Positions 1 through 64,000 of a stretch of 64,000 nucleotides of DNA are shown here, in pieces. Source of the DNA: a virus; IMG/VR virus record IMGVR_UViG_3300031918_000005, positions 62,001-126,000 of that record. The stretch is one strand, 5' to 3'. Under the pieces are notes generated by a model. The model saw nothing but the letters and a program-made list of their open reading frames with translations, made no database searches and was not told where the DNA came from. The translations under genes were made by a program, and so were the position numbers. Within the stretch, counting starts at the first letter, position 1; every line of letters starts with the position of its first letter.

Positions 1-2709
1 TTCGCTCCCAACACCACCATCCAATTTTGGAAAATTATAATCATCACCAAGATTTATTACATCAGAAAGTGAATAATCAATATTTCTTTGATATAACAAT
101 TGACCAAATGTTTGCATACTTGCATATTCAGACAATTCAAGATTTGGATTTGTATCTTTAAATGTTTTATAATCTGTATCTGAAGATTTATAACCACTGA
201 AAGAAATCGGCGAACCAAAATATTTTCTGTATCTATCATATTCATCGCTGTTTCTTATATAGCCTGTGTATCCTTCAGTTGGAAGGAAGTTTGTGTAATA
301 TCCTGGAACAAAACTCAACAATTTAGCATCATAATTTGTTTTATTGTTGATAACAAGATAATAAGTATCACTAATTATCTTTCCTTTCTTATCTGTCAAC
401 TGTTCAACTTGGTCTTTATAATACGGAGCTTGTATTTGTAATGAAGATTCGTTTTCAATTGTGGTTACAATGTTTCCTTCAGAATCTTCAAGATATATAT
501 CAAGAGTTCCTATTTGTGTTAAATAATTGTTTTTAATATCAGAAATATCATTTTTCATTTCTGCAACAACCTGTTGAACCGACATCCTTTTATTTTCGGG
601 AGTAAAATACTCCATAGAAATATTTTTTGCAGAGTGATTAAAGTTTTGGTCTGCAGAAACTGTAGAATCTTTCAAGTGATCATACAAACCTATTGATGAC
701 AATTCTTGATATAATGTTGATGTCAAATTATCTGTTGATACAGTTTGTGTTGTTGAAGTACCACTGCTTATAAGTTCTGTTGGGAAAGTAATTATAACAG
801 ATTGTGACCAATCCGATGCTATGAGGTATTTTGGATATCCAACTTCAGATATTGAGCGTATGCGTATTTCTACTGTTTCATTTTCAGAAATTGGTATTTC
901 TACTTCATTTACCGATATTTCATCTGCATTTGACTCAACTATATTTTGCCATTCAGATTTTCCAGTAGTTGAATCATATATTTTAAATCTTTGTGGTAAA
1001 TTGAGCAATTTATTCCAATCTGATGCAGTTGCGTTTACTTTATTACCATCTTTATCTGTATAAGTTGTTGATTGTGTATTTGTTGATGTTTTGTTAACGG
1101 TCAAATAACGATATTCACATTCAAATTTTATTATTCCTTGAGCACCAGTTTTTAATACAGAATCTGTATATACATCATCGGGTATATCAAAAAACCCACG
1201 TATTCTATATTTTGGTGTGAAAACACCACTATTATTTATAGTTGACATCAAATCAGCTACTACTGATGTGTAATTAGCTACTAAATTACTTCTCTTCGTA
1301 TATGCATCATTAATTTGTGATTCTATTTTACTTCGTGATACATCATATGTTTCAGAAAACAGTTGTGCCTTTAAATTAGTTATTGATGTATCTACAGAAG
1401 AAATTTGAGATTTGAGCTTTTCTTTTTCTGAATATTTTTCTGAAATATTACTTTCTAGTTGTTCTTTTTTATGTTTATTTATTATACTTACATTAAAATT
1501 ACCAACTAAAAGTGTTGGTGTATTTGGTGTTTTGGCATCATCAAGACTTATTGTATTGACTTGAGATAGATAATTAAATCCACTTTTTATATCTGTTATA
1601 TTACTTTCAAAATAGTCAGAGAAAGCAGTCTTATCCTTAACCAAAGTATTTGTTGAAACAAACTTTGATTCACCCCAATTTGTTGACACCAATGAATCAT
1701 TGGTGACGAGTTTTACAAACGGAGCAAAAATTTCATTAATATTAATAGGAACTTTGGCATATATATTCTCATCATATACACCAAGTATTGACAATGTTTC
1801 AACTCCAACTTTGATTGGGTCTAAACCTTCAACTCTTTGTACAGCAACTTCAAATGAATCATAGTTAATAAAAGTAACTTTGTAAACAGTTGCCTTGTTA
1901 CCACTAGTGTCATTAACAACAATTTTATCATCAACTTTCAAAGATTGTTGAGTGTTTGTATTGTTTTCTGTATAAGTTGTAACATTAAGTCTGTATAACA
2001 TAGTTCCTACAGTTAATGATGTATCAGATTCAACAGATTTTCTGTAAGATATCACATCAAATTTGCCTGAATACTTAAGCATTTTTGGTGTAACATTGAT
2101 ATTGTAATCAATTTCTTTATAGCTTATGAATTTTGTATCAAGTACATTGATAAGGTCTTGATATTTATAATTTGTGTTAAGTACGAAGTTATTAAAATAT
2201 GTTAATTTGGTTTCGTCACCTTCAGTAATAATCACCTTTCTAGCTATTGCCGATTTTATGTTTTTATCGAAATAATTCTTAAGGCTTACTGGTAAATATG
2301 CTTTTGGAGTTACAAAATTTTGATAAACATCATACTGTTCAACATCAAAATTAGCAACACTTGTTGATGCTGTTATAACAACGGTTTTTGGTTCTTGTGG
2401 TGTGTTTTGTGCAATTATAATCCTCTTAGTACCATCAGGCATAAGAATTGATGATTCAAGTAAACCTATTGTTGATAAATTGTCAAAATTTTTCTCTATC
2501 CTAGCGATAGCTGCAAGTAAATAAGCCATTGATGGTATATCATATGTGCTTGTAGTTTCATCTTCATTTGTATATGTTAAAGTGACATTTTCATTGGATG
2601 TGAAAAGCATTTCAGCATACAATTTTATAAGATTTAATCCATTTGCATCACGCCTAACAACTTCCTGAAGATATTTGTCTATACCCCCCTTAGTGATATT
2701 TTTACTCAT
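1..2709 (-). CDS. Large virion (baseplate/tail) protein, 3' end outside window
   Basis: An uninterrupted frame runs from ATG at 2709 to the left edge, giving at least 903 residues without a stop. I do not recognise a named family. The composition is rich in Thr, Ser, Asn and Val with beta-strand-like stretches, and there is a short Lys/Glu coiled coil around residues 415-450. Size, composition and position beside another large tail-type gene suggest a baseplate or tail protein; this is inference. It is transcribed away from the RNase H gene, with a 95-base AT-rich divergent promoter region between them. The small ORFs in other frames inside it look like shadows. Confidence 0.75.
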   Translation of the reverse strand, partial: MSKNITKGGIDKYLQEVVRRDANGLNLIKLYAEMLFTSNENVTLTYTNEDETTSTYDIPSMAYLLAAIARIEKNFDNLSTIGLLESSILMPDGTKRIIIAQNTPQEPKTVVITASTSVANFDVEQYDVYQNFVTPKAYLPVSLKNYFDKNIKSAIARKVIITEGDETKLTYFNNFVLNTNYKYQDLINVLDTKFISYKEIDYNINVTPKMLKYSGKFDVISYRKSVESDTSLTVGTMLYRLNVTTYTENNTNTQQSLKVDDKIVVNDTSGNKATVYKVTFINYDSFEVAVQRVEGLDPIKVGVETLSILGVYDENIYAKVPININEIFAPFVKLVTNDSLVSTNWGESKFVSTNTLVKDKTAFSDYFESNITDIKSGFNYLSQVNTISLDDAKTPNTPTLLVGNFNVSIINKHKKEQLESNISEKYSEKEKLKSQISSVDTSITNLKAQLFSETYDVSRSKIESQINDAYTKRSNLVANYTSVVADLMSTINNSGVFTPKYRIRGFFDIPDDVYTDSVLKTGAQGIIKFECEYRYLTVNKTSTNTQSTTYTDKDGNKVNATASDWNKLLNLPQRFKIYDSTTGKSEWQNIVESNADEISVNEVEIPISENETVEIRIRSISEVGYPKYLIASDWSQSVIITFPTELISSGTSTTQTVSTDNLTSTLYQELSSIGLYDHLKDSTVSADQNFNHSAKNISMEYFTPENKRMSVQQVVAEMKNDISDIKNNYLTQIGTLDIYLEDSEGNIVTTIENESSLQIQAPYYKDQVEQLTDKKGKIISDTYYLVINNKTNYDAKLLSFVPGYYTNFLPTEGYTGYIRNSDEYDRYRKYFGSPISFSGYKSSDTDYKTFKDTNPNLELSEYASMQTFGQLLYQRNIDYSLSDVINLGDDYNFPKLDGGVGSE

Positions 2710-2804
2710 ATCAATATATTATTTTAATTTCTTTATGTTTTGATTATTTAAATCTAATCCGATTATAATATTTTAAATAAATCAATTACTTAAATGAATT
2801 AAAA
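2710..2804. promoter_or_regulatory. Divergent intergenic promoter region
   Basis: This very AT-rich spacer separates two divergently transcribed genes. On the plus strand it contains a TTTTAAATAAATC block and a GAATTAAAA block directly before the RNase H start, resembling the late-promoter motif used elsewhere. No Shine-Dalgarno sequence is visible. Confidence 0.4.
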
Positions 2805-3830
2805 ATGAACATACTCGTTGATACATCAATTTTATTTAAAGGATTTTGTAATATGTATGGCTCTAATGTCATATTTCTAACTCAAAGAAATGAAAGAGAA
2901 GAGATAATTGATAAAGTATTCATAACTATCAATTCGATAATAAGACGATATACAGCAATTGATAGACTTATTTTTTGTGTTGATGATGTTTATACAAAAA
3001 GCTTCAGATATGAATTGCCATATGGTGAATTGTACAAATCAAAGAGATATATTTCAGAGCCAAGATATAATCCTGAATCTTACAAAACAATGATTTTGGA
3101 ATTTTGTGAAAAGCTTGATAAATTGAATGTAAGCCATATAGCTGTTGAAAGTACAGAAGCCGATGATTTGGTTTATTGCTTGAGTAATTTATTATTTGAA
3201 GCTGGTCAATCATCAATCATAATTTCTGCAGATAAAGATTTACAACAACTTGTGAAATATGACGGCAATACTTTTATAGCTATGTATAATTACCAAAAAT
3301 CAAGCACCGCCTTTCATTATGTTTCCAATAATTTCAAATCAAATAATGAAACATCTATTGAGGCGTTATTTGATAATTCTTTATCTTCAATCAATAAAAA
3401 AATCATACTTGAAAGACATGAAAAAATAATTGCTGAAGAATCACTTTTTATAAAAATATTATCAGGTGATTCTTCAGATTGTGTACCAAGTAGCTTCAGA
3501 TATGAAAAAGGTACACAGACAATTAATTACACAGACAAAAGAGCTAAACAATTGTTTGATGCTAAGTATGTTGAATCATTTAATCTTGGTGGTGATATTG
3601 AAACAATATTTTCCGATAAACAAATACTTGGTCAATTAGCCAAGGATATGCTTGAGAGTGTAAAACAAGAAGTTACGATGGAAAAAATATTGGAAATCGT
3701 CAAGAACCTAAGAATCAACAAGAAATATATCAGACTACATCACAGCGAATATCCTAATAACTTATATGATATAATGGAAAGTAGATGTATAGACGAATTA
3801 AACAAAACTAAATCAATAAACTTACCGTAA
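2805..3830 (+). CDS. rnh: RNase H / 5'-3' exonuclease (T4 Rnh-like, FEN family)
   Basis: A 341-residue protein of the flap-endonuclease family, expected to remove RNA primers and 5' flaps during lagging-strand synthesis. The acidic metal-binding motifs appear in order: VDTS near the start, a CVDD segment near residue 60, EADDLVYCL near 120, SADKDLQQLV near 140 and LSGDSSDCVPS near 220, the usual helix-hairpin-helix region. T4 RNase H is of similar length (about 305). Its stop overlaps the next start (TAATG), so the two genes are translationally coupled. In T4 the rnh gene also heads a group of replication and late-transcription genes. Confidence 0.85.
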   Translation: MNILVDTSILFKGFCNMYGSNVIFLTQRNEREEIIDKVFITINSIIRRYTAIDRLIFCVDDVYTKSFRYELPYGELYKSKRYISEPRYNPESYKTMILEFCEKLDKLNVSHIAVESTEADDLVYCLSNLLFEAGQSSIIISADKDLQQLVKYDGNTFIAMYNYQKSSTAFHYVSNNFKSNNETSIEALFDNSLSSINKKIILERHEKIIAEESLFIKILSGDSSDCVPSSFRYEKGTQTINYTDKRAKQLFDAKYVESFNLGGDIETIFSDKQILGQLAKDMLESVKQEVTMEKILEIVKNLRINKKYIRLHHSEYPNNLYDIMESRCIDELNKTKSINLP

Positions 3831-4255
3831 TGGCATTACCTTTAAAAGATTTCTCCGATAAATTGTTCAGTAATGATTATTATGAATCAGTTACAAATGT
3901 TGATAAAAGGTCTAATTTTTTCATGATTTCACGACAAATGTCTTGTAAGTTTCCAATTGAAGCAAGCAGACTTTCAACAATCCATGTCAATAAAGAAAAT
4001 TGTATGGATTTTTGGCATGAGCTGATGATGAAATTATATAATGGTAGAAAACCGTCTTGGCTTTGGACTTTCCCAAACAAAAATAATATAACCGAGATAC
4101 TTGATAAAAAACTTGTTGATAAATTTTCAAAGATAGACAAGGGTATCATTGTCAAATATTGTAAAATATATGAAATAGATCAAGCAAAGCTAAATCTTCT
4201 CAAGAAATTTGATTTTGAAAGACTTATAAACGAACTTGAAATTTTATCACGATAA
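3830..4255 (+). CDS. Small conserved phage protein downstream of RNase H
   Basis: A 141-residue protein whose ATG overlaps the RNase H stop, so it is part of the same operon. The central segment (NKRSNFFMISR-like at residues 24-36, then a Phe-Pro-x-x-Ala stretch, then WHELMMKLYNG and PSWLWT) looks like a conserved phage family, but I cannot name it securely. By T4 synteny the position could hold a late-transcription accessory protein (gp33), helicase loader (gp59) or clamp-loader small subunit (gp62-like). None of these is established here. A clear terminator follows 15 bases after the stop. Confidence 0.7.
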   Translation: MALPLKDFSDKLFSNDYYESVTNVDKRSNFFMISRQMSCKFPIEASRLSTIHVNKENCMDFWHELMMKLYNGRKPSWLWTFPNKNNITEILDKKLVDKFSKIDKGIIVKYCKIYEIDQAKLNLLKKFDFERLINELEILSR

Positions 4256-4269
4256 AATTTCAACAAATA

Positions 4270-4303
4270 CCTGACAACAATAATAAAGCTGTCAGGCATT
4301 TTT
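4270..4303 (+). terminator. Rho-independent terminator after the rnh operon
   Basis: The arms CCTGACA and TGTCAGG (4270-4276 and 4290-4296) form a 7-bp stem followed by CATTTTTG. It lies between the 3830-4255 gene and the next start. Confidence 0.75.
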
Positions 4304-4311
4304 GTGTTTTG

Positions 4312-4325
4312 TAAATAATTAAAAA
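4312..4325 (+). promoter_or_regulatory. Putative late promoter TAAATAATTAAAAA
   Basis: The motif sits 3 bases before the ATG of the 4329 virion gene. The same string recurs before other virion genes in the window and resembles the T4 late promoter TATAAATA. Confidence 0.65.
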
Positions 4326-4328
4326 CTG

Positions 4329-6386
4329 ATGGCAAATCCTTATAGCTCCTTATCGATATTCAATAAAAGTGGTCGTAAGTTAGAACTTACTTATAATGAA
4401 GAATATAATATTCTTCAAGGCGTTATGTATTTGCCTGAAGTTTCCACAGATTTAATAGAAAACGAAACATTATTCATACTTGAAGAAGTTAATGGTGATT
4501 TTTTCAAACCACTTTCATATGGTAATATAGAAGCAAACCTTGTATTAAGTTCTGATTATCAGTTATTTACAGTTGATAATCCATACGAAGAATATCCAAA
4601 ATTAAATTTTATAAGTAAGGCCTCTTTTACAGCTACAGAAATACAAATAAAACAACCTTTAAGAGTTGACTTCGCTGTAACATCATCTGTTGAAAAAGTG
4701 TCAATAGATAAAATTATATTAACAAGTAGTCTTATTGGCAATACAATATGTGAAATCAGTGTATATACAGAAATTATAGGTGAAGATGAAAGACTAACTG
4801 CAAAACTCGCCGACTTTGGTGAATACATCACTGCAAATGAAGAATATATTTTTAGAGATAGTGATATAAAAGAAGAACTCACAGACCATATTTTGTTTAA
4901 TCAAAAGAAAAAAGAATTTATTCTTGAAATGCATAATATTAAACCATATTTTGCATCATATAAAGGCATAATCAATATTCTTAATTTATTTGATTACACT
5001 GATTTAACGCTGAAAGAATATTGGGTTGATGTAAAAACTGGTAAATTTATAGCTGAAGATATAAAATTATATGAAACTGGAATACTTAACAATACAGTAA
5101 GATATAACGAAAAATATAAAAAAACTACATTTTTCGGCCTTTATTATCCTATAAACCATGTTGTTGAAGATGAATTTGATGAAGATGGATTACCAATAGT
5201 TGCTGATAGTTTCATCTTTTCAAACGAAGAAATACTTATTAAATTATTCGGCCTTAAAAATTGGATTAAAAATCGTGAGATTGGCGGAATATCATCAATT
5301 ATAGACATTGTTGGAGAAATAACATATTTCAACAAATATGATATCAATTTTTGGTATGATGACTGGAATTTGATGACTGAATCAATTTCTCAAGATATAT
5401 TAAAATTTTCAATCAATGATTATAATGATGATACACAAATACAATTATTCATAAACAATCTTACAAACCCCGATATAGATTCACCTAGAGCAAAAATTGG
5501 AAATGTTATAAGTTTAAAAAATTTAACATTCAGTGCTAAAATTCAAGACATTGGCGTAACATTTGAGGAATTGACTGAAGCAGTATCAACATATTCCATA
5601 TTTTTCCATAACGCTGATAAATTTAAATATTATCAAATTGAATGGACTGCATTTTTAACAGCAACCAAAGAAATTGTTGATATAAAATATGGTAAAATCG
5701 AAGATTTAAACGAAACAACATTGACATTACCACACGAAGGTGAGTATTCAATACAAATGAAATTGTATAAGTACAATAATGAACCAGCATCCATTACCAA
5801 ACATACAATAATAAAAGTTTCTCCAAGAGGCATTATACCTATTGCATTTTTCAATAGAGTTGATGTTAACAATCCAATAGAGCAAACACCTGAATATATA
5901 GAACTTTTTGATAAATACATACCAATAGAACTTTCTAATTTCAGAAAGATAAAATTTGTTGAAGACGATTTCATGAATTATAACAACCAACAATTCAGGT
6001 TCTTTGGTAATATGCAAATCGATGATATAACAAGACAGACATTCCATGCATATGGTCTTGATTACAATCCTAATGAAAATATACTACCATTTGAGAAAGG
6101 TATCACAGAAATTTGCACAGAAAGAGCTTATATCAACATTTCCGAAGCAGTATTTTTCACTCTTGGAAAATCACCGCTTGCTGGTAAAGTTAATGCTAAT
6201 TGGAAGTTAATTGATTCAAAGGGTGAAACGGTTGTAGAACTTGATAATTGGTTGTACTTCTGTTATACATTTTTCACAGCTGGTAAATATTCTTTGGAAA
6301 TAACAGTTTTTGATAATGTAGGTAACTCAAAAACCCAAATTTTCAACAACTTTATTGTTGTTGAAAAATACAAACTTGATTATTGA
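4329..6386 (+). CDS. Large tail/baseplate structural protein
   Basis: A 685-residue protein. I recognise no enzyme motif. A segment around residues 210-235 (GIINILNLFDYTDLTLKEYW) and a later stretch around residues 310-330 (LFGLKNWIKN followed by a Gly-rich turn) resemble large structural proteins I recall from giant Bacteroidota and related phages, with a stretch of the type SIINxxKFFGY...LxEYW. The C-terminal third has beta-rich Ig-like character. It starts just after a late-promoter motif and is preceded by a terminator, so it is probably a single late transcription unit. It ends back-to-back with the minus-strand gene at 6387. Confidence 0.7.
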   Translation: MANPYSSLSIFNKSGRKLELTYNEEYNILQGVMYLPEVSTDLIENETLFILEEVNGDFFKPLSYGNIEANLVLSSDYQLFTVDNPYEEYPKLNFISKASFTATEIQIKQPLRVDFAVTSSVEKVSIDKIILTSSLIGNTICEISVYTEIIGEDERLTAKLADFGEYITANEEYIFRDSDIKEELTDHILFNQKKKEFILEMHNIKPYFASYKGIINILNLFDYTDLTLKEYWVDVKTGKFIAEDIKLYETGILNNTVRYNEKYKKTTFFGLYYPINHVVEDEFDEDGLPIVADSFIFSNEEILIKLFGLKNWIKNREIGGISSIIDIVGEITYFNKYDINFWYDDWNLMTESISQDILKFSINDYNDDTQIQLFINNLTNPDIDSPRAKIGNVISLKNLTFSAKIQDIGVTFEELTEAVSTYSIFFHNADKFKYYQIEWTAFLTATKEIVDIKYGKIEDLNETTLTLPHEGEYSIQMKLYKYNNEPASITKHTIIKVSPRGIIPIAFFNRVDVNNPIEQTPEYIELFDKYIPIELSNFRKIKFVEDDFMNYNNQQFRFFGNMQIDDITRQTFHAYGLDYNPNENILPFEKGITEICTERAYINISEAVFFTLGKSPLAGKVNANWKLIDSKGETVVELDNWLYFCYTFFTAGKYSLEITVFDNVGNSKTQIFNNFIVVEKYKLDY

Positions 6387-6650
6387 TTAAGCTAATTGTT
6401 CCTTATATTTATTTTTTATCTCTTCAAGTGCATTATTGGCTTGGTCGATAATATCTTTAATAGCCTTACCAATTTGTTCTTTAGTATCACCTGAATCTTT
6501 CAAAACTTCATTTTTATCGGATAAAAATTCTTTTCCTATTTCAGTAAAATTTGATTTTACTTCATCAATCATACTTTTGAAATTTCCTTTTATATCAGAA
6601 ATAAATCCTTCATTAGCTGTTTGTGATTCAAATACCTTTAGCTTTTTCAT
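6387..6650 (-). CDS. Small helical protein with MKKLKVFES capsid-targeting-like leader
   Basis: An 87-residue protein beginning MKKLKVFESQTANEG. The ATG at 6650 is chosen because it places the shared leader at the N-terminus; an in-frame ATG two codons earlier is also possible. The rest is charged, amphipathic helix. The leader is shared with six other small proteins in this window and ends in VFE-S, which fits the T4 prohead-protease cleavage rule (hydrophobic-x-Glu, cut after Glu). I infer that it is packed inside the head as an internal protein. Function after delivery is unknown. Confidence 0.7.
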   Translation of the reverse strand: MKKLKVFESQTANEGFISDIKGNFKSMIDEVKSNFTEIGKEFLSDKNEVLKDSGDTKEQIGKAIKDIIDQANNALEEIKNKYKEQLA

Positions 6651-6972
6651 AATCAAAATATCTAAACCCTTGAAAACCTTTCATGGGTATTGGTTCAACT
6701 TTTGTAAATTCTCCACTCCTGACAACAAATTTACCTCTCCATTTTGTTCCAGTAACGGAACATTCAAAATCTTTTTCCTCAAATCCAACAATGTTCATGT
6801 AGCCAATAACATTATCTTTATAACAAATCCAGCATTTATTACCGATTTGTGATTTCAAAGGCATATTTATAACTTTAAAATTCATGACATTAGAACCATC
6901 TTTTACTAAATCAAGTTCTTTTTGGTATTCTTCCCATTTTGTTTGTTTAGGAAGTGTTACGACTATATCCAT
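6628..6972 (-). CDS. Small protein, possible PUA-like (ASCH/EVE-type) fold
   Basis: A 114-residue protein. After a short N-terminal helix, residues 30-75 read as alternating beta strands with KCWICYKDNVIGYMNIVGF, then a TGTKWRGKF strand turn and an FVVRSGEFTKVEPIPM segment. This is reminiscent of small nucleic-acid-binding PUA-superfamily domains, but the resemblance is by eye and weak. Its end overlaps the start of the 6650 gene by 23 bases, and it follows directly on the 7155 gene, so it lies in the cargo-gene cluster although it lacks the MKKLKxFES leader. Confidence 0.6.
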   Translation of the reverse strand: MDIVVTLPKQTKWEEYQKELDLVKDGSNVMNFKVINMPLKSQIGNKCWICYKDNVIGYMNIVGFEEKDFECSVTGTKWRGKFVVRSGEFTKVEPIPMKGFQGFRYFDYEKAKGI

Positions 6973-7155
6973 TCAATTATGTTTATTTGCTTGATATGCT
7001 TTAAATCCATCTTCTGCATCTTTTTGGGTGTCATAATCTGCATCCCAAAATTTACCAGTTTTATTAGAAATTATACCCCATTTTCCATTAGGTTTTTTCT
7101 TTACCAAATCATTTTCATTAATTGATTGTGATTCAAATGCCTTTAGCTTTTTCAT
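6973..7155 (-). CDS. Short protein with MKKLKAFES leader
   Basis: A 60-residue protein starting MKKLKAFESQSINEND, then a compact basic/aromatic region (KWGIISNKTGKFWDADYDTQKDAEDGFKAY as a run of Trp, Lys and Asp residues). The second part looks like the small repeated module in which a residue-modified linker precedes DAxxGFKAY. The leader marks it as a probable capsid cargo protein cleaved after FE. The start lies just after a TAAATAAACTAAAA late-promoter-like string. Function unknown. Confidence 0.65.
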   Translation of the reverse strand: MKKLKAFESQSINENDLVKKKPNGKWGIISNKTGKFWDADYDTQKDAEDGFKAYQANKHN

Positions 7156-7173
7156 GACGCTTTTAGTTTATTT

Positions 7174-7233
7174 AATATCCAGCGAATGTCAGAATGCAAG
7201 GAATATATATCGTCTGCAGTATGGGGAATATCT
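7174..7233. repeat. Dispersed 60-bp intergenic element, copy 1
   Basis: This intergenic segment closely matches 18719-18778. The 32-base cores (7189-7220 and 18735-18766) differ at only four positions, three of them transitions. The ends can pair partially (CC near the left, GGGG near the right). It lies between two minus-strand genes and may be a structured RNA leader or processing element. Confidence 0.6.
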
Positions 7234-7235
7234 TT

Positions 7236-7955
7236 TTAATATACACCTTTATACGATTTTACTTCTTTAATAGTTCTTTCAGCTATTTTAAGTTCTTTTG
7301 GTATTTTTTTAACACCAGTCATATTTTCATAATATTTTAAGTAAACACTACGAATTCCCATTAAATTTGCTGTTTTTATAAATGGTATAGTGAACGTACA
7401 TATTTTCCACCAATCTTCATAACTTATTATTTGTGGTGGTGATGTAAAAGCATCGTATTTATAAGACCTTATACAATATTCAAATCCGCTATCTTCCAAC
7501 ATTTTTTGCATCATTTCCCAATTAATAGGCAATGTTCTTGTTGGTTGGCCACCTTTTTGTATTTGTTCTATTGATGGCTTTATTATGTCCGCATTGAATA
7601 CTCTTATAATTTGGTCAAGAATCATTATTCTAACTTTCGGAGGAACGAAAGTTAAATTAATTCCAAAAGGGTTAAATTCTCCAGATTTTGTAAATTTTTG
7701 GCCTATTATAAGATTTATTGGTCTGAAAGAAAAAGCTGGAACTCTTGCAAGTAATTTTTCTTCAGGAGTTATCGGATTATACCCAAAGGTATAAATTTTT
7801 CCTGGAATTAGAAATATGTCATTTTTCTTTTCAGGTAGTGAATCATTATTACCAGTCAAATAAGAATCGTAGAACCAACGTTGTGAACGGCTTACAATAG
7901 TTGAATATGGTGTTGATTTCATTTCATTTGTCAACTGTGTTGATATGAGTTCCAT
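7236..7955 (-). CDS. Conserved myovirus-type protein, probably structural
   Basis: A 239-residue protein without an enzyme signature. Residues 45-110 follow a pattern I recall from a widespread T4-like family: GKIYTFGYNP, then ARVPAFSFRPI, then an NPFGINLTFVPP segment. Members of that family are short virion or baseplate-associated proteins with an aromatic-rich GxNLxYLPP-like core. I cannot give a T4 gene number. Its ATG overlaps the stop of the upstream 2H gene by one base, so the two are cotranslated. Confidence 0.65.
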   Translation of the reverse strand: MELISTQLTNEMKSTPYSTIVSRSQRWFYDSYLTGNNDSLPEKKNDIFLIPGKIYTFGYNPITPEEKLLARVPAFSFRPINLIIGQKFTKSGEFNPFGINLTFVPPKVRIMILDQIIRVFNADIIKPSIEQIQKGGQPTRTLPINWEMMQKMLEDSGFEYCIRSYKYDAFTSPPQIISYEDWWKICTFTIPFIKTANLMGIRSVYLKYYENMTGVKKIPKELKIAERTIKEVKSYKGVY

Positions 7956-8500
7956 TATGCGACTGTAAATGTTTCATTTTGATTTCTGCTAGAATACCGA
8001 TATTTTGAGAATTTCAATAATTCTATTGAGAAATCCATATCTTTAAATTTCTCAAGATACTTTTTACCAGTATCTTTTTTAAGATATCCTATTGTTATAT
8101 GTGGATTATAATCAGTATATGTAAGTGTTACTGGTAATGTATCGAGTATTGTTTTTCTTAATTTTAATAATTCTTCAGATGGAACAACTGAAATTTTTAA
8201 AACATCATAATTTTCGTTGGTATCAAATATACCAAGTTTACCAAGTTTTAATCTGCCTATATCAGATGGTATAATATTAAAAAACTTCGATAAATGTGTC
8301 AATATGTCAATACCATATACAACAGTTACATGTTGTTCAGTTTCAAGACCATGTTCAGTATTTATATCCGATTTATCTATCTGATTTTGAATTTCTGTTA
8401 TGATTGATATAGGTTTAACATCAATCATAAGACACGCATAATCATAATCAGCTATATTGATTTTACATTTATAGTCTTGCATAATTTTGATAGGTTTCAT
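7955..8500 (-). CDS. 2H phosphoesterase (2'-5' RNA ligase / cyclic phosphodiesterase-like)
   Basis: A 181-residue protein with the two catalytic HxT motifs of the 2H phosphoesterase superfamily: H57-V-T59 in EQHVTVVYG and H134-I-T136 in NPHITIGYL. The spacing of about 77 residues suits one compact bilobal domain. Family members act on 2',3'-cyclic phosphates, 2'-5' linkages or cyclic oligonucleotides. The T4 anti-CBASS protein Acb1 (gp57B) belongs to this superfamily, so immune evasion is possible but unproven. Its N-terminus MKPIKIMQD is like, but not identical to, the cargo leader. A TAAATAATGAAA promoter-like string precedes the start. Confidence 0.85.
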   Translation of the reverse strand: MKPIKIMQDYKCKINIADYDYACLMIDVKPISIITEIQNQIDKSDINTEHGLETEQHVTVVYGIDILTHLSKFFNIIPSDIGRLKLGKLGIFDTNENYDVLKISVVPSEELLKLRKTILDTLPVTLTYTDYNPHITIGYLKKDTGKKYLEKFKDMDFSIELLKFSKYRYSSRNQNETFTVA

Positions 8501-8528
8501 TACAAAGGTTTCATTATTTACCTATATT

Positions 8529-8567
8529 AAAATCCCACAAAGGCTTAAACAGCAATTGTGGGATTTT
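8529..8567. terminator. Strong 12-bp hairpin, probable bidirectional terminator
   Basis: The arms AAAATCCCACAA (8529-8540) and TTGTGGGATTTT (8556-8567) pair perfectly around a 15-base loop. A-tracts and T-tracts on both sides allow termination in either direction. Confidence 0.75.
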
Positions 8568-8710
8568 GTTTGTTCTTTCGATGTGACATTTAGCGGTTAA
8601 TCATTTTTAATCGCAAGTCGGAAGCAACCTCTTGGCGTGGTGAGGGTATAAATCGAAGAACTTCGATCGTATTGTAACATTACAAAATTTTATTATCATA
8701 ATAATAAAAT
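8568..8710. other. Intergenic segment with several hairpins, possible small RNA
   Basis: Between the 2H gene and the InPase gene I see an 8-bp stem with one GU pair (8592-8613), a perfect 7-bp stem ATCGAAG/CTTCGAT with a 2-base loop (8652-8667), and an AT-only hairpin near 8687-8711 that probably terminates the InPase transcript. The first 100 bases are less AT-rich than the surroundings. No ORF and no tRNA fold is evident. Confidence 0.4.
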
Positions 8711-8719
8711 AGTTTCATA

Positions 8720-9259
8720 TTATTTTATTGGGTCGGGTGTATCAGAATACTCACTAAATGGTTTATGTTGTTTTATATCATCATAAAGCCAATATTTGAA
8801 ATCTTCTATAGAAATTGGAGTTATACATTTAAAACCTTTCCAATTTTTATCATAATTCTCAAGATATGCCTTTTTAGCATCTTCATGTGAATCATATCCA
8901 AGCATAACCTTAGATTCATCAAATTTTTTGGTTTTTGGATTTATTTGATCAATAACATAAACTTCTTCGCATTCCAAATTTTCACCAACAAACACATCAA
9001 TATGGTCGTCATCTTTACCTTTTGTGTTTCCGAAATATCCATAATGAGATTTCATTGTTGTTTCCCATTTATTACCATCTTCATCAATTCCTGAACGAGT
9101 TGAATCTTTTGGATTTTCAATAGAAATATTCATACCTTGAATTTTAATCTTAGCTTTTTTATAATTACCTGATTTTATTTGTTCTTCAGTAGGATTTGTT
9201 TCTGTTTGTTCGTTTATATCTTTATCAAGATGAGATTCGAATATTTTTAATGGCTTCAT
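8720..9259 (-). CDS. InPase-like polyvalent-protein domain with cargo leader
   Basis: A 179-residue protein. The start at 9259 is chosen because it yields the shared leader MKPLKIFESHLDKD; the longer frame begins nine codons earlier. The central part (GNTKGKDDDHIDVFVG, then VYVIDQINPKTKKFDE, then KVMLGYDSHEDAKKAYL) matches the small inorganic-pyrophosphatase-like (InPase) domain that I recall from phage polyvalent proteins, which are carried in the capsid and enter the cell with the DNA. The leader with IFE-S cleavage site agrees with packaging. The acidic DDDH cluster could be metal-binding; activity is not shown. Confidence 0.75.
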   Translation of the reverse strand: MKPLKIFESHLDKDINEQTETNPTEEQIKSGNYKKAKIKIQGMNISIENPKDSTRSGIDEDGNKWETTMKSHYGYFGNTKGKDDDHIDVFVGENLECEEVYVIDQINPKTKKFDESKVMLGYDSHEDAKKAYLENYDKNWKGFKCITPISIEDFKYWLYDDIKQHKPFSEYSDTPDPIK

Positions 9260-9263
9260 AGAT

Positions 9264-9617
9264 TTAATTATTACCTTCAATTGCACCAGTTTCTATCAAT
9301 CTTTTAAACGCATACATTGTCATTGTATTACCCGAAACACCATTACAATTTTTTTCAAGACCAGAATCATGATCGCTTATTCTGATTTTAATTGTTGTTT
9401 TACCATTATTAACAAACATATCTGCATAGGTTTTACCCTCGTTAAGTACATTAACAGTTAGCGTTATATATTGTGATAAACCATTTGTTAATGATGTTTG
9501 TATTTTTATGTTGGAAAACCCCATGTCATTAAATATCTTGGTTATTTCATTTTCATGATCAAAATCAGGGTTATATTCTTGCTTTTCAAAGTTTTCAAAT
9601 ATCTTTAGCTTCTTCAT
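9264..9617 (-). CDS. Cargo-leader protein with KIRISDHDSG motif
   Basis: A 117-residue protein starting MKKLKIFENFEKQE. After the leader, a central beta-rich region ends in TIKIRISDHDSGL, a string that resembles the short SDH-containing modules common in polyvalent-protein-associated domains. Other parts (MGFSNIKIQTSL, YITLTVNVLNEGKTYADMF) show no enzyme motif. The gene ends five bases before the InPase start. It is probably another internal head protein delivered with the DNA. Exact function unknown. Confidence 0.7.
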   Translation of the reverse strand: MKKLKIFENFEKQEYNPDFDHENEITKIFNDMGFSNIKIQTSLTNGLSQYITLTVNVLNEGKTYADMFVNNGKTTIKIRISDHDSGLEKNCNGVSGNTMTMYAFKRLIETGAIEGNN

Positions 9618-9637
9618 AAGATATTATATTTTAATAC

Positions 9638-9675
9638 ATTTGTGATATCCAAATCCACATTTGGATATCACAAAT
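9638..9675. terminator. Perfect 17-bp palindromic hairpin
   Basis: The arms at 9638-9654 and 9659-9675 pair perfectly around the loop CCAC. It lies between the 9691-10068 gene and the start of the 9617 gene and should terminate the former. Confidence 0.75.
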
Positions 9676-9690
9676 CGGTATATGTTTTTA

Positions 9691-10068
9691 TTATATAACA
9701 AATCCAAGAGTTCTTAACGATGCAATAACAGATGTAAGTTTTTCAGAATCTGTCGTACCTTCTATTGTTGGTTTGTTTGCAGGTGTTATATTACCATCTT
9801 TATCAATAGACGCTTTAATTGATGTACCATCAGGAGAAACCACAAGAACATTTCCAGTTGCTCCAGTAAGTATAATATTATCAGCGATGATTGATTTGTT
9901 TGGTAATGTACCAGTAAGACCAGATAGATTTATGGTTTTCGTTGTCGTATTTAATACATTCAATACTGGATTTAGAGCGTTTTCAATATCCTCAAATGCT
10001 TGATTGATAATCGCAGGTATATCAGATACCTGATTTGTTGATAATAATCTTGTTAATTCTAGTGCCAT
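9691..10068 (-). CDS. Small probable virion protein (beta-rich)
   Basis: A 125-residue protein. The N-terminal 45 residues are helical (LLSTNQVSDIPAIINQAFED), followed by Thr/Gly/Asn-rich beta stretches (TKTINLSGLTGTLPNKSI) and a helical end SEKLTSVIASLRTLGFVI. This pattern is seen in short fibre, fibritin-like or decoration proteins, but I do not recognise the family. A TAAATAATCAAAAA string before the ATG fits the late-promoter motif, and a strong hairpin follows, so it is likely a one-gene late transcript. Confidence 0.65.
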   Translation of the reverse strand: MALELTRLLSTNQVSDIPAIINQAFEDIENALNPVLNVLNTTTKTINLSGLTGTLPNKSIIADNIILTGATGNVLVVSPDGTSIKASIDKDGNITPANKPTIEGTTDSEKLTSVIASLRTLGFVI

Positions 10069-10135
10069 AATATTTTTGATTATTTATTATTAAAATATTT
10101 AGAAATTCATTTCAAGAATAAAAGGTTTATTAAAA

Positions 10136-10729
10136 TCATTCTGTTTCTTCAGTAGCTGTTTCTGATTTCAAATCTTCAGGTTTTTGTTCAATAGGGAAAT
10201 ATTTTTTCTTTTCACCATCTTCAACAATCAAAAGTAAATTTTTATCTGATAGGTTTTTGGTGTAAAGTTTAATTTCTTGTTCTGTGAATTGATATTCAAC
10301 AAGTTCTTCAGCAGTTATTTCAGAGCAATTATTTTTATAATGTATGTTATAAAGCTGAACAAATGTACTAAATCTATATTTTTGAATACTTTCAATATAA
10401 GATTGTCTTACACCATTTGCATAAGATTTAACTTTTTCAATTGATTCTTCAAATGATGTTCCACTCATGTATTCTTTGTAAGCATATTCTGCATGGCATA
10501 TAATTTTGCCTTGATTATTTTTAAACAATGGTAAGCCATTGGTGATAATTCTACACCATTCTTTCGGTGAAAAAGATTTTTCAACTTCTTTTTCCTCTTT
10601 AGTACCAGCATTGATTTTTTCTTTCCAAGAGATTTTACAATGTTTTTTAGATTTCGAAGTCCAATTTTTCTTTTCTAAATTTTCTTTTCGGATATCCTCT
10701 CTTATTTCTCTATCTTGTGTTGATTCCAT
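10136..10729 (-). CDS. Unassigned charged protein
   Basis: A 197-residue protein, not recognised. The N-terminal 60 residues are very rich in Lys and Glu and are probably helical or disordered. The middle contains FSPKEWCRIITNGLPLF and an HAEYAYKEYMSGTSFEESI stretch, and the C-terminus is acidic (EDLKSETATEETE). The start overlaps the SEC-C gene by 20 bases, so it belongs to a three-gene run (11698 to 10136) that probably forms one transcript. Confidence 0.65.
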   Translation of the reverse strand: MESTQDREIREDIRKENLEKKNWTSKSKKHCKISWKEKINAGTKEEKEVEKSFSPKEWCRIITNGLPLFKNNQGKIICHAEYAYKEYMSGTSFEESIEKVKSYANGVRQSYIESIQKYRFSTFVQLYNIHYKNNCSEITAEELVEYQFTEQEIKLYTKNLSDKNLLLIVEDGEKKKYFPIEQKPEDLKSETATEETE

Positions 10730-10961
10730 GTTTTATTTTTTTAATTAAACAACAATTTTTATATTTTTTTCCTGAATTGCAAGGACATTTATCATTCCTT
10801 AATGGTTCTTTTGGTTTTATAATTGGTTTGGGTATTTTATTTTCAGCTTTCGGAGCACATATAGGACAATACCATTTTTTAAATTTCTTCAAATATTTTA
10901 TAGCTGGAGCACCACATATACAACATGATTCATCACATTTCGGGTTTTGATTTTTCTTCAT
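10710..10961 (-). CDS. Small zinc-binding protein with SEC-C motif
   Basis: An 83-residue protein with two Cys clusters. The N-terminal part has CDESCCICGAPA and a later YCPIC, a plausible zinc ribbon. The C-terminal part, RNDKCPCNSGKKYKNCC, is the SEC-C zinc-binding motif found at the end of SecA and on many stand-alone proteins. A small adaptor that binds protein or nucleic acid is likely; no catalytic residues are present. Its ATG overlaps the upstream stop (TAATG). Confidence 0.8.
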   Translation of the reverse strand: MKKNQNPKCDESCCICGAPAIKYLKKFKKWYCPICAPKAENKIPKPIIKPKEPLRNDKCPCNSGKKYKNCCLIKKIKHGINTR

Positions 10962-11698
10962 TAAGAATTTAACGAATGTTTTAAGAATTCTGTTTTGTCA
11001 CCAAGAAAGAATGTATAATTTATTCTTGCAATCCAGTAATCTATTTTATTGATATTTTCAAATATTTTTTTTGTGTCAATGAAATTATTATATGGTTGTT
11101 GTTTTAATGTAAATGTTCTTAATTTATTTTCATATGGATTGAATATTTCACATACTGGAGCAGTACTGATTTCTTTTATTAGGTCTAATTTTTCTGAAGC
11201 AAGTTTTTTCCACATCTTATGCATGTCACAATGATTTATATTTTTCATCTTTATGCAATCAAGAAGAAGATTTTTCTCATCTATATCGATAAAATATTCA
11301 ACCATAGCATTGTTTTGGTTTTGCTTGGTTTTGTAAAATGAATCATTCATCATTTTACGAACACTTTCTATAGATAATAAATTCAAATACTGAACAACAT
11401 GAACATTTTTAACAATTATCGGCATCATGTCATGTACTTCTTCGAAAATGGTTGTTCCATCTTCTGTTATAATAAGTGTTTTATATTTTAGGATTAAAGA
11501 CACTGTTATTTCATTTATTCTATATTTCATTCCTTCAATCTGAACGAAATCTGAAAAAATAAAATGTTCTGCTTGTGGGTACTTTATACCTAATCTTTTA
11601 ATTATTATATCTTTGTTTGGAAACTCATAGTTTGCTACATACACTTCATTTTCTGTAAGTAGCTTATTAAGTTGGAAGATATCTTGGCACATAAGCAT
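10961..11698 (-). CDS. Unassigned phage protein
   Basis: A 245-residue protein that I do not recognise. It has mixed alpha/beta composition, with NYEFPNKDIIIKRLGIKYP near residue 25, a conserved-looking VHVVQYLNLLSIESVRKMM stretch near 105, and a C-terminal aromatic region. The start may be ATG 11698 or the Met two codons later. A full TATAAATAATTAAAA late-promoter match ends four bases before the ATG. That would make it the head of a late operon with the SEC-C and 10136 genes. Confidence 0.7.
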   Translation of the reverse strand: MLMCQDIFQLNKLLTENEVYVANYEFPNKDIIIKRLGIKYPQAEHFIFSDFVQIEGMKYRINEITVSLILKYKTLIITEDGTTIFEEVHDMMPIIVKNVHVVQYLNLLSIESVRKMMNDSFYKTKQNQNNAMVEYFIDIDEKNLLLDCIKMKNINHCDMHKMWKKLASEKLDLIKEISTAPVCEIFNPYENKLRTFTLKQQPYNNFIDTKKIFENINKIDYWIARINYTFFLGDKTEFLKHSLNS

Positions 11699-11702
11699 TG
11701 TG

Positions 11703-11717
11703 TTTTAATTATTTATA
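11703..11717 (-). promoter_or_regulatory. Putative late promoter TATAAATAATTAAAA
   Basis: This is the fullest copy of the motif on the minus strand and contains the complete T4 late consensus TATAAATA. It lies four bases upstream of the 11698 start. Confidence 0.7.
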
Positions 11718-11749
11718 TATGAAATAATAATTAATGTGTCAATTCAAAA

Positions 11750-11972
11750 ACGGAGTTGCCGACAATCCTGAAACTGTCGGCAACCGATGGCTAGTTACAT
11801 ATATAGCCTACCACCTTAAAGAACTTCCGAATTACTTTTTACTTTTCATAAGGAAGTAGTGTATAATAACTCTCGGCTTAAAGCCGATATTCGGGGAAGA
11901 GCATAGAACCATCTTAACAAATTCAATGATTATCATTACACTAAGCAGATTATTTTTATAAAAATAATCTCT
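11750..11972. ncRNA. Hairpin-rich intergenic region, candidate structured RNA
   Basis: This gene-free stretch (11699-12002) holds five hairpins in a row: a perfect 10-bp stem GTTGCCGACA/TGTCGGCAAC (11755-11784), GGCTA/TAGCC (11789-11808), ACTTCC/GGAAGT (11823-11857), TCGGCTT/AAGCCGA (11873-11887) and an AT-rich 24-base palindrome (11949-11972). GC content is visibly higher than around it. No ORF is supported. It could be a small RNA with terminators at both ends. The strand is undecided. Confidence 0.45.
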
Positions 11973-12002
11973 ACATTTTATTATTGGTTTGTTATTATGG
12001 TG

Positions 12003-12476
12003 TCAACTCAAATTATAAAGCTTCATTATTCTGTCTTCATACCATTTTCCAGCAGTAGGATTATGTAGTCTTATGGCTTTGTGAATATCCTTAGTTGGAT
12101 TTCTATGGCTTTGAAGTATATTAAACATTTCTATACATTTTTTTCTATCATATCTATCAGACAATTTATATCTTTCAGGGTTTTTGTACAATCGGTTTAT
12201 TCTGTTTACTTCTTTTATGTATATTGGTGTTATTTGCATACACCCAACACAACCACCATAATTGATAGCACTGTCGTTATTGGCTGATTCAACCATTATT
12301 ATTGATTCTATCAATTTCTTCCAATTTTTCTCGGAAGAAGTTGATTTTTCTGATGATTTAAAAATAAGCTTGGGTTTGATGATAATTTTATAAGATTCAT
12401 GATATTTCAAAAACACAAAAGGAACTGCTGTAATTATTATGCAAAAAACAATAAGTTTAATTTTTTCATTTTTCAT
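12003..12476 (-). CDS. Membrane-anchored lytic transglycosylase (SLT-type)
   Basis: A 157-residue protein that probably cleaves peptidoglycan glycan strands. Residues 7-23 form one hydrophobic segment (IKLIVFCIIITAVPFVF), so it is a signal anchor or signal peptide, with the enzyme outside the cytoplasmic membrane. The SLT fold shows the catalytic Glu in MVESANN (E63), then GGCVGCMQITPIYI, equivalent to the family GxxGLMQI motif. The C-terminal NPTAGKWYEDRIMKLY is typical of the last helix. It could be the lysis enzyme or a virion lysin. A terminator separates it from thyA. Confidence 0.85.
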   Translation of the reverse strand: MKNEKIKLIVFCIIITAVPFVFLKYHESYKIIIKPKLIFKSSEKSTSSEKNWKKLIESIIMVESANNDSAINYGGCVGCMQITPIYIKEVNRINRLYKNPERYKLSDRYDRKKCIEMFNILQSHRNPTKDIHKAIRLHNPTAGKWYEDRIMKLYNLS

Positions 12477-12498
12477 TTTAAAAATTTTAGTTAGACAT

Positions 12499-12536
12499 AT
12501 CTTGTGGGCTGTGTTGACTTACACAGCCCACAAGAT
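12499..12536. terminator. Perfect 16-bp hairpin after thyA
   Basis: The arms 12499-12514 and 12521-12536 (core CTTGTGGGCTGTGT) pair perfectly around a 6-base loop, 20 bases after the thyA stop. Confidence 0.8.
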
Positions 12537-12556
12537 TTAATAATCTCTTTTTTGAC

Positions 12557-13732
12557 TTATTTTAGACCAGTCGATAATTTTCCTTTTATTGCTTCTTGAG
12601 GATTATAGCCTTCAAGAGCGAATGAATCTACTTCTATATTATTTATAAATTCCGATATAGTCATATTTTCATTTCTGAATTGTTCAATATCGTTGTGGAA
12701 CTTATCTTTGAATAGAAGTTTAGGTAATTTTGTTGGTGTACGTTTCAATTGCTCATCGGTTTGTTCATCGTGGTTTTCGTAAATGTGAACATCGCCAAAA
12801 GTATGAACAAGTTCACCCGAAATCATATTACACATTTGAGCTACGATTTCAATCAGCAACGAATAACTGGTTAAATTGTACGGAACGCCCAAGAATGAAT
12901 CTGCAGAACGTTGATAAAGTTGGCAATCAAGATAATATTGAGGAGTTCTTTTACTCAAAGCTTCTTCAGTGATTGCCAAATTTTCCATTTCAATATCTCT
13001 GTTTTTCATCACCCATTGGACTTTTTCACCCATAGTTAATGGTCTGCAGTTAAACTGGAACATGGCATGACACCAATAAAGTGCTAAATTTGTGTCATGT
13101 GCAGGGTCAATTGCTGTAACAATATGTCTTCTAGATTCAGGATTTTTAATTAGACCTTCTATAAGATTTTTTATTTGGTCAATATTATTAAAATATATAG
13201 CATTACCATTGTTACCAATAAAATTTTCCCAATCACGCCATACTTTACCATATTGGTGACCACAATCACCAAGTATATAATTTTTGTATTTCGGCAAATC
13301 TTCTTTTGGTGTTTTTTTCATCATATCACAAAATTCCTCAAATTGGAGCATTGAATATCCATCAGCTTCAAAAATGGGGTGAGCGTTCCTTACTCCCATT
13401 TTTGATGATATAGGAAGTAAAATGGAGTTCACTTCTTCGTTGTTTACACAAGCTATTTTACAATAATAATTGTATGCATCTTCATTCCATATATTCAAAC
13501 CGTTTTCGATAAGATATTTGATATTTGTATCACCTCTCAAGAACCACAAAAGTTCAATAACAATGTTTTTGAAAGAAACTTTCTTTGTTGTTAAAATTGG
13601 GAATCCATCGGCTAAATTGTGTCGGAATTGATAACCAAACAAACTGGTAGACGATGGCATATTAGCTCTTGCAGCTGGTTTGTAACATCCATAATTTTTA
13701 ATTCTCGTAAGTAAATCCAAATATTGTTTCAT
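12557..13732 (-). CDS. thyA: Thymidylate synthase (ThyA type) with insertions
   Basis: Converts dUMP to dTMP with methylene-tetrahydrofolate. Conserved landmarks are FPILTTKK, ELLWFLRGDTN, SRRHIV, the catalytic Cys221 in YWCHAMFQFN, CQLYQRSADSFLGVPYN and GDVHIYENH. The Asn (N286) in the YN pair is the residue that selects dUMP over dCMP, so a dCMP hydroxymethylase is unlikely. At 391 residues it is much longer than E. coli ThyA (264). One insert (about residues 88-152) precedes the LGDCGHQYGKVW block and another (about 229-265) follows the catalytic strand. Trp precedes the catalytic Cys where Pro is usual. It lies 16 bases downstream of the dNMP kinase gene, in the same operon. Confidence 0.93.
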   Translation of the reverse strand: MKQYLDLLTRIKNYGCYKPAARANMPSSTSLFGYQFRHNLADGFPILTTKKVSFKNIVIELLWFLRGDTNIKYLIENGLNIWNEDAYNYYCKIACVNNEEVNSILLPISSKMGVRNAHPIFEADGYSMLQFEEFCDMMKKTPKEDLPKYKNYILGDCGHQYGKVWRDWENFIGNNGNAIYFNNIDQIKNLIEGLIKNPESRRHIVTAIDPAHDTNLALYWCHAMFQFNCRPLTMGEKVQWVMKNRDIEMENLAITEEALSKRTPQYYLDCQLYQRSADSFLGVPYNLTSYSLLIEIVAQMCNMISGELVHTFGDVHIYENHDEQTDEQLKRTPTKLPKLLFKDKFHNDIEQFRNENMTISEFINNIEVDSFALEGYNPQEAIKGKLSTGLK

Positions 13733-13748
13733 GTTGATGTGGAATTTA

Positions 13749-14657
13749 TTATAAAATTTTTTCGTTGATTAATATTATTTTTACTTTTTCAATAAGTTCT
13801 TCTATAGTACCATCATTATCAATAATATAATCAAACTTATCATAATCATCTAAATCAGTTTCAGATACATGTTCATTTGGTTTAATTAACCAATTTTTAT
13901 CAACATAAGATTTTAAAGGATATTCTCCTGTATCTTTATATACAACTTTATATAACTCTGATAAAGTAAATATACCATCACAATAACTATATAAATTTTT
14001 ATTACGATTAACTCTAATATTGATTCCACCTTTAGCTTTAACAGATTCTACTTCATTAAGAAATCTAACATCGGTAATAATCCAATTTGGAAAATTGTTA
14101 ACATAATATGTATCTTGACCTATTGGTCTTTGTATAGGATTATTTTTATATTTTGAAAAAAGCGATATAATCCATAAATTAGGATGTATTATGTTTCTAC
14201 CAGCTTCAGTACCAAGAAGTTGAAGTAATTTACGAGGTGTAAGAATTTCAGATTCTATATTAAGAACATTTATGATTTCATGTTTTTTGATATATTTTTC
14301 AACTTCTTGTTTAGTCGAAAAAATTCCTTCATTTAGTTGACAATTGCCTTCAAATAAATTGTGGTCATTATCAGGTATTAATTTCCAAATTGTCCAATCT
14401 TCACCAAGTTCAGTATTTTTAAAATCTTCATCTTCAAGTTGATCTCTTGTACAATTTATTAAAATACATATCATATATTTAAGAGCATCAGCAAATTTAT
14501 GTATTTCCCAACTAGAATGATTAATACGGTTTATATCATTTTTTATGAGTTGTACAAATTCTTCTTCTGAATGTATTTTAATAGTAAGTAAATATTGTAT
14601 AATAGTACCAACTAAATCTTTACCGCTTTGTTTTTTACCGCTTACACCTATTATCAT
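13749..14657 (-). CDS. Deoxynucleoside monophosphate kinase (T4 gp1-like)
   Basis: A 302-residue kinase that should phosphorylate dNMPs to dNDPs for phage DNA synthesis. It has a P-loop at the N-terminus (GVSGKKQSGKD), KFADALKYMIC, a TPRKLLQLLGTEAGR segment near residue 140, ITDVRFLNEVE followed by IRVNR near 195-215, and the typical end HVSETDLDDYDKFDYIIDN. T4 gp1 is about 240 residues; the extra length is an insertion around residues 85-135. It sits between a YopX-like gene and thyA. If the phage makes 2-aminoadenine DNA, this kinase is a natural candidate for phosphorylating dZMP, but nothing in the sequence proves that. Confidence 0.9.
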   Translation of the reverse strand: MIIGVSGKKQSGKDLVGTIIQYLLTIKIHSEEEFVQLIKNDINRINHSSWEIHKFADALKYMICILINCTRDQLEDEDFKNTELGEDWTIWKLIPDNDHNLFEGNCQLNEGIFSTKQEVEKYIKKHEIINVLNIESEILTPRKLLQLLGTEAGRNIIHPNLWIISLFSKYKNNPIQRPIGQDTYYVNNFPNWIITDVRFLNEVESVKAKGGINIRVNRNKNLYSYCDGIFTLSELYKVVYKDTGEYPLKSYVDKNWLIKPNEHVSETDLDDYDKFDYIIDNDGTIEELIEKVKIILINEKIL

Positions 14658-14662
14658 AATTT

Positions 14663-15157
14663 TTATTTTGTTATTATATATTCAGGGTTATTATATGCAT
14701 CACCAATTTTTGTAAGGCGTGAATCTATTGAGAAATCGCTTATACTTGCTTCTTCAAACAGCCAATCAAATTTTTTATCTTTAGTGATATCATCATTTTT
14801 AACAATGTGATAATATTTTGCAGGTATTAGATAAAATGCCGATAATTGTTTAATCCACATAACAACACCAAATGCTTCTACACCTTCACCAAAATTTTGT
14901 GTATAATCAATATATCTGATCACATCACCTTCAAAAACATCAGGTATTAGATTTGATATCAATATATCTGATATCATACCAGTATGTTGACCCAATGTTT
15001 CAGGAATAACTTCAATAACCTGAAAACCACCGATAGTTGTTTTTAATTGTGAATATATATAACATTTACCAAAACAATCTTCAACTAAATATCCATAAAT
15101 CCACTTTGATTTATATCTTCCATCTTTCGGTGCACCTCTGTAATATCTTCTATTCAT
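14663..15157 (-). CDS. YopX family protein
   Basis: A 164-residue protein of the YopX family, widespread in phages and of unknown role. The diagnostic elements are present: an N-terminal YRGAPKDGRYKSKWIYGYLV, then EVIPETLGQHTGM and a VFEGDVIRYID box. The domain is a small beta barrel. It is in an operon with the 15159 gene upstream (one base between them) and the dNMP kinase downstream (five bases). Confidence 0.85.
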   Translation of the reverse strand: MNRRYYRGAPKDGRYKSKWIYGYLVEDCFGKCYIYSQLKTTIGGFQVIEVIPETLGQHTGMISDILISNLIPDVFEGDVIRYIDYTQNFGEGVEAFGVVMWIKQLSAFYLIPAKYYHIVKNDDITKDKKFDWLFEEASISDFSIDSRLTKIGDAYNNPEYIITK

Positions 15158-15158
15158 A

Positions 15159-15380
15159 TTAGTTCAAATTGATAAATCCTCTCGGAAAATATTGAATTTT
15201 ATTACCTATTTCGTTTGCTGTATAAGTTGTGGCGAATTTATCACCAAACCATTCAAAGGCTAATTCTCTCATCTTTGAATAAGATTCAGCTTTTATTACA
15301 CCAATACAGTTATTATCAAGAATGTTTCCATTGTGTTTATGCACATGGTCTTGTCCGAAAGTTATATAAAATTTTTCCAT
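15159..15380 (-). CDS. Small conserved phage protein
   Basis: A 73-residue protein starting MEKFYITFGQDHVHKHNGN, followed by NCIGVIKAESYSKMRELAFEWFG and a YFPRGFINLN end. This layout (TFGQ-HVH, then a DNxCIGVI strand, then a helix with Arg and FG) is common as a hypothetical protein in phages of Bacteroidota, with no assigned function. It starts on the last base of the upstream gene. Confidence 0.75.
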   Translation of the reverse strand: MEKFYITFGQDHVHKHNGNILDNNCIGVIKAESYSKMRELAFEWFGDKFATTYTANEIGNKIQYFPRGFINLN

Positions 15381-17299
15381 TATATTTTAAGTTTTTGTTG
15401 AATCATCCTTACTGCTTTTTTATCATCTTGAGTGATTGGTCGTTTCCAAATGTTTTTAAACTTCCACCAATCTATAGATTCAGAAATTAATTCATCGATT
15501 TCTTTTTCAGTCATTTTTGGATATTTTTTCATTACCATACCCTTTAGCATCAATTTGAAATCAGATTCTTTTGTTTGTTCCTCAAGCAGATGTTTCTTAA
15601 GATTTCTTAAGACTGGAAGGATACCAAGATAATTTTTCCGCTCAAATCTTGAATTTAGATAATAATCAATATCTTCAATACACATCCTATCATAATTTAG
15701 ATATGTACTTTTTTGATAATCAATAGCCCAAGTAATTCTAACTTTTCTTTCATGAGAACCACTCCATGACCAAACTGATTCATCTGGCATGTACCGTATA
15801 ACTGGAACTGTTATATCTTCTTGCTTACCATCTTTATACATTGATGTTTTTATTTCATCAACAATATACAATCCATCTTGTGGGGGTGATGGGCAAGAAT
15901 ACCTACTTTTATAATACGGAACAAACCCCTCACTAATATGTCCATATCTTCTATAATTATAATTTTCGCTATCGTTAAAACTATTTCTACCATATGATGG
16001 CACTAAAACAATTCTACTACCACGGCCAACATTTTGATTAACTTCTTCTACCCATTTGCTATAACTTCTTTTACCATCCATAAGTGATGGTTCAGCATCG
16101 TATATTAAATTAAGACCACCGTTTTCTATATCAGTAACCTTAATACCAGCCATTATTGGAGCAAAAACTTCAGTTCTATCAAGAAGTCCTTGAATGAATA
16201 AGAACATCTTCATATATTTGTCGTTAAATGCTTCCATTTTTGCATCAATAACCTTTTCATTATGTTTTTCAAACGTGGAAAGATTTTCTGCATCCATCAA
16301 TTTTGCAAGTTCATCCTTTTTCGGATACATTGTTTCACCAACACCAATATTTGGGGAACAAATGCGATAAATATTGTCACCGTTTCTAATCATGAAATAA
16401 GTTTCATGATTCCATTGGTTCGCAATTGAATTTTCTGTAGGATTATCGGAATAATGTTTATCAATTCTTCTTGGTTTTAGAGCAACAATACCTCTTTTTT
16501 CAGGTAGTAATCTTTTATAATTATCGTTACTTATCAACCAGTTATCAAATTTATCAAGTTGTTTGAAATCAATACCACCATCATCACAATTACCAAGTTC
16601 TTCATCGGCATAAATTACAAGTTGTCTAAGTGATAATGGTTCATCTTTATCGGCTGGTTCGCCACTGGTGAGTTGGAAAAGTTCTTCTTCAATACCTAAA
16701 TAAAGTTCAATCAGTCCAATAACCTTCATGATTTTCTTCATTTCTTTTTGAAATATAGAAATTTGCTCTTCCATTTTACGCCTTACCAAATCAAGCTTTG
16801 ATTTTTGCTCGTTAATCATAAGTTGTGTCATGTTTCTCAATATCTCAAGATTTCGTGTTTTTAAATCGATATCGGAATGCATAACTTCGAGCATAGCTTT
16901 ATTAGTCTTGTACATAAGACCAAATTCATTTTCATTTTCATGAACTTCTATTTCAAAAGGTTTACCTTCATATAAATATTCTCTTGCTTTTCTCTTATAT
17001 TCCTCAAAGTCAGGAACATATTTGTGAGAATATGTTTTGATAAAAGCATTTATTTCTTCATGATCCCAATCATGCGATGACTGCTCCAATGTGTAAAAAT
17101 CAACACATCGTGTATGTACACAAATGTAATCACCTTTTTCATGCTGAACTTCTTCTATTTTGGATATTACAATCAATCTATCATTAGCACCTTCAATGAA
17201 TAAATCACCAACTTTAATATTTTCTTTAGTTGCTATAAGCTTTTTATATTCTTCGCTTTTAACAACTTCTTGTTCATTATTTTTTTGAATTGAACTCAT
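15380..17299 (-). CDS. Large unassigned protein with central coiled coil
   Basis: A 639-residue protein that I do not recognise. The first 130 residues look like a beta-rich domain (VGDLFIEGANDRLIVISKIEEVQ). Residues 135-200 form a long charged helix or coiled coil (ILRNMTQLMINEQKSKLDLV). The rest is a mixed fold with SWSGSHERKVRITWAIDYQKS near 535 and a helical end. No P-loop or nuclease motif is visible. Its start is preceded by the TTGGCATGATTTTTG promoter element, so it leads the operon running to thyA and is probably not a late virion gene. Confidence 0.75.
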   Translation of the reverse strand: MSSIQKNNEQEVVKSEEYKKLIATKENIKVGDLFIEGANDRLIVISKIEEVQHEKGDYICVHTRCVDFYTLEQSSHDWDHEEINAFIKTYSHKYVPDFEEYKRKAREYLYEGKPFEIEVHENENEFGLMYKTNKAMLEVMHSDIDLKTRNLEILRNMTQLMINEQKSKLDLVRRKMEEQISIFQKEMKKIMKVIGLIELYLGIEEELFQLTSGEPADKDEPLSLRQLVIYADEELGNCDDGGIDFKQLDKFDNWLISNDNYKRLLPEKRGIVALKPRRIDKHYSDNPTENSIANQWNHETYFMIRNGDNIYRICSPNIGVGETMYPKKDELAKLMDAENLSTFEKHNEKVIDAKMEAFNDKYMKMFLFIQGLLDRTEVFAPIMAGIKVTDIENGGLNLIYDAEPSLMDGKRSYSKWVEEVNQNVGRGSRIVLVPSYGRNSFNDSENYNYRRYGHISEGFVPYYKSRYSCPSPPQDGLYIVDEIKTSMYKDGKQEDITVPVIRYMPDESVWSWSGSHERKVRITWAIDYQKSTYLNYDRMCIEDIDYYLNSRFERKNYLGILPVLRNLKKHLLEEQTKESDFKLMLKGMVMKKYPKMTEKEIDELISESIDWWKFKNIWKRPITQDDKKAVRMIQQKLKI

Positions 17300-17331
17300 A
17301 ATTTCTATTTTTAAATTATAATGAAGTTTTC

Positions 17332-17368
17332 ACAAAAATCATGCCAAACCTCATTATTATATATGTCA
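17332..17368 (-). promoter_or_regulatory. Two-block promoter element, copy A
   Basis: On the minus strand the order is TGACATA, a 13-base gap, then TTTGGCATGATTTTTGT, followed by a TAAAAATAGAAATTATG leader. It lies about 33 bases before the 17299 start. Two closer copies occur at 20319 and 21987. Confidence 0.55.
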
Positions 17369-17378
17369 TGTCAAAATG

Positions 17379-17666
17379 TTATGGAATAAATTCCCATTTA
17401 ACAACATCATCAAATTCAAAATGTTTTCTACCACCCTTTTTGAAAGAAGATGTTCTCCCATATTCAATCCAAGCAGTACCACACATTTGTGTATCCAAAT
17501 ACGCTCTATGTGTAGAACCATCTTGTAAAGTTACTTTACAAGGACATATTTCAGGTGGTAATTTCGGAAAGTCTTCTCTTTTGTTTGTTAATAACCAAAT
17601 GTTAATAACTTTATTGTGGAAACTCAAGTTATCATTTCTTAAGAAATTGTATATTCTTTCTAGCAT
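17379..17666 (-). CDS. Small unassigned protein
   Basis: A 95-residue protein with TLQDGSTHRAYLDTQMCGTAWIEYG in two strands and a C-terminal FEFDDVVKWEFIP. It looks like a compact beta domain of the type found in many phage accessory proteins, without a known role. It starts four bases after the end of the 17671 gene. A plus-strand ORF covering the same bases is rejected as a shadow. Confidence 0.6.
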   Translation of the reverse strand: MLERIYNFLRNDNLSFHNKVINIWLLTNKREDFPKLPPEICPCKVTLQDGSTHRAYLDTQMCGTAWIEYGRTSSFKKGGRKHFEFDDVVKWEFIP

Positions 17667-17670
17667 GATG

Positions 17671-18012
17671 TTATCTTTCTAACACACCCATTAATTTAAG
17701 TATATTATTACCAAATTCCTTAATAACTATACCAATAAGATCACAAGGTTTGTATTGATTATCATTTTCTTCAACAAATATCAACCATTCATAACCGTGT
17801 TGTTCTGAATAATCTTTGTTGATTTCTTTGATTGTTTGTATGCCAAATGGTGTCAAAATTTTATCACCAACTTTATACAAATATCGTTTACTTTGGTCTT
17901 CTATTTCTTCAAAAGTCAAATCTTCTATAGGTGTGTTTGGATTTTTACATATAATAACTCTTTGTTTATCTTCACTTACTGAAATGAAAAAATCTTTGCC
18001 GAATGTGTTCAT
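17671..18012 (-). CDS. Small unassigned protein
   Basis: A 113-residue protein, not recognised. The middle (YLYKVGDKILTPFGIQTIKEINKDYSEQ) looks like a small beta-barrel of the KOW/SH3 kind in which a VGDKIxTPxG turn is common. Its start overlaps the stop of the 18389 gene by four bases, so it belongs to the same operon. Confidence 0.65.
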   Translation of the reverse strand: MNTFGKDFFISVSEDKQRVIICKNPNTPIEDLTFEEIEDQSKRYLYKVGDKILTPFGIQTIKEINKDYSEQHGYEWLIFVEENDNQYKPCDLIGIVIKEFGNNILKLMGVLER

Positions 18013-18389
18013 GGTTTTCTCTTGTTAAGTTGCTTAACTATAAATTCAGTAAATATATCTTGTACTTTCATTGCAGTTTCTTCATTCAAATTATAACCAC
18101 CAACACCAGTAAGTCTTCCCCAACCTCTTATAAGTAAAAACTTCTTATCGTTACAATAAACACATCCATTTTCATGTCTAAAAGTTAAATCTTGACTTTT
18201 AATTATTTTTTCACCATTAATTACTTCTAAGGCATTTTTTTGATTTTTATCCTTTTCTATAAGGAACTGAAAAACAAAATTTTCTTTAGAATCATATATT
18301 CTACCTGAAAACCAACCTTCTTCTGAAACATATCCATCTTTGAGTGGTAATTCATAAATATCTTTCCAGTCATTAATAACTTTTGTCAT
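18009..18389 (-). CDS. Small unassigned protein
   Basis: A 126-residue protein starting MTKVINDWKDIYELPLKDG. The ATG at 18389 is chosen because it lies eight bases after the upstream stop; the longer frame would overlap that gene. It contains a Cys pair around CVYCNDKKFLLIRGWG and a Gly-rich LTGVGGYNLNEE turn. The family is unknown to me. Confidence 0.65.
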   Translation of the reverse strand: MTKVINDWKDIYELPLKDGYVSEEGWFSGRIYDSKENFVFQFLIEKDKNQKNALEVINGEKIIKSQDLTFRHENGCVYCNDKKFLLIRGWGRLTGVGGYNLNEETAMKVQDIFTEFIVKQLNKRKP

Positions 18390-18397
18390 AATTGGTG

Positions 18398-18682
18398 TTA
18401 TTTTATTGGTGTGTTTTCTGTTGGTTCTATAAAATCTTCTCCCATAATAGACCAATCACATATTGCTCTAACATATTCTTTCGAAAACTTGTGATAACGA
18501 TTGTGTGCATCACACGATCTTTGACAATCTTCTCTTGATTCAAATGGTGAATATAGAGGACTTTCAATATATCCACCATCAATAACATTAACACCATACC
18601 ATAAACCACCGATATTAACTGGATATTTAACACAATAGCTTTTATTTCTTTCCACTAAAGGATAATTATTTGGATTTTTCAT
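18398..18682 (-). CDS. Small unassigned protein
   Basis: A 94-residue protein with start ATG at 18682, supported by the recurring AAAAAATAGAATTATG leader seen before other genes here. It has a PVNIGGLWYGVNVIDGGYIESP beta region, then a helix with ESREDCQRSCDAHNRYH in which two Cys and two His could bind a metal. No function is assigned. Confidence 0.65.
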   Translation of the reverse strand: MKNPNNYPLVERNKSYCVKYPVNIGGLWYGVNVIDGGYIESPLYSPFESREDCQRSCDAHNRYHKFSKEYVRAICDWSIMGEDFIEPTENTPIK

Positions 18683-18718
18683 AATTCTATTTTTTGATTT
18701 TGATTTTTTTGTTGTTTT

Positions 18719-18778
18719 AATACCCACGACTATATCAGAATACAAGGAAAATATATCATCTGTAGTCGGGGAAGTATT
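18719..18778. repeat. Dispersed 60-bp intergenic element, copy 2
   Basis: Second copy of the element at 7174-7233. Here the ends pair well: CCC-A-CGACTA on the left with TAGTCG-GGG on the right, so a closed stem of about nine pairs can form around the conserved core. It lies between the stop of the 19819 gene and the start of the 18682 gene. Confidence 0.6.
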
Positions 18779-18784
18779 TCTTAA

Positions 18785-19819
18785 TTATTTCGTACCATCT
18801 TCCATTGCCTCCATAAGCTTTTGAAGCTTTGAAAGATTATCACCTTCAAGACCGAAAGATTTCATATCGGGTCTACCTTGTTTTTCCATTCTTTTTCTTT
18901 CGGAATACTGCTCATTAGTTTCTTTAGGTTGACCAAAATTTTCAGTAAAATTATTGATTGCCGATTGTTTACCAACCTCAAATTTAAGAAGTCTTTCTCC
19001 ATCTTCCAAAAGATAATATTTTAAGGCATAAAAACCCGCAATTGATAACGTTTTATCAGAATTGAAAGATGAGAAACCAATTCTTTGTATTCTGTATTCT
19101 TCAGGCATTTCAAAGAAAGCCTTATTTCTTTCATCAACATCTTCTTGTGTAAGTTCTTGAAGATGTTCTTTAATTGTGAATGAAATGGGTGTAACTTCAA
19201 CAAGCTTTTTGGATAAAGGCATTATACCAGCTATAGGTTTACCAGTTATACAGCATATCATACCATCATCAAGTACTTTAAGCAAATGATTGAGTGTCAA
19301 CGGATTCCAATTTATTGCAATATGATAAAGAAATTTAAGACCTTTTTCAGTTTTTTCCATATTTTTGATAACATGGAAAGCGTAATTTACTTCTTCAGGT
19401 AATGGGTCACCAAATACAGATTGCTCTCTAGAATAAATCACCTTTATTTCTTCTTTTGGTAATTCTTGAGCTTTCTTTTTAACCACAAATTTTGGTTTCT
19501 CAAAATTTTTGATTTTATCTTTAACAAAAAAATTTGTTACGGCTTTATCAGAACCAATAGCTTTATCAACACCGACAACAACAAATCTTGGTTTTTTGGA
19601 TTTGTTAATGCTTGTAAGGCCTATTCTATCAACCACTTTAACAGATTTATTGTCAGGGTGTGATTTTATTTCTTCTTCTGTCATTGGAACGACTTCATAG
19701 CCAATATTACCATCAGGTTGTTTGGATATAAAATCTAAACATTCTTGTTGTGTTCCATCGAAACAATCTTGACCTTCTTCTTGTGTCATGGTCATGTCAA
19801 GTACTTTATAAGTTTTCAT
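18785..19819 (-). CDS. Unassigned 344-residue protein
   Basis: I do not recognise this protein. The N-terminal 60 residues form one acidic domain (MKTYKVLDMTMTQEEGQDCF). There is a Lys-rich linker around 80-120 and a larger domain from about 125 that includes GMICCITGKPIAGIMPLSKK and IQRIGFSSFNSDKTLSIAGF. The end is helical and charged. The ITGKPI element is not a proper P-loop. It probably works early, judged by its neighbours, which are accessory rather than virion genes. Confidence 0.65.
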   Translation of the reverse strand: MKTYKVLDMTMTQEEGQDCFDGTQQECLDFISKQPDGNIGYEVVPMTEEEIKSHPDNKSVKVVDRIGLTSINKSKKPRFVVVGVDKAIGSDKAVTNFFVKDKIKNFEKPKFVVKKKAQELPKEEIKVIYSREQSVFGDPLPEEVNYAFHVIKNMEKTEKGLKFLYHIAINWNPLTLNHLLKVLDDGMICCITGKPIAGIMPLSKKLVEVTPISFTIKEHLQELTQEDVDERNKAFFEMPEEYRIQRIGFSSFNSDKTLSIAGFYALKYYLLEDGERLLKFEVGKQSAINNFTENFGQPKETNEQYSERKRMEKQGRPDMKSFGLEGDNLSKLQKLMEAMEDGTK

Positions 19820-19874
19820 TGTAGTTAAATTTTATAAGTTAAATTATTTTATATTTTAATAATATATTTAGTTG

Positions 19875-20282
19875 CTATCTTACAGCAACCAATTTTACAT
19901 TATATTCGGATTCATCAAAAACATTAAACCAAATATTGAATAAATCTGTAAAATTAGTTCCACCATTAAAGGCTTCATATGAATAGTTAACACAAATCCA
20001 AACAGAAATATATTCACCTTCTGTACCTTCTGAAAGTTCTGATTTTGGTTTTTTATTAACACCCGAACCGAAAGCACTAACTGTAAGTTTTTTAAACATT
20101 ACTGGAGTTGTTTGGAATTCAGCCGTTTCAAACTTAATGTAATGACTGTAATTGTTATGACTTAAGGTTTCTTCTATTTTGATAATAGGAGCTGTTATAC
20201 CTCTTTTCAACAAATTTAGTTGAATTTCTTCTTTGATAGCGTTTAAGTTATCAGACGATAAAAACAATTCTTGATTTTTCAT
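19875..20282 (-). CDS. Small unassigned phage protein
   Basis: A 135-residue protein. The first 35 residues are helical (SSDNLNAIKEEIQLNLLKRG), then a beta-rich domain with HYIKFETAEFQTTPVMFKKL and EGEYISVWICVNYSYEAFNGG. The family is unknown. It is preceded by copy B of the two-block promoter element, suggesting co-regulation with the sigma/MORN gene. Confidence 0.65.
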   Translation of the reverse strand: MKNQELFLSSDNLNAIKEEIQLNLLKRGITAPIIKIEETLSHNNYSHYIKFETAEFQTTPVMFKKLTVSAFGSGVNKKPKSELSEGTEGEYISVWICVNYSYEAFNGGTNFTDLFNIWFNVFDESEYNVKLVAVR

Positions 20283-20318
20283 AATTTCTATTTTTTAAAT
20301 TATTGTTACTAAAATTTT

Positions 20319-20354
20319 ACAAAAATCGTGCCAAAATTTGTTACCAATATGTCA
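20319..20354 (-). promoter_or_regulatory. Two-block promoter element, copy B
   Basis: On the minus strand: TGACATA, an 11-base gap, then TTTTGGCACGATTTTTGT, followed by the AAAAAATAGAAATTATG leader of the 20282 gene. Two TTAAC units spaced 10 bp lie further upstream (20366 and 20376). The TGGCAC-N5-TTG pattern recalls sigma-54 promoters, but the GC of the -12 box is GT here. Confidence 0.55.
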
Positions 20355-20378
20355 GTTCAAAAATTTTAACACTTTTTA

Positions 20379-20408
20379 ACACAACATGACAATTTTGTCA
20401 TGTTGTGT
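20379..20408. terminator. Perfect 14-bp hairpin after the sigma/MORN gene
   Basis: The arms ACACAACATGACAA and TTGTCATGTTGTGT pair perfectly around TT, 31 bases after the stop of the 21948 gene. Confidence 0.7.
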
Positions 20409-20439
20409 ATTGATATAATATCATGTCATTTTGTCAGTA

Positions 20440-21948
20440 TTACATTGACTTAGAGAAATCAATGATTTGATTACCGAACCCATTGATATGACCTTTTTCT
20501 TCAATTTTACCGTTTTCATCATAAATGATGTAAGAATAACATCCATCACCATTATATATTCTTTTTTCTTCAATTTTATTAGATTCGCTGTAATCACACC
20601 ATTCACCAAATTTTTCACCATTGATGAATTCGCCTTTTTGTTTTATTTTTTTGTTTTCGTAATATTCGGTATATTTACCATAAAGTTTACCCTCACACCA
20701 GCTTTGTTTTTTCTTTATATTACCATTCTCGAAGTACAAGATGTTTTCACCATGTCTTTGTCTATTTTGAATTTCGCAGCTTTCTTTAAGGCATCCGTAA
20801 GTATTCTGATAATAAAATCTAATAATACCATCTTCTTTTTCTTTATTGATTATTTGTTCTGTTTCAACTTCGTGAGAAATTACAGAAACAACAAATCTAT
20901 TTGCTCTAGATACTATTGATTTAACAGCACCTGATGTATTATAACCGTATTTCTTGTAAAGTTGATTATGGGTGAAATTATTGAAGAAGAAATCCAAAAG
21001 GATTTCAGGAGTTTTTGATAATTCATAAAGTTCTTTTGCTCTGCTTAATTTTTGTCTTGGTATAGCTTCAAGATTTTCAAATTCGTAAGATTCGATTTTT
21101 GTTGATTCGAAGTTTTTGATACTGCCAACATCATTGATATTTCTAAGATAAGTATCAAAAATTTCATCAACTTCCAATTTTGATTCAGAAATCATATCAG
21201 TAAGGTCACCATCACTCATACTTTTATTACTGGAATGAGTTATGATACTGGAAATGTTAATAATTTTACCCTTATTGATTTTATTATATTCCATCATTGC
21301 TGTATGTCTTACACACATCAAAACATATCCAGCATTAGGTTCTTGTGCTTTAAACCATCTTTCGGCACTTTCGACTGCTTTACCTTCGGCATCGTATAAC
21401 ACATCTTGAGAAGTAAGTTTTTCTAATTCAATTTTATAAATTTCTGAATCAGATTTACCTTTGTAAGCTTCTTGCTCAAAATAAAGATTTGATAATTTTT
21501 CATCGAAATCACTGATTTTTAATCTCAATGTTTCAATTTCTTTCTTCAACAAATCTCTTTCATCTTTGTTGAAAGACTTATCTTTTTTCTCAATCTTCTT
21601 TTTGAGTTCGGTTTTCATATCGTACAATTCAGCATTACCATATTTTTTACGGTTTCTGAAGTAATCGAACTGATTACAAACCACTCTATCTGCTGTATCT
21701 CTATCTTTAACCACAGAATACGCTATCGAATAACATTGATCATAATATTCCGACCAAAATTTAGCCCAAACATAATTATGTTTAGTACCAGTCAAAAACA
21801 ATCTACCAAAAGCTTGTGTATCAATCCAATTTTGTAATGTAAATTTTTTACGATAAGTTTCATGTAGTGTTTTGTAATTTTCTGTTTCGAAGTCAATAGC
21901 TACTTTTACTCTGATGTCTAAGATGTAATTTCCAGTTTTGTGTGTCAT
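20440..21948 (-). CDS. ECF-like sigma factor fused to MORN-type repeats
   Basis: A 502-residue protein. Residues 60-100 fit sigma region 2 (FWSEYYDQCYSIAYSVVKDRD, then TADRVVCNQFDYF). A charged coiled coil of about 75 residues is inserted, and the region 2.4-like NAGYVLMCVRHTAMMEYN follows near 215. Residues 318-360 fit region 4, with LSKTPEILLDFFFNNFTHNQ leading to a helix-turn-helix with SGAVKSIVSRANRF. The C-terminal 120 residues contain repeats with the pattern YYENxKIKxKGEFxNGExxGxW, like MORN_2/YwqK-type repeats. I infer an RNA-polymerase-binding regulator with a sensing or binding tail. It is preceded by the two-block promoter and a phased TTAAC array. Confidence 0.72.
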   Translation of the reverse strand: MTHKTGNYILDIRVKVAIDFETENYKTLHETYRKKFTLQNWIDTQAFGRLFLTGTKHNYVWAKFWSEYYDQCYSIAYSVVKDRDTADRVVCNQFDYFRNRKKYGNAELYDMKTELKKKIEKKDKSFNKDERDLLKKEIETLRLKISDFDEKLSNLYFEQEAYKGKSDSEIYKIELEKLTSQDVLYDAEGKAVESAERWFKAQEPNAGYVLMCVRHTAMMEYNKINKGKIINISSIITHSSNKSMSDGDLTDMISESKLEVDEIFDTYLRNINDVGSIKNFESTKIESYEFENLEAIPRQKLSRAKELYELSKTPEILLDFFFNNFTHNQLYKKYGYNTSGAVKSIVSRANRFVVSVISHEVETEQIINKEKEDGIIRFYYQNTYGCLKESCEIQNRQRHGENILYFENGNIKKKQSWCEGKLYGKYTEYYENKKIKQKGEFINGEKFGEWCDYSESNKIEEKRIYNGDGCYSYIIYDENGKIEEKGHINGFGNQIIDFSKSM

Positions 21949-21986
21949 AATTCTATTTTTTAAATTATTATTGTTATTAATTTCCT

Positions 21987-22022
21987 ACAAAAATCGTGCC
22001 AAAATTTGTTATTATTATGTCA
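21987..22022 (-). promoter_or_regulatory. Two-block promoter element, copy C
   Basis: On the minus strand: TGACATA, an 11-base gap, then TTTTGGCACGATTTTTGT, about 39 bases before the start of the sigma/MORN gene. Core and spacing are nearly identical to copy B. Confidence 0.6.
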
Positions 22023-22035
22023 ATTCAAAAGTTTC

Positions 22036-22091
22036 TTAACACATTTTAACACATTTTAACATGGAAATAACATTTCTTAACAAATCTTAAC
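22036..22091. repeat. Helically phased TTAAC array
   Basis: TTAAC occurs at 22036, 22046, 22056, 22077 and 22087, with ATAAC at 22067, so six units lie 10 or 11 bp apart on one DNA face. The array is directly upstream of promoter copy C and could be an activator site or a replication iteron set. Confidence 0.55.
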
Positions 22092-22094
22092 ATA

Positions 22095-22150
22095 TTTGTC
22101 ATGACAAACTGACACAATATTAACAATTATAACAAAATTGTGTCATGACA
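22095..22150. promoter_or_regulatory. Two GTCATGAC palindromes, possible operator pair
   Basis: TTTGTCATGACAAA (22095-22108) and TGTCATGACA (22141-22150) share a palindromic core, with an extra inverted pair GACACAAT/ATTGTGTC (22111-22118, 22137-22144). They sit in the divergent region between the sigma/MORN gene and the plus-strand 22207 gene. Confidence 0.4.
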
Positions 22151-22206
22151 AATATAACAAACAATACTTATAAATAAACAAGAATATTAATAAACCAAAT
22201 AATATC

Positions 22207-22554
22207 ATGAAAAAATTAAAAAACTTTATTGAAAACAACTCCAAAATTTTGTTAACTGTTTTTTGTTTTGTCATACTTTATCAGACATGTTCTGAAAAAA
22301 GAGCAATTAACAAGCTCAAAACAGAAGTAACATCATTGTCGGATAAAACCGATAAACAATTAACCCAAGATGAATATTTACTGATTCAAAAGATAGAAAC
22401 CTACAAATTTCTGTCGGAAAATCTTTATGTTAATAATGCCATTGTTAGGACTGTTATCAGACCCGATGACAAAATTAACGAGTATACTCAAGAAATCAAC
22501 AAACTTGAAAAGCAACTCAATGTTATTCGTGAAAATAAAAAATCCAACAAGTAA
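22207..22554 (+). CDS. Small membrane-anchored protein with coiled coil
   Basis: A 115-residue protein. Residues 13-28 are hydrophobic (ILLTVFCFVILYQTC), giving one N-terminal membrane anchor, followed by a charged helical domain rich in Lys, Glu and Asp. A Cys near the end of the hydrophobic segment could allow lipid attachment, but there is no clear lipobox. It may act in lysis or at the envelope. It is the only plus-strand gene in this region and converges on the gp4-like gene with no gap between the stops. Confidence 0.65.
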   Translation: MKKLKNFIENNSKILLTVFCFVILYQTCSEKRAINKLKTEVTSLSDKTDKQLTQDEYLLIQKIETYKFLSENLYVNNAIVRTVIRPDDKINEYTQEINKLEKQLNVIRENKKSNK

Positions 22555-22570
22555 TTACTTGTTGGATTTT
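22539..22570. terminator. Bidirectional terminator made of two coding ends
   Basis: AAAATCCAACAAG and CTTGTTGGATTTT form a 13-bp stem around TAATTA. The loop holds both stop codons, and each arm encodes the last residues of one gene, so both proteins end in KKSNK. Confidence 0.8.
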
Positions 22571-23058
22571 TTAAAATACTCTTCGGTTACATATTCGTAA
22601 ACCATATTCTTATTCTTACAATATTCTAATGATGCCATTCTTTTTGCTTCCACAACAGCTGAATTTGCCAATTGATATAAGTACGCCTTTTTTGTTTTAT
22701 ATTTCTCTCTGTCAGGCTTTTCAGTATCTTTTTGAGATTTAACCTCTATAATGTATTTCAGCAATCTATTGGAGTTACCAAGCATTTCAATATAGAAATC
22801 GGGGTAATAACTACACATTTTCTTTTTTACTGGATTGTAATAAGGTATAATGAGTTCATCACTTTCATAGGTCCACCTTATACATCTTGGTGATAAGTCA
22901 AGTAGCTGTATAAATTTAAGTTCCAGTCCGCTTCTGAACATAACTCCCATTTTAGCATTGTAAGTACCTATCAATTTATGTGGGTTTTCCAGCTTATGAT
23001 ATCCTTGATGAAATCTGCTATCTTTACGAATAGGATTCAACGATTCTAATTTTCCCAT
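22555..23058 (-). CDS. 4: gp4-like head completion protein (nuclease fold)
   Basis: A 167-residue protein matching the T4 gp4 head-completion family, which has a PD-(D/E)XK/TnsA-like nuclease fold and acts on the packaged DNA end or neck. Motifs are FRSGLELKFIQLLD (active-site Glu in the SGLE box), YYPDFYI (catalytic Asp) and IIEVKS (Glu-x-Lys). It starts four bases after the tape-measure stop, so it is cotranscribed with it. Confidence 0.82.
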   Translation of the reverse strand: MGKLESLNPIRKDSRFHQGYHKLENPHKLIGTYNAKMGVMFRSGLELKFIQLLDLSPRCIRWTYESDELIIPYYNPVKKKMCSYYPDFYIEMLGNSNRLLKYIIEVKSQKDTEKPDREKYKTKKAYLYQLANSAVVEAKRMASLEYCKNKNMVYEYVTEEYFKKSNK

Positions 23059-23061
23059 ATA

Positions 23062-26000
23062 TTAATTACCAGTCATTGATGTTTTAAGTCTTCCATCGGA
23101 ACTCGTTAACTCATTTATTTTCCCATTCAATCGTTGAATTTCTTTTATCAACATCCCTATTTGTTGTGATTGTTGTGTACTCGATTCAGCAAACACAGCA
23201 AGCAATTGATCTATGCTCGCTGCTGGTTTTGGTTTTCCTGTTGGAGTTGTTGTTGGTGAATATGGAGTATAAGATGGTGAATAAGATGGTGAAGGAGTAC
23301 TTTTTGTTGTAGCTGTAGTATATTTATCATAAAAATCAGCAGATGAATCAACAAGTTTCGATATACCACCAAAATCTACAGATTCTTTTTTTATAGCTTG
23401 TAAGAACTTGATATAAATATCTGTAAATTTCTTGAAAGGGTCTATAAATTTTGAGAATACATCAATCTTAGCCAAAGTCATTGTACTTAGCCCTAATGCT
23501 GTTCTAATCAACATTTGCCTAACACCCTCACCAATTTGTTTTCCTCTTTCTTTTATATCAACCTCTGTATTAAATTTAGCTACAACATCACCTAAATCCT
23601 TTAACGGACTTATGAGATTATTAACCACCTGAATACCTTTTTCAGAATCCGATTTAAACAACCCCCAAAATCCTTTATCATTATCTTTTGCTCTACCTAT
23701 TTGAGCAAAAACTGATGGCAAAGCAGTAATTATATCGGTTATATTTTGATTAATTTTTTTAATATCTGTTGGAGAAAGTTTAGCTGTTTTCCAAACCAAA
23801 ACAGCTTTCGCTAATTCATTCAAAGGAGTACCAATACCCTTAACATAGTCAATACCTCTTTCTGTATCAGTTGTTGACCAAAGACCAAAAAGCCCTGGCT
23901 TTGCTGTTACTGAATCATTACCAATTTTTGCTATAGTTTCAGGTATTATAGCAAGAACGGCATTTATATTGCCAGTGATCATTTTTATATTAGCTGGTGT
24001 TAATTTCATATCTTTCCAAAGCTTAACACCTTCAGCAAGTCTTTTTACAGAGCTACCAATACCTTCAACATAATCAATACCTCTTTCTGTATCAGTTGTT
24101 GACCACAATCCCCACATACTTGGTTTATCTGTATCATCATTACCAATTCTTGCAATAGTTGCTGGAAGTACTGATAATATAGTGTTTATGTTATTTGAAA
24201 TTAATTTAGCATCTTCAGCAGTTAATTTCATGTTTTTCCAAAGCTTAACACCTTCAGCAAGCTTTTTCATTGAATTACCAATACCTTCAACATAATCAAT
24301 ACCTCTTTCTGTATCGGTTTTAGTCCATAAACCACCTGATATAAATCCAAGTATTCCAGTTGCTGGTTTCGCTGTATCATCATTACCAATCTTTGCAATA
24401 GTTGCTGGAATTACTGATAAAATAGCACTAATATTATCTGAAATAAGTACAGCTTCTTCAGCAGTTAATTTCATGTTTTTCCAAGCCATAACACCTTTTG
24501 CAAGTTGAGCCAAATTGCTACCCAAACCCATTGTAAATGCTATACCTTTTAATATTTGCCATTGAGAAACTTCTACACCATGTTTTTTAGAAATATATTC
24601 AGGTGATGTACCAAGAGCGATAGCGGTTGTTACACCAAGTATTGTATCAGATAATATTTGAGCATCTTCAGGTTTCCAATCAGATGTTTTGCTTTTCCAA
24701 TTTGATAAAGCAGAAGCAAATTTTCCAATTGTTGATGCCATAAGTCCACCAGTTGTAGCTATCTTAATCATCGAACTTAAGCTTAATTCAGAAAACGCTT
24801 CATCCAATCCTTTAACTAGTATTTTTAAATTATCTGCAAATGCTTGTGTTTTATTTGCATCTATATCAAGTTTTGCAATAGGTGATAATCCTTTCGATAA
24901 AGCCCATAATGCCCCACCAACAAGACCTATAGCTAATGCTCCACTAGCAATAAACGGCAATAAAAATCCAGCACCAGCAAAAACAAGTCCTAGAGCTGTA
25001 ATTATTGTTGGTATTTTCCAAACTGCATCACCATGTTTTCCTAGAGTTATTGCTAATTCAATTAATGGTTTTTTCATTATCCACAATGCAATTCCAATCA
25101 AGGCAATAGCTAATACACCTTGAAGTATAGTTGTCATCATCATACCAGCAAGAATAAAAGGTGCTGTAACAGTTAAAAGCATTAATGGTATTTGCCAAAT
25201 TGCTTTATCTTGTTTTGCAAGCATTTTAGAAACTGTTGAAAGTGACCACCCAAATAAAAGAAGCGACAGTGACATCAATGCAACTGATATTGCGCCTTTT
25301 TTAATATTTTGAGAAACAACATTTATACCCATTAAAGTATAAAATAATGCTGTTCCAGCAAGTAATAATAAAACCATACCAACTTTACCATATTCAATAG
25401 GTATTTTTGACATCAAATAGAATGTACCAGTCATCATAAGGAGCGAGAGTGACATCAAAGCAATGTTTTTAATACCATTTTTTAAATCAGCTTTGTTACT
25501 TAACCCCATATATTTATAAAACTTAGAAACAATATATGTTATGCCAACAACAGTTAATATGCCAACAACCATATCGGTTATAGAAAATTTTGTAAGTATA
25601 TATGCTGATGCTCCTATTGCTAATGTCATTGCTGCAAGTCCTGCACCTATAAACATGAGAGATTTAGAACCATCTTTCATTTTAGCACTGTTTTTTGACA
25701 AATAGTCAAGTTCAGGCTTTAATAACTTTAGTGCAAATTTGAAAAATAAAACACCTGCCGTTGCTGGAATAGCGAGTATACCCGATACAGCAAGACCACC
25801 AACAAATCCAATAATAGATTCTGTTATTTTTACAAGTGAACCACTAAATTCTTGTATACCTTTTAAGTCAACACTTGATATTATGTCATTTATGGAATTT
25901 ATTGTTATTTTAACACGTTCAATAGATTTGAGAGCATTTTTAGATATATCTTTTCTAACTCTAAAATGATTCAATGCATTAACAAAGTGTTTTAATGTCT

Positions 26001-26436
26001 TGAAAAATCTATCAACATTATTTTTTGATTCATCAAGTAATTTTTTATTAAAAGACGATAAAAATCCTATGTTGACAGCTTTAATAGATTCTGTCAATAT
26101 GCTTGTATCTTTGCCAAGTGTTGAGCCTGCTTTACCTATTGATTCTGTATATATTGATATTATGCTTGAAAGTTTTGCTATATCTGTTTCTGTGAAAGCT
26201 CCTATAGCAGTGCCAGTACCACCAGTAGATTCAGTGCTAAATATACCTTGTAATATACTTTTTACATCAACATCACCTGAAGGTGTTTTAGACATAGCTT
26301 CTTTGATATATCTAGAAGATTCCTTTATATCGGTAGATGCCGAAAGTATATCAAATGAATATTCAGCTATATCATTAAGGTAAGAGTTTTGTTGTTTTAA
26401 ATAATCATATAAAACTTCTAATTCAACATTATCCAT
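23062..26436 (-). CDS. Tail tape measure protein
   Basis: The longest complete gene in the window, 1124 residues. The N-terminal third is helical. Residues 205-500 contain about eight hydrophobic, Gly/Ala-rich helices that can enter membranes. From about residue 635 to 930 there are four imperfect repeats of 74-80 residues with the pattern LAEGVKLWKNMKLT, ILSVxPATIAxIGND and WSTTDTERGIDYVEGIG. A Pro/Ser/Thr linker (about 1040-1070) leads to a coiled-coil end. Length, hydrophobic helices and internal repeats are classical tape-measure traits: it sets tail length and probably aids DNA entry. A late-promoter motif precedes the ATG. Confidence 0.88.
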   Translation of the reverse strand: MDNVELEVLYDYLKQQNSYLNDIAEYSFDILSASTDIKESSRYIKEAMSKTPSGDVDVKSILQGIFSTESTGGTGTAIGAFTETDIAKLSSIISIYTESIGKAGSTLGKDTSILTESIKAVNIGFLSSFNKKLLDESKNNVDRFFKTLKHFVNALNHFRVRKDISKNALKSIERVKITINSINDIISSVDLKGIQEFSGSLVKITESIIGFVGGLAVSGILAIPATAGVLFFKFALKLLKPELDYLSKNSAKMKDGSKSLMFIGAGLAAMTLAIGASAYILTKFSITDMVVGILTVVGITYIVSKFYKYMGLSNKADLKNGIKNIALMSLSLLMMTGTFYLMSKIPIEYGKVGMVLLLLAGTALFYTLMGINVVSQNIKKGAISVALMSLSLLLFGWSLSTVSKMLAKQDKAIWQIPLMLLTVTAPFILAGMMMTTILQGVLAIALIGIALWIMKKPLIELAITLGKHGDAVWKIPTIITALGLVFAGAGFLLPFIASGALAIGLVGGALWALSKGLSPIAKLDIDANKTQAFADNLKILVKGLDEAFSELSLSSMIKIATTGGLMASTIGKFASALSNWKSKTSDWKPEDAQILSDTILGVTTAIALGTSPEYISKKHGVEVSQWQILKGIAFTMGLGSNLAQLAKGVMAWKNMKLTAEEAVLISDNISAILSVIPATIAKIGNDDTAKPATGILGFISGGLWTKTDTERGIDYVEGIGNSMKKLAEGVKLWKNMKLTAEDAKLISNNINTILSVLPATIARIGNDDTDKPSMWGLWSTTDTERGIDYVEGIGSSVKRLAEGVKLWKDMKLTPANIKMITGNINAVLAIIPETIAKIGNDSVTAKPGLFGLWSTTDTERGIDYVKGIGTPLNELAKAVLVWKTAKLSPTDIKKINQNITDIITALPSVFAQIGRAKDNDKGFWGLFKSDSEKGIQVVNNLISPLKDLGDVVAKFNTEVDIKERGKQIGEGVRQMLIRTALGLSTMTLAKIDVFSKFIDPFKKFTDIYIKFLQAIKKESVDFGGISKLVDSSADFYDKYTTATTKSTPSPSYSPSYTPYSPTTTPTGKPKPAASIDQLLAVFAESSTQQSQQIGMLIKEIQRLNGKINELTSSDGRLKTSMTGN

Positions 26437-26444
26437 ATCAGGTA

Positions 26445-26457
26445 TTTTAATTATTTA
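26445..26457 (-). promoter_or_regulatory. Putative late promoter TAAATAATTAAAA
   Basis: On the minus strand the motif ends nine bases before the tape-measure ATG. It lies between that start and the hairpin terminator at 26465. Confidence 0.65.
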
Positions 26458-26464
26458 AAACAAC

Positions 26465-26494
26465 AAAGCCGAATATAGTATTATATTCGGCTTT
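26465..26494. terminator. 13-bp hairpin terminator
   Basis: AAAGCCGAATATA and TATATTCGGCTTT pair perfectly around GTAT, 26 bases after the stop of the 26768 gene. Confidence 0.75.
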
Positions 26495-26519
26495 TAATCA
26501 CATATTTTAAAGATTTTTA

Positions 26520-26768
26520 TTAAAGATTCCGAGTTAAGTCAGTTTCATATGCTGATAAATTATTATCTTCAAAAGAATATATATAAACTGGAAATTCAAG
26601 TTTATTACCAAAAACATCTTTTGTTTCGATATGAAAATTACTAACAATTAAAGGAGTTTTATTATCAAGCCCACTTAATTTTGGCATATAATACACTTTT
26701 TCACCAACCTTATATTTAGGATCTGTGTTATTATTTTCAAACCCCTCGAATACTTTTAATTTTTTCAT
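26520..26768 (-). CDS. Short protein with MKKLKVFEG cargo leader
   Basis: An 82-residue protein beginning MKKLKVFEGFENNNTDP. After the leader, YKVGEKVYYMPKLSGLDNKT and LEFPVYIYSFEDNNLS suggest a small beta-barrel. The leader fits the proposed prohead-protease site (VFE-G). It lies between the terminase fragment and the tape measure, away from the main cluster of leader-bearing genes. Its upstream region is a tandem repeat that contains two late-promoter-like cores. Confidence 0.65.
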   Translation of the reverse strand: MKKLKVFEGFENNNTDPKYKVGEKVYYMPKLSGLDNKTPLIVSNFHIETKDVFGNKLEFPVYIYSFEDNNLSAYETDLTRNL

Positions 26769-26780
26769 AAATACAAAATT

Positions 26781-26822
26781 TAATCTTTAATTATTTAATC
26801 TTTAATTATTTAATCTTTAATT
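26781..26822. repeat. Tandem 15-bp repeat overlapping the terminase-fragment end
   Basis: The unit TAATCTTTAATTATT occurs 2.8 times (26781-26795, 26796-26810, 26811-26822). On the minus strand it reads as repeated TAAATAATTAAAG, close to the late-promoter motif. It contains the stop codon and last residues of the terminase-intein ORF. Confidence 0.8.
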
Positions 26823-27279
26823 CCATATATCTCTTAAGTTTGAGTAGAAATAATAAGGCGGTATTCTTTTTGTAGTAAAATATATTTTCAAACAATTCTT
26901 TCATTGTTATATTATCACCATTAACTGTTATAATAGTTCCACCATCTAAACATTTTCCTGACTGTCGGCTTGATAGAAATATATTAAAGCGGTAATTTTC
27001 AAATTGTTTAAGTACTCTAGATTGGTATGGTCTAAGGATTATCTTCTCAATACCATTATCTGTCATACAAAATGCATAATTATTAGCAAAATAAAGACAC
27101 GATTTTTGTATTTTTGCTAATTCAATAATTTCCTCGTCTGTATATTGATAATGAAGAAAAGCTTTTCTTTTTCTCGTATCTTTTAAGAAAAAAGGGTTAT
27201 CTCTTGGTAAAAAACCAGTTTTGTTATAATCATCTATAATATTTTTTACCTTTTCTGAATCATATATATTACCTTCCAT
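26806..27279 (-). CDS. terL: Large terminase N-terminal fragment fused to a split N-intein
   Basis: A 157-residue fragment of the DNA-packaging ATPase. The start is ATG 27279; a TTG 28 codons upstream is also in frame. The terminase part shows YTDEEIIELAKIQKSCLYFA, then IILRPYQSRVLKQF and the P-loop start SSRQSGK, as in T4 gp17 (SRQLGKT). The expected Ser/Thr after GK is replaced by Cys at 26950-26952. The sequence then reads CLDGGTIITVNGDNITMKEL, which fits intein block A. A basic helical tail of about 25 residues follows, then a stop. This is a short atypical split N-intein, like the TerL split intein AceL that I recall. The ATPase active site can only form after trans-splicing to a C-intein/terminase partner, which is not in this window. 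Confidence 0.85.
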   Translation of the reverse strand: MEGNIYDSEKVKNIIDDYNKTGFLPRDNPFFLKDTRKRKAFLHYQYTDEEIIELAKIQKSCLYFANNYAFCMTDNGIEKIILRPYQSRVLKQFENYRFNIFLSSRQSGKCLDGGTIITVNGDNITMKELFENIFYYKKNTALLFLLKLKRYMELKIK

Positions 27280-27386
27280 ATAATTTATTTTTAATGGTAT
27301 TCCTTGATTAGCGAGAGGTACTTTCCTTGTATTCTGATAATTTTTATGATATAAACACCCCAAAGAACATAGAAATTAAAAGAAAA

Positions 27387-28604
27387 TCACCAAAGAGAGT
27401 TGAATGTTATTAATGATGAAGGTATCTCTTTTAGACCTATGGCAACAAGTATTCTATTGATATACGACAGATAATTTGACATAAATTGTATATCATATGA
27501 TACTGGATATTTTTGTAAAAACTGTGGTGGTATAACTCCAATAGGGAATGCAAAAACATCAATTATGGGGCTTGTTGTATAATACCATTGTATTTTATCA
27601 CCAGATTTTATTATAGAATATTTTTGTTTTATTTCATCAGGTGCAAGCGATATTTCGTTATTGTATTGAGCAATCGCTCTGATGTGAATAGGAGAACCAG
27701 CAACGTATTTTATATTATTATCAGAGCATTCAAGTATATATTTACCAAGATTATTAACTCTTTGAGTACTTAATATATTAATTATATCTATATGTGTGAA
27801 TTCTTCTTTTATGTTCCTGATTTTATCAACAATAATATTATAATCTATAATATCTGTCTTAATTATACAGTCAATTATAATTTCCTTAAGTTTTTCACGA
27901 ATAAATTTAGGTACAGATGTTTGATTCATTTCAAGACCAATAGCCTTTACATTTTCATATCTTCCAAATGTTGTTCCATTTTCCCAAATAAGTTCCTTAA
28001 CATATCTTTTTTTAGATGATATCAAGAATTTACCTATAATTTGTTCAAATGTTAATTTAAGGCACGGCATACCCGATATTCTTTTTTGGAATCCACCATG
28101 TAAACTTATGAAATGAGACAACATATGCTCAAGTGCTGGATATAAGTCGATTTTGTTTAATTTCAGGACAAAATCTTCAATAGTACCTTTATAATCAGTA
28201 TGGCTAATTATCTTACCATAATTTACAAACACCGAATCAGTATCACCATAAATTACAATATCTTCAGTTATTGGAGTAACATATGTTATACCAAGTTGTT
28301 CATGAATATGTGGTATATTAGGAAATCTTTCCTTGAAATATTTATTAAACCAAAATTTGGTGTACTTTATAACGTATGCCGATTGAGTAGATATAGAAGA
28401 AGCTACATATTTGTCATAAAGTATAAATGAAGAAAACCCAAATACGCCATATATAGAATTGAGGATTTTCTTTAAAGATAAATCCTCGCTCTTTTTTGAA
28501 AATTGTAAATTTTGAAGTCTAGTTATTTCATCATTGATTTCTTGTTCAGTTACTTCTTGACCTTTTTCAAACTTACAGTATTTTAAATCCAAATCATATA
28601 TCAT
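27387..28604 (-). CDS. 43: Family B DNA polymerase, C-terminal fragment
   Basis: A 405-residue fragment carrying the second half of a T4 gp43-type polymerase. It has motif B (KKILNSIYGVFG, residues 45-56), motif C with the catalytic Asp residues (YGDTDS, 119-124) and the thumb-like KRYVKELIWENG and GLEMNQTSVPKFIREKLKE. The 3'-5' exonuclease domain and motif A (DxxSLYPS) are absent; the ORF begins about 45 residues before motif B with its own ATG. I see no intein block at its start. The missing half must be encoded elsewhere, as in T4-like phages with separate 43A and 43B genes. Its ATG lies one base after the methylase stop. Confidence 0.88.
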   Translation of the reverse strand: MIYDLDLKYCKFEKGQEVTEQEINDEITRLQNLQFSKKSEDLSLKKILNSIYGVFGFSSFILYDKYVASSISTQSAYVIKYTKFWFNKYFKERFPNIPHIHEQLGITYVTPITEDIVIYGDTDSVFVNYGKIISHTDYKGTIEDFVLKLNKIDLYPALEHMLSHFISLHGGFQKRISGMPCLKLTFEQIIGKFLISSKKRYVKELIWENGTTFGRYENVKAIGLEMNQTSVPKFIREKLKEIIIDCIIKTDIIDYNIIVDKIRNIKEEFTHIDIINILSTQRVNNLGKYILECSDNNIKYVAGSPIHIRAIAQYNNEISLAPDEIKQKYSIIKSGDKIQWYYTTSPIIDVFAFPIGVIPPQFLQKYPVSYDIQFMSNYLSYINRILVAIGLKEIPSSLITFNSLW

Positions 28605-28605
28605 A

Positions 28606-29184
28606 TCAATTAAACCAATTAAGTTCAGTTTTTCCTTTATACCCTTTTTCCATTACAATCCACATATACGCAATAGCCGATGAATTTTTGTCAATTATTC
28701 CTCCTTTACATCCATGTATTCTACTTGTTGAAACCAATATAGTTTTAGGTGGATTATTATCAAAAAATTTTCTTCTTTCTTTTCCTTCTAAAAATGCTAA
28801 TCTTAAGAAAAATGCAACTTTATAGCCTTCTTCCAATATATCATAAGCATGTCTTAGAAATTTCAATGCCTCTTTGTATGGAGGGTTTGTTATTATATTA
28901 CCACTAAATTTTTGTGTACAATCTAAAAAATTTACTCCCGATTTACAAAACCCTCTATCATACAAATCATAACTTACGACATTGTATCCTTTTTCAATCA
29001 ATATTTTTGATATATGTCCTTCCCCAGCACATGGTTCAAGTACAGGAATTTGTATATCAAAAAATTCATTTTGTAAAAGTCCATTTGTAGCAATTGGATT
29101 TGTAGCATAGAAATCATCTTTCTCTCTTTCCGTAAGTGAATGATTGCTACATCCATTCATAACAAAAACATTGACTTTATCCAT
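28606..29184 (-). CDS. DNA N6-adenine-type methyltransferase
   Basis: A 192-residue class I methyltransferase. Residues 47-56 give the SAM-binding motif (VLEPCAGEGHI) and residues 96-102 the catalytic NPPY (ITNPPYKEAL), typical of N6-adenine methylases. FFLRLAFLEGKERRKFF follows. There is no separate target-recognition domain. It ends one base before the polymerase-fragment start, and its own start overlaps the Dda-like stop, so it is in the replication operon. It may protect phage DNA from restriction. If adenine is replaced by 2-aminoadenine, its true substrate would be of interest. Confidence 0.8.
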   Translation of the reverse strand: MDKVNVFVMNGCSNHSLTEREKDDFYATNPIATNGLLQNEFFDIQIPVLEPCAGEGHISKILIEKGYNVVSYDLYDRGFCKSGVNFLDCTQKFSGNIITNPPYKEALKFLRHAYDILEEGYKVAFFLRLAFLEGKERRKFFDNNPPKTILVSTSRIHGCKGGIIDKNSSAIAYMWIVMEKGYKGKTELNWFN

Positions 29185-30563
29185 TAATTATTCTGATTGA
29201 ATATGCCATTAAATTCCTTTATTCCTTTGTTATATTCTTTCAAGTCGTTTTGATTTATATTAGCCATGAAATCCATTACATCATTATCAACCATGACTTC
29301 AGAAATCGATAAAGGTCGTTTCAATTTGATACCTGCAAGAGTTGTACATCTTGATAATGCAACGTATGTCTGACCAGTATCAAAAATACCTCTTTCACCA
29401 GTATCAATTGTATATTGCTCGATTGTGCAGGATTGTGATTTATGAATAGACATAGCATAACCGATTGATATCGGATATTGAGAGAATTTACCAACACCAA
29501 TAGATTTTACTTCTCTTGATATAGGGTTGTATTCATATTTTTCTGAATTGAATTCAACTTTATCAAGTGATATCAAATCATCATTATCAAGACGAATTAT
29601 AAGTTGGGAATTTTTGAAATCAATTAATGTACCCATAGTACCATTGATATATTTTCCATTATCTTTGTCGTTTGCTCTAACCATAACCCTTGTACCAATC
29701 TTAACTTTAATAATTTCATCAACAGCACATTGCTTAAGGTTAAAATTTCCTTCTGCTTTACCAATTAATGTAATCCAATCGGATTTTATATCATCAAGTT
29801 TTTGATTGTTATAAAATTCAACATCTTTATTGTATGTACATAAAATAATGGCATTATCATTGATTTCATTATTAATCATGATTTCATTAAATTCAAAAAG
29901 TTGTGAACGAGTTATAGTTCCATATTTTATTGAATTCAAAAAGTTGATGAATTTCTCATCTTTTTGTCGGAATATTTTAGTGAAATTTATGGTTGTTATA
30001 GGCACAAACTCAAATGGTTTGGCTGAATAAAAATATTTTGTATCAAATGTATGTTTTATATAGTCAATTTCGGATTTATCAGATAAAACTGGTGGTAATT
30101 GGTAAAGGTCACCAACAAGAATAAGTCTTTTACCACCAAAAAATTCGTCAATACCAAGTGCTTTTCTGTAAAATTCATCAATAGCTGACATCATGAGTGA
30201 TGACACCATAGAAATTTCATCAATAACTATTGTGTCAGGAATAGAATATTTTTCAATATTCATATGTGGTTTATGTATGTTACAAGGGAATAATGGTTTA
30301 GGTGGAAATCCAAAATAGGAGTGAATTGTTTCACATTCTATACCATCAACACGAAGATTATTTGCAGCTACACCAGTTGGTGATAAAACAATATAATCTT
30401 TTATATTCGATAATAACCATTTAAGGAATGTTGATTTACCAGTACCAGCAGAACCAGTTATAAAAAACACTCCTCTATCTGTCATAATTTGGTTGTAAGC
30501 AGATTTAAATTCATCTGTAATTTCCAACCAGTCTGGTTTTACTGTATTTTCAAATTCAATCAT
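29184..30563 (-). CDS. dda: SF1B DNA helicase, Dda/Pif1/RecD-like
   Basis: A 459-residue 5'-3' helicase. Walker A is GSAGTGKST (about residues 37-45), then SPTGVAANNL, the DEAx box IDEISMVSS, a motif III segment LVGDLYQLPPV, and the C-terminal motif with IGYAMSIHKSQSCT and YVALSRC. Length and motif order match T4 Dda (439 residues), which helps start replication and clears proteins from DNA. It is cotranscribed with the methylase and polymerase fragment. A Pif1-like name would also be valid. Confidence 0.9.
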   Translation of the reverse strand: MIEFENTVKPDWLEITDEFKSAYNQIMTDRGVFFITGSAGTGKSTFLKWLLSNIKDYIVLSPTGVAANNLRVDGIECETIHSYFGFPPKPLFPCNIHKPHMNIEKYSIPDTIVIDEISMVSSLMMSAIDEFYRKALGIDEFFGGKRLILVGDLYQLPPVLSDKSEIDYIKHTFDTKYFYSAKPFEFVPITTINFTKIFRQKDEKFINFLNSIKYGTITRSQLFEFNEIMINNEINDNAIILCTYNKDVEFYNNQKLDDIKSDWITLIGKAEGNFNLKQCAVDEIIKVKIGTRVMVRANDKDNGKYINGTMGTLIDFKNSQLIIRLDNDDLISLDKVEFNSEKYEYNPISREVKSIGVGKFSQYPISIGYAMSIHKSQSCTIEQYTIDTGERGIFDTGQTYVALSRCTTLAGIKLKRPLSISEVMVDNDVMDFMANINQNDLKEYNKGIKEFNGIFNQNN

Positions 30564-30627
30564 TTTCTCTCTTTTAATTTCTCTCTTTTATATTAAAATC
30601 GAAAAAAGATAATCACGATTCATGTAT

Positions 30628-31401
30628 TCATGCTTCATAACTTCCTTCAGCATTAAGAAGTCTACTCAATGGAACCCTATTACCATCTCTAAGTTCTTTA
30701 GGATTTGATTGATTAAGTGAATTGATTATTGAATTTGTTATGAGTGAAGTTAAAAAAGAAAATGCATTGGATGATTTATTCATAGTGTATCTAATACAAT
30801 TATCGCTTAATATTTCTGTTTGCTGGTATTTATCTTCTAAAATTACATTTTGAAGTCTATTTTTATCACCAATAAAATAAAAATCAACACAAGAAAATAT
30901 CGATATATCATGCTTGTTATAGATATCAATTATAGATAATTTCTTTTGTACTGTATAATTTGTACATTTTACAACGCCTTTGGGTTGGTATTTTTCTTTT
31001 ATAAGATTAACAACATTTTTCAAGGTCATATTTTCGTTTTTCCCAATAGCCACTGTATCACTATCAAAATTTTCTTTTTCATCAAAATTTATTTCAATGT
31101 CGGAATAATTTTCAATATGAATAATAATCTTATCACCAGCAACCAAATTTTGTTGAAGTTTTATTGCTAAACAATTGTAAATATTGAATGTTTTCCAATA
31201 TTTACAAAAATCATATGTTGCTGTTGAAATAGCATCTTCACGAATATCATCCGTTGCAAGATAAAACCTTTTACCGACATGCAAGCAATGTTTTCTAAAC
31301 ATTACTAAAAATTCTTTACTTAAATCATCTTGAAGTACACATTTTCTTAATTCTTCGTCATACTTATCTTCGTCAAGATAATGGTTAGATTTTTTAGCCA
31401 T
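30628..31401 (-). CDS. 55: gp55-like late sigma factor with an internal insertion
   Basis: A 257-residue protein. The first 75 residues (YDEELRKCVLQDDLSKEFLV, then REDAISTATYDFCKYWKTFN) and the last 45 (SSNAFSFLTSLITNSIINSL) together look like sigma region 2 of the T4 gp55 family, which recognises the late promoter TATAAATA. In T4-like relatives the two halves are almost contiguous (FDP-KSxNAFAYFT). Here about 130 residues of mixed alpha/beta sequence separate them. I infer a working late sigma factor, supported by many TAAATAA motifs before virion genes. It starts four bases after the portal stop. Confidence 0.7.
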   Translation of the reverse strand: MAKKSNHYLDEDKYDEELRKCVLQDDLSKEFLVMFRKHCLHVGKRFYLATDDIREDAISTATYDFCKYWKTFNIYNCLAIKLQQNLVAGDKIIIHIENYSDIEINFDEKENFDSDTVAIGKNENMTLKNVVNLIKEKYQPKGVVKCTNYTVQKKLSIIDIYNKHDISIFSCVDFYFIGDKNRLQNVILEDKYQQTEILSDNCIRYTMNKSSNAFSFLTSLITNSIINSLNQSNPKELRDGNRVPLSRLLNAEGSYEA

Positions 31402-31404
31402 AAT

Positions 31405-33105
31405 TTATTCCTCTTTTTTATCGGTTATTTCTTCGATTTTTATAACTTTTTGAATATTATATTCTTCTTCTGTCAAGATACCAAATTTATCAACATATAG
31501 ATATTTTTGAGAGTACATCGCTTCACCTTTATCATTCTTAATAGCTTCATATGATTTTATAATTTCAAGTTTTTTCTTGACAGTCATATTTTGTTTTGCA
31601 TCTTCTATTAAGAAGTTGGCATTATGTTTTATACCATAAGAAGTTTTGAATGATTTATCAACTTTCAATTCTTTAAATTTCAGCAAACAATTTATATAAA
31701 CTGGTGCTGATAAAACTTGATTGAAAGATGTCATCATTCTATTAATGAAATTAAAATATGATAAATCTTCATATGATAAATTATCATCGGCATAGAAAAT
31801 AACTCTACCACCACCCGAAGAGTCATCTTTATTGAATCTTTTTCGTGGCAATCTTGATATATTATTAAGTTGTTTATCAAAATAATCAACAACTTTCATA
31901 TTAGTAAGGTCTGGTCCATCCTGTTTAAGTGTATCAATTTGTGATTGAGAATTATTAACAGAAGGTATAACTATATTTCTTGAGTAAGATATTGATGCTT
32001 GGCCATTTACTGTTACTTCTCCACTATCAAAGTCAATAAGTAATGTTTCTTTATAGTGATTAACAAATTTTCTCAAAGCCTCAAGTGCTTTATCTGTTGT
32101 TTTATTACCAACTGGTACAACCATTTTGATTCTCGATTGGCAATTCATAATAAACCATCCAACAGTTGCATCTTCCATCTTCCTTTTTAAATTAAAATCA
32201 CGAAGAAGTCGTTCAACATATGATAAATTGCCAGTTGAATCAATGTCAAGGTATGGAATATACAAAACTTGATTTTCTGAAAGTATAACTTTAGCACCAA
32301 TCATTTTTTCATATTCCCAAGCTTTAAGTTTCTTTTCTCCATAACGAATATCAACATATCTCAACTTATTGGGGTCTATTTCATTAAATCCAAGAATTTT
32401 AATCGGATATAAATCTTCTTTTTCTTCACCATTAATATTGAATTTGCTATTAGCAAAGGTTTCTAATATATATTCAAATCTAGTGATACCATTATTAATT
32501 TTTGTTATTTTGTTTGTATGTATTACTTTGTTGTATTTTATCTTTGATTTTTCTTCAGTAAACGATTCATTTACTTTAATAAGAGTTTGCTTAAGCTTTG
32601 TAATTTGGTCATTCAATTCTTCTTTTGTTTTGAACTCATAAATTATTTCATATGCCAAACAACCATCAACAAGCCATTGTCTATATTTTTTCCAAGCAAC
32701 ATTATCATTATCAAAATCCAATAATGAATAAATATCACTGAATGATTCTTTAATATATTCTCTTATATTCTCTTGGTATTTTTCGTTGACGAATTTAACA
32801 TCACAATAACGATTGTATTCATCTGTTATTACTGAATCATCACAAATACAATCAAGAATATATTCAATTTCAGGATAATTAGCAAATTTTCGTAAATAAT
32901 TCCTTTTTTCAGGATAAGAAGATTTGGAATAAGAATTGGTATCAACATCTTGTGTAGCACCATTAGCAAATGAACTGTATGCTCTATACAATTCATCTTC
33001 ATATGTTACAGAATTTGTTTCCTTTATAATTGTGTAATCAATACCTATATTTGTTAATCTCTCTGTGAGTTTTGTTATTGGTCTGAAGATTATTGGTGTG
33101 GGCAT
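31405..33105 (-). CDS. 20: Portal vertex protein (gp20-like)
   Basis: A 566-residue protein of the T4 gp20 portal family, which forms the dodecameric DNA channel, nucleates head assembly and docks the terminase. Recognisable stretches are YPEIEYILDCICDDSVI near residue 80, YRQWLVDGCLAYEII near 145, the NPIKILGFNEIDP-like section (LYPIKILGFNEIDPNKLRYV) near 235 and the RLPRKRFNKDDSSGGGRVIF crown/wing section near 420. Length agrees with T4 gp20 (524). A TAAATAATATAAAA late-promoter variant precedes the ATG, and the sigma-factor gene follows in the same transcript. Confidence 0.9.
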   Translation of the reverse strand: MPTPIIFRPITKLTERLTNIGIDYTIIKETNSVTYEDELYRAYSSFANGATQDVDTNSYSKSSYPEKRNYLRKFANYPEIEYILDCICDDSVITDEYNRYCDVKFVNEKYQENIREYIKESFSDIYSLLDFDNDNVAWKKYRQWLVDGCLAYEIIYEFKTKEELNDQITKLKQTLIKVNESFTEEKSKIKYNKVIHTNKITKINNGITRFEYILETFANSKFNINGEEKEDLYPIKILGFNEIDPNKLRYVDIRYGEKKLKAWEYEKMIGAKVILSENQVLYIPYLDIDSTGNLSYVERLLRDFNLKRKMEDATVGWFIMNCQSRIKMVVPVGNKTTDKALEALRKFVNHYKETLLIDFDSGEVTVNGQASISYSRNIVIPSVNNSQSQIDTLKQDGPDLTNMKVVDYFDKQLNNISRLPRKRFNKDDSSGGGRVIFYADDNLSYEDLSYFNFINRMMTSFNQVLSAPVYINCLLKFKELKVDKSFKTSYGIKHNANFLIEDAKQNMTVKKKLEIIKSYEAIKNDKGEAMYSQKYLYVDKFGILTEEEYNIQKVIKIEEITDKKEE

Positions 33106-33158
33106 AACATTTTATATTATTTAAATGGGGTTGATAAAGTAATATATGATCTTATATT

Positions 33159-33195
33159 AAAAAGGCCTGAAATTATTCAAATTTCAGGCCTTTTT
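33159..33195. terminator. Perfect 15-bp hairpin terminator
   Basis: AAAAAGGCCTGAAAT (33159-33173) pairs with ATTTCAGGCCTTTTT (33181-33195), 21 bases after the stop of the 33929 gene. Confidence 0.8.
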
Positions 33196-33215
33196 ATGAT
33201 TATTGTTAATAGTAT

Positions 33216-33929
33216 TTATTTTTTGCTTCTTTTTGCTTTTTTGCTTTCAAAAATAGCTTTACGATAACGTTTTTTGATTGATTCATTAATTTTTTCTTTG
33301 ATTCCATCTTTACAAGCTTCATCAATATTTTCTTGTGAGTCAACGATTGTATCAACAGCAGTTTCGATTACATCTTCAACAACATCCGCAGGAACTTCGG
33401 CTTCAACCAAAGTATCAACGAGTTCTCCAACTGAAATTTCTCCACCTTCTAATTCACTTGCAGCAGCGATTATTTGGTCTTTAACTTCATCGGTTATGGA
33501 TTCAGTATCGGTAAGAATTTGCTCAATATCACCAGCTTCAATTGCTTTATCGTCAACTATCTCATCGGCTTGTTCTTCTGTGATTTCTGTGATAGGAGTA
33601 TCTGATGCTGGAACTTCTTTTTCAACAACTTCATTTGATAAAAGAACTTCAGGGTCATATTGTTGACCATCTTCAGAAACAAAATAACCATAATCAGAAA
33701 CAAAAGTTCCTTGATTATTTTCAAAAGTTCCTTGTTCATCTTTGTATGTAAGAACAGAGCCAGCTGGTAAAACAACTCCACCATCAATTTCCAAATCTTC
33801 TTTTGTTGTATAAGTATCACCTTCAACAAGTTCTACTCCATATTTTTCAGACACAAAATTTTCAAAACACGGAACTCGACCAGTACCTATTTTTGATTTA
33901 AAACTTTCATTGATTTTATAAGTTTTCAT
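33216..33929 (-). CDS. Acidic protein with MKTYKINES leader, possible prohead core protein
   Basis: A 237-residue protein that begins MKTYKINESFKSKIG. MKTY is also the start of T4 internal proteins, and INE-S fits the prohead-protease rule. Residues 35-95 are a Gly/Asp/Tyr-rich beta section; residues 100-205 are very acidic helices (EITEEQADEIVDD, VEAEVPADVVEDV); the end is strongly basic (KKRYRKAIFESKKAKRSKK). That charge split is typical of scaffold or core proteins that bind both shell and DNA. It lies just upstream of the portal gene, as T4 core genes lie beside gene 20. The late-promoter motif TAAATAATTAAAAA precedes it. Confidence 0.7.
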   Translation of the reverse strand: MKTYKINESFKSKIGTGRVPCFENFVSEKYGVELVEGDTYTTKEDLEIDGGVVLPAGSVLTYKDEQGTFENNQGTFVSDYGYFVSEDGQQYDPEVLLSNEVVEKEVPASDTPITEITEEQADEIVDDKAIEAGDIEQILTDTESITDEVKDQIIAAASELEGGEISVGELVDTLVEAEVPADVVEDVIETAVDTIVDSQENIDEACKDGIKEKINESIKKRYRKAIFESKKAKRSKK

Positions 33930-33962
33930 AAGTAATAATTTTTTAAATGATTTTTTAAATGA

Positions 33963-33976
33963 TTTTTAATTATTTA
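33963..33976 (-). promoter_or_regulatory. Putative late promoter TAAATAATTAAAAA
   Basis: An exact copy of the motif at 4312, on the minus strand and 33 bases before the 33929 start. Two ATTTTTTAAATG repeats lie between it and the gene. Confidence 0.6.
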
Positions 33977-34001
33977 GTGGAATTAGTATTTTTAATTGGA
34001 A

Positions 34002-34703
34002 TTAGATGTTATTTATTTCATCAAGTTTTGATTTTGATACTTGATAAACATCATCAGTTCCATCAAATTCTATAAATATATGATCACCCATTGGATTAAA
34101 GCATATAGTAACACCATTTATATCATCATCAATTTCCAATTGGTTTTCATTATTATAATCAGATTTTAATAATTTGCTAACAACTTCATAAAAGAATTCA
34201 AGTGGCTGTTCAATATTTGTTTTCAATTGCATATCAATAGCAATATCTTCGATATTGCTGGTGTTTTCATTCACCGATAATAATGTATCCATATCAACAT
34301 AAATCATATCTTGAACAATATCAGGACTATAACTATTTATGTTTGGTTTGGTAGATAAATCTTCGCCTTCATTTACTTTTTCAGATTTTGCTGATTCAGT
34401 GAGGTATTGTATTGATTCATCAAGAACAACGGAAAATGAATCAGTTTCGTAATAATCTTTTAATTTATTTTTTAATGAATCAATACCAAATTCGGCTACA
34501 AATTTGTTGATTTTTTTGAGAATACCAGTTATTTTATTCTCTATATAATTTATATCTGATTTTATAGTAGAATTTCTTTTTAAATGTCTTAAATCTTGAT
34601 AATTGTCTAGATATTTTGCAAGTGTTTCCATTCTATAGTTTGAAATTGAAATTTCTTCTTCGATTTCCAAATCTTTTGATTCAAATACCTTTAACTTTTT
34701 CAT
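34002..34703 (-). CDS. Cargo-leader protein MKKLKVFES, possible core/internal head protein
   Basis: A 233-residue protein. ATG 34703 gives the shared leader MKKLKVFESKDLEIEEE, so I prefer it to the ATG 14 codons earlier, which lies inside the upstream gene. The body is largely helical and acidic, with KDINYIENKITGILKKINKF-like sections and a C-terminal beta part (GVTICFNPMGDHIFIEFDGT). Together with the 33929 gene and the portal it forms a head-gene block, so a prohead core component or packaged internal protein is likely. Confidence 0.68.
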   Translation of the reverse strand: MKKLKVFESKDLEIEEEISISNYRMETLAKYLDNYQDLRHLKRNSTIKSDINYIENKITGILKKINKFVAEFGIDSLKNKLKDYYETDSFSVVLDESIQYLTESAKSEKVNEGEDLSTKPNINSYSPDIVQDMIYVDMDTLLSVNENTSNIEDIAIDMQLKTNIEQPLEFFYEVVSKLLKSDYNNENQLEIDDDINGVTICFNPMGDHIFIEFDGTDDVYQVSKSKLDEINNI

Positions 34704-34716
34704 TTTGATTTCATTT

Positions 34717-35421
34717 TTATTCAGACAAATTTTCGAATATATCATTTATTCTTTTTTTCATCATTATATATGTATTATGATGCATTCTATCAAGTTCTTC
34801 TATAAGAGTAATAACCTTTTGTTTATTTCTTGATTTAAGACACCTTATACACATTTCAAGTTTTTTATCAATGTCATCGGGTGGAAATAATGTTCCAAGT
34901 TGTCTTCCATTGATATAAAATTCATTCATGCAATCAATACTCTTATTTCTATGTATTGACAATATGCTTTTTATAGTGTCTTCCAATGCTACAGTATTGT
35001 TATCGTTTTCATTATTTGATTCAGATGCTGTATGTAAGGATTTTATTATATCGATTTTTTGTGAATCCAAAATCGATTTTATCACAACAACAGATTGTTG
35101 TATATTAATCTCTCTTTTTGCATCATTATCAATTTTATCAGAAACCTTTTCTAGATATGCGCATACTCTTTCCAATACTGGAGCTATATTTGCTATATCT
35201 TCAACTATTTTTGTGTTATCTTTATTATTGTTTTTAATAAATTGTTTAAACATTAATAAAAAAGCCAACATAAAAACGGTGAATAAAGCTATTGATATCC
35301 AAATCGCAAATGCCATACCTACACTTGTAGAACCATAATCATTAATATTTTTAGACAATTTACCTACGGTTTCAGCACTTTGTGAAACAGATACTGCAGA
35401 ACTCAATAATAATAAATTCAT
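34717..35421 (-). CDS. Membrane protein with cytoplasmic coiled-coil domain
   Basis: A 234-residue protein. Residues 1-15 look like a hydrophobic N-terminus (MNLLLLSSAVSVSQSA, possibly a cleavable signal), and residues 36-62 form a transmembrane segment (MAFAIWISIALFTVFMLAFLL). The rest is a charged helical domain (VLERVCAYLEKVSDKIDNDA) ending in ELDRMHHNTYIMMKKRINDI. No named family. The TAAATAATAAAAT string before the ATG suggests late expression. It ends 14 bases before the 34703 gene. Confidence 0.65.
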   Translation of the reverse strand: MNLLLLSSAVSVSQSAETVGKLSKNINDYGSTSVGMAFAIWISIALFTVFMLAFLLMFKQFIKNNNKDNTKIVEDIANIAPVLERVCAYLEKVSDKIDNDAKREINIQQSVVVIKSILDSQKIDIIKSLHTASESNNENDNNTVALEDTIKSILSIHRNKSIDCMNEFYINGRQLGTLFPPDDIDKKLEMCIRCLKSRNKQKVITLIEELDRMHHNTYIMMKKRINDIFENLSE

Positions 35422-35467
35422 ATTAATACAATTTTATTATTTACTAGAAAATGATATCAATATGAAT

Positions 35468-36868
35468 TTATTGTGGGAGTATTTTGAATTGAGTTGGGTC
35501 TATAAGACCTGAAGCTTCAGTCATACGCATATAATTATATTCAACTTTCATCTTCAGATAATAATCTTTGTAACGACTGTCTCTTATCTTTAGGAATTTG
35601 AAATACATTTCTTTATTCATACGCATAACTTCAGGAGTTATCATGCCTATAACATTATCAGCTCTATGAAAAAGACCAGATGATTCCGACATGAAACTAC
35701 CCATTTCGATATCGCTTGCGTTTGCGTTTTTGATTGTTGCTTGGTGGGCTGTAATCATAGCCCATTGGTTATCTACACCAGCTTGGAATAATGCTTCTGC
35801 ATTAGATTTATGATAAGAATACATATTTTCTGGAGAAATTCCATAATCATTACCAAGTTCTGTTAAATAATCTATAATTACTGCATCAAATTTTATATTT
35901 CTTTCTTCTTCAAGCCTTCTCACTCTTGAAATTATAGATAAAGGACTAGCTTTTGAAAATCTCATGCTAAGAAATACACCAACTTTACCTTTTTCTTTAA
36001 TTATACCCCTTAATGCGTCTTGTACTACATCCGATGATTCAGAAAATCTAGCATAATCATACATTGGTATCGATAGCATATTACTACCAATTCTCTTATA
36101 TATTTTATCGATACCCATCTCAAGAGATATTAATACAACATTTTTACCAGCAAGTGATATACCAGCTGCTATATTTCCAAGAACTAAAGATTTACCTGCA
36201 TTTGGAGCACCAGCGTATATGGTTAAAGTACCAGGGGCGAATCCGCCATTTTCTTCAAAATCGGAAAGTGCCATATTTGTTGCCGAGAATCCACTATTAA
36301 CATAATTTTCAGCCTTCATCTGAACATGTTCTTTGGCATCCCAATAATCATGAATTTCAGCATCTTCCATGTCTATTGATGACCTTCTAACAACAATGTC
36401 TTTTGCTCTACCAATTACTTGCTTTACATTTTCAGGTGTTATTGTCTGTGTTTGCATATAACGAACAGCAGATTTATAACCTTCTTGTGCATTTTGCCAA
36501 CTAATCCAAGAACCAACTGTCTCTTTTAACCAGTCTTCAGAATGTCCATTTATATTTGTTGTTATAATATGTTTTGTTACAGATAGGAAGCTATTTATAT
36601 TTTCATTGATATCCTTGTTGTTGTCAATGATATAGCTTTCTTTATCTTCTTTAACCAAAACGTCTATTTGCCCTATGTCTGGATTTTGGGTGTCAAAGAG
36701 AGGCTCGTTGAACCTTGTGAAGAATTCTTTTGCTAATTTGAATAGAAATTTACAATAGACATCTTTGAAAAAAGATTCATCTATTTTATTGATAAGATTG
36801 AGGTTGTTTCTTTTTTGAATATAGCAAAATACTATTTGTTCAAAATCGGTTGTGTTGTTTCCAATCAT
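35468..36868 (-). CDS. 41: Replicative DNA helicase (gp41/DnaB type)
   Basis: A 466-residue hexameric helicase that unwinds the fork 5'-3' and works with primase. The N-terminal 170 residues form the helical DnaB-N-like part. The RecA-like domain has Walker A GAPNAGKS (about residue 218-225), NVVLISLEMG, the Walker B region FDAVIIDYLTELG and the H4/arginine-side AMITAHQATIKN. Length matches T4 gp41 (475). The start overlaps the stop of the 37116 gene by four bases, so helicase, the small gene and uvsX form one operon. Confidence 0.92.
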   Translation of the reverse strand: MIGNNTTDFEQIVFCYIQKRNNLNLINKIDESFFKDVYCKFLFKLAKEFFTRFNEPLFDTQNPDIGQIDVLVKEDKESYIIDNNKDINENINSFLSVTKHIITTNINGHSEDWLKETVGSWISWQNAQEGYKSAVRYMQTQTITPENVKQVIGRAKDIVVRRSSIDMEDAEIHDYWDAKEHVQMKAENYVNSGFSATNMALSDFEENGGFAPGTLTIYAGAPNAGKSLVLGNIAAGISLAGKNVVLISLEMGIDKIYKRIGSNMLSIPMYDYARFSESSDVVQDALRGIIKEKGKVGVFLSMRFSKASPLSIISRVRRLEEERNIKFDAVIIDYLTELGNDYGISPENMYSYHKSNAEALFQAGVDNQWAMITAHQATIKNANASDIEMGSFMSESSGLFHRADNVIGMITPEVMRMNKEMYFKFLKIRDSRYKDYYLKMKVEYNYMRMTEASGLIDPTQFKILPQ

Positions 36869-37116
36869 TGTTGAGTTATAGTTAATATTTCATCAGCGAT
36901 TGTTGCTTGCTTTGTATCAACGAGATTTTGTATACAAACATCAAACTCCTTCATCTTATATTCAGTATTAGCTACAGTTTTTCTAATATCTTCAATATTC
37001 ATACTCTTTTTGTTTTTACTCATAACAAAAAATATAATATCATCGGGTTCAATGGTTTCCAAGTTAAGGTATTGACCAGTAAGATATTTCAATTTCAAAT
37101 TTGTTTTATCAATCAT
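36865..37116 (-). CDS. Small protein between uvsX and the replicative helicase
   Basis: An 83-residue protein, mostly helical (MNIEDIRKTVANTEYKMKEF, then VCIQNLVDTKQATIADEIL). The C-terminal half could be a small winged-helix-like fold. Tight coupling to uvsX upstream (two bases) and gp41 downstream (overlap) suggests a recombination or helicase accessory role, such as a loader or mediator. There is no sequence signature to choose between these. Confidence 0.65.
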   Translation of the reverse strand: MIDKTNLKLKYLTGQYLNLETIEPDDIIFFVMSKNKKSMNIEDIRKTVANTEYKMKEFDVCIQNLVDTKQATIADEILTITQQ

Positions 37117-37118
37117 AA

Positions 37119-38927
37119 TTATTTTGATTTGTCTAGAATTGAATTCATTTGGCTTTCAAAATCTGATACTGAATCATCAAATTCTGCTGCTGAATCATCA
37201 GTAAGCACTTCTGCTGAATCATCAATAAATTCTGTTCTATATTGGAAAAGAGGTTTAATCATCTTTTCATCGATTTGTTTTAGTACTTCATCGGTAAACA
37301 CCGTTTTATTGAAAAGTTGTGAGAAATCAACGCATCTATTAAGATGTTTAACACAATATTGGTTTGATGATTCTTGTGGTTTACAAACCTTTTTCTCTAC
37401 TTTGTTGATTATACCATCAACAATCATTTCATCAACAAATTTTTGAGTGAATTTAAAAGATTGGTCTAATTTGGAGTTGTATCTAACATTATCAGATGTG
37501 CTTTCATTCACATAAGAAAAATCTTTTGATTTATATTTGCTTGAATTAACAGCATCAAGTATAGGTTTTTTAAACTTAAATTTTTGAATCTTGTTGACAT
37601 CAACTTTGGCATTACCCATTACAAACACATCATCATTTTTGATAGAATTTTGAACCCACTTAACAAGTGATTGTTCCGAAAAAATGTTATTCAATTGCAT
37701 TTTTTCTTTTAAAAATATTGTATCAAATTCTAAATTAACATTATGACCACACGACTGTAAAAATAAAATTAAGTCAGGTAGTTGTATTATTTGCTCTTCA
37801 TTTGAATCAAACACAATGTAACCATTTTCGATATCTTCTTCAAACGAAGGTTGGAAACTGTCTTTTTTATTTGACGAAAGTGAAGACAACACCAATTTGG
37901 TTGAATATTTGTTATTCAACCAATCCGAAGTATCAATAGCTTTTTTACCAAATATTTCTTGAGCTATATTGATATAATCAACCATTTTACCTTTTGTAAT
38001 ACCGCAAACATCCCAAGAGATAAATTCTTCAAGACCTAAAAATCTGTTAATTCCTCTAGTGAATGAAATGTAAAAAGATACTGGTCTATGCATTGAAAAT
38101 CTAGATTCCATAATTTCTGCAGTAACAATAATACCAGTTTTTTGTTTATCTTCATCTCTATCAAATTTTTTGCGAAGATTAACGACAACTGATGGCATAT
38201 AAAGAGAACCTTTACCACCCGATAACTTTTTAACTTTTTGATAACCTTCATCGGCTTCATAAGTATGTGCTGTACAAACCAATGGAATACCAAGTTTACC
38301 AAATCTTGGAATAAGAAGGTTATACATAACTTTAAGCTCTTTTGCTAAGCTACCCATATCACTCTTCATATTACCTTCTAATGCATCATTCAATTGTTTT
38401 TCTGAATTTAAAGTTGATATAGAATCTATAACAACAGCTATCTTCGGTAATTCTTTTCGTTGGTCTACTGGTAATTTTTTATTTTCTTGATTTATTTTTT
38501 CTTTTGTGTCAAATAATGATTGTGTCAATTGAACCATTTGTGATGTTATTTGATTGACTGTATCAGGAATGATAAATTTTATCATGTTTATATCAACACC
38601 TTGAGCAAGATATCTTTCTTTTGTGTGTGCATGTTCTGTGTCAAATATTATAACCATATAACCATCTTTTTGTAGTTCTCTAACTGCATCAAGAACTATA
38701 TAACTTTTTCCAGTTTTGGGGTCACCAGCTATAATAATACAATGTCCACTTGGTGTACCACCAAATAATGTACCACTTATGCATGCATTCAATACATACG
38801 ACCCAGCAGAAGTAAAAGTAACTTCTTGGTCAAGTTCTACATAATCAGAATTTGGTAAAAATTGATTTATATAATTTGATATTTCAGAAAAATTTTTGTA
38901 ATTTCCACTAAATATTTGTTTAGCCAT
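37119..38927 (-). CDS. uvsX: UvsX/RecA-type recombinase with a long C-terminal extension
   Basis: A 602-residue strand-exchange ATPase. The RecA core covers about residues 25-330, with Walker A GDPKTGKSYIV, FDTEHAHTKERYLAQGVD, Walker B-like IAVVIDSIST, and a QxxT/SGGKG-type strand near KKLSGGKGSLYMPSVVV. T4 UvsX has about 390 residues, so about 210 residues are extra. Residues 370-560 form an additional domain with LPDLILFLQSCGHNV and VKWVQNSIKNDDVFVMG, and the end (residues 570-602) is acidic with repeated DDSA units. The extension is unassigned. The gene precedes the 37116 and gp41 genes in one operon. Confidence 0.9.
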   Translation of the reverse strand: MAKQIFSGNYKNFSEISNYINQFLPNSDYVELDQEVTFTSAGSYVLNACISGTLFGGTPSGHCIIIAGDPKTGKSYIVLDAVRELQKDGYMVIIFDTEHAHTKERYLAQGVDINMIKFIIPDTVNQITSQMVQLTQSLFDTKEKINQENKKLPVDQRKELPKIAVVIDSISTLNSEKQLNDALEGNMKSDMGSLAKELKVMYNLLIPRFGKLGIPLVCTAHTYEADEGYQKVKKLSGGKGSLYMPSVVVNLRKKFDRDEDKQKTGIIVTAEIMESRFSMHRPVSFYISFTRGINRFLGLEEFISWDVCGITKGKMVDYINIAQEIFGKKAIDTSDWLNNKYSTKLVLSSLSSNKKDSFQPSFEEDIENGYIVFDSNEEQIIQLPDLILFLQSCGHNVNLEFDTIFLKEKMQLNNIFSEQSLVKWVQNSIKNDDVFVMGNAKVDVNKIQKFKFKKPILDAVNSSKYKSKDFSYVNESTSDNVRYNSKLDQSFKFTQKFVDEMIVDGIINKVEKKVCKPQESSNQYCVKHLNRCVDFSQLFNKTVFTDEVLKQIDEKMIKPLFQYRTEFIDDSAEVLTDDSAAEFDDSVSDFESQMNSILDKSK

Positions 38928-38928
38928 T

Positions 38929-39882
38929 TTATATTAAATTTAATTTATGATTTATTATTATTTTTATATATCTTTTTATAACATTTGGTTTTTTAGTCCA
39001 ATCCAAATTCCATATTGTCAATATGTCAATATTTCTTTCATTTTTATATTCGGAAATCTTCAGTTTATCATTTTCCCATACATCTTTTGCTAATTTCCCA
39101 TATTTTGACAAGTCATCGTATTTGAATTTTCTTGGGTCACAATGTATTCCAGTACCATTAAATTCAAACCCCAAATTCAAGTCCTCTAAAAATATATCAA
39201 TTTGTAATCTTTTATTATTAATTTTTGAAAAGTAATCATATTGAATTTTAATGTTTTTAAATTCCGTTTTTATAAATTCATAAATTGTTATTTGTGGCCT
39301 TGATTTGTTTGTATAATTGGTTGAATTCAATGGTATACAATTTGTACAAATATCAATATTGTTTTTTATTCTATAATAATATTGATTAAAACTATGGATT
39401 TTAAATTGTTCATTACACTTATTACACAATAATAAGTGTTCATTATTGCCAACATATTTTATATAATCAAAATCCTTTTCTAAACAACCGTCTTTTTCAA
39501 GTCTTAATAAAAATTTATTTGGTTTTTCTTTGTTTGGCTTTTCTTTATACCAATCTTTTTTACATCTACTATTTTTATTACCAGTTGATTTTAATGATTT
39601 TAATTTAATATTACATGATTTACTACATGATTTTAGGTATTTTTGTTCCTTGAAAGAATATATTGCTATACCACCACATATTTCACATTTTTGTAATTCA
39701 AACACATCATTTTTAATATGCCAAATTCTTTGATAACCATAAATTTTGATATAGTGCTCATCAAGGAAAGAAGTCAAATAAATAATCTCTTTCCAAAATT
39801 TATTATTTTGTAGCATCACAGATTTTGATATATTGTATCGATTCCCATACCACCAATCAATCAAATAATCATATTTCCCCAT
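38929..39882 (-). CDS. Free-standing homing endonuclease, EDxHD/Vsr-like
   Basis: A 317-residue protein. ATG 39882 (MGKYDYLIDWW) is preferred over an upstream in-frame ATG that lies before the terminator. Residues 35-85 are shared with the 43345 protein (LTSFLDEHYIK, QRIWHIKNDVFELQKCEICG), and CEICG with SCSKSCN make a probable zinc finger. A second Cys pair (CNKC, then CTNC) follows. Near residues 225-300, RLQIDIFLEDLNLGFEFNGTG and a later NDKLKISEYKNERNIDILTI resemble Vsr-like nucleases of the EDxHD homing family. It is inserted between uvsX and the 39981 gene after a terminator. Confidence 0.8.
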   Translation of the reverse strand: MGKYDYLIDWWYGNRYNISKSVMLQNNKFWKEIIYLTSFLDEHYIKIYGYQRIWHIKNDVFELQKCEICGGIAIYSFKEQKYLKSCSKSCNIKLKSLKSTGNKNSRCKKDWYKEKPNKEKPNKFLLRLEKDGCLEKDFDYIKYVGNNEHLLLCNKCNEQFKIHSFNQYYYRIKNNIDICTNCIPLNSTNYTNKSRPQITIYEFIKTEFKNIKIQYDYFSKINNKRLQIDIFLEDLNLGFEFNGTGIHCDPRKFKYDDLSKYGKLAKDVWENDKLKISEYKNERNIDILTIWNLDWTKKPNVIKRYIKIIINHKLNLI

Positions 39883-39920
39883 ATCAGTTTTTAATTTATT
39901 TAATAAAATAATCAAATACA

Positions 39921-39959
39921 TTTGGTGCTTGAGAAAGTGTATTATTCTCAAGCACCAAA
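39921..39959. terminator. Perfect 15-bp hairpin terminator
   Basis: TTTGGTGCTTGAGAA pairs with TTCTCAAGCACCAAA around a 9-base loop, 22 bases after the stop of the 41678 gene and 39 bases before the endonuclease start. Confidence 0.8.
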
Positions 39960-39980
39960 AATTTATGTTGTAATAATATG

Positions 39981-41678
39981 TTATTGTTTTGCACTGAAGA
40001 AATCAATATCTTCTTTAAGGTGTTTCATATCTTCTTCATTATTGATATTATATGAAACATTTCTAATAGGTGATGATTTCATGATTTCATCATCATTTGA
40101 TTGAGTGAAATCATATTTCCAGCATTTGAACACAATTTTTTCACCTTCTTTTTTCAGTTCTATAAGTTTATAAGACATGAACTTTTTAATCAATACAGTT
40201 TCGCCAGTAGATATCAAAGTGTTTATAACGTCAGGTATTGGTGTCTTATCATCAACAGTATAGGTTTCCAAAATTTTTTTGATATCAGCGTTTTCATTAA
40301 TTTTATAACTCTTCTTACCAATAAGTATTCTTCTTTCAAATATTCCAAATTTTTTCATAACAATTGGTTTTATTAAACTACCATTAAATTTTATATTCTT
40401 GCCTTCATTTATTGTCAAAGAGTTGTCAAGGTCATTAGCATCGTCTTTAACATTGATATTTGTAAGACCTTCAATATTGCCAAGTTCTGTTGATATTTCA
40501 TCAACAACTTTATTAATAATTTGAGAAGATTTTTCTTCATCCGACAATTTTTGAATTTGCTCTTTTTTACCAAGCAAAAGTAGATAAACTTCTTCAATAT
40601 CTTCAGTATAACGAATATCTTCAGGTAACGATTCTATCTTGTTAATATTTCGTTGGATAATTTCAAGCTCTTGAACATATTCTTCATCATGTTCAGAAAT
40701 GATATCATCGAAGTTAAATTCGTTATTTTCTTCTTCTTTTGGTATTTCAGTTGGTTTTGGTGCTGTTTGTGGTGGTAATAAAGGTTCATCAGATTTTGGT
40801 GGTTCAGGTTGTGAATTAGTATTATCTTTTTTATCTTCATCTTCATTATCCATAAATCCTTCATTAACTGAAGAAATATCTAGACTTTTAGCGATGTCAA
40901 TACCATACATTTCAAGAACATGTGCTTGGATTTCATTGTTATATTTAAACATTTCATCAATATTGTTAAGTTCATCAACTATAACAACATAAATGTTTGG
41001 CTCAAGGAATAACACATAAACAGTTGTGAATAATTCTTCATTCTCAATAGAAAAACCTTTAACAGATATTTCTTCATTAGAACTAAATTTATCAAGTGAT
41101 TCATAAATTTTTTCACCTTTACCAACAACAAGGTTATCTTTAATACCTTTAGCTGTGAAATCCTTAGCTTCTTGGAAAATAAGTTTTCTTGAATTATTAT
41201 CCATTGTTGCTGAAGCAACCGATTGAGTTTTTGGGTCTATTGATACAAGATTATTGTATAAATCCATTATTTTCCAATTCAATCCTTCTTTATCTTTAGC
41301 ATCTTCATTTAATGACCCAAATATTTGACCCAAATCAATATATCTAGTTATATATTGTGAAATTATTGAAGGTGGTAAAAATTTAGCATTAACAAGTTTT
41401 TTATAAACTGGTGTTGTAATGGAACAATTTTCTTTTATTGCTTCGAGTAATTGCTCGAATAAAATAACGGACATTGCTTTATCAAGTAAATTATATTGGT
41501 TGATTATAGCCTCTGCAGCTGATTTTATTGTTATATCATCATCTTCTTCTATACCAACTAGATATTTTTTATTTTCTTTGCTATTGAACAAATAATAATT
41601 GCCATCAGTGTCTTTAGATATCAACAATTTATTGTCATATTCAAGGAAGTAGCTTCCATCTGATATTTTCCAATTCAT
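39981..41678 (-). CDS. Unassigned 565-residue protein, probably virion-associated
   Basis: Not recognised. Residues 1-240 appear globular (MNWKISDGSYFLEYDNKLLI, then LLEAIKENCSITTPVYKKLV). A Pro/Glu/Lys-rich linker at about 285-320 (PEPPKSDEPLLPPQTAPK) joins an acidic helical domain (330-410) to a C-terminal domain that starts near MKKFGIFERRILIGKKSYKI. This last part has a late internal MKKFGIFER string that resembles the cargo leader and may be a protease site. It follows the tail-tube gene in order and carries an AT-rich TAAATAAATAAAA upstream sequence, so I think it is a late tail or head gene. Confidence 0.65.
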   Translation of the reverse strand: MNWKISDGSYFLEYDNKLLISKDTDGNYYLFNSKENKKYLVGIEEDDDITIKSAAEAIINQYNLLDKAMSVILFEQLLEAIKENCSITTPVYKKLVNAKFLPPSIISQYITRYIDLGQIFGSLNEDAKDKEGLNWKIMDLYNNLVSIDPKTQSVASATMDNNSRKLIFQEAKDFTAKGIKDNLVVGKGEKIYESLDKFSSNEEISVKGFSIENEELFTTVYVLFLEPNIYVVIVDELNNIDEMFKYNNEIQAHVLEMYGIDIAKSLDISSVNEGFMDNEDEDKKDNTNSQPEPPKSDEPLLPPQTAPKPTEIPKEEENNEFNFDDIISEHDEEYVQELEIIQRNINKIESLPEDIRYTEDIEEVYLLLLGKKEQIQKLSDEEKSSQIINKVVDEISTELGNIEGLTNINVKDDANDLDNSLTINEGKNIKFNGSLIKPIVMKKFGIFERRILIGKKSYKINENADIKKILETYTVDDKTPIPDVINTLISTGETVLIKKFMSYKLIELKKEGEKIVFKCWKYDFTQSNDDEIMKSSPIRNVSYNINNEEDMKHLKEDIDFFSAKQ

Positions 41679-41776
41679 AATCGAATATTTTAATTTTTAT
41701 TTATTTATTTTTATTCATTACAAAAACGCAAAAATTCAATATTAATGTAAAGACATTTATTAATAATATAAAAACG

Positions 41777-41810
41777 ATTCGACCATCAAATGAGGGTTTG
41801 ATGGTCGAAT
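41777..41810. terminator. Perfect 14-bp hairpin terminator
   Basis: ATTCGACCATCAAA pairs with TTTGATGGTCGAAT around TGAGGG, 36 bases after the tail-tube stop. Confidence 0.8.
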
Positions 41811-41846
41811 TGGGCATTGGATTAGAAAGGGGGTGTATTCAATATA

Positions 41847-42413
41847 TTATCCAGCTAATAAATCCTTTTGATTTTCGCATTGGAACTTGAAACCAGTAAT
41901 TTTATAGATACTTTCAGTATTTGTACTTAAATTCCAAGCTGGTAATTGTGTCACTGGAAAGAAAATTGGGATTTCATAATACTTTATAAGTTGTCCAATT
42001 TTGTTCGTAATTTCAATGCTTGCAGAACCAGTATGGTCTTTTTTCAATGTTTGGAGTGCTGTTGCAGGGTCATAAAGTAATTTAGACCAATCTCTCAACA
42101 AATCATATGGATAAGGAACTAATGTTTCAGGATTAACATTGACTTCAAAATCAAATGTTAATTGCATTTTTGTGTCAACAATAGTTCCGATATAAGTTCT
42201 ATCGTGGTGTCTATACTTTTGAGATACAGTTCCTGGAATTTTATCATTATCAAGACCATCAATTTTAAGATGTTGCTCAAGCAATAAAGCAGAACTTCCA
42301 TATTTCTTTTGAAGTGAGGTTGGTAATATAATATTTGCTTTATATCTTGTTAAAAATACTGGTTCGTCCAGATTTATAGCAGCTCTTGAGCCTCCAAAAC
42401 TATAATTATCCAT
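41847..42413 (-). CDS. 19: Tail tube protein (gp19-like)
   Basis: A 188-residue protein with the T4 gp19 tail-tube layout: an N-terminal GGSRAAINLDEPVFLTRYKA, then FDFEVNVNPETLVPYPYDLL with the W-x-x-L-Y-DPATA region, then GSASIEITNKIGQLIKYYEI and an LPAWNLSTNTESIYKITGFKF end. Length is close to T4 gp19 (163). It polymerises into the inner tail tube. The exact late-promoter motif lies 22 bases upstream, and a strong terminator follows, so it is expressed alone and probably at high level. Confidence 0.83.
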   Translation of the reverse strand: MDNYSFGGSRAAINLDEPVFLTRYKANIILPTSLQKKYGSSALLLEQHLKIDGLDNDKIPGTVSQKYRHHDRTYIGTIVDTKMQLTFDFEVNVNPETLVPYPYDLLRDWSKLLYDPATALQTLKKDHTGSASIEITNKIGQLIKYYEIPIFFPVTQLPAWNLSTNTESIYKITGFKFQCENQKDLLAG

Positions 42414-42435
42414 ATTATTTCAATTTATATGATTA

Positions 42436-42449
42436 TTTTTAATTATTTA
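42436..42449 (-). promoter_or_regulatory. Putative late promoter TAAATAATTAAAAA
   Basis: An exact copy of the motif on the minus strand, 22 bases before the tail-tube start. Confidence 0.65.
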
Positions 42450-42491
42450 GTAAAATGACAATATAATAAAAAGTATTTTGAAATAATATAT

Positions 42492-43235
42492 TTAATCGAA
42501 GTACAATAAACCTAAATCTGCAGGGCTTTGTTGATATTCTTTAAGATATGTTTCAACTTCTTTTACCATATCTTTGCCTTCATCTTTGATAGCTTTGAAG
42601 TCTATTTTATATCCACCTATTAATTTTTGATCTGTAAATCCGATTATATTACCAAAAGATATTTTACATTTTCCAAGACAATATTTTCTGAACATGACAT
42701 CATCGAAGAGTTTTTCTTCAGGAACATTCATCGAACATTCAGCCAAAATAGATGCTTTAACATCAACACCTTCAACAGTTATCATATGGGTATTTTGATT
42801 GAAAGCATAAACCAAGTCAGTAACGATGAAATTTGTAAGGAAAGATGTATAGTAATTATAGGTTATAGCAGTAAGCATCGCATTTGAGTTACCACCGATA
42901 CCCATATTAAAATTCCAGTTCGTTTGTTTAAAATCCGTATCTTTACCATTATAAAGACCAAGATTATAATTACCTGAAATAGTTCTGATTCTAACAACAG
43001 CATGAACAGCCTTAGGCATTTCAATTTGTCTTCTAGCTTTGAACAAATCGGTATGGAATGCTGTATCATCAATAATTATATAACAGAATTCATGAGATAA
43101 ATCCGAAAGTTCATAATAATAATCTCTAGTGTTTGATATTATTGTGTTTATCCTATTTTTATTAGGTGCTGAAGGTATTGTTCCACCCTCACTCAATTCA
43201 TCAATTAACCAATTAATAAATTCTTTTCTTGTCAT
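42492..43235 (-). CDS. Probable neck/tail structural protein
   Basis: A 247-residue protein. MTRKEFINWLIDELSEGGTI at the N-terminus, RDYYYELSDLSHEFCYIIID near residue 35, and PKAVHAVVRIRTISGNYNLG look like a small virion protein of T4-like phages, and the helical C-terminus ends in SPADLGLLYFD. I cannot name the T4 homologue; a neck or tail-completion role is the likeliest, given its place directly before the tail tube. The upstream sequence has a TAAATAAAATAAAA variant of the late motif. Confidence 0.65.
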   Translation of the reverse strand: MTRKEFINWLIDELSEGGTIPSAPNKNRINTIISNTRDYYYELSDLSHEFCYIIIDDTAFHTDLFKARRQIEMPKAVHAVVRIRTISGNYNLGLYNGKDTDFKQTNWNFNMGIGGNSNAMLTAITYNYYTSFLTNFIVTDLVYAFNQNTHMITVEGVDVKASILAECSMNVPEEKLFDDVMFRKYCLGKCKISFGNIIGFTDQKLIGGYKIDFKAIKDEGKDMVKEVETYLKEYQQSPADLGLLYFD

Positions 43236-43254
43236 ACCTTTTTATTTTATTTAG

Positions 43255-43286
43255 TATTATAAAAAGTTGGTATTATAAAAAGTTGG
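43255..43286. repeat. 16-bp tandem duplication
   Basis: TATTATAAAAAGTTGG occurs twice in tandem (43255-43270, 43271-43286), in the divergent spacer between the 43235 gene and the plus-strand endonuclease. Confidence 0.8.
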
Positions 43287-43310
43287 TACATTATTATTTT
43301 CCACAATATT

Positions 43311-43344
43311 AAATAAAATAAAATAAAATAAAATAAAATAAAAT
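43311..43344. repeat. AAATA pentanucleotide microsatellite before an endonuclease gene
   Basis: About seven AAATA units end directly at the ATG of the endonuclease gene. Copy-number change would alter the spacing between promoter and start codon, so expression could vary. Confidence 0.8.
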
Positions 43345-44322
43345 ATGAATTATTACAATTTATTACAATGGTATAATAAAAATAAAAATTGTTATTTTAT
43401 TAAAAAAGGTGCTAAAGATTCAGAAGAATATACAAAAATTTTAAGTTTAACTTCTTTCCTTAATGAATATTATGATACAATTTCTCTATCTCAAAGAATG
43501 TGGCATATAGAAAATGATATATTTGAAATTCAAAAATGTGAAATATGTGGAAATATTGTAAAATTCGAAAGACACATAAAATATTATAAAACATGTTGTA
43601 AAACATGCAATATAAAATACAGAAATTCTGATGAATTAAAACAAAAAACAAAAAACACTAATATTGAAAGATACGGTGTTGAATGGAGTCAACAATCTGT
43701 TATTATTAAACAAAAAATGATTGATAACAACATTAAAAAATATGGAGTTGTATCCACTTCTAAATTACAAAATGTTAAAAACAAAATGTTAAAAACAAAT
43801 TTAGAAAAATATAGTGGAACTGGATTTGCAAGTGATAAAAACAGAGAAAAACAGAGAAAAACAATGATTGAAAGATATGGAGCTGAAAATCCAAGTTTTA
43901 TCACATCAATATTACAAAGAGGTCATTTAACCAAAATCAAAAACAATTCTTATCAAAAATCAAAGGAAGAAGATGAATTTTATCAAGATTTAGTATTATT
44001 GTTTGGAGAACATAATGTAATTAGACAATATCAAGATGAAAGATATTATAACAAAATCACAAACAAAAAATTTGTTTGTGATTTTTATGTGAAAAGTTTA
44101 GATTTATTTATAGAATATGATGGTCATTGGTCACATAAACCACAGTATTTAAAAGAGAAAGAAAGAAATGAATTTATTAAAAAACTTAATAATAAAAACA
44201 CAGAATATTCACAAAGTATGTTGAAAGCATATTATAGAGATATTGAAAAAAGAAATATTTCAAAAATCAACAATTTAAACATTGAATTTGTACCAAGTAA
44301 CAAATTATTAAGGCACATTTAA
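43345..44322 (+). CDS. Free-standing homing endonuclease with zinc finger and Vsr-like domain
   Basis: A 325-residue protein on the opposite strand to its neighbours. Residues 28-75 match the N-terminal domain of the 39882 endonuclease (LTSFLNEYYD, QRMWHIENDIFEIQKCEICG, then a CCKTCN pair). Residues 95-185 contain four short DNA-binding-like repeats of the pattern NxxKYGVxxxSK (IERYGVEWSQQS, IKKYGVVSTSK, LEKYSGTGFAS, IERYGAENPS). The C-terminus has KKFVCDFYVKSLDLFIEYDG and HWSHKPQ, a Vsr/EDxHD-like nuclease core. Base composition is even richer in A than its surroundings, suggesting recent transfer. Its stop overlaps the stop of the convergent 44873 gene. Confidence 0.83.
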   Translation: MNYYNLLQWYNKNKNCYFIKKGAKDSEEYTKILSLTSFLNEYYDTISLSQRMWHIENDIFEIQKCEICGNIVKFERHIKYYKTCCKTCNIKYRNSDELKQKTKNTNIERYGVEWSQQSVIIKQKMIDNNIKKYGVVSTSKLQNVKNKMLKTNLEKYSGTGFASDKNREKQRKTMIERYGAENPSFITSILQRGHLTKIKNNSYQKSKEEDEFYQDLVLLFGEHNVIRQYQDERYYNKITNKKFVCDFYVKSLDLFIEYDGHWSHKPQYLKEKERNEFIKKLNNKNTEYSQSMLKAYYRDIEKRNISKINNLNIEFVPSNKLLRHI

Positions 44323-44873
44323 TTAAACAAAGTGTTTATATCAATACCATCTGATATACATCCACCAAGAAGATTTTGTAATATTTTTAAAAGAAGCTCT
44401 TCTTCTTGTTCTATATCTTCATTTTTATACCATTCCTCAATAAGTAATATAGAATCTAAACTATTGATTGGTATAGGTAATTTTTCAGATTTAAAATATT
44501 CATTTACACATATTAAATGTATAGACTTTGCATATAATTGCTTTATATTTTCTTCATCTACTTCAATACCAAAATTGAACTTACAATCAAGTGCTAATAC
44601 TGTGTGATATAATTCATCTTTTTTTGTGGGTTTAACTTGGTATTTTTTAATAATATCAAGTTTGTTGGAATTTTGCTCGATATATTCAAATTGCTCGTCT
44701 TTTATTTTTGCAGAATATACAATACCTTCAAGTGTTACATAAAACACTTTTTCATCTTTGGAATTATTCTCAACGACATTACCAAATTGACCAGCTTTTA
44801 AGATTTTAGTATCATAATTAGCTGAATAAACTTGTAGTCTGTCACACTTTAATATAGCTTTACCTTTTGCCAT
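44319..44873 (-). CDS. Unassigned protein next to the intein ORF
   Basis: A 184-residue protein, not recognised. MAKGKAILKCDRLQVYSANY starts a beta-rich domain (VFYVTLEGIVYSAKIKD), followed by helices (KDELYHTVLALDCKFNFGIE, then EEELLLKILQNLLGG). It begins four bases after the intein ORF stop. It carries no intein motif itself, so the functional link to the intein is unknown. Confidence 0.6.
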   Translation of the reverse strand: MAKGKAILKCDRLQVYSANYDTKILKAGQFGNVVENNSKDEKVFYVTLEGIVYSAKIKDEQFEYIEQNSNKLDIIKKYQVKPTKKDELYHTVLALDCKFNFGIEVDEENIKQLYAKSIHLICVNEYFKSEKLPIPINSLDSILLIEEWYKNEDIEQEEELLLKILQNLLGGCISDGIDINTLFN

Positions 44874-44876
44874 AAA

Positions 44877-45551
44877 TCAACCTTTAGTTTTTTTATTTAT
44901 TTTATAAATTGTTTTGTGTAACCAATATTCAAGTTTTGTTAGTAATGATTTCGATTCCATATTTTTATAATACAATTCAAAAATAGATATCTTCTCAAAT
45001 TCCGATATTTGTGTGTTGAGTATGTCAACATCTGTATCATATGTTACACAATTATGAACCAACAATCCATCAGCAATAAACATATGAAGCTTATCATCAA
45101 TTGTTATGTCAAATACTTTATGTTTACCATTCAATAATTCAACTGATTCAATAATATCAAATTTACCTTCGGCATCGGTAAGACAATATTCATTCATTAC
45201 ACAATCTTCCAAATGGCTTTTCAATCGTTTTGTTGAAAAGTATGTATTTTTAACAACGACTGTATTTCTTACAATACAGCAAGGAAATATATGGTCTTCA
45301 GTAGCTTGTATTATTTTACCAGTTTTAGTGGTTATTTTACACAATTCTTTTTTACCATTATAATGTACATGAGTTATTTTTGAAATTCTTGTTTTATCTA
45401 TATTAACAAAGTAACCAAAGGGTTCTATTTTATAAGACCTTTGGTTACTATATATTATAACATCTTCAATCAAAGATATCAAATATATGATAAGCTTAGG
45501 GGAAAAATTTTTACACGATGTTTTTTGTAACTTCGACATAATCTTCATCAT
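44877..45551 (-). CDS. Stand-alone intein polypeptide: C-intein joined directly to an N-intein
   Basis: A 224-residue ORF with little or no host-protein sequence. Residues 38-90 look like a split C-intein start (YKIEPFGYFVNIDKT) with block B, IQATEDHIFP (T84, H87). Residues 144-160 fit block F (HKVFDITIDDKLHMFIA), and 161-168 block G, DGLLVHNC (H166, N167, C168). C168 then begins VTYDTDVDILNTQ and KISIFELYYKN, which matches block A of an N-intein. A basic helical tail follows, like the tail on the terminase N-intein. Residues 15-38 (SPKLIIYLISLIEDV) are a hydrophobic acidic stretch that may pair with such tails. The start is uncertain: ATGs at 45551, 45548 and 45539 overlap the upstream gene. 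Confidence 0.78.
   Translation of the reverse strand: MMKIMSKLQKTSCKNFSPKLIIYLISLIEDVIIYSNQRSYKIEPFGYFVNIDKTRISKITHVHYNGKKELCKITTKTGKIIQATEDHIFPCCIVRNTVVVKNTYFSTKRLKSHLEDCVMNEYCLTDAEGKFDIIESVELLNGKHKVFDITIDDKLHMFIADGLLVHNCVTYDTDVDILNTQISEFEKISIFELYYKNMESKSLLTKLEYWLHKTIYKINKKTKG
45411..45448. other. 11-bp hairpin inside the intein ORF
   Basis: GTAACCAAAGG (45411-45421) pairs with CCTTTGGTTAC (45438-45448). It lies about 63 bases after the stop of the DUF4494-like gene, so it could be that gene's terminator within the 5' part of the intein ORF. Confidence 0.5.
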
Positions 45552-46002
45552 TTGTTTTAAAGATGGTTTTAATTTTATCTTTTTTGACTATGGAAACGAT
45601 TTCATGATCACAAAGATACCCACCAACCTTTATAAATTCAGTAACTTTTTCAAATGCTTCTTTAGCATCTTCTGCTGATACATACATGTTTGTGTTTGAT
45701 GTTTTTGTAGATTTATCATCTGATTCAACACTAAATCTAACAATAATTTTGTAATAGCATTCTGAATCATCGCCAACAACATCAGAAATTTCTTCCTTAA
45801 GTATTTTTTTAATTTCAAACACCTTGTTACCTTCTCCATCACCAAGACACCCTATACAAATAAGCTCTTTTTTAATAAGCTCTTTGAATATCTTTTCAGA
45901 TTTTTCATAATTCGTTGCAGGAATGTAATATTCTTGAGATTTTGGCACTATACCAAATTCTGTTTGTGTTTGTTCTTTGATAATTGCTTTGAAGTAAATC
46001 AT
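45511..46002 (-). CDS. DUF4494-like protein
   Basis: A 163-residue protein. The order of elements resembles DUF4494, a family that I recall mainly from Bacteroidota and their phages: a FKAIIKEQTQ-type start, a YYIPATNYEKSEKIF helix, KVFEIKKILKEEISDVV, then YYKIIVRFSVES and YVSAEDAKEAFEKVTEFIKV, and a final EIVSIVKKDKI strand. The function is unknown. It is useful mainly as a hint about the host. The ORF of the intein protein begins inside its 3' end. Confidence 0.65.
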   Translation of the reverse strand: MIYFKAIIKEQTQTEFGIVPKSQEYYIPATNYEKSEKIFKELIKKELICIGCLGDGEGNKVFEIKKILKEEISDVVGDDSECYYKIIVRFSVESDDKSTKTSNTNMYVSAEDAKEAFEKVTEFIKVGGYLCDHEIVSIVKKDKIKTIFKTNDEDYVEVTKNIV

Positions 46003-46007
46003 GATAA

Positions 46008-47591
46008 TTAAGTTTTATTTATATTAATATTAATTGATTCAACTGAAAAACCTTCCTCATTATAATAAGCCCTTCTTTCTTTACCCCATTTATTCATATA
46101 TGATATGATAGAGTCCATTTTACCAGTGGTCATATTTTGTTTTTTGGTGTTTGTAGTTTCTATAATGTCATATATTGTTGTCATGTCTTTACCTTCATAA
46201 AGACGAGCCAACCTTCCCATTGTTTGGTTATTGGTAGTATTGGATTTAAAAGCTTCGGCATATAATATATTAGCTAGACTTTTGATTGATTGGCCAGTAG
46301 AGAATGTTGTATAATTAGCAACAAGTATGGAATTACCAGTATCATCTTTTTTGATTTCATCTTTATATATTTCCCTAAAATTTGTTTCTACATCACCATC
46401 AATATAATATATTTTTTTACCAAGATTATGGTAAATATTAAGCTCTCTAAGTCTTTCTGATATTTGTTTACCATATTCGCCTTTTTTATCTGTGAAATAA
46501 ACAAGTGTATTACCTTTTAGTTGACTTATGAGTTGACATTTCCATTCAAAAAGTCTTTTATGTGACCTTATGAATTGTTGTTCATATCTCAATTTCTTTT
46601 CGGGGTCATCTATATAGTCCTTATCAATAGCAAGCTGTAATTTCTCTTTGTCAGTTGCGAAGTCAACAGTTATTTGTTTTACTCTACAATCTGTTGTCGC
46701 ACCAACATCAACCAAAGACTTCTTAGATATTACCTGAACAATTGGTCCAAAATTATCTTCATTAGTAAAATGGTCTGAAGTATCACCAATTTTTGGATGT
46801 GAACCTGATAAACCTATCAGATTATTAACAACACCACAATTTTTAATTATATTTTTTATGGATGAAGAAACCGACCTATGTGATTCATCACACATTATAG
46901 TATCAAATTTTGATAAAAATTTATCATCATAATTAACAAGTGTAGAAAAATTACCAATTATATGATCAAATTTTTCTATATTTTTTCTATCTTTGGATTC
47001 ACCATATGCCATACCAAGCTTTAAATTATATTTCCCATTTGAATATTCGGAAAACTCTTGGAATGTCTGTATAACAAGTGCAGGGTCGGGTTCTATTATA
47101 AGAACATGCTTAGATTGATTTGTATATCTAAGTAACATCAATAACAAATACATAATAAGTGTTTTACCACCACCAGTACCAACATCAATTCTGCCAAATC
47201 TATATTTGAATGCGTTATAAACTGATTCAACCTGATAATCATATGGAGTTATGTCTTCAAGCTCTTCTGTCATATTATAGCAGAAGCTTTTAACTTGTTC
47301 ATATGTTATTTTTTCTCTTAGGAAACTATCAAAGTTTTGAAAGCTAATAGGAAATCCAAATCTTTTACACATAGTAATAAGATTAGACCATTGAGTTGAT
47401 CTAATCTTATCAGGTGATATCATATAATCAACAATACCTTTCCATCCCTTACCTTTAGCACCCATTTTTTTCTGAAGGATATAAAAATTTTCAACCTTTT
47501 TTCTGAAATAAATAGCAGTTTGAAGTTGTTCTGCTTCAGAATTATAAAATAATATTAAATATTGTTTATCTTCAGTTAATTTTGCTATCAT
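46008..47591 (-). CDS. uvsW: UvsW-type SF2 helicase
   Basis: A 527-residue helicase that in T4 unwinds R-loops and branched DNA, moving replication from origin-based to recombination-based. After an N-terminal domain of about 110 residues come PYDYQVESVYNAF, Walker A VGTGGGKTLIMY, VLIIEPDPALVIQTFQEF, the DESH box (IMCDESHRSV), GLSGSHP, NTLVYFTDKKGEYGKQ and MGRLARLYEGK (motif VI). Length matches T4 UvsW (587) roughly. It is downstream of and overlapping a small membrane gene (four bases). Confidence 0.9.
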   Translation of the reverse strand: MIAKLTEDKQYLILFYNSEAEQLQTAIYFRKKVENFYILQKKMGAKGKGWKGIVDYMISPDKIRSTQWSNLITMCKRFGFPISFQNFDSFLREKITYEQVKSFCYNMTEELEDITPYDYQVESVYNAFKYRFGRIDVGTGGGKTLIMYLLLMLLRYTNQSKHVLIIEPDPALVIQTFQEFSEYSNGKYNLKLGMAYGESKDRKNIEKFDHIIGNFSTLVNYDDKFLSKFDTIMCDESHRSVSSSIKNIIKNCGVVNNLIGLSGSHPKIGDTSDHFTNEDNFGPIVQVISKKSLVDVGATTDCRVKQITVDFATDKEKLQLAIDKDYIDDPEKKLRYEQQFIRSHKRLFEWKCQLISQLKGNTLVYFTDKKGEYGKQISERLRELNIYHNLGKKIYYIDGDVETNFREIYKDEIKKDDTGNSILVANYTTFSTGQSIKSLANILYAEAFKSNTTNNQTMGRLARLYEGKDMTTIYDIIETTNTKKQNMTTGKMDSIISYMNKWGKERRAYYNEEGFSVESINININKT

Positions 47592-48073
47592 TTTTTAATA
47601 AATTTTTCTCTATGCTTTGTTATATTTTCTTCCGAAAGTTTGCTTAAACAAATTGAATATGTTAACAATATTTTCAGAAATTCGTTTGGTAATTCTTTAC
47701 ATCCAAATCGATTATAATTTTGGAAAAATTCAGCAGCTTCAACAATTTCTTGTTTGTCGGAACTCGTTACAAGAACATCAAACATTTCATGGAATTGCTT
47801 TGTTTCAGGAAATTTTTCATCATAGTTTTTTTTAAGAATTAGCATCCTTTCAAAATTATAACATACAAATTCGAAAAGGATAATTTCTTGTTTTCTTATC
47901 ATCCCATCAACCACAATCAAAGCTATTATTGTTAGATAATAAAGTATTCCGTATCCAGATACAGTATACAGTATTATTTTAAAAAATAAATTCATATCAA
48001 TGTTTGAAATAACCACAATCAATCCTATAAATAAACTCATTTTTAAAGATTTTAATAAAACACTTGTTACCAT
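47588..48073 (-). CDS. Small membrane protein
   Basis: A 161-residue protein. ATG 48073 is chosen over a TTG two codons earlier because it lies two bases after the upstream stop. Residues 8-25 (LKSLKMSLFIGLIVVISNI) and 28-55 (LFFKIILYTVSGYGILYYLTIIALIVV) form two transmembrane segments; the rest is a cytosolic helical domain (FERMLILKKNYDEKFPETKQ). No family is recognised. It sits in an operon with UvsW and gp46 and may be an unrelated passenger. Confidence 0.65.
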   Translation of the reverse strand: MVTSVLLKSLKMSLFIGLIVVISNIDMNLFFKIILYTVSGYGILYYLTIIALIVVDGMIRKQEIILFEFVCYNFERMLILKKNYDEKFPETKQFHEMFDVLVTSSDKQEIVEAAEFFQNYNRFGCKELPNEFLKILLTYSICLSKLSEENITKHREKFIKK

Positions 48074-48075
48074 AA

Positions 48076-48603
48076 TCAACTAATTTTTCTAAATTCTTCA
48101 AGTTTAACAACCAATTCATGTCCGAAAGTCATATCCGAAACATTTTTAATTGATTCCATCAAAAAATTTATATGATTATCTAAAAATGATATACAATATT
48201 GATATTGAGAAAGATTTGCATCAATCATTGTTCTTCTCTCAAAATCATTTGCTGGCTTTATACCATCGATATTAGTACCAAATTTATATTTTTTAATTTC
48301 ATTATTTTTAAGTATAACAAAATCTTTTGTAAGCCATATTTGGTCATCTATTATACATTGCTTGCGTATGATTAATGTTTGTCTATCAAAATAAAATTCA
48401 TTTTTTGATTTTGATAATAGTGAAGCATTTTTCATATTATAACTAAGACCTTGTATTTTCTTAGTTATTCTTTCAGTATCAAATTCTTTCCTTTTTTCTA
48501 TAAAATCGGTGATATCGGTGATATTAGTTGTTAAAATGCTGTTACCGATAAAATACTTTATAGTTTTATTGAGGTCATATATATTTTCAGAAGAGTTCTC
48601 CAT
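48076..48603 (-). CDS. Unassigned protein in the gp46-UvsW operon
   Basis: A 175-residue protein. The start at 48603 (MENSSENIYDLNKTIKYF) is chosen because it overlaps the small upstream gene by only 17 bases. It has mixed alpha/beta character (FYFDRQTLIIRKQCIIDDQI, then a NDFERRTMIDANLSQYQYCI helix). Not recognised. Position between gp46 and UvsW suggests a recombination accessory protein, with no sequence support beyond that. Confidence 0.6.
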   Translation of the reverse strand: MENSSENIYDLNKTIKYFIGNSILTTNITDITDFIEKRKEFDTERITKKIQGLSYNMKNASLLSKSKNEFYFDRQTLIIRKQCIIDDQIWLTKDFVILKNNEIKKYKFGTNIDGIKPANDFERRTMIDANLSQYQYCISFLDNHINFLMESIKNVSDMTFGHELVVKLEEFRKIS

Positions 48604-48760
48604 GAGTAGGTTTCTTTTTCTTTTTATGTTCTTGAACAACTTTTATGTTCAGTTTCTTAACAACTTTTATATTGGAATCTTCACCAATTTCAATTTCAGG
48701 AAGATTTATTTTTTCTTTCAAGTCGTTGTCAAAATTTATATTTCTTTTAAGATTCTGCAT
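48587..48760 (-). CDS. 57-residue basic protein
   Basis: A short ORF from ATG 48760 to TGA at 48587-48589. The protein starts MQNLKRNINFDNDLKEKINL and ends with KKKKKPTHGELF. It overlaps the end of the gp46 gene by 14 bases and the next gene by 17, the tight packing expected of a real gene in this operon. Small and basic, it may bind DNA or a nuclease partner. There is no homologue that I can name. Confidence 0.55.
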   Translation of the reverse strand: MQNLKRNINFDNDLKEKINLPEIEIGEDSNIKVVKKLNIKVVQEHKKKKKPTHGELF

Positions 48761-51500
48761 TTTTCATTTTTGATAATTTTATTTGGGCAAAATTATTTTC
48801 AACATTAACTTCAATTTTATTATCAAAAAATGTTGGACTTATTACAGAATGATTTACCAAGAACACATTCATGTTCAATCCATCAACTATTTCTCTTTTA
48901 GTTATCTCAAGCACTATAGGAAGCATAGACACATGGAGTGATGAGAATATCTCATCCAAGAACACAACATTAAGGTCTGTACATTTATTTTTGATAAATT
49001 TAACTATTGTACAGATGATTGAAAAGTCTATCATCTTTGATTGACCAAGAGATATTGTTCTGAACGATGCTTCATTACCAAATCTATATATAGATGGTTT
49101 GAATTCATCGTCAAATTTAATAGTTAATGGTAGATCGAAATTACTAAGTATTGAATTAACTGAATGATTAATATAAGGAATGATTTTTGCTATAATAAAA
49201 CTTTTTATTCCCTTATCCGATAATGAGTACTCAACAATCTTCAAGAAAATCAATGATTTGTTTATTATGGCATATTCATTAATAACTTCATCAATTTGTT
49301 TAGTGTATTCAGCCATCTTCTCCACCATCAAATTTTTATTGTTGGTGATGATAAGATTATTGTTGTTTATGGTTTGTGTGTTTTTATCGATTTCTTCAGT
49401 AAGAGTTAAATTTTCTTCAGATATTTCAGTTACAGATTTAGTTGCTTCTTCGAATTGTGAATTAAGCTCCTCAAGTTCAACACCTTCGAATAAAGTTTTA
49501 ACTTCTTCGAATTGTGTTTCATCTTCAACAAGTTTTAACTCCAGTTTGCTTATTTCCAATTCTATGTTTTGCTTTCTAGTAAATTCATCTGTTATAAGTT
49601 GACCTACTGATTTTTTCTTAAGTTCCTCAATTTTACTTTCTTTATTAGCAACATTTTCATCATTAACTTCTTCAAGCTGGAATTTCAATTTATCGATTTC
49701 TTCGATTTTTGATTTATCAAATTTATCAATTTCATCCTGATAAACCTTTTTTGTTGAATCAAGTTCATCATGTTCTTTTGATAAATTTTTGATTTCTTCT
49801 TCCTTATTTTTCAAGGCATCTTCTTTTAAATCAACAAATTGTATATTGAACTTAATAGCTTCAAATTTTTTCTTATCTGATTCAAAATCAACTTCGGTGC
49901 TGATATCAGTATAATTTAATAAAACATAACTAGCTTCAATAAGCTCTGATTTTTTGGAATCATCGATGAAGTTGTATTTTTCATTTGTATATTTTTCATT
50001 AGTAATATTGGTTTTTACTTTTAAACTGATTTTTAGCTCGATAGATTTTCTTTTCGATGCTTCCAATTTACCTTCAACTTCTTTGATGAGTAAATCTTTT
50101 CCATCAACAGATTCCTTAATTATTGGTAATTCAATTTCAAGTTTTCTATTGTCATCTTCGAGTTCGGACATTTTTGATGAATATTCAGCATCGGAAAACA
50201 ATGTTTCACATGTCGGGCATTTACCTTCCTTATATAAACCCAAGAAATAATTGTTCTTTTCAAGTTTCTGCTCTTTAATAACATAACCAGCATTTTCTTG
50301 TTCTTTCAATTCTTTCAATTCGGTTATCTGTGTGGTGAAAGATTCAATAAGTTTATTTTCTGATATATATTGATTTCTTACAGTGTGTAAATCGAGCTGG
50401 TCTTCCAAAATGAAATCAATAGCATTGTTAAAATCGACATAAGCTCTAGATTTCAATAACTCATTATATTCAGTTTTTGCAGAATCAATAATTTCAAGTT
50501 GTTTATCGATTTTTTTCTTAAGATTACCTATTTGCTCTGAATAATTGTTATATTGCTTAAGTGATGTCTTTTTGTAATATACTTGGATATCTGTTAGTAT
50601 TGTTTGGATTTCATCAGTTGTCTTTGTTTCAGTTTTCTTCAGAATTTCCAAATTTTTCTCCAAATCAATGATGGATTGTTTTTGCTCACTGATGTTTGTT
50701 TTTACAGCCTCAAGTTCCAAGTATTCCAAGTATTTTGATATATTGTCACATTTCTTTTGCCATAATTCCATTTCATCAACCTTTTCACCTGATAAAGTGG
50801 TTTTTTCTGTGTTGATTCCCTTAAGCAGTTCTATTTCTTTTTCAAGCTCCGATATTTTATCATCGCTTTGCATATTGGCTTTTAATTTTTCAATTTCACC
50901 TTCGATAAATTCCTTTTTAACATTATTGCTAACCAATTTATCGAGGTATGTTTTCATACCAATTTTATTCTGCTCGTTCATTTCATTAAGAATATAGAAT
51001 CCGAATATTCTATCACGAATTGCACGAGTATCTTTTGGTGTCATAGATATGAAGGACTTGAAATCAACCATTGAAAGAGATACTATATTGGAGAATATAT
51101 GATATTCAACATCAAGTATTCTCTCATAAACATATTTCTTTGTTTCAGGTATTTTACCAGTATCAATAAGTTCACCATCTTTATGGATTATTATGGATTT
51201 TATTGATGTTCTTGTATAATTGCTTTCAATAGACCATATACTGTTGAATGATTCAAGTTCCACTTTAATATAACCATTACCATTTATGTCATTGGAAATT
51301 TCAGAAACACCAATAGGAACTTTATCGAAATACATACCAATCTTCAAACAATTGATGATTGAAGATTTTCCATGACCGTTTTTTCCTATTAATATATTGA
51401 GTGTTGCTTCATCTGATTCCGACAGATTTTCAAAATTTATCGTTTGTTTATTGTTACCAAAAAGAAATGTATTCTGAATTGTTAATGATTTTATTCTCAT
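48747..51500 (-). CDS. 46: Recombination nuclease ATPase subunit (gp46/SbcC/Rad50-like)
   Basis: A 917-residue SMC-like ATPase that with gp47/Mre11 resects DNA ends for recombination-dependent replication and helps degrade host DNA. Walker A is IGKNGHGKSSIIN (39-51). Long coiled coils flank a zinc hook CPTC near residue 428. The C-terminal lobe has the signature-like RTISLGQSKMIDFSI and Walker B VVFLDEIFSSLHVSM. T4 gp46 is shorter (560), so the coiled-coil arms are longer here, nearer SbcC length. Its usual partner gp47 is not adjacent; it is encoded 10 kb away on the other strand. Confidence 0.92.
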   Translation of the reverse strand: MRIKSLTIQNTFLFGNNKQTINFENLSESDEATLNILIGKNGHGKSSIINCLKIGMYFDKVPIGVSEISNDINGNGYIKVELESFNSIWSIESNYTRTSIKSIIIHKDGELIDTGKIPETKKYVYERILDVEYHIFSNIVSLSMVDFKSFISMTPKDTRAIRDRIFGFYILNEMNEQNKIGMKTYLDKLVSNNVKKEFIEGEIEKLKANMQSDDKISELEKEIELLKGINTEKTTLSGEKVDEMELWQKKCDNISKYLEYLELEAVKTNISEQKQSIIDLEKNLEILKKTETKTTDEIQTILTDIQVYYKKTSLKQYNNYSEQIGNLKKKIDKQLEIIDSAKTEYNELLKSRAYVDFNNAIDFILEDQLDLHTVRNQYISENKLIESFTTQITELKELKEQENAGYVIKEQKLEKNNYFLGLYKEGKCPTCETLFSDAEYSSKMSELEDDNRKLEIELPIIKESVDGKDLLIKEVEGKLEASKRKSIELKISLKVKTNITNEKYTNEKYNFIDDSKKSELIEASYVLLNYTDISTEVDFESDKKKFEAIKFNIQFVDLKEDALKNKEEEIKNLSKEHDELDSTKKVYQDEIDKFDKSKIEEIDKLKFQLEEVNDENVANKESKIEELKKKSVGQLITDEFTRKQNIELEISKLELKLVEDETQFEEVKTLFEGVELEELNSQFEEATKSVTEISEENLTLTEEIDKNTQTINNNNLIITNNKNLMVEKMAEYTKQIDEVINEYAIINKSLIFLKIVEYSLSDKGIKSFIIAKIIPYINHSVNSILSNFDLPLTIKFDDEFKPSIYRFGNEASFRTISLGQSKMIDFSIICTIVKFIKNKCTDLNVVFLDEIFSSLHVSMLPIVLEITKREIVDGLNMNVFLVNHSVISPTFFDNKIEVNVENNFAQIKLSKMKNAES

Positions 51501-51551
51501 CTTATAGTTTATGTTTTTATATTAAAAACAAATTAGATTTTTCTTATAAAA

Positions 51552-51589
51552 ACAAATTTGGCTAGGATAATTATCCTAGCCAAATTTGT
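51552..51589. terminator. Perfect 18-bp hairpin terminator
   Basis: ACAAATTTGGCTAGGATA pairs with TATCCTAGCCAAATTTGT around a 2-base loop, 17 bases after the stop of the small membrane gene. Confidence 0.8.
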
Positions 51590-51606
51590 GATTGTTTGTT
51601 GTTTTG

Positions 51607-51786
51607 TTAGTCTTTAAATGCTATTATCATAGTACCTAAAAGTCCTAGCCCTAACCCTAAATACCCAACAAAAGGAACTTGAGCGGTCAATGAATAAGTT
51701 CCAATAAATGCGGAACATGTTAAAAGTGCTGTACCAATTTTAACCCATTTAGGGCTAGTTGGTTGGTTGATGTTTGTTAGTTTCAT
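51607..51786 (-). CDS. 59-residue two-helix membrane protein, holin candidate
   Basis: A short ORF from ATG 51786 to TAA at 51607-51609. The protein starts MKLTNINQPTSPKWVKIGTA, then has two hydrophobic segments (about 17-34, IGTALLTCSAFIGTYSL, and 38-55, VPFVGYLGLGLGLLGTMII) joined by a short turn, and ends AFKD. Length and two membrane helices are usual for class II holins. A late-promoter motif lies 11 bases upstream and a strong terminator downstream, so it is a single-gene late transcript. Other small phage membrane proteins would fit equally. Confidence 0.65.
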   Translation of the reverse strand: MKLTNINQPTSPKWVKIGTALLTCSAFIGTYSLTAQVPFVGYLGLGLGLLGTMIIAFKD

Positions 51787-51797
51787 AATCTAATAAA

Positions 51798-51810
51798 TTT
51801 TAATTATTTA
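51798..51810 (-). promoter_or_regulatory. Putative late promoter TAAATAATTAAAA
   Basis: On the minus strand, 11 bases before the start of the 59-residue membrane protein. Confidence 0.6.
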
Positions 51811-52215
51811 TTAATCTATAATTTTAATTTTATATGACAGATAAATAATTTCAACTATATCAGTGTTATTATTGGTTATTTTGATAGAACCTTTTGTAAA
51901 AAATAAATGTTGGGCAATAAACAATTCGGTTGTTGTTGAGTTTTCAACTTTAATTGGTAAAGAATCTTTTACAAATATACAAAAATTGTCTGATGTTATT
52001 TCAATAAATTCTGATGGATTTATTTTTGTAACAATTTTGTTAACTTCTCCATCAATGTTTAATTTAAAATCGCCTAAATAAATATTATTACCTGATTGAT
52101 TATAAGTGATAGATTCACCAAGAAATTCAAGTATATTTTTACTTTTTAAGATTTTCTTGTCGTATTGTATAAGTTCGCTTGGTTTTTCGTTACCAGTTAT
52201 TACTTTACCGCCCAT
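51811..52215 (-). CDS. Small unassigned beta-rich protein
   Basis: A 134-residue protein (MGGKVITGNEKPSELIQYDK, then NILEFLGESITYNQSGNNIY). The second half has alternating strands with KVENSTTTELFIAQHLFFTK. It resembles small virion or fibre-associated proteins, but no family can be named. It starts six bases after the RNR stop, so it shares its transcript. The late-promoter motif for the next gene overlaps its 3' end region. Confidence 0.6.
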   Translation of the reverse strand: MGGKVITGNEKPSELIQYDKKILKSKNILEFLGESITYNQSGNNIYLGDFKLNIDGEVNKIVTKINPSEFIEITSDNFCIFVKDSLPIKVENSTTTELFIAQHLFFTKGSIKITNNNTDIVEIIYLSYKIKIID

Positions 52216-52221
52216 AATATA

Positions 52222-54225
52222 TTAAATTGAATGTATTTCACAAGAACCACCTGAACAAGCAGATTCTCTCGTGGTTTCTTTATTTATTGAAACGCCAACT
52301 TTTGATAAATCAATATCTTCAGGTATCATACTAATCATATATTCATATTGTTCTTTGTCGATTTTTTCAAAAGGTGTTTGTTGATAAGTATTATCGATTT
52401 TAGGTAATAATGTAAGACCAGCACAATCTTTTCTGTTTTCCCAAATCCAATTAATAACTTCATCAACATCTTTGTTGTCAACAGATACTGTTGCGGAAAC
52501 ATTATTGTAAGAAGAACCTTTATGATGTCCGTTTCTTATCCAATTGATATTATATCTTTTGATACGCTCAAGAAGTTCTATTGGTGATTCATTTTCTGTG
52601 ATACAATTATCATCACTTTTCATAGGTAAAGATAACACCAATTTAGTTTTATCAAGCAAATCATCTTCAATAAAATCTGGCATTACTTCTTTCAGATATT
52701 TTGCAATCGGCTGTGCCTTTTGAATTCTGATTCTTCTAGTATAATATTCAGCAAATGCAGAATGTACACCAGCACCAAATGCTTCAGCAACCAATGTTGT
52801 AGAGCCTTCAGGTTTTATACAAGTAACTCTATCAGCTGGATTTATACCAATAAGATTGGCAATTCTTTCATTTTCTTCTACTGCGCATTTTGCAGCTTGA
52901 GCCTCATCAAGATTTTCAATCTTACGACCAGCAATACCAGTTATTGAAACACCAAGTAATGCTTGTTTTTCAGCTTTTTCTTTCCAAGAATATCTAATAT
53001 AATGAAAATCAGTAAATCCAGCTTGTAAAGTACCAAAGAAAGCAGCGATTTTTGAACGAATATCAAAATCTTCTTGAGATTCTATATTATAAGCATTAAT
53101 TGTTGTTAAGTTACAGAATGACTCCGATTCAAAAACGATTTCACCACAAGGATTCGATAAAACATTATCTTCATTTGTGAACAGTATTCCAGGCTCTCCA
53201 GTACCGTTTGTGATTGATTTTTTCATCACAGTTTTGAATTCATTTTCTGTGATATTATCATATCTTTCAGAAATAGAATTGTTAGACATTGCTCTGTGTG
53301 GATAAACATGATACCATTGAATTTTATTGTATCTTAATAGAGCAATGTCTTCAACACTAACAGAGCTTATGCTTACTTCATGAGTTAAACCATCTTTTGT
53401 TATAATTTCATAAACGTTATTACCGTTTTCTTCTCTCAAGTATTTGTGAGATTTGAATTCAATTACTGATTTTGCATCAATAATAGTACTATCTTTATCA
53501 GCAAAAACAATGATAGCAGCCGAACGAATACCACCTGATACAACTGAATAAGCAATGATATCAACTATATCAAGACATTCTATATCTGTTAATTGTCTTC
53601 CAATTGCATTTTTAAGAATAATATCAATTTTTGTTATAGCCCATTGAAGCTTCTCACTTCCAGGAGCTTGACATTGTAGTTTTTTGATTAAAGAACCTTT
53701 TGGTCTGATATCAGAGAAATCAAAGGTAGGATAATTATTTCCTCTGAAATAAGAATACATCAAAATTCTTATTGCATCAGACCATCCCTCAACACTGTCA
53801 GAAATTCTGAATTTTTTTGGTGATGATGGTTGGATTACTGGAGGTAATTTGTTGATACATCTTTTTTTCAATGACACACCAACACCACAACCCGATAGAG
53901 ATAAAAACATAATTTCTGAAAAAACTTTAATATTGTCAAGTTCAATACCTGAACAATTATACATTCTCGCATGGTTGTTTTCAATTGGAATACCAGAATA
54001 CTGTAATGCTCTCATCGATGGAAAGACTTTTTTATTTTTTATAAACTGACCGTTTGAAATTATTTCATCTTCTAAATTTGGATATTGCCTTACCATCATC
54101 TGTAAGTATTCGTCAACTATTTCTACCCAATTCATTTTTCTTTGTGGATTGCCTAATTCTTCTTTTATTCGTGAATACTTCGTGAATACAACAATATCCG
54201 ATAGTAATTGGTCTGGTTTAATCAT
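52222..54225 (-). CDS. nrdJ: Class II (adenosylcobalamin-dependent) ribonucleotide reductase
   Basis: A 667-residue reductase supplying deoxynucleotides. It has the ten-stranded-barrel landmarks MYNCSGIELDN (first reducible Cys), a SLSGCGVGVSLKKRCI substrate-site loop, NPCGEIVFESESFCNLTTI (the thiyl Cys and its partner) and KPEGSTTLVAEAFGAGVH. It ends in ACSGGSCEIHSI, the mobile C-terminal Cys pair for re-reduction. No NrdB or glycyl-radical gene is nearby, which agrees with a class II enzyme needing cobalamin from the host. It is closest to the monomeric RTPR kind by length. I saw no cobalamin-riboswitch-like structure upstream. Confidence 0.88.
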   Translation of the reverse strand: MIKPDQLLSDIVVFTKYSRIKEELGNPQRKMNWVEIVDEYLQMMVRQYPNLEDEIISNGQFIKNKKVFPSMRALQYSGIPIENNHARMYNCSGIELDNIKVFSEIMFLSLSGCGVGVSLKKRCINKLPPVIQPSSPKKFRISDSVEGWSDAIRILMYSYFRGNNYPTFDFSDIRPKGSLIKKLQCQAPGSEKLQWAITKIDIILKNAIGRQLTDIECLDIVDIIAYSVVSGGIRSAAIIVFADKDSTIIDAKSVIEFKSHKYLREENGNNVYEIITKDGLTHEVSISSVSVEDIALLRYNKIQWYHVYPHRAMSNNSISERYDNITENEFKTVMKKSITNGTGEPGILFTNEDNVLSNPCGEIVFESESFCNLTTINAYNIESQEDFDIRSKIAAFFGTLQAGFTDFHYIRYSWKEKAEKQALLGVSITGIAGRKIENLDEAQAAKCAVEENERIANLIGINPADRVTCIKPEGSTTLVAEAFGAGVHSAFAEYYTRRIRIQKAQPIAKYLKEVMPDFIEDDLLDKTKLVLSLPMKSDDNCITENESPIELLERIKRYNINWIRNGHHKGSSYNNVSATVSVDNKDVDEVINWIWENRKDCAGLTLLPKIDNTYQQTPFEKIDKEQYEYMISMIPEDIDLSKVGVSINKETTRESACSGGSCEIHSI

Positions 54226-54579
54226 CTTGTAATATTTTATTGTTTAAATTATATTTATATAGCTATACGCAAATAGCTCAAGTTATTTATATTAGAAACA
54301 GATTTTTGACAGATATTAGAAATCCTTTGATTGAATATTGGTTTATATACATATTAAGATTTATTAAATATCTGTCAATTTATTAATATTGTACATTATA
54401 TTAATGCTAGTTTATATCTTATGTTTGAACAGTATATAAAGTATCAAATCTAAACAAAGATTATATATTTGTTATTATTATGTCAGTATTAACACATACA
54501 TCATATTGAAAACAAGAACACAATCAATATGATAATAAAAATAGGTATATCCTATAAATAATTAGGATTAGAGCAACAT
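54226..54579. promoter_or_regulatory. 354-bp divergent control region with inverted repeats
   Basis: Gene-free region between RNR (-) and the 54580 gene (+). It holds a 12-bp inverted repeat TTGACAGATATT/AATATCTGTCAA (54306-54317, 54367-54378), a TATATTTG box (54464-54471) fitting the Bacteroidota -7 consensus TAnnTTTG, an inverted pair around 54509-54543, and a late-promoter motif inside a small palindrome (ATCCTATAAATAATTAGGAT, 54549-54568). Confidence 0.5.
54553..54566 (+). promoter_or_regulatory. Putative late promoter TATAAATAATTAGG
   Basis: It contains the complete T4 late octamer TATAAATA, 13 bases before the 54580 start, and is flanked by short inverted arms (ATCCTA/TAGGAT). Confidence 0.6.
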
Positions 54580-56355
54580 ATGGTCAATACAACAACAAAA
54601 CAATTATCAATACCTCGAAGCTATATCTTAAATGATAAGCTCGAAGATAATTTATTAATATTTGTTTTAAAACTGAAATCAGAATTTGAAAATGGGAACT
54701 TTTCAATATATGATATCCCGACATTACACAAAAAGTTGGGATATAATCAAGATATTTGTTTAAATCTTTTAAACAAATCTTTCAGATATAATTTCTTGGC
54801 TGAAATTAACACAGATATCGATTTCAGTTCTTTGAATGACTTCAGATTGTTAATGAAGGATTACACACAATTATTCTTAGAAGCACACAATATAAAAAAA
54901 TATTCTGATTTATCAGAGGTGTCTTCCTTTTTATTAGAGTGTGATTCGGTATTAAACAATTTTAATTACAGAGAATATTTACGGAAAGCCTTCAATGTGG
55001 TTTCCTTGATTTTAAAGAGATACACAAGAGCAGACTTATACATAAATACTTTTATAAAGCTTTCAAATTCATCAATTTCTATAGAAAGCCAAAAAACACA
55101 ACTTGATACAATATTATCAACAACTTCGAACATAATAATTTATTTGAAGTCAGATATTGTGTTGAGAAGAAAGTTATCATTTTCTGAATCACATCTTAAG
55201 AATCAATTTAATATTATTATGTCAACATATGATAATATCAATATTGAAAAATCAGGTAATAACAGACTTAATAACAACAACAGAAAATTAATCAAAAATA
55301 TTAGGAGATATAATTTGTTTTGTATACAGAACAAGGAATTATTAAAAAAAGTTAATAATTATAACAATTTAAAACTGTTTTTTAATAATGAAAAATCTCT
55401 CAACATAAAAATAAATTCCTTCAGACCAAAACTTGAGCAACTCAAAGATAAAATTCCAGTAAGTCTTAAAGATAAAGAAAATTTAAGTCTATCAATAAGC
55501 CAATTTGAATGGTTACAACTCAAGGATTACAATACAGTTAAAAATTTATTCATAAAGCCTGAAATAAATTACAAAGTAGACTTGGACTTTATAAAAAACA
55601 ATACTTTCCACACAATAAAAAGAAAATTGGTAGAACTTAGAATATTATATTTGGTTGAACATGAATCAAAGGGTATTTCTTATACCGAACTTTCTAATTG
55701 TTGTAGATTAAGCAGGTCAAAGATTGTTGAGCTGGTTAATGAAATGGTTAAATCCAAAAAGATATTCAAGAATCATTTCGAAAGTATATTAATGGGTTCA
55801 TGTAGCGATAAATCAACACCAATAAACAATTTATGTTTTATACATAATGGTAATGTTTACATGAAACCAAAAAATGAATATGATGTTCTTGAAAAACCAG
55901 CACATTCATGGCAAACATCAAAAAAAATCAATATAAAATATTCAACAAACAAAAGACTTATTAATATTTCGGCTGAAAATCCTTTCAAAGAATTGATTAA
56001 CAAACTTCAAAAATTCCATGATAAAAATATTGATAGGATAGAACATTTCAAAATCAGAACAAACAACAGAACAGCATATATCTATGTTAATTTCAAAGGT
56101 ACTCACTTTGAAATTTATAAATCAACAAAAAATACTTATTATAGAAATTTAATAAATGGTACACATGTAGAGGATTACATGTTATACAAGTTTTTAGGCA
56201 AAAATTCAAATGTGATAATGTACAGTACACTAGATTACGAGTCAGTAAAGTTTGACACAAGCCATGAAAATTTTATATCAAAAATTTTTAATAAGAGAAG
56301 TGATAGTTATTTCTTTGGAGAAAAGAAATTTGAATTATTGTATAATCAGCGATAA
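54580..56355 (+). CDS. Unassigned 591-residue protein with helix-turn-helix-like segment
   Basis: Not recognised. Largely helical and basic, with abundant Asn, Lys, Ile and Ser. Residues 360-400 (GISYTELSNCCRLSRSKIVE, then LVNEMVKSKKIF) resemble a winged helix-turn-helix; the preceding LHKKLGYNQDICLNLLNKS near residue 50 is a weaker candidate. The C-terminal 150 residues are beta-rich (NRTAYIYVNFKGTHFEIYKS). It may be a replication initiator or transcription factor; both are guesses from fold hints and its isolated position with large control regions on both sides. Confidence 0.6.
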   Translation: MVNTTTKQLSIPRSYILNDKLEDNLLIFVLKLKSEFENGNFSIYDIPTLHKKLGYNQDICLNLLNKSFRYNFLAEINTDIDFSSLNDFRLLMKDYTQLFLEAHNIKKYSDLSEVSSFLLECDSVLNNFNYREYLRKAFNVVSLILKRYTRADLYINTFIKLSNSSISIESQKTQLDTILSTTSNIIIYLKSDIVLRRKLSFSESHLKNQFNIIMSTYDNINIEKSGNNRLNNNNRKLIKNIRRYNLFCIQNKELLKKVNNYNNLKLFFNNEKSLNIKINSFRPKLEQLKDKIPVSLKDKENLSLSISQFEWLQLKDYNTVKNLFIKPEINYKVDLDFIKNNTFHTIKRKLVELRILYLVEHESKGISYTELSNCCRLSRSKIVELVNEMVKSKKIFKNHFESILMGSCSDKSTPINNLCFIHNGNVYMKPKNEYDVLEKPAHSWQTSKKINIKYSTNKRLINISAENPFKELINKLQKFHDKNIDRIEHFKIRTNNRTAYIYVNFKGTHFEIYKSTKNTYYRNLINGTHVEDYMLYKFLGKNSNVIMYSTLDYESVKFDTSHENFISKIFNKRSDSYFFGEKKFELLYNQR

Positions 56356-56801
56356 TTTACAATAATTATCTTTAAAATATAGAGAATTTATAATTTAATC
56401 GGTTGTATTTTTTCTAAAATCTATATTTTTTCGGAAATATCAATAAACATAAATTTGATATGTGAATGAATTGAATTCAAATCCTATAAGTTTACGGAAA
56501 TCCTACAATAACATGATATGTTTTAAAAGTATACACACAGCACAACTATTAATGCCACCTTTTCCAAAAAATCATTGTCTGAATACAGACAACCACTTCG
56601 TTTGATTTTTTTTCTAAAGGTAACACTTCATTGTCCTATGTGACTGGCTCACTTCGTGAAGGTTTAAAGTAAATTACAAATGTTTCGGCTACGCCTAACA
56701 TAAGGGATAAATATTGGATGATTTCTAATAACTTAAAATACATAAAATATTAATATAAGCATGATGTCAAAAGTGTAAATAATTAAAATAGAATTAAGGT
56801 T
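56356..56801 (+). other. 446-bp gene-free region with hairpins, candidate RNA or origin
   Basis: No ORF is supported. Between about 56560 and 56720 base composition is less AT-rich, and small hairpins occur: TGTCTG-AATA-CAGACA, TCAC-TTC-GTGA and GGC-TAC-GCC, with repeated CACTTCGT strings. The right end carries the late-promoter motif for the 56802 gene. Structured RNA and replication origin are both possible; neither is shown. Confidence 0.4.
56776..56790 (+). promoter_or_regulatory. Putative late promoter TAAATAATTAAAATA
   Basis: It lies 11 bases before the 56802 start and has the same core as at 4312, 33963 and 42436. Confidence 0.65.
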
Positions 56802-58430
56802 ATGAAGATTGACAAAAAACTTTTATCAGGTCAAGAACTTATTATAAAGATAGGGAAGATTGAGTACCCTATTTCCGAATTTGTTTGTGTACTTAATGCA
56901 CATTTTATAACCTTTTCCGATTTATCGGTTTGGTTTTCTATATCGAAGGATGATAAAACTTATACTGATTGGGAATTAATATTGGAATCCGATTGGTTTG
57001 AAAGCTTAACTACTAATATACCTCTTTTCATAAAATTAAAGCTTTCCTATACTTCTGTTGTTGAAAGTTCTATAACAATAAGTGACATAACATTAACCCA
57101 AACAAGACCAAAAACCATAATTGCTGTACAAGGTGAATCAATAGCTCTTTCAGCAGTAACAGAAGAAAGTCTTATGAATTATGCCGAAATGGGAGAAGGT
57201 CTTGTAAAATTAGAAACAGACCTTAATTATTATTTGAATAAACATAATGGTATTGAGGTTGATTATTTCCACACAAATCCTGATGTTGAAACAAAAGATG
57301 ATTTTTTAAAGGAATATTCATTATATAATGTTGTTGATAGAAAGGTTGTTAAAGTTGTTGTAACAGATAATAAAACTCCTATACCAAAACATGAATTTTC
57401 TCAATGGGGTATAGAATTCGAAAAACTTGAAATTTATTTTGAAAAAACATACTTTGAAGAGGAATTTGGAATTAATGAAGCACCAAAACCATATGATTAC
57501 ATATATTTCCGAGAGCTTAATAGAATGTATTATATTGAAGATATGTACTTGGAGCATGGAATAAACGAAGTCGGTACATATCATGTTTGTGTTATTAAGA
57601 AATATGAAGACATTTCTGCAGTTGCTAAAGATGAAGATTCACTTGATTTCTTGAAGGAACATATTGATGTTTTGGAATTCACTGATGAACAAAAAAATGA
57701 AATAAAAGATACTTATAACCCACAACAAAACATTGAAAAAGATATAATTTATGATAATGTCAGAACCCTTGTTTCTGAAAAAGTTATTATAACTAAAGAT
57801 ATGTTTGACTTCAAATCTGGTATTATAAGTAAATATTTTTATGATATGCTTGATACCACTTCGGAAATTATTTATAAACCATTGGTTAATCTTGACTTTA
57901 ATTCAGGTATGTCAATAATGTTTTGGATAAGACCTATAATAACTGATGCTGGTAAACCAAATGAAGCAAAACTTGCTGGTAAATTATTATCTATTGGGGG
58001 TAATTTTGATTTATATGTTAATGATGACACAAAAGATAATAATTTCAATTTACCTCAATCATATAATGGATTCTATTGTGTTGTTGTTTCTATTAATAAT
58101 CAATTTAATATAATGTCGAAATTTGTTTATGAAATGGCAGAAAACGGTCTTGAAAGAATTGATTACTCCAGTATTGTTCTTGGTGGTTCTGTAATCCTGA
58201 ATGAATCTATAATGAAACTCCACGCTGGAAATTATAATATAAGATGTGTTAGATTGAGTAATTATGTTATACAAGACCAATATCATCAATATATAATGCT
58301 AGCTAAAAACATTAAAAAAGCTTCAGCATTTACTATAATAGATGATTGTGAACCTATCACAAATTTAAGAAAAATCAAAAAATCAGTATTTCCTAATATT
58401 AATAGAGAAACATTTGGTGATGTTATATAA
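56802..58430 (+). CDS. Probable virion structural protein
   Basis: A 542-residue protein. The N-terminal domain looks beta-rich with WFSISKDDKTYTDWELILES. The middle holds YDYIYFRELNRMYYIEDMYL, a pattern I recall from phage tail proteins that form a beta-sandwich. From about 340 there is a possible concanavalin/LamG-like section with FNSGMSIMFWIRPIITDAGK and LLSIGGNFDLYVND. That suggests a carbohydrate-binding tail or fibre part. The late-promoter motif precedes it and the next two genes are lysis-like, all in late orientation. Confidence 0.68.
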   Translation: MKIDKKLLSGQELIIKIGKIEYPISEFVCVLNAHFITFSDLSVWFSISKDDKTYTDWELILESDWFESLTTNIPLFIKLKLSYTSVVESSITISDITLTQTRPKTIIAVQGESIALSAVTEESLMNYAEMGEGLVKLETDLNYYLNKHNGIEVDYFHTNPDVETKDDFLKEYSLYNVVDRKVVKVVVTDNKTPIPKHEFSQWGIEFEKLEIYFEKTYFEEEFGINEAPKPYDYIYFRELNRMYYIEDMYLEHGINEVGTYHVCVIKKYEDISAVAKDEDSLDFLKEHIDVLEFTDEQKNEIKDTYNPQQNIEKDIIYDNVRTLVSEKVIITKDMFDFKSGIISKYFYDMLDTTSEIIYKPLVNLDFNSGMSIMFWIRPIITDAGKPNEAKLAGKLLSIGGNFDLYVNDDTKDNNFNLPQSYNGFYCVVVSINNQFNIMSKFVYEMAENGLERIDYSSIVLGGSVILNESIMKLHAGNYNIRCVRLSNYVIQDQYHQYIMLAKNIKKASAFTIIDDCEPITNLRKIKKSVFPNINRETFGDVI

Positions 58431-58508
58431 TAAAAAAATGTATTCCCTGATAAAGATGATGTATTTTCCTTAAATTCAAAATATACAAACAATATTAAAA
58501 CAAATAAA

Positions 58509-58871
58509 ATGCAAGCAAAAATCAAAAAATTACAAGCCGTTATAACTGGACTTATTATTATATTATTGATATGTGTAACAATATTAGTGCTTTCAACAAT
58601 CGATAATAAATCTCATGAAGCCAATATTGAAGCCAACAAAATTGAAATATTAAAAAGAGATTCCGTTATCGGGGTTTATAGAAATAGGAATGATTCAATT
58701 GACATTCTTGTATTGAAGTATAAGAATAAAGTTGATAGCCTTCAAAAAGTAAAGAAAGTCATTTTGGATATACCAACAAAACAAACTTCTAAAAATGTTG
58801 AAGAAGCCTATAATGAAATGATTAAAGAATTAAACAAATATAAACTTGAAACAAATGAAAACGATAAGTAA
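58509..58871 (+). CDS. Membrane-anchored coiled-coil protein, inner-spanin candidate
   Basis: A 120-residue protein. Residues 11-31 (VITGLIIILLICVTILVLST) form one N-terminal membrane helix, followed by a periplasm-type charged coiled coil (IEANKIEILKRDSVIGVYRN). This is the layout of an inner-membrane spanin (Rz-like). Its 3' end overlaps the next gene, which carries a signal peptide, by 17 bases, as nested spanin pairs do. The second protein lacks a clear lipobox, so the pair is only a candidate. Confidence 0.6.
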   Translation: MQAKIKKLQAVITGLIIILLICVTILVLSTIDNKSHEANIEANKIEILKRDSVIGVYRNRNDSIDILVLKYKNKVDSLQKVKKVILDIPTKQTSKNVEEAYNEMIKELNKYKLETNENDK

Positions 58872-59268
58872 ATTATTAATTTTATTTATATGCCTAATTA
58901 CCGTTCAATCGATTTTTTCACAAGAACAAAAATGTGATAGTATAAAAAATGTTAATATATCCATGTGTGATATGGATAATATTACATCAGCTTTCAGAGA
59001 AAGAACGAAATATAAACAACTTAATGTTATTAATGATTCTATTATTATTGCTCAATCCGTTGTTATTGTTAATACCACTGAAAAATTGAAAAATGATTCA
59101 ATAATGATGGCTAATTACCAAAAAAATGAACTTGATTTGAAATCTATTGTTGTTGATCAAGATTTCATTATCACCAAAGAAAAAAAGAAAGTTAAAGTTT
59201 GGAAATATACTTCTTATGGTTTTGGAATTCTTGCAGGTATTTTTGGTATTGTAGCATATATAAAATAA
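58855..59268 (+). CDS. Exported protein with C-terminal membrane helix
   Basis: A 137-residue protein from ATG 58855; a TTG three codons earlier is possible. Residues 1-22 (MKTISKLLILFICLITVQSI) are a signal peptide ending FSQEQ, with Cys in the mature part (QKCDSIK). A polar helical region follows, and residues 114-134 form a membrane segment (YTSYGFGILAGIFGIVAYI). It overlaps the preceding membrane gene and may form an envelope-disrupting pair with it. A signal peptidase I site looks likelier than a lipoprotein site. Confidence 0.6.
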   Translation: MKTISKLLILFICLITVQSIFSQEQKCDSIKNVNISMCDMDNITSAFRERTKYKQLNVINDSIIIAQSVVIVNTTEKLKNDSIMMANYQKNELDLKSIVVDQDFIITKEKKKVKVWKYTSYGFGILAGIFGIVAYIK

Positions 59269-59274
59269 TTAATA

Positions 59275-60627
59275 ATGAGCAAGTTAGACAACATTTCTCC
59301 GATAGATAGTAGATATAACAAACAACACATCATAAGAAATTTATGCTCTTATAAAAACCAACTACAGTCAAAGGTGACAGTTGAACTTAGTTGGTTTTTC
59401 CATTTATGTAAAGAATATGGATTTGAAATAAAAGATGGTGAATTTATTGAATTAACAAATCGTTCAGTTAATGAAATTAATCATGTTATTGAAATTGAAA
59501 AATCAACTAAACATGATATAAAAGCCATTGAATATTATATTCGTGAAATCGTATTTACATCTGAATTCTTTAATAGACACACAGAAGAAGAAAAGGTAAA
59601 AATTTTAAATCTTATACATTTTGGTCTTACAAGCCAAGATATAGTTAGTTTAGCAACAAATTTATTGTTTTATAAAATATCTCAAGTTTTCATATGTGGT
59701 ATAAATGATGTTATATCACATATGAAAACGATATTTTCCGAAAACAATGTTTTGATGGTTGGTTATACTCATGGTCAACCAGCAATACCAATTAATTCCA
59801 GTCTTATATATCATAATTATCGTGAAAGACTGGAAGCATTAATTACAAAACTTGAAAATATACAACCGAGAGCAAAATTTGGTGGAGCTATTGGTGATAA
59901 TTCTTCTTTAAAGCTTGTTGGTGTTATTGATATTGAGGAAATTATGGATTCATTCATTAATGAATATGATTATTCCAAAAATTTTATCCGCTCAAAAAAC
60001 ACAACACAAATAGATAATTGGGTATATCTTGTTGATTTATTGAAAGAATATCTTCAAATATCTTCAATATTTATTGATTTATGTCGTGATATTTGGCATT
60101 ATTGTTCAATAAATTATTTGGTACAAAAGAAAGATGATAAACAAATAGGTTCATCAACTATGGTTCAAAAAACCAATCCAATAAATTTTGAAAATTGTGA
60201 AGGTATAATGGAAAAATTGGAATCTGATTTTTCATTTTATATTAAGAAATTTTCAAAATCTAGATTACAAAGAGATTTATCCGATTCTGTTGTAATCAGA
60301 ATGGTTTTTGAAAGTTTCGCAATGTTCAATACTGGTATGATTTCATTTTCTAGAGGATTATCCAATATTGAATTTAACACCGAAAAAATAACTTCTGAAT
60401 TGAACAATCATTATGAAATATCAACAGAATATATTCAATTATTTTTAAAATATAACGGTGTTGATATGGCTTACGAGCTTGTTAAAGAAAAACTTGAAAT
60501 TATACCTTTGACAAATCGTGAAAGTTATGTTAAATTTATTGATTCTCTTATTGATGAGAGAATCATAACTGAAGAAATGTATTATGAAATGATGGAATTT
60601 AATTTATCACATTATAAAAACTCATGA
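59275..60627 (+). CDS. purB: Adenylosuccinate lyase (PurB-like)
   Basis: A 450-residue lyase of the fumarase/ASL superfamily, matching the E. coli PurB type in order: NISPIDSRYN, STKHDIKAIEYYIRE, HFGLTSQDIVSLATN, YTHGQPAIP (catalytic His), KFGGAIGDNSS and the flexible signature loop IGSSTMVQKTNPINFENCEG (catalytic Ser; usual form GSSTMPHKVNP). It removes fumarate from succinylated purine intermediates. Encoded with a PurZ-like synthetase 3 kb away, it could convert the succino-diamino-dAMP product to diamino-dAMP. The alternative is ordinary AMP synthesis. Catalytic residues look intact. It follows the envelope genes by six bases. Confidence 0.92.
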   Translation: MSKLDNISPIDSRYNKQHIIRNLCSYKNQLQSKVTVELSWFFHLCKEYGFEIKDGEFIELTNRSVNEINHVIEIEKSTKHDIKAIEYYIREIVFTSEFFNRHTEEEKVKILNLIHFGLTSQDIVSLATNLLFYKISQVFICGINDVISHMKTIFSENNVLMVGYTHGQPAIPINSSLIYHNYRERLEALITKLENIQPRAKFGGAIGDNSSLKLVGVIDIEEIMDSFINEYDYSKNFIRSKNTTQIDNWVYLVDLLKEYLQISSIFIDLCRDIWHYCSINYLVQKKDDKQIGSSTMVQKTNPINFENCEGIMEKLESDFSFYIKKFSKSRLQRDLSDSVVIRMVFESFAMFNTGMISFSRGLSNIEFNTEKITSELNNHYEISTEYIQLFLKYNGVDMAYELVKEKLEIIPLTNRESYVKFIDSLIDERIITEEMYYEMMEFNLSHYKNS

Positions 60628-60665
60628 TATAATACATTTTTATTTCTTAAATAAAATAAAAGTTT

Positions 60666-61364
60666 ATGCTTATACAAAAAGCGATATCGCCTATAGCATA
60701 TTATTCGATTGAATCTAGACAAGAAATTGAAATCGAAGGTGAAAAAATTATTGATTTCACATCCCAAGTGTTTTCTGAAAAGAAATTAGTGGGATTTAAT
60801 GATGCTGGTGCTTCATCAATATCATCAGAATTTGAAGGTAAACCAAACCTTGTATCTATGGCATTATATAACGATCAAAATTCTGCAGATATCATGATGT
60901 TTTATAATGAAATAAGCAATCCCTTTTCTATTTCATCAGATATGATAATCCTTATGCCATCAATATCTGATGGTATATCTGCTATTGATTCCCAAACATC
61001 ATCTGTTCAGAAAAATAAAAAAAATAAATCACAAATAGAATTTAATAAAAAAATTAATGTACAAGATAAAAAGAGAATAATGGAACTTATTAAACAAAAT
61101 AATAATTCTATTACTATTCCTAATACCGATGCAGGTATAAATGATGCTGGCATTAACTCAAATGGTGAAGTAGCTACTTTTGATGATTTTATAAAATCAC
61201 CTAATATGACAACTGAAGACCAACTGAAGATTGTGGATGGTAAAGTTATTTTGGGTGCTAATATTTCAAATCGTCGTTGTAGCGACAAAGCCACGAAAAC
61301 ACAGGGTTTATCAATTTCTATAAGACAATCCATTCTTGACAAAATAAAATCGGGTGAAATTTAG
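60666..61364 (+). CDS. 53: Baseplate wedge protein, gp53/LysM-like domain
   Basis: A 232-residue protein. Residues 55-100 match the LysM-like domain of T4 gp53: GKPNLVSMALYNDQNSADIM, then FYNEISNPFSISSDMIILMP (family form: LDLLSxxLYGxxDYWW...NxIxDPFxLxxGxxLxIP). The remainder is a Ser/Asn/Lys linker and a helical end. gp53 joins baseplate wedges around the hub. The upstream TTAAATAAAATAAAA is a late-promoter variant. Its stop codon shares bases with the stop of the convergent 61813 gene. Confidence 0.68.
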   Translation: MLIQKAISPIAYYSIESRQEIEIEGEKIIDFTSQVFSEKKLVGFNDAGASSISSEFEGKPNLVSMALYNDQNSADIMMFYNEISNPFSISSDMIILMPSISDGISAIDSQTSSVQKNKKNKSQIEFNKKINVQDKKRIMELIKQNNNSITIPNTDAGINDAGINSNGEVATFDDFIKSPNMTTEDQLKIVDGKVILGANISNRRCSDKATKTQGLSISIRQSILDKIKSGEI

Positions 61365-61813
61365 TATTCTTTCGGTTTTTCTTCTTCAACTTTATAATAT
61401 TCCATTAGAATCTTCTTCAGTGATTTTCTTAATTCATTAATGTCATAATTGTTTACCATTATATCAATTAATTTTTCACTATTGATTTCATCTTTGAAAG
61501 TTTCCTCAACAAATCCAAAAGTTTTTTTATCAAATACTGATAAAGTTATGTTTTTTTGCATAGAATTTTTCTGTTTTCTAGATAATATATCTTGAACAGT
61601 TTTTTCTACTTCTGATTTTGGTTTGCTTATTGATTGTAATATAGTGTTATTTTGTGAATTTTTATTAGGTTTCAAATCGACATTTTGTAAATAAACTTTT
61701 GATTCACCATCAGTCACAGCAACATCTTTTGTTCCTTTCACTATTGCTTCTAATTCAGGGTCAAACAATTCAAAATCTTTAGATTCAATTTCTTCAATTC
61801 CATCTTTAGTCAT
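61361..61813 (-). CDS. Unassigned acidic protein
   Basis: A 150-residue protein. MTKDGIEEIESKDFELFDPE begins an acidic region, a middle linker has NSQNNTILQSISKPKSEVEK, and the end has LRKSLKKILMEYYKVEEEKP. Its beta hairpin NITLSVFDKKTFGFVEETFK may be the only folded part. It could be a structural or core protein. The start is preceded by a TTAAATAATATTATTATG sequence resembling the late motif. It converges with the gp53-like gene, whose stop overlaps its own by three or four bases. Confidence 0.6.
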   Translation of the reverse strand: MTKDGIEEIESKDFELFDPELEAIVKGTKDVAVTDGESKVYLQNVDLKPNKNSQNNTILQSISKPKSEVEKTVQDILSRKQKNSMQKNITLSVFDKKTFGFVEETFKDEINSEKLIDIMVNNYDINELRKSLKKILMEYYKVEEEKPKEY

Positions 61814-61918
61814 AATAATATTATTTAATATTTATAATTTTTTATAAATTTAAAAAATTGATATTTTCATATATTGATACAAATTTATTGTGTTGAATAT
61901 AAATATATAAAACATATT

Positions 61919-63058
61919 ATGACAATACCACCAATTAATATAGTTATAGGCGATTTACATTTTGGTAGATATAGCAATGATTTGAAAGAACTCGAAATTT
62001 CAATACAATACTTCAAAAACTTTATTTTCCCAATGTTAAAAGAACTCAACGAAAAATTTGGTAAAGAAAATATTGGTGTCATACAAATTGGTGATATTTA
62101 TGATAATCGTTCATTGATATCGACCGAAATACAAGATTCTATACTTGATATATTTGAAGAAATGGCTGAAGAAAATCTTGTTATTGCTGATACTGGAAAC
62201 CATGACAAATTTAATCAATTAATCACAACAAGTCGTATTATATCATATATTAAAAACTGTAAAACTGTAAACAAACCTACAAGATTTACAACAGCAAACG
62301 GAAAAACAATTTCTATGATTCCAGCTATGGAAACCAAAGAAAAATTTTTGGAAGCTATATCAAAAGATGAACCAGCTGATTATATGTTTGGTCATGATGA
62401 TATCGCTGGATTTTCGCACGAAGGTATTATGGTAACAGAAGAAAAATCAATAAATATCAAAGAATTGTCAAAATATGGTCATGCTATATTAGGCCATATA
62501 CATAAAGCACAAGCAAAAGGTAATATAACATATGTTGGTTCTGCTTATCATACACGAAAAAATGAATGGGAGAATTCACCACATATAATGGTTATTAATT
62601 TGGATACTTCAAAATATAATTTTATTAAAAATATAATTTCTCCAAAATATGTTAACATATATGTTGATGATTTGCTGGAAATGACTGTTGATGAAGCTAA
62701 TGAAGCAATTAAAAACAATAAGGTGTCTATATTTGTTGATGACTTCAACAAAATAAACACAACTAAAATATCAGAATTCCTGACTGGTCAATATTCCCTG
62801 AAATATGAACAAAAAGTAGGCAAAATATATTCACAAAACGAAGTTGATAATAATTCATATGATGAGAATATAAAATATGAAACAGTTGATGATATCAAGA
62901 AAACTATAATCGAATATATAGAATCAAACGATTCATTCATTATTGATAAACAAATGATTGCAATCAGCACAAAAGCAAAAGAAACATTAATAACAAAACT
63001 TAATAATTTGTATAATGCTTCGAAAGATAAAGTTAAGATGATTGATGATAACAACTAA
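61919..63058 (+). CDS. 47: Recombination nuclease subunit (gp47/SbcD/Mre11-like)
   Basis: A 379-residue calcineurin-like phosphoesterase. ATG 61919 (MTIPPINIVIGDLHFGRYSN) is chosen because the metal motif should start soon after the N-terminus; the longer frame begins 15 codons earlier. Metal ligands appear as GDLHFG (D, H), QIGDIYDN (D), DTGNHDKF (N, H), YMFGHDDI and LGHIHKA (the GHxH motif). It partners the gp46-like ATPase to process DNA ends. T4 gp47 has 339 residues. It is the first gene of the group that leads to purZ. Confidence 0.9.
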   Translation: MTIPPINIVIGDLHFGRYSNDLKELEISIQYFKNFIFPMLKELNEKFGKENIGVIQIGDIYDNRSLISTEIQDSILDIFEEMAEENLVIADTGNHDKFNQLITTSRIISYIKNCKTVNKPTRFTTANGKTISMIPAMETKEKFLEAISKDEPADYMFGHDDIAGFSHEGIMVTEEKSINIKELSKYGHAILGHIHKAQAKGNITYVGSAYHTRKNEWENSPHIMVINLDTSKYNFIKNIISPKYVNIYVDDLLEMTVDEANEAIKNNKVSIFVDDFNKINTTKISEFLTGQYSLKYEQKVGKIYSQNEVDNNSYDENIKYETVDDIKKTIIEYIESNDSFIIDKQMIAISTKAKETLITKLNNLYNASKDKVKMIDDNN

Positions 63059-63440
63059 ACAACTAAATATTATGCAAAAGCTAATTAAAGTTTTCATAAA
63101 CCTAAAAAACAACTTACAACTTCAAAAATCTTATAACGAACTTGATAAATTGTATAATGAGCAATATTTTTCAGAAATGAAGAAAAATATTGATACTATA
63201 ATTTCTGAACTTACAGAAGGTAAAATTAACAGAGATAATATTTCTGTTAAACCAATCGAATATAAATCTTTGATTGAAGAACTTATTGAAAAAAGGAAAA
63301 AGATTGAGGATTTTAACGATAAAAATTCTACTACTGAAAGAGCTAAAATAACATCATATATTGATTTGTTAACTCATGTTATTGAAATTTTCAATTCTGA
63401 AATAGGTGAACAACTGAAAGATAAATATACACAAAATTAA
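63045..63440 (+). CDS. Small coiled-coil protein between gp47 and the PurZ-like gene
   Basis: A 131-residue helical protein from ATG 63045, overlapping the gp47 stop by 14 bases; ATG 63072 (MQKLIKVFINLKNN) is an alternative. It contains LQLQKSYNELDKLYNEQYFS and IEELIEKRKKIEDFNDKNST, typical of a coiled coil. No family is known. It lies between gp47 and the PurZ-like gene, with 12 bases to the latter, so the three are probably cotranscribed. Confidence 0.6.
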   Translation: MITTKQLNIMQKLIKVFINLKNNLQLQKSYNELDKLYNEQYFSEMKKNIDTIISELTEGKINRDNISVKPIEYKSLIEELIEKRKKIEDFNDKNSTTERAKITSYIDLLTHVIEIFNSEIGEQLKDKYTQN

Positions 63441-63452
63441 TATTGAATTAAA

Positions 63453-64000
63453 ATGAAACATTCACAAACGACTTTTAATTATTTCTTTGCAGAAGGAAAA
63501 ATAAGTTTCTTACTTGATGGGTTTGCAGGCTCGAGTGGTAAAGGACTTTTATCATCTAACATTGTTAAAAATAGCACAAATTGTAATTTTGCTATTTCAA
63601 CAAATGGTCAAAATGCATCACATTATTATGAGGAAAAATTTCCTGATGGTTCTGAAAAAATCATTTTGTTCAAAGTACTTCCAACATCTTCTGTTTATCA
63701 TAAAAAGCTTGATGCCGTTTATGTGTGTCAAGGAGCAGCATTTGAACCAAAAAGACTTCTTGAGGAAATAGAACTTACTGGTATTCCAAGACATAAAGTG
63801 AGAATTCATTATAAAGCTGGTATTATATCTCAACAAGACAGAGATTTTGAATCTGGTGTTTGTGATTATGAAGGTAATATTAATAAAGAACGACAAAAGG
63901 GTACTGTAACTTCGGGTACTACAGCAAGTGGTGCTGGTGCTGTTCGTGCTAAAAAATGTATGCGTAATCCAGACCAAAAAATTTACGCTTATGAATACCC
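63453..64000 (+). CDS. purZ: PurZ/PurA-like (deoxy)adenylosuccinate synthetase, 3' end outside window
   Basis: At least 182 residues, open at the right edge. The adenylosuccinate synthetase fold is clear: LLDGFAGSSGKG (residues 20-31) corresponds to E. coli GTQWGDEGKGK, then NGQNASHYY (family GHNAGHT; catalytic His kept), FKVLPTSSVYH, VCQGAAFEPKRLLEEIE and VTSGTTASGAGA (family GTTGRGIGP). The key difference is residue 27: the catalytic Asp13 of E. coli PurA is Ser, and the next Glu is also Ser. From memory, PurZ enzymes that use dGMP to make 2-aminoadenine precursors have exactly this Asp-to-Ser change. I therefore favour PurZ. A divergent PurA remains possible because the substrate-binding C-terminal half is not visible. 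Confidence 0.82.
   Translation, partial: MKHSQTTFNYFFAEGKISFLLDGFAGSSGKGLLSSNIVKNSTNCNFAISTNGQNASHYYEEKFPDGSEKIILFKVLPTSSVYHKKLDAVYVCQGAAFEPKRLLEEIELTGIPRHKVRIHYKAGIISQQDRDFESGVCDYEGNINKERQKGTVTSGTTASGAGAVRAKKCMRNPDQKIYAYEY

What the first reader, a model, noticed from the sequence alone, without database searches (positions are those of the whole stretch)
26806..27279. Terminase broken inside the Walker A motif by an ultra-short split N-intein
The ORF reads SSRQSGK, then Cys and an intein block A of about 25 residues, then a basic helical tail and stop. The interruption falls exactly between Lys and the expected Ser/Thr of the P-loop, so packaging ATPase activity depends on trans-splicing. 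Short N-inteins of this kind (AceL-TerL) are rare, and I believe the known one sits at a different TerL site.
Basis: partly seen in the sequence, partly recalled or inferred. Interest (0 to 1): 0.85.

Follow-up and report, generated by a model that had tools for sequence, protein, structure and literature searches.

The report
Phage terminase spliced by protein relay
This phage's DNA-packaging motor gene is broken inside its ATP-binding loop, and the pieces appear to be rejoined at the protein level by two overlapping self-splicing elements (inteins), using a small go-between protein made only of intein halves, an arrangement I found no earlier report of in the papers I could search.

Summary
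On the minus strand at 27279-26806, a T4-type terminase (TerL) N-part stops at the Walker A lysine (SSRQSGK), followed by Cys, a short N-intein and a helical tail. The missing part lies outside the window (record 129227-130303, +): a C-intein ending in SHN, then Ser and the rest of the TerL ATPase. No intact terL exists in the record; independent assemblies and a diverged relative (G001) agree. So P-loop trans-splicing is well supported. The insertion site is known, and at least 15 similarly split TerLs turned up in IMG/VR. The record holds exactly two N-intein and two C-intein halves, one N-extein and one C-extein. G001 keeps all pieces and the N|C junction at 49% identity. Best reading: a relay of two abutting split inteins through an all-intein adaptor with a zero-length exon. 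The second pair looks like the resident P-loop TerL intein and the first like a later arrival. That pairing is inferred, not shown; direct splicing of the outer halves remains possible.

The parts
26953..27279 (-). TerL N-extein (aa 1-109), ending ...SSRQSGK at the Walker A Lys
   Evidence: phrog_5989 1e-14; 38% identity to MaF61 TerL aa 6-114; 69% identity in relative G001
26806..26952 (-). N-intein A (IntN_A): Cys110, block A, helical tail, stop
   Evidence: Sequence; 56% identical in G001, dN/dS about 0.24; profile from G000/G001 copies finds only this place in the record
45051..45551 (-). C-intein A (IntC_A): head helix, block B ATEDH, block F VFDITIDDKLHMFIADG, block G LLVHN; first part of the all-intein middle gene
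   Evidence: PF14890 1.8e-8; TIGR01443 2.2e-7; AlphaFold2 model with HINT fold, PDB mini-inteins at about 1e-6; 43% identical in G001
44877..45050 (-). N-intein B (IntN_B): starts with Cys168 directly after Asn167 of IntC_A, with no extein between; block A CVTYDTDV, IFELYY, helical tail, stop
   Evidence: Conserved in G001 as HN|CVTADT...IPIFELYY; TerL-family N-intein HMM 25 bits versus 6-14 for IntN_A; DNA pattern scan finds HN|CVT.DT only in these phages

Best explanation
The packaging ATPase TerL is encoded in pieces and rebuilt at the protein level through two abutting, naturally split, class-1-type inteins with ultra-short N-halves. Gene 1 (27279-26806, -) makes TerL-N ending in the P-loop Lys, fused to IntN_A. 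Gene 2 (45551-44877, -) makes a protein of intein parts only: IntC_A ending in Asn, directly followed by Cys1 of IntN_B. Gene 3 (record 129227-130303, +) makes IntC_B followed by Ser and the rest of the TerL ATPase. IntN_A and IntC_A pair and transfer TerL-N onto Cys1 of IntN_B, which serves as the +1 nucleophile. The new TerL-N-IntN_B then pairs with IntC_B on TerL-C and splices, giving ...SRQSGK-SIISG... and a complete P-loop. In principle the two steps could run in either order with the same product, because the single Asn-Cys bond is both the C-terminal junction of intein A and the N-terminal junction of intein B. The nuclease domain is a fourth, separate gene without an intein. Shown: all pieces, motifs, conservation, absence of an intact terL, and abutment of IntC_A and IntN_B. 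Inferred: splicing itself, the A-A/B-B pairing, and the need for gene 2. Likely origin: intein A inserted directly in front of Cys1 of the resident P-loop intein B, and the parts were then separated.
For: Both halves of the TerL ATPase are found on either side of Lys|Ser; MaF61 shows the uninterrupted site. Profile scans of the whole record find only two IntN and two IntC halves, one TerL-N and one TerL-C; TIGR01443 and PF14890 find exactly two intein C-termini in both G000 and G001, in the middle ORF and TerL-C. The relay is the only assignment in which all four halves splice productively. The middle ORF has no extein at either end, and the junction VHN|CVT.DT plus block B His, block F Asp and block G His-Asn are kept in G001 at 49% identity, dN/dS about 0.38. 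IntN_B and IntC_B resemble P-loop TerL inteins: IntN_B 25 bits versus IntN_A 6-14, IntC_B 69 versus IntC_A 26; alignment z-scores to TerL inteins 4-5 versus 2-3 for N-halves and 16 versus 9-10 for C-halves, while IntC_A matches a DnaB intein at least as well. IntN_B of G001 shares PIFELYY with the TerL N-intein of LR756500. A joined B+B query spans exactly the annotated TerL intein of Klebsiella phage Magnus. Two contiguous inteins abutting with no spacer occur in phage tape-measure proteins (L222, L210), so such an insertion can happen. The two pairs also evolve at matching ranks: A fast (56% and 43% identity), B slow (65% and 74%).
Against: No experiment, transcript or proteome was available. 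N-intein halves are short, so family assignment is moderate: in leave-one-out tests both A and B halves fall well below most family members. The joined-query control did not discriminate: the cross combination IntN_A+IntC_B also aligns full length to contiguous Campylobacter phage TerL inteins. AlphaFold2 models IntC_A and IntN_B of the middle protein as one ordered unit (pTM 0.71), so a closed cis pairing is possible. The middle gene is known from only two lineages. IntC_B lacks the usual block F His, although another family member, L203, has the same EMSYY-like replacement.
Confidence: 0.64

Rival explanations
1. Direct two-piece splicing: IntN_A on TerL-N pairs with IntC_B on TerL-C and restores the P-loop in one step. 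The middle IntC-IntN gene is not needed; it would be a spare, a decoy or a regulator.
For: It gives the same product. IntN_A+IntC_B joined aligns full length with Campylobacter phage TerL inteins, E=6e-4. GOS-TerL and AceL-TerL N-halves are reported interchangeable (PMC11766414), so cross-pairing inside such families happens.
Against: IntN_A fits the TerL N-intein family worse than IntN_B does. It leaves a gene with intact catalytic residues at both intein ends, kept in two diverged phages, without a role.
Confidence: 0.22
2. The middle gene is a circularly permuted, self-paired intein remnant that cleaves itself or does nothing, left from rearrangement of an intein gene, while TerL is made by some other undetected route or by the outer halves.
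For: AlphaFold2 models IntC_A and IntN_B together as an ordered unit, and a permuted order with no extein has no productive cis reaction.
Against: Catalytic residues and the exact HN|C junction are conserved while synonymous sites are near saturation; it sits in a tight gene row, overlapping DUF4494 upstream and the next gene downstream in both phages.
Confidence: 0.09
3. Assembly artefact or pseudogene: an intact terL exists and these are broken copies.
For: The record is a metagenomic contig of unknown completeness.
Against: Identical sequence in independent assemblies; same pieces in a diverged relative; no other terL in the record; dN/dS of the exteins 0.07-0.09.
Confidence: 0.02

Closest known systems
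AceL-TerL, GOS-TerL and consensus Cat (atypically split TerL inteins)
   Same: TerL host protein, N-intein of 25-37 aa reported, the C-half carries blocks B, F and G; the Cat structure 6dsl is among the best matches of the P-loop split family
   Different: Cys at +1 in those (PMC11766414), so a different TerL site; two pieces only; here Lys|Ser of the P-loop and a third all-intein protein
VidaL ultra-short split intein
   Same: Best structural match of the P-loop TerL split family (6vgv, 8e-10, 27% identity)
   Different: Reported N-half 16 aa (PMC13014065); two-piece; not part of an abutting pair
TerL1-a inteins of mycobacteriophages and contiguous P-loop TerL inteins of Ackermannviridae (for example Klebsiella phage Magnus)
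   Same: Same insertion point between P-loop Lys and Ser/Thr (PMC5050341)
   Different: Contiguous, one polypeptide, one intein
Fractured genes with split inteins and a homing endonuclease between the parts (Dassa 2009, not held; known from other papers' citations and own knowledge)
   Same: Many relatives found here have N-part, an ORF of about 365 aa, then C-part about 1.1 kb apart
   Different: In this phage the parts are about 18 to 41 kb apart on both strands and there are three spliced pieces with a zero-length middle exon

Membership tests
Naturally split intein, atypical short-N type | N-half of a few tens of residues with Cys1, stop soon after; C-half with blocks B, F, G on another polypeptide | tested here: met
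   IntN_A 48 aa and IntN_B 57 aa with tails; IntC_A and IntC_B on other genes
Naturally split intein, atypical short-N type | Trans-splicing activity | not testable with these tools
   Needs expression; catalytic residues are present and conserved
P-loop TerL intein (TerL1-a type site) | Insertion between the invariant Lys and the Ser/Thr of Walker A | tested here: met
   SRQSGK|C... and ...SHN|SIISG; MaF61 SRQIGK|SIVTS
AceL-TerL/GOS-TerL group | Cys at +1 of the C-extein (different site) | tested here: not met
   IntC_B has Ser +1 on TerL; only IntC_A has Cys +1, which is Cys1 of IntN_B (PMC11766414)
Fractured-gene arrangement | Endonuclease gene between N- and C-part | tested here: not met
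   Met in relatives; here the parts are far apart, and the HEN next to the middle gene is absent at the same spot in G001
T4 gp17-type TerL | Walker A, Walker B and coupling motif in the ATPase, plus nuclease domain | tested here: met
   Split over genes: SRQSGK|S, GILYCDEF, TSTARG; nuclease domain separate at record 151754-152593
Relay of abutting split inteins (proposed) | Pairing A-A and B-B, middle protein required | tested here: inconclusive
   Family scores and rates favour it; joined-query control does not separate it from direct pairing

The most novel reading that the evidence does not exclude
A natural three-polypeptide protein-splicing relay: an adaptor protein made only of a C-intein and an N-intein, sharing one Asn-Cys peptide bond between two inteins, passes TerL-N to TerL-C with no residue of its own left in the product.
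Probability: 0.62. Interest if true: 0.87.

Novelty: new variant of a known kind. Interest (0 to 1): 0.78.

Why it matters
If true, an essential phage motor depends on two consecutive trans-splicing events at one point, carried through a protein with no extein of its own. This would show that inteins can stack on each other at one site and then separate into unlinked genes, a constructive-neutral route to more parts without new function. It would also supply two co-occurring short-N split inteins that may be orthogonal, useful for sequential protein ligation. It is directly testable with three small genes in a laboratory strain of E. coli.

Tried and rejected
Intact terL elsewhere in the record: none. 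Assembly error: rejected. More relatives of the middle gene: two profile or protein scans and two DNA-pattern scans of viral contigs gave only the two lineages. Joined-intein queries to decide pairing: not discriminating, because the cross combinations score as well. A tree of C-intein halves puts IntC_A on a very long branch (3.2) and IntC_B inside the TerL family but on a long branch (3.4) too, so it is only weak support. Head and tail helix profiles: scores too low to use. A first family model of C-inteins was built from two sequences by a script error and replaced. HEN 43345-44322 as part of the system: rejected, absent next to the middle gene in G001. Intein in the split DNA polymerase of this phage: none found. 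Papers on nested, tandem or three-piece natural split inteins: none found in the open library; Dassa 2009 was not held, and the AceL-TerL original papers did not turn up in searches, so an earlier report cannot be excluded. The ncbifam methyltransferase match of TerL-N (0.016) was treated as chance.

Full report
Observation. The ORF at 27279-26806 lies on the minus strand (157 aa, ATG 27279). It is the N-terminal part of a T4-type TerL (phrog_5989 1e-14) up to SSRQSGK, followed by Cys110, a block-A-like stretch, a helical tail and a stop. The window is bases 62001-126000 of a 167,485-bp IMG/VR record. The rest of the record was read in pieces.

The missing part. Record 129227-130303 (+) encodes a C-intein ending ...FTFDVTIGSGEMSYFSNDILSHN followed by SIISGIFIMWYLLTNYDKG... 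and the remaining TerL ATPase (phrog_2 6.6e-17; T4 gp17 structures). Flavobacterium phage MaF61 has an intact, intein-free TerL reading LASRQIGK|SIVTSIFLAW, so the empty site is known. The nuclease domain is a further separate gene (record 151754-152593; MaF61 aa 373-618, 35% identity). No other terL exists in the record. The N-part, the middle ORF described below and the C-part are present at 100% identity in independent assemblies.

How common is this. Scans of viral contigs found 23 distinct TerL sequences with Cys directly after RQxGK, against 59 with Thr and 7 with Ser (this phage and G001 are among the 23). Where both parts were held, 15 are split and 2 contiguous (L138, L142). The split ones usually have an N-part with a 42-69 aa tail after Lys, an ORF of about 365 aa, and a C-part with a head helix, about 1.1 kb apart. 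LR756500 and LR756501 are split at the same site. Ackermannviridae carry contiguous inteins there. The P-loop Lys|Thr site is published for contiguous inteins (PMC5050341). The closest solved structures to this family are VidaL and the TerL consensus intein Cat. AceL-TerL and GOS-TerL have Cys at +1 (PMC11766414), which points to a different TerL site.

The unexpected third piece. ORF 45551-44877 (-) is a C-intein (PF14890 1.8e-8; TIGR01443 2.2e-7) ending ...KHKVFDITIDDKLHMFIADGLLVHN, directly followed by CVTYDTDVDILNTQISEFEKISIFELYYKNMESKSLLTKLEYWLHKTIYKINKKTKG and a stop: a second short N-intein with its tail. There is no extein at either end and none between. Whole-record scans find only two N-halves and two C-halves; TIGR01443 and PF14890 find C-inteins at exactly two places, in this record and in G001.

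Conservation. The relative G001 (125 kb, 3300031521_000018) has TerL-N at 69%, the middle ORF at 49%, TerL-C at 83%, and a separate nuclease gene. The middle ORF keeps VHN|CVT.DT, the block B His, block F Asp and block G His-Asn. By Nei-Gojobori, dN/dS is about 0.38 for the middle ORF (C-intein part 0.45, N-intein part 0.21), 0.24 for IntN_A, 0.10 for IntC_B and 0.07-0.09 for the exteins (synonymous sites are near saturation, so values are rough). In both phages the middle ORF overlaps the DUF4494 gene upstream and the next gene downstream, as a real gene would.

Pairing. Profiles of the P-loop TerL split family, built without G000 and G001, score IntN_B 25 bits and IntN_A 6-14, IntC_B 69 and IntC_A 26. 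Members themselves score 7-82 and 164-219 in leave-one-out runs, so both inteins are diverged and B is the nearer. Alignment z-scores agree, and IntC_A matches a DnaB intein of Planktothrix phage PaV-LD at least as well as TerL inteins. G001's IntN_B shares PIFELYY with the TerL N-intein of LR756500. A joined IntN_B+IntC_B query aligns end to end with the annotated TerL intein of phage Magnus. However, IntN_A+IntC_B also aligns end to end with Campylobacter phage TerL inteins, so sequence alone does not decide.

Mechanism proposed. Intein A (IntN_A on TerL-N, IntC_A on the middle protein) transfers TerL-N onto Cys168, which is both +1 of intein A and residue 1 of intein B. Intein B (IntN_B, IntC_B) then joins TerL-N to Ser of TerL-C. 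In either order the product is SRQSGK-SIISG. Abutting inteins are not unique to this phage: two tape-measure ORFs (L222, L210) carry two contiguous inteins with HN|C and no spacer. A simple origin is insertion of intein A before Cys1 of resident intein B, followed by separation of the parts.

Structure. The middle protein models as a HINT fold (pLDDT 77.7, pTM 0.71; PDB mini-inteins at about 1e-6). The contiguous relative L142 models with a long helix (residues 59-90) joining the N-half tail and C-half head (pLDDT 68.7), which suggests that in split versions these helices bring the halves together (inference).

Verdict. P-loop trans-splicing of TerL is well supported. The three-piece relay is the best reading of a conserved and, as far as the searched library shows, undescribed arrangement, at about 0.64, with direct splicing of the outer halves as the main rival.

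Noticed in passing
L222 (IMGVR 3300020171_000088) and L210 (IMGVR 3300009285_008404): Tape-measure-protein ORFs with two contiguous inteins abutting with zero spacer (...MIVHN|CIAWDTRIYD... in L222...IIVHN|CLAFDTKIYD... in L210); the first intein carries an HNH-like endonuclease region.
   Followed up: partly
record 151754-152593 (L006:12754-13593, +); G001 18066-18809 (-): The TerL nuclease domain is a separate gene with no intein at the ATPase/nuclease border; TerL-C stops at the same place in both phages.
   Followed up: partly
window 27387-28604 (-) and L005:11677-13158 (+): Family B DNA polymerase is in two genes with no intein found. The C-half lies about 110 bp upstream of TerL-N and the N-half about 1.4 kb downstream of TerL-C, as if one rearrangement broke both genes; the same neighbours occur in G001.
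   Followed up: partly
window 43345-44322 (+) and 38929-39951 (-): Two homing-endonuclease-like genes (phrog_3339); the first is absent at the equivalent place in G001.
   Followed up: partly
L043 (LR756500, 248001-251000): DNA polymerase of this huge phage carries an intein C-half ending DILVHN|SCYLAF next to an endonuclease-like ORF.
   Followed up: no
window 26780-26830: Three direct copies of ATTAAAGATTAAATA-like sequence around the TerL-N stop codon.
   Followed up: no
L005:13523-15121 and 5453-6853; window 59275-60627 and 22555-23058: By sequence, the record encodes a GroEL-like chaperonin, adenylosuccinate synthetase and an adenylosuccinate lyase-like protein; a TnsA-like endonuclease N-terminal domain (PF08722) is supported. 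MaF61 has a similar gene set, suggesting a Bacteroidota host (inference).
   Followed up: no

What the first reader, a model, noticed from the sequence alone, without database searches (positions are those of the whole stretch)
44877..45551. Free-standing C-intein joined to an N-intein with zero-length extein
The polypeptide ends its first intein at VHN and the next residue, Cys168, seems to be both the +1 nucleophile and the first residue of a second N-intein (VTYDTDV...ISIFELYYKN) with a tail like that on the terminase fragment. It could be an adapter between two split-intein partners, so that terminase is rebuilt from three pieces by two sequential trans-splicing events. Tandem inteins at one site would explain the missing extein. 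I know of no described natural IntC-IntN polypeptide.
Basis: partly seen in the sequence, partly recalled or inferred. Interest (0 to 1): 0.9.

Follow-up and report, generated by a model that had tools for sequence, protein, structure and literature searches.

The report
Bridging polypeptide between two split inteins
A large phage whose DNA-packaging motor protein is broken into separate genes also encodes a small protein made only of the back half of one self-splicing element joined directly to the front half of another, which most likely stitches the motor back together in two splicing steps; no natural protein of this design turned up in the papers searched.

Summary
Confirmed. ORF 44877-45551(-) is an intein C-half (residues ~18-167, ending VHN) whose +1 Cys168 is also Cys1 of an intein N-half (168-224); no extein lies between. 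Against profiles of ~50 ordinary two-piece TerL inteins, the IntN matching the TerL IntC is the one on the adapter, not the one on TerL-N; the TerL-N IntN and the adapter IntC both match generic (DnaB-like) intein models instead. The genome holds exactly these two IntN and two IntC. The whole set recurs in a related phage (adapter 49% identical, its IntN 65%, all catalytic residues kept). Best reading: two inteins stacked at one site, each split, needing an IntC-IntN bridge and two trans-splicing reactions that share one cysteine. Contiguous inteins stacked with the same shared Cys occur in phage tape-measure genes, an independent precedent. Splicing itself is untested.

The parts
44877..45551 (-). 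adapter (bridge) ORF, 224 aa: IntC-B fused directly to IntN-B
   Evidence: homologue L024:1462-2121 in another phage
45051..45551 (-). residues 1-167: C-terminal intein half (IntC-B), ends ...LLVHN; block B TEDH at residues 84-87
   Evidence: Pfam PF14890 res 51-167; NCBIfam intein_Cterm 30.9 bits, intein_Nterm block B part 28.9 bits; profile matches DnaB mini-inteins in PDB
45444..45500 (-). residues 18-36: leader helix PKLIIYLISLIEDVIIYSN, like the leader of ordinary TerL IntC fragments (KIILxLIxLIEKIEY)
   Evidence: alignments; helix in model
45048..45056 (-). His166-Asn167|Cys168: splice junction; Cys168 is +1 of the upstream intein and Cys1 of the downstream one
   Evidence: sequence; invariant in both adapter homologues; intein_Cterm model ends on Cys168
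44880..45050 (-). residues 168-224: N-terminal intein half (IntN-B), CVTYDTDVDIL...ISIFELYYKN plus tail
   Evidence: only significant hit of the canonical TerL-IntN profile in the genome; most conserved part of the adapter, 64.9% identity, pN/pS 0.32
44883..44945 (-). residues 203-223: basic/hydrophobic tail helix of IntN-B (LTKLEYWLHKTIYKINKK), probable docking helix for the IntC leader
   Evidence: helix 203-223 in model; shared tail pattern in TerL IntN fragments
26806..27363 (-). TerL N-terminal fragment up to the P-loop (SRQSGK137) followed by IntN-A; the true start is probably the ATG at 27279 (residue 29), matching the relative
   Evidence: PHROG terminase large subunit hits; sequence; homologue L026:1495-2001
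26809..26952 (-). IntN-A (48 aa, CLDGGTIITVNGDNITMKELFENIFYYKK...) on TerL-N, predicted partner of IntC-B
   Evidence: adds 5-8 bits over IntN-B in the generic intein_Nterm model, poor match to TerL IntN profile

Best explanation
TerL of this phage carries two inteins stacked with no residue between them at one site, the P-loop lysine (SRQSGK|S), and each intein is itself split into separate genes. This leaves three polypeptides: TerL-N-IntN-A; the adapter IntC-B-IntN-B; and IntC-C-TerL-ATPase (record 129227-130303). IntN-A pairs with IntC-B and splices TerL-N onto Cys168. IntN-B, now attached to TerL-N, pairs with IntC-C and splices TerL-N onto Ser+1, restoring GKS. Cys168 acts once as the +1 acceptor and once as the Cys1 nucleophile, and leaves with intein 2, so the adapter contributes no residue to the product. 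If the IntN-B/IntC-C reaction happens first, the adapter IntC-B is joined to TerL-ATPase and the other reaction then gives the same product, provided IntC-B tolerates Ser at +1. Shown: gene anatomy, junction residues, homology class of each half, closed set of halves in the genome, conservation. Inferred: partner choice in the cell, actual splicing, order.
For: (1) Junctions: SRQSGK|C, VHN|C, LSHN|S with TerL continuing in phase, phrog_2 positions 256-290 then 292-463. (2) Pairing by homology class, in both phages: canonical TerL profiles (51 IntN, 76 IntC, neither phage included) score IntN-B 23.8/25.8 bits vs IntN-A 7.2/19.2, and IntC-C 63.0/64.8 vs IntC-B 21.1/23.5 (window/relative). Held-out canonical IntN score at least 21.0, so IntN-A falls below all 51 in both phages and IntN-B falls within the low edge. 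The generic intein models go the other way: IntN-A adds 5.4/8.1 bits over IntN-B when joined to IntC-B, and IntC-B passes the intein_Cterm cut-off (31.2/21.9 bits) while IntC-C does not. (3) Closed set: the genome has exactly two recognisable IntN and two IntC. (4) Conservation: the same three pieces in phage G006. (5) Rates: intein 2 halves are the slower pair (64.9%, 74.5% identity), intein 1 halves the faster pair (56.2%, 43.8%). (6) Precedent for stacking: contiguous tandem inteins sharing one Cys in tape-measure genes L280 and L268, with an uninterrupted homologous site in Pseudomonas phage KT1.
Against: No splicing or expression data. IntN fragments are short, so the class calls rest on few bits, and IntN-A of the relative (19.2 bits) is only just below the canonical range. 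IntN-A and IntC-B also carry tail and leader helices like the TerL family, so intein 1 may be a diverged paralogue and cross-reaction cannot be excluded. Distance-profile correlation between halves is weak (IntN-B with IntC-C 0.33/0.27; IntN-A with IntC-C -0.09/-0.01; IntN-B also correlates with the relative's IntC-B at about 0.3; true partners in the family rank at a median of about 8 of 49). PDB profile tests of the four combinations did not discriminate. IntC-C lacks the usual block F histidine and is a divergent member of its family.
Confidence: 0.77

Rival explanations
1. One-step rival: IntN-A on TerL-N pairs directly with IntC-C on TerL-ATPase, as in ordinary two-piece TerL inteins. The adapter is a self-contained IntC+IntN (a circularly permuted intein) acting as decoy, regulator or relic.
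For: IntN-A and IntC-C are attached to the two TerL exteins and the junction residues (C1, S+1) suit each other. The adapter chain alone is predicted to fold as a complete Hint domain with IntN-B strands ordered (the top Foldseek hits are inteins), though AlphaFold2 would dock almost any IntN.
Against: Both halves would then be mispaired by homology class, in both phages. A relic would not keep all catalytic residues with the IntN as its most conserved part, pN/pS 0.32. It does not explain why IntC and IntN abut with no residue between.
Confidence: 0.13
2. The adapter serves another protein: IntC-B or IntN-B pairs with halves on some other fractured gene or in the host.
For: IntC-B resembles DnaB-type inteins, so a source outside TerL is plausible. 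The genome has other split genes such as DNA polymerase.
Against: No further IntN or IntC in the phage genome; the DNA polymerase and TerL nuclease breaks carry no intein halves.
Confidence: 0.06
3. Inactive remnants: TerL-N and TerL-ATPase work as separate chains and none of the intein halves splice.
For: TerL ATPase and nuclease already are separate genes in this phage.
Against: The break is inside the P-loop, leaving GK on one chain and S on the other; Cys1, block B His, penultimate His, Asn and +1 residues are kept in both phages.
Confidence: 0.04

Closest known systems
Two-piece atypically split TerL inteins (AceL-TerL, VidaL type) in a fractured-gene layout
   Same: Same insertion point at the TerL P-loop, very short IntN with helical tail, long IntC with leader helix, often a free-standing homing endonuclease between the halves. 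IntN-B plus IntC-C belongs here.
   Different: Here TerL-N does not carry the matching IntN. A second split intein sits in front, and the matching IntN is on a separate adapter that has no extein.
Tandem trans-splicing with IntC-extein-IntN middle pieces (three-segment protein assembly in the laboratory, e.g. PMC12707363)
   Same: Same logic: a middle piece with IntC at its N-terminus and IntN at its C-terminus, two orthogonal split inteins.
   Different: Natural, and the middle extein has zero length, so the middle piece is wholly removed and one Cys is shared.
Contiguous tandem inteins with zero-length extein in phage tape-measure genes (L280, L268, found here)
   Same: Two inteins stacked with one Cys as +1 of the first and Cys1 of the second.
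   Different: One uninterrupted gene, cis-splicing, different host protein; not split.
DnaB-type mini-inteins (Ssp DnaB, PDB 1mi8, 6frh)
   Same: Best solved-structure matches of the adapter IntC by sequence and fold.
   Different: Contiguous, in helicase; about 20% identity, so only a resemblance of class.

Membership tests
class 1 split intein, C-half (adapter residues 1-167) | block B His, C-terminal His-Asn, nucleophile at +1 | tested here: met
   TEDH 84-87, HN 166-167, Cys168, catalytic positions invariant in both homologues; intein_Cterm above cut-off
class 1 split intein, N-half (adapter residues 168-224) | Cys1 with block A and following strands, ending at a split point | tested here: met
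   canonical TerL-IntN profile matches residues 1-53 of the segment, E 1.6e-4 genome-wide; not detected by generic intein_Nterm when alone
class 1 split intein | trans-splicing activity | not testable with these tools
   needs expression of the three pieces
atypically split TerL intein (AceL-TerL/VidaL-like) | insertion in the TerL P-loop, short IntN with tail helix, IntC with leader | tested here: met
   IntN-B + IntC-C: profiles of 51/76 members; IntC-C is a divergent member
atypically split TerL intein (AceL-TerL/VidaL-like) | IntN attached directly to the TerL N-terminal extein | tested here: not met
   the matching IntN is on the adapter; TerL-N carries IntN-A, which scores below all 51 held-out members
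generic contiguous (DnaB-type) intein for IntN-A + IntC-B | matches generic intein_Nterm and intein_Cterm models above cut-off | tested here: met
   window pair 31.1 and 31.2 bits, above 24.5 and 15.6; the relative's pair 23.4 (just below) and 21.9
tandem (stacked) inteins at one site | C-terminal motif of one intein and N-terminal motif of the next share a single residue | tested here: met
   Cys168 here; residues 1019 in L280 and 718 in L268

The most novel reading that the evidence does not exclude
A natural, conserved protein consisting only of two intein halves (IntC-IntN, no extein) that bridges two orthogonal split inteins stacked at one site, so that a phage motor ATPase is rebuilt from three polypeptides by two trans-splicing events sharing one cysteine and in either order.
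Probability: 0.7. Interest if true: 0.88.

Novelty: new variant of a known kind. Interest (0 to 1): 0.8.

Why it matters
It would be a natural case of protein assembly in which one component is needed but contributes no residue to the product. It shows how inteins can stack at an occupied site, a question for intein homing, where the occupied site is normally immune. It offers a ready orthogonal pair of very short-IntN split inteins and a traceless 'linker' that makes splicing conditional on a third part, useful for logic-gated protein assembly.

Tried and rejected
Considered that residues 168-224 are a host protein or random tail: no Pfam or PHROG match, and homologous to TerL IntN. Considered that the IntC-TerL ORF outside the window makes the adapter superfluous: the profiles pair it with the adapter IntN. 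Considered an assembly error: independent identical and diverged copies. PDB profile searches with the four IntN+IntC combinations did not discriminate. Distance-profile (mirror-tree) correlation only weakly informative. DNA scans for other VHN|C-xxDT junctions found mostly ordinary inteins before a Cys-containing extein or chance matches, except the tandem inteins in L268/L280. Contig ends share only a 116-base repeat inside a tail gene, so genome completeness is not proven. Literature searches found no natural IntC-IntN protein or stacked inteins in the held library; Dassa et al. 2009 on fractured genes is not held.

Full report
OBSERVATION. The 224-aa ORF at 44877-45551(-) is as described. 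Pfam Intein_splicing covers residues 51-167 from profile position 33 to its end, so the intein lacks only its N-terminal part. NCBIfam intein_Cterm ends on Cys168. Residues 168-224 match no protein family but fit an intein N-half of the type found on fractured terminase genes. An identical copy (L013) and a 49% identical one in a second phage (G006; L024; near copies L028, L030) share the junction VHN|CVTxDT.

SURROUNDINGS. The window lies at 62001-126000 of a 167,485-base virus record. TerL-N (26806-27363, minus strand) stops in the P-loop: SRQSGK|CLDGGTIITVNGDNITMKELFENI.... The continuing piece lies outside the window, record 129227-130303(+): an IntC ending LSHN followed by SIISGIFIMWYLL, i.e. 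TerL from the P-loop Ser on. TerL-N covers phrog_2 positions 256-290 and the other piece 292-463. The TerL nuclease domain is a further ORF, record 151754-152593, joined by no intein. The DNA polymerase is also in two genes. The three intein-bearing genes are scattered over about 41 kb. In phage G006 the same three pieces occur: TerL-N SRQSGK|CLSGDSIITVNN..., adapter ...VHN|CVTADTGIEILN..., IntC-TerL ...LSHN|SITSGIF.

ORDINARY CASE. In jumbo phage LR756500 and about 50 IMG/VR contigs TerL is split at the same lysine into just two pieces, TerL-N-IntN and IntC-TerL; where the gap was inspected (L022, L031) a free-standing homing endonuclease-like ORF lies between them. A few are unsplit. The IntN has about 30 residues plus a helical tail; the IntC starts with a helical leader. 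The solved relatives of the IntC are gp41-1 and VidaL.

WHICH HALF BELONGS WITH WHICH. Call the halves IntN-A (on TerL-N), IntC-B and IntN-B (adapter), IntC-C (on TerL). Profiles of the ordinary halves, built without either phage, give IntN-B 23.8/25.8 bits and IntN-A 7.2/19.2; IntC-C 63.0/64.8 and IntC-B 21.1/23.5 (this phage/relative). Held-out ordinary IntN never score below 21.0 bits, so IntN-A is outside the family range in both phages and IntN-B at its lower edge. In a blind scan of all frames of the genome the ordinary IntN profile finds only the adapter. Generic intein models point the other way: IntN-A raises the intein_Nterm score over IntN-B by 5.4 and 8.1 bits on the same IntC-B, and IntC-B, not IntC-C, passes the intein_Cterm cut-off. 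So IntN-A + IntC-B is one intein of generic, DnaB-like type, and IntN-B + IntC-C is the ordinary TerL intein. Substitution rates agree: the halves of the second are the slower pair (64.9, 74.5%), those of the first the faster pair (56.2, 43.8%). Combined profiles find exactly two IntN and two IntC in the genome (Pfam). Two weaker tests, distance-profile correlation and PDB profile scores, were mildly supportive and uninformative respectively.

MECHANISM. The halves can pair as IntN-A:IntC-B and IntN-B:IntC-C, which rebuilds TerL through the adapter, or as IntN-A:IntC-C and IntN-B:IntC-B, which leaves the adapter without a role. The homology classes favour the first. Reaction 1 joins TerL-N to Cys168; reaction 2 then uses Cys168 as Cys1 and joins TerL-N to Ser+1 of TerL. 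The reverse order gives the same product if IntC-B accepts Ser. Inferred, not shown: reaction, specificity, order. The AlphaFold2 model of the adapter (mean pLDDT 72, IntN-B blocks mostly 77-84) is a Hint fold whose best structural neighbours are inteins; it shows that both parts are intein-like, not that they react with each other.

ORIGIN. The simplest route (inference) is a second intein inserted directly in front of the resident TerL intein, using the resident's Cys1 as its +1 residue, followed by splitting of the newcomer. Stacking of this kind exists in unsplit form: in tape-measure ORFs L280 and L268 one Cys ends the intein_Cterm motif of the first intein and starts the intein_Nterm motif of the second. 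Removing both from L280 leaves a site that aligns without interruption to Pseudomonas phage KT1.

SELECTION. The adapter frame is kept at 49% identity; its IntN is the best conserved part (64.9%, pN/pS 0.32, with pS near saturation), with Cys168, His166, Asn167, Thr84 and His87 unchanged.

NOVELTY. Searches of the held literature found laboratory three-segment tandem trans-splicing (PMC12707363) and mention of the AceL TerL intein (PMC7891396), and the VidaL intein is among the solved structures, but no natural IntC-IntN polypeptide and no stacked inteins turned up. Most subscription papers are not held, so this is absence in that library only. I file it as a new variant of split inteins.

Noticed in passing
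L280:465-8975 (-) and L268:9667-12240 (+): Phage tape-measure genes with two contiguous inteins stacked with no extein between them, one Cys shared; the first carries an HNH nuclease-like insert. L268 stops early after the second intein begins.
   Followed up: partly
window 43345-44322 (+): Free-standing homing endonuclease-like ORF (phrog_3339, DUF7487) inserted two genes from the adapter; absent at the same place in phage G006.
   Followed up: partly
window 27387-28604 (-) and record 131677-133158 (+): DNA polymerase B in two separate genes without intein halves; each half lies close to a TerL piece (TerL-N directly beside the C part, IntC-TerL a few genes from the N part), suggesting one rearrangement broke both.
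   Followed up: no
record 151754-152593 (+) (L007): TerL nuclease domain as its own ORF, separated from the ATPase piece by 21 kb with no intein or obvious intron.
   Followed up: partly
L178:9869-12541, L203:5458-7860, L222:5404-8040: Unsplit TerL inteins of the same family in which the IntN tail and IntC leader helices are continuous, showing the probable helical hairpin that was cut in the split forms.
   Followed up: no
record ends (1-116 and 167242-167485): Contig ends share a 116-base repeat (present twice in tandem at the right end) inside a tail-fibre-like gene; the genome may be nearly complete but IMG/VR calls it linear.
   Followed up: partly
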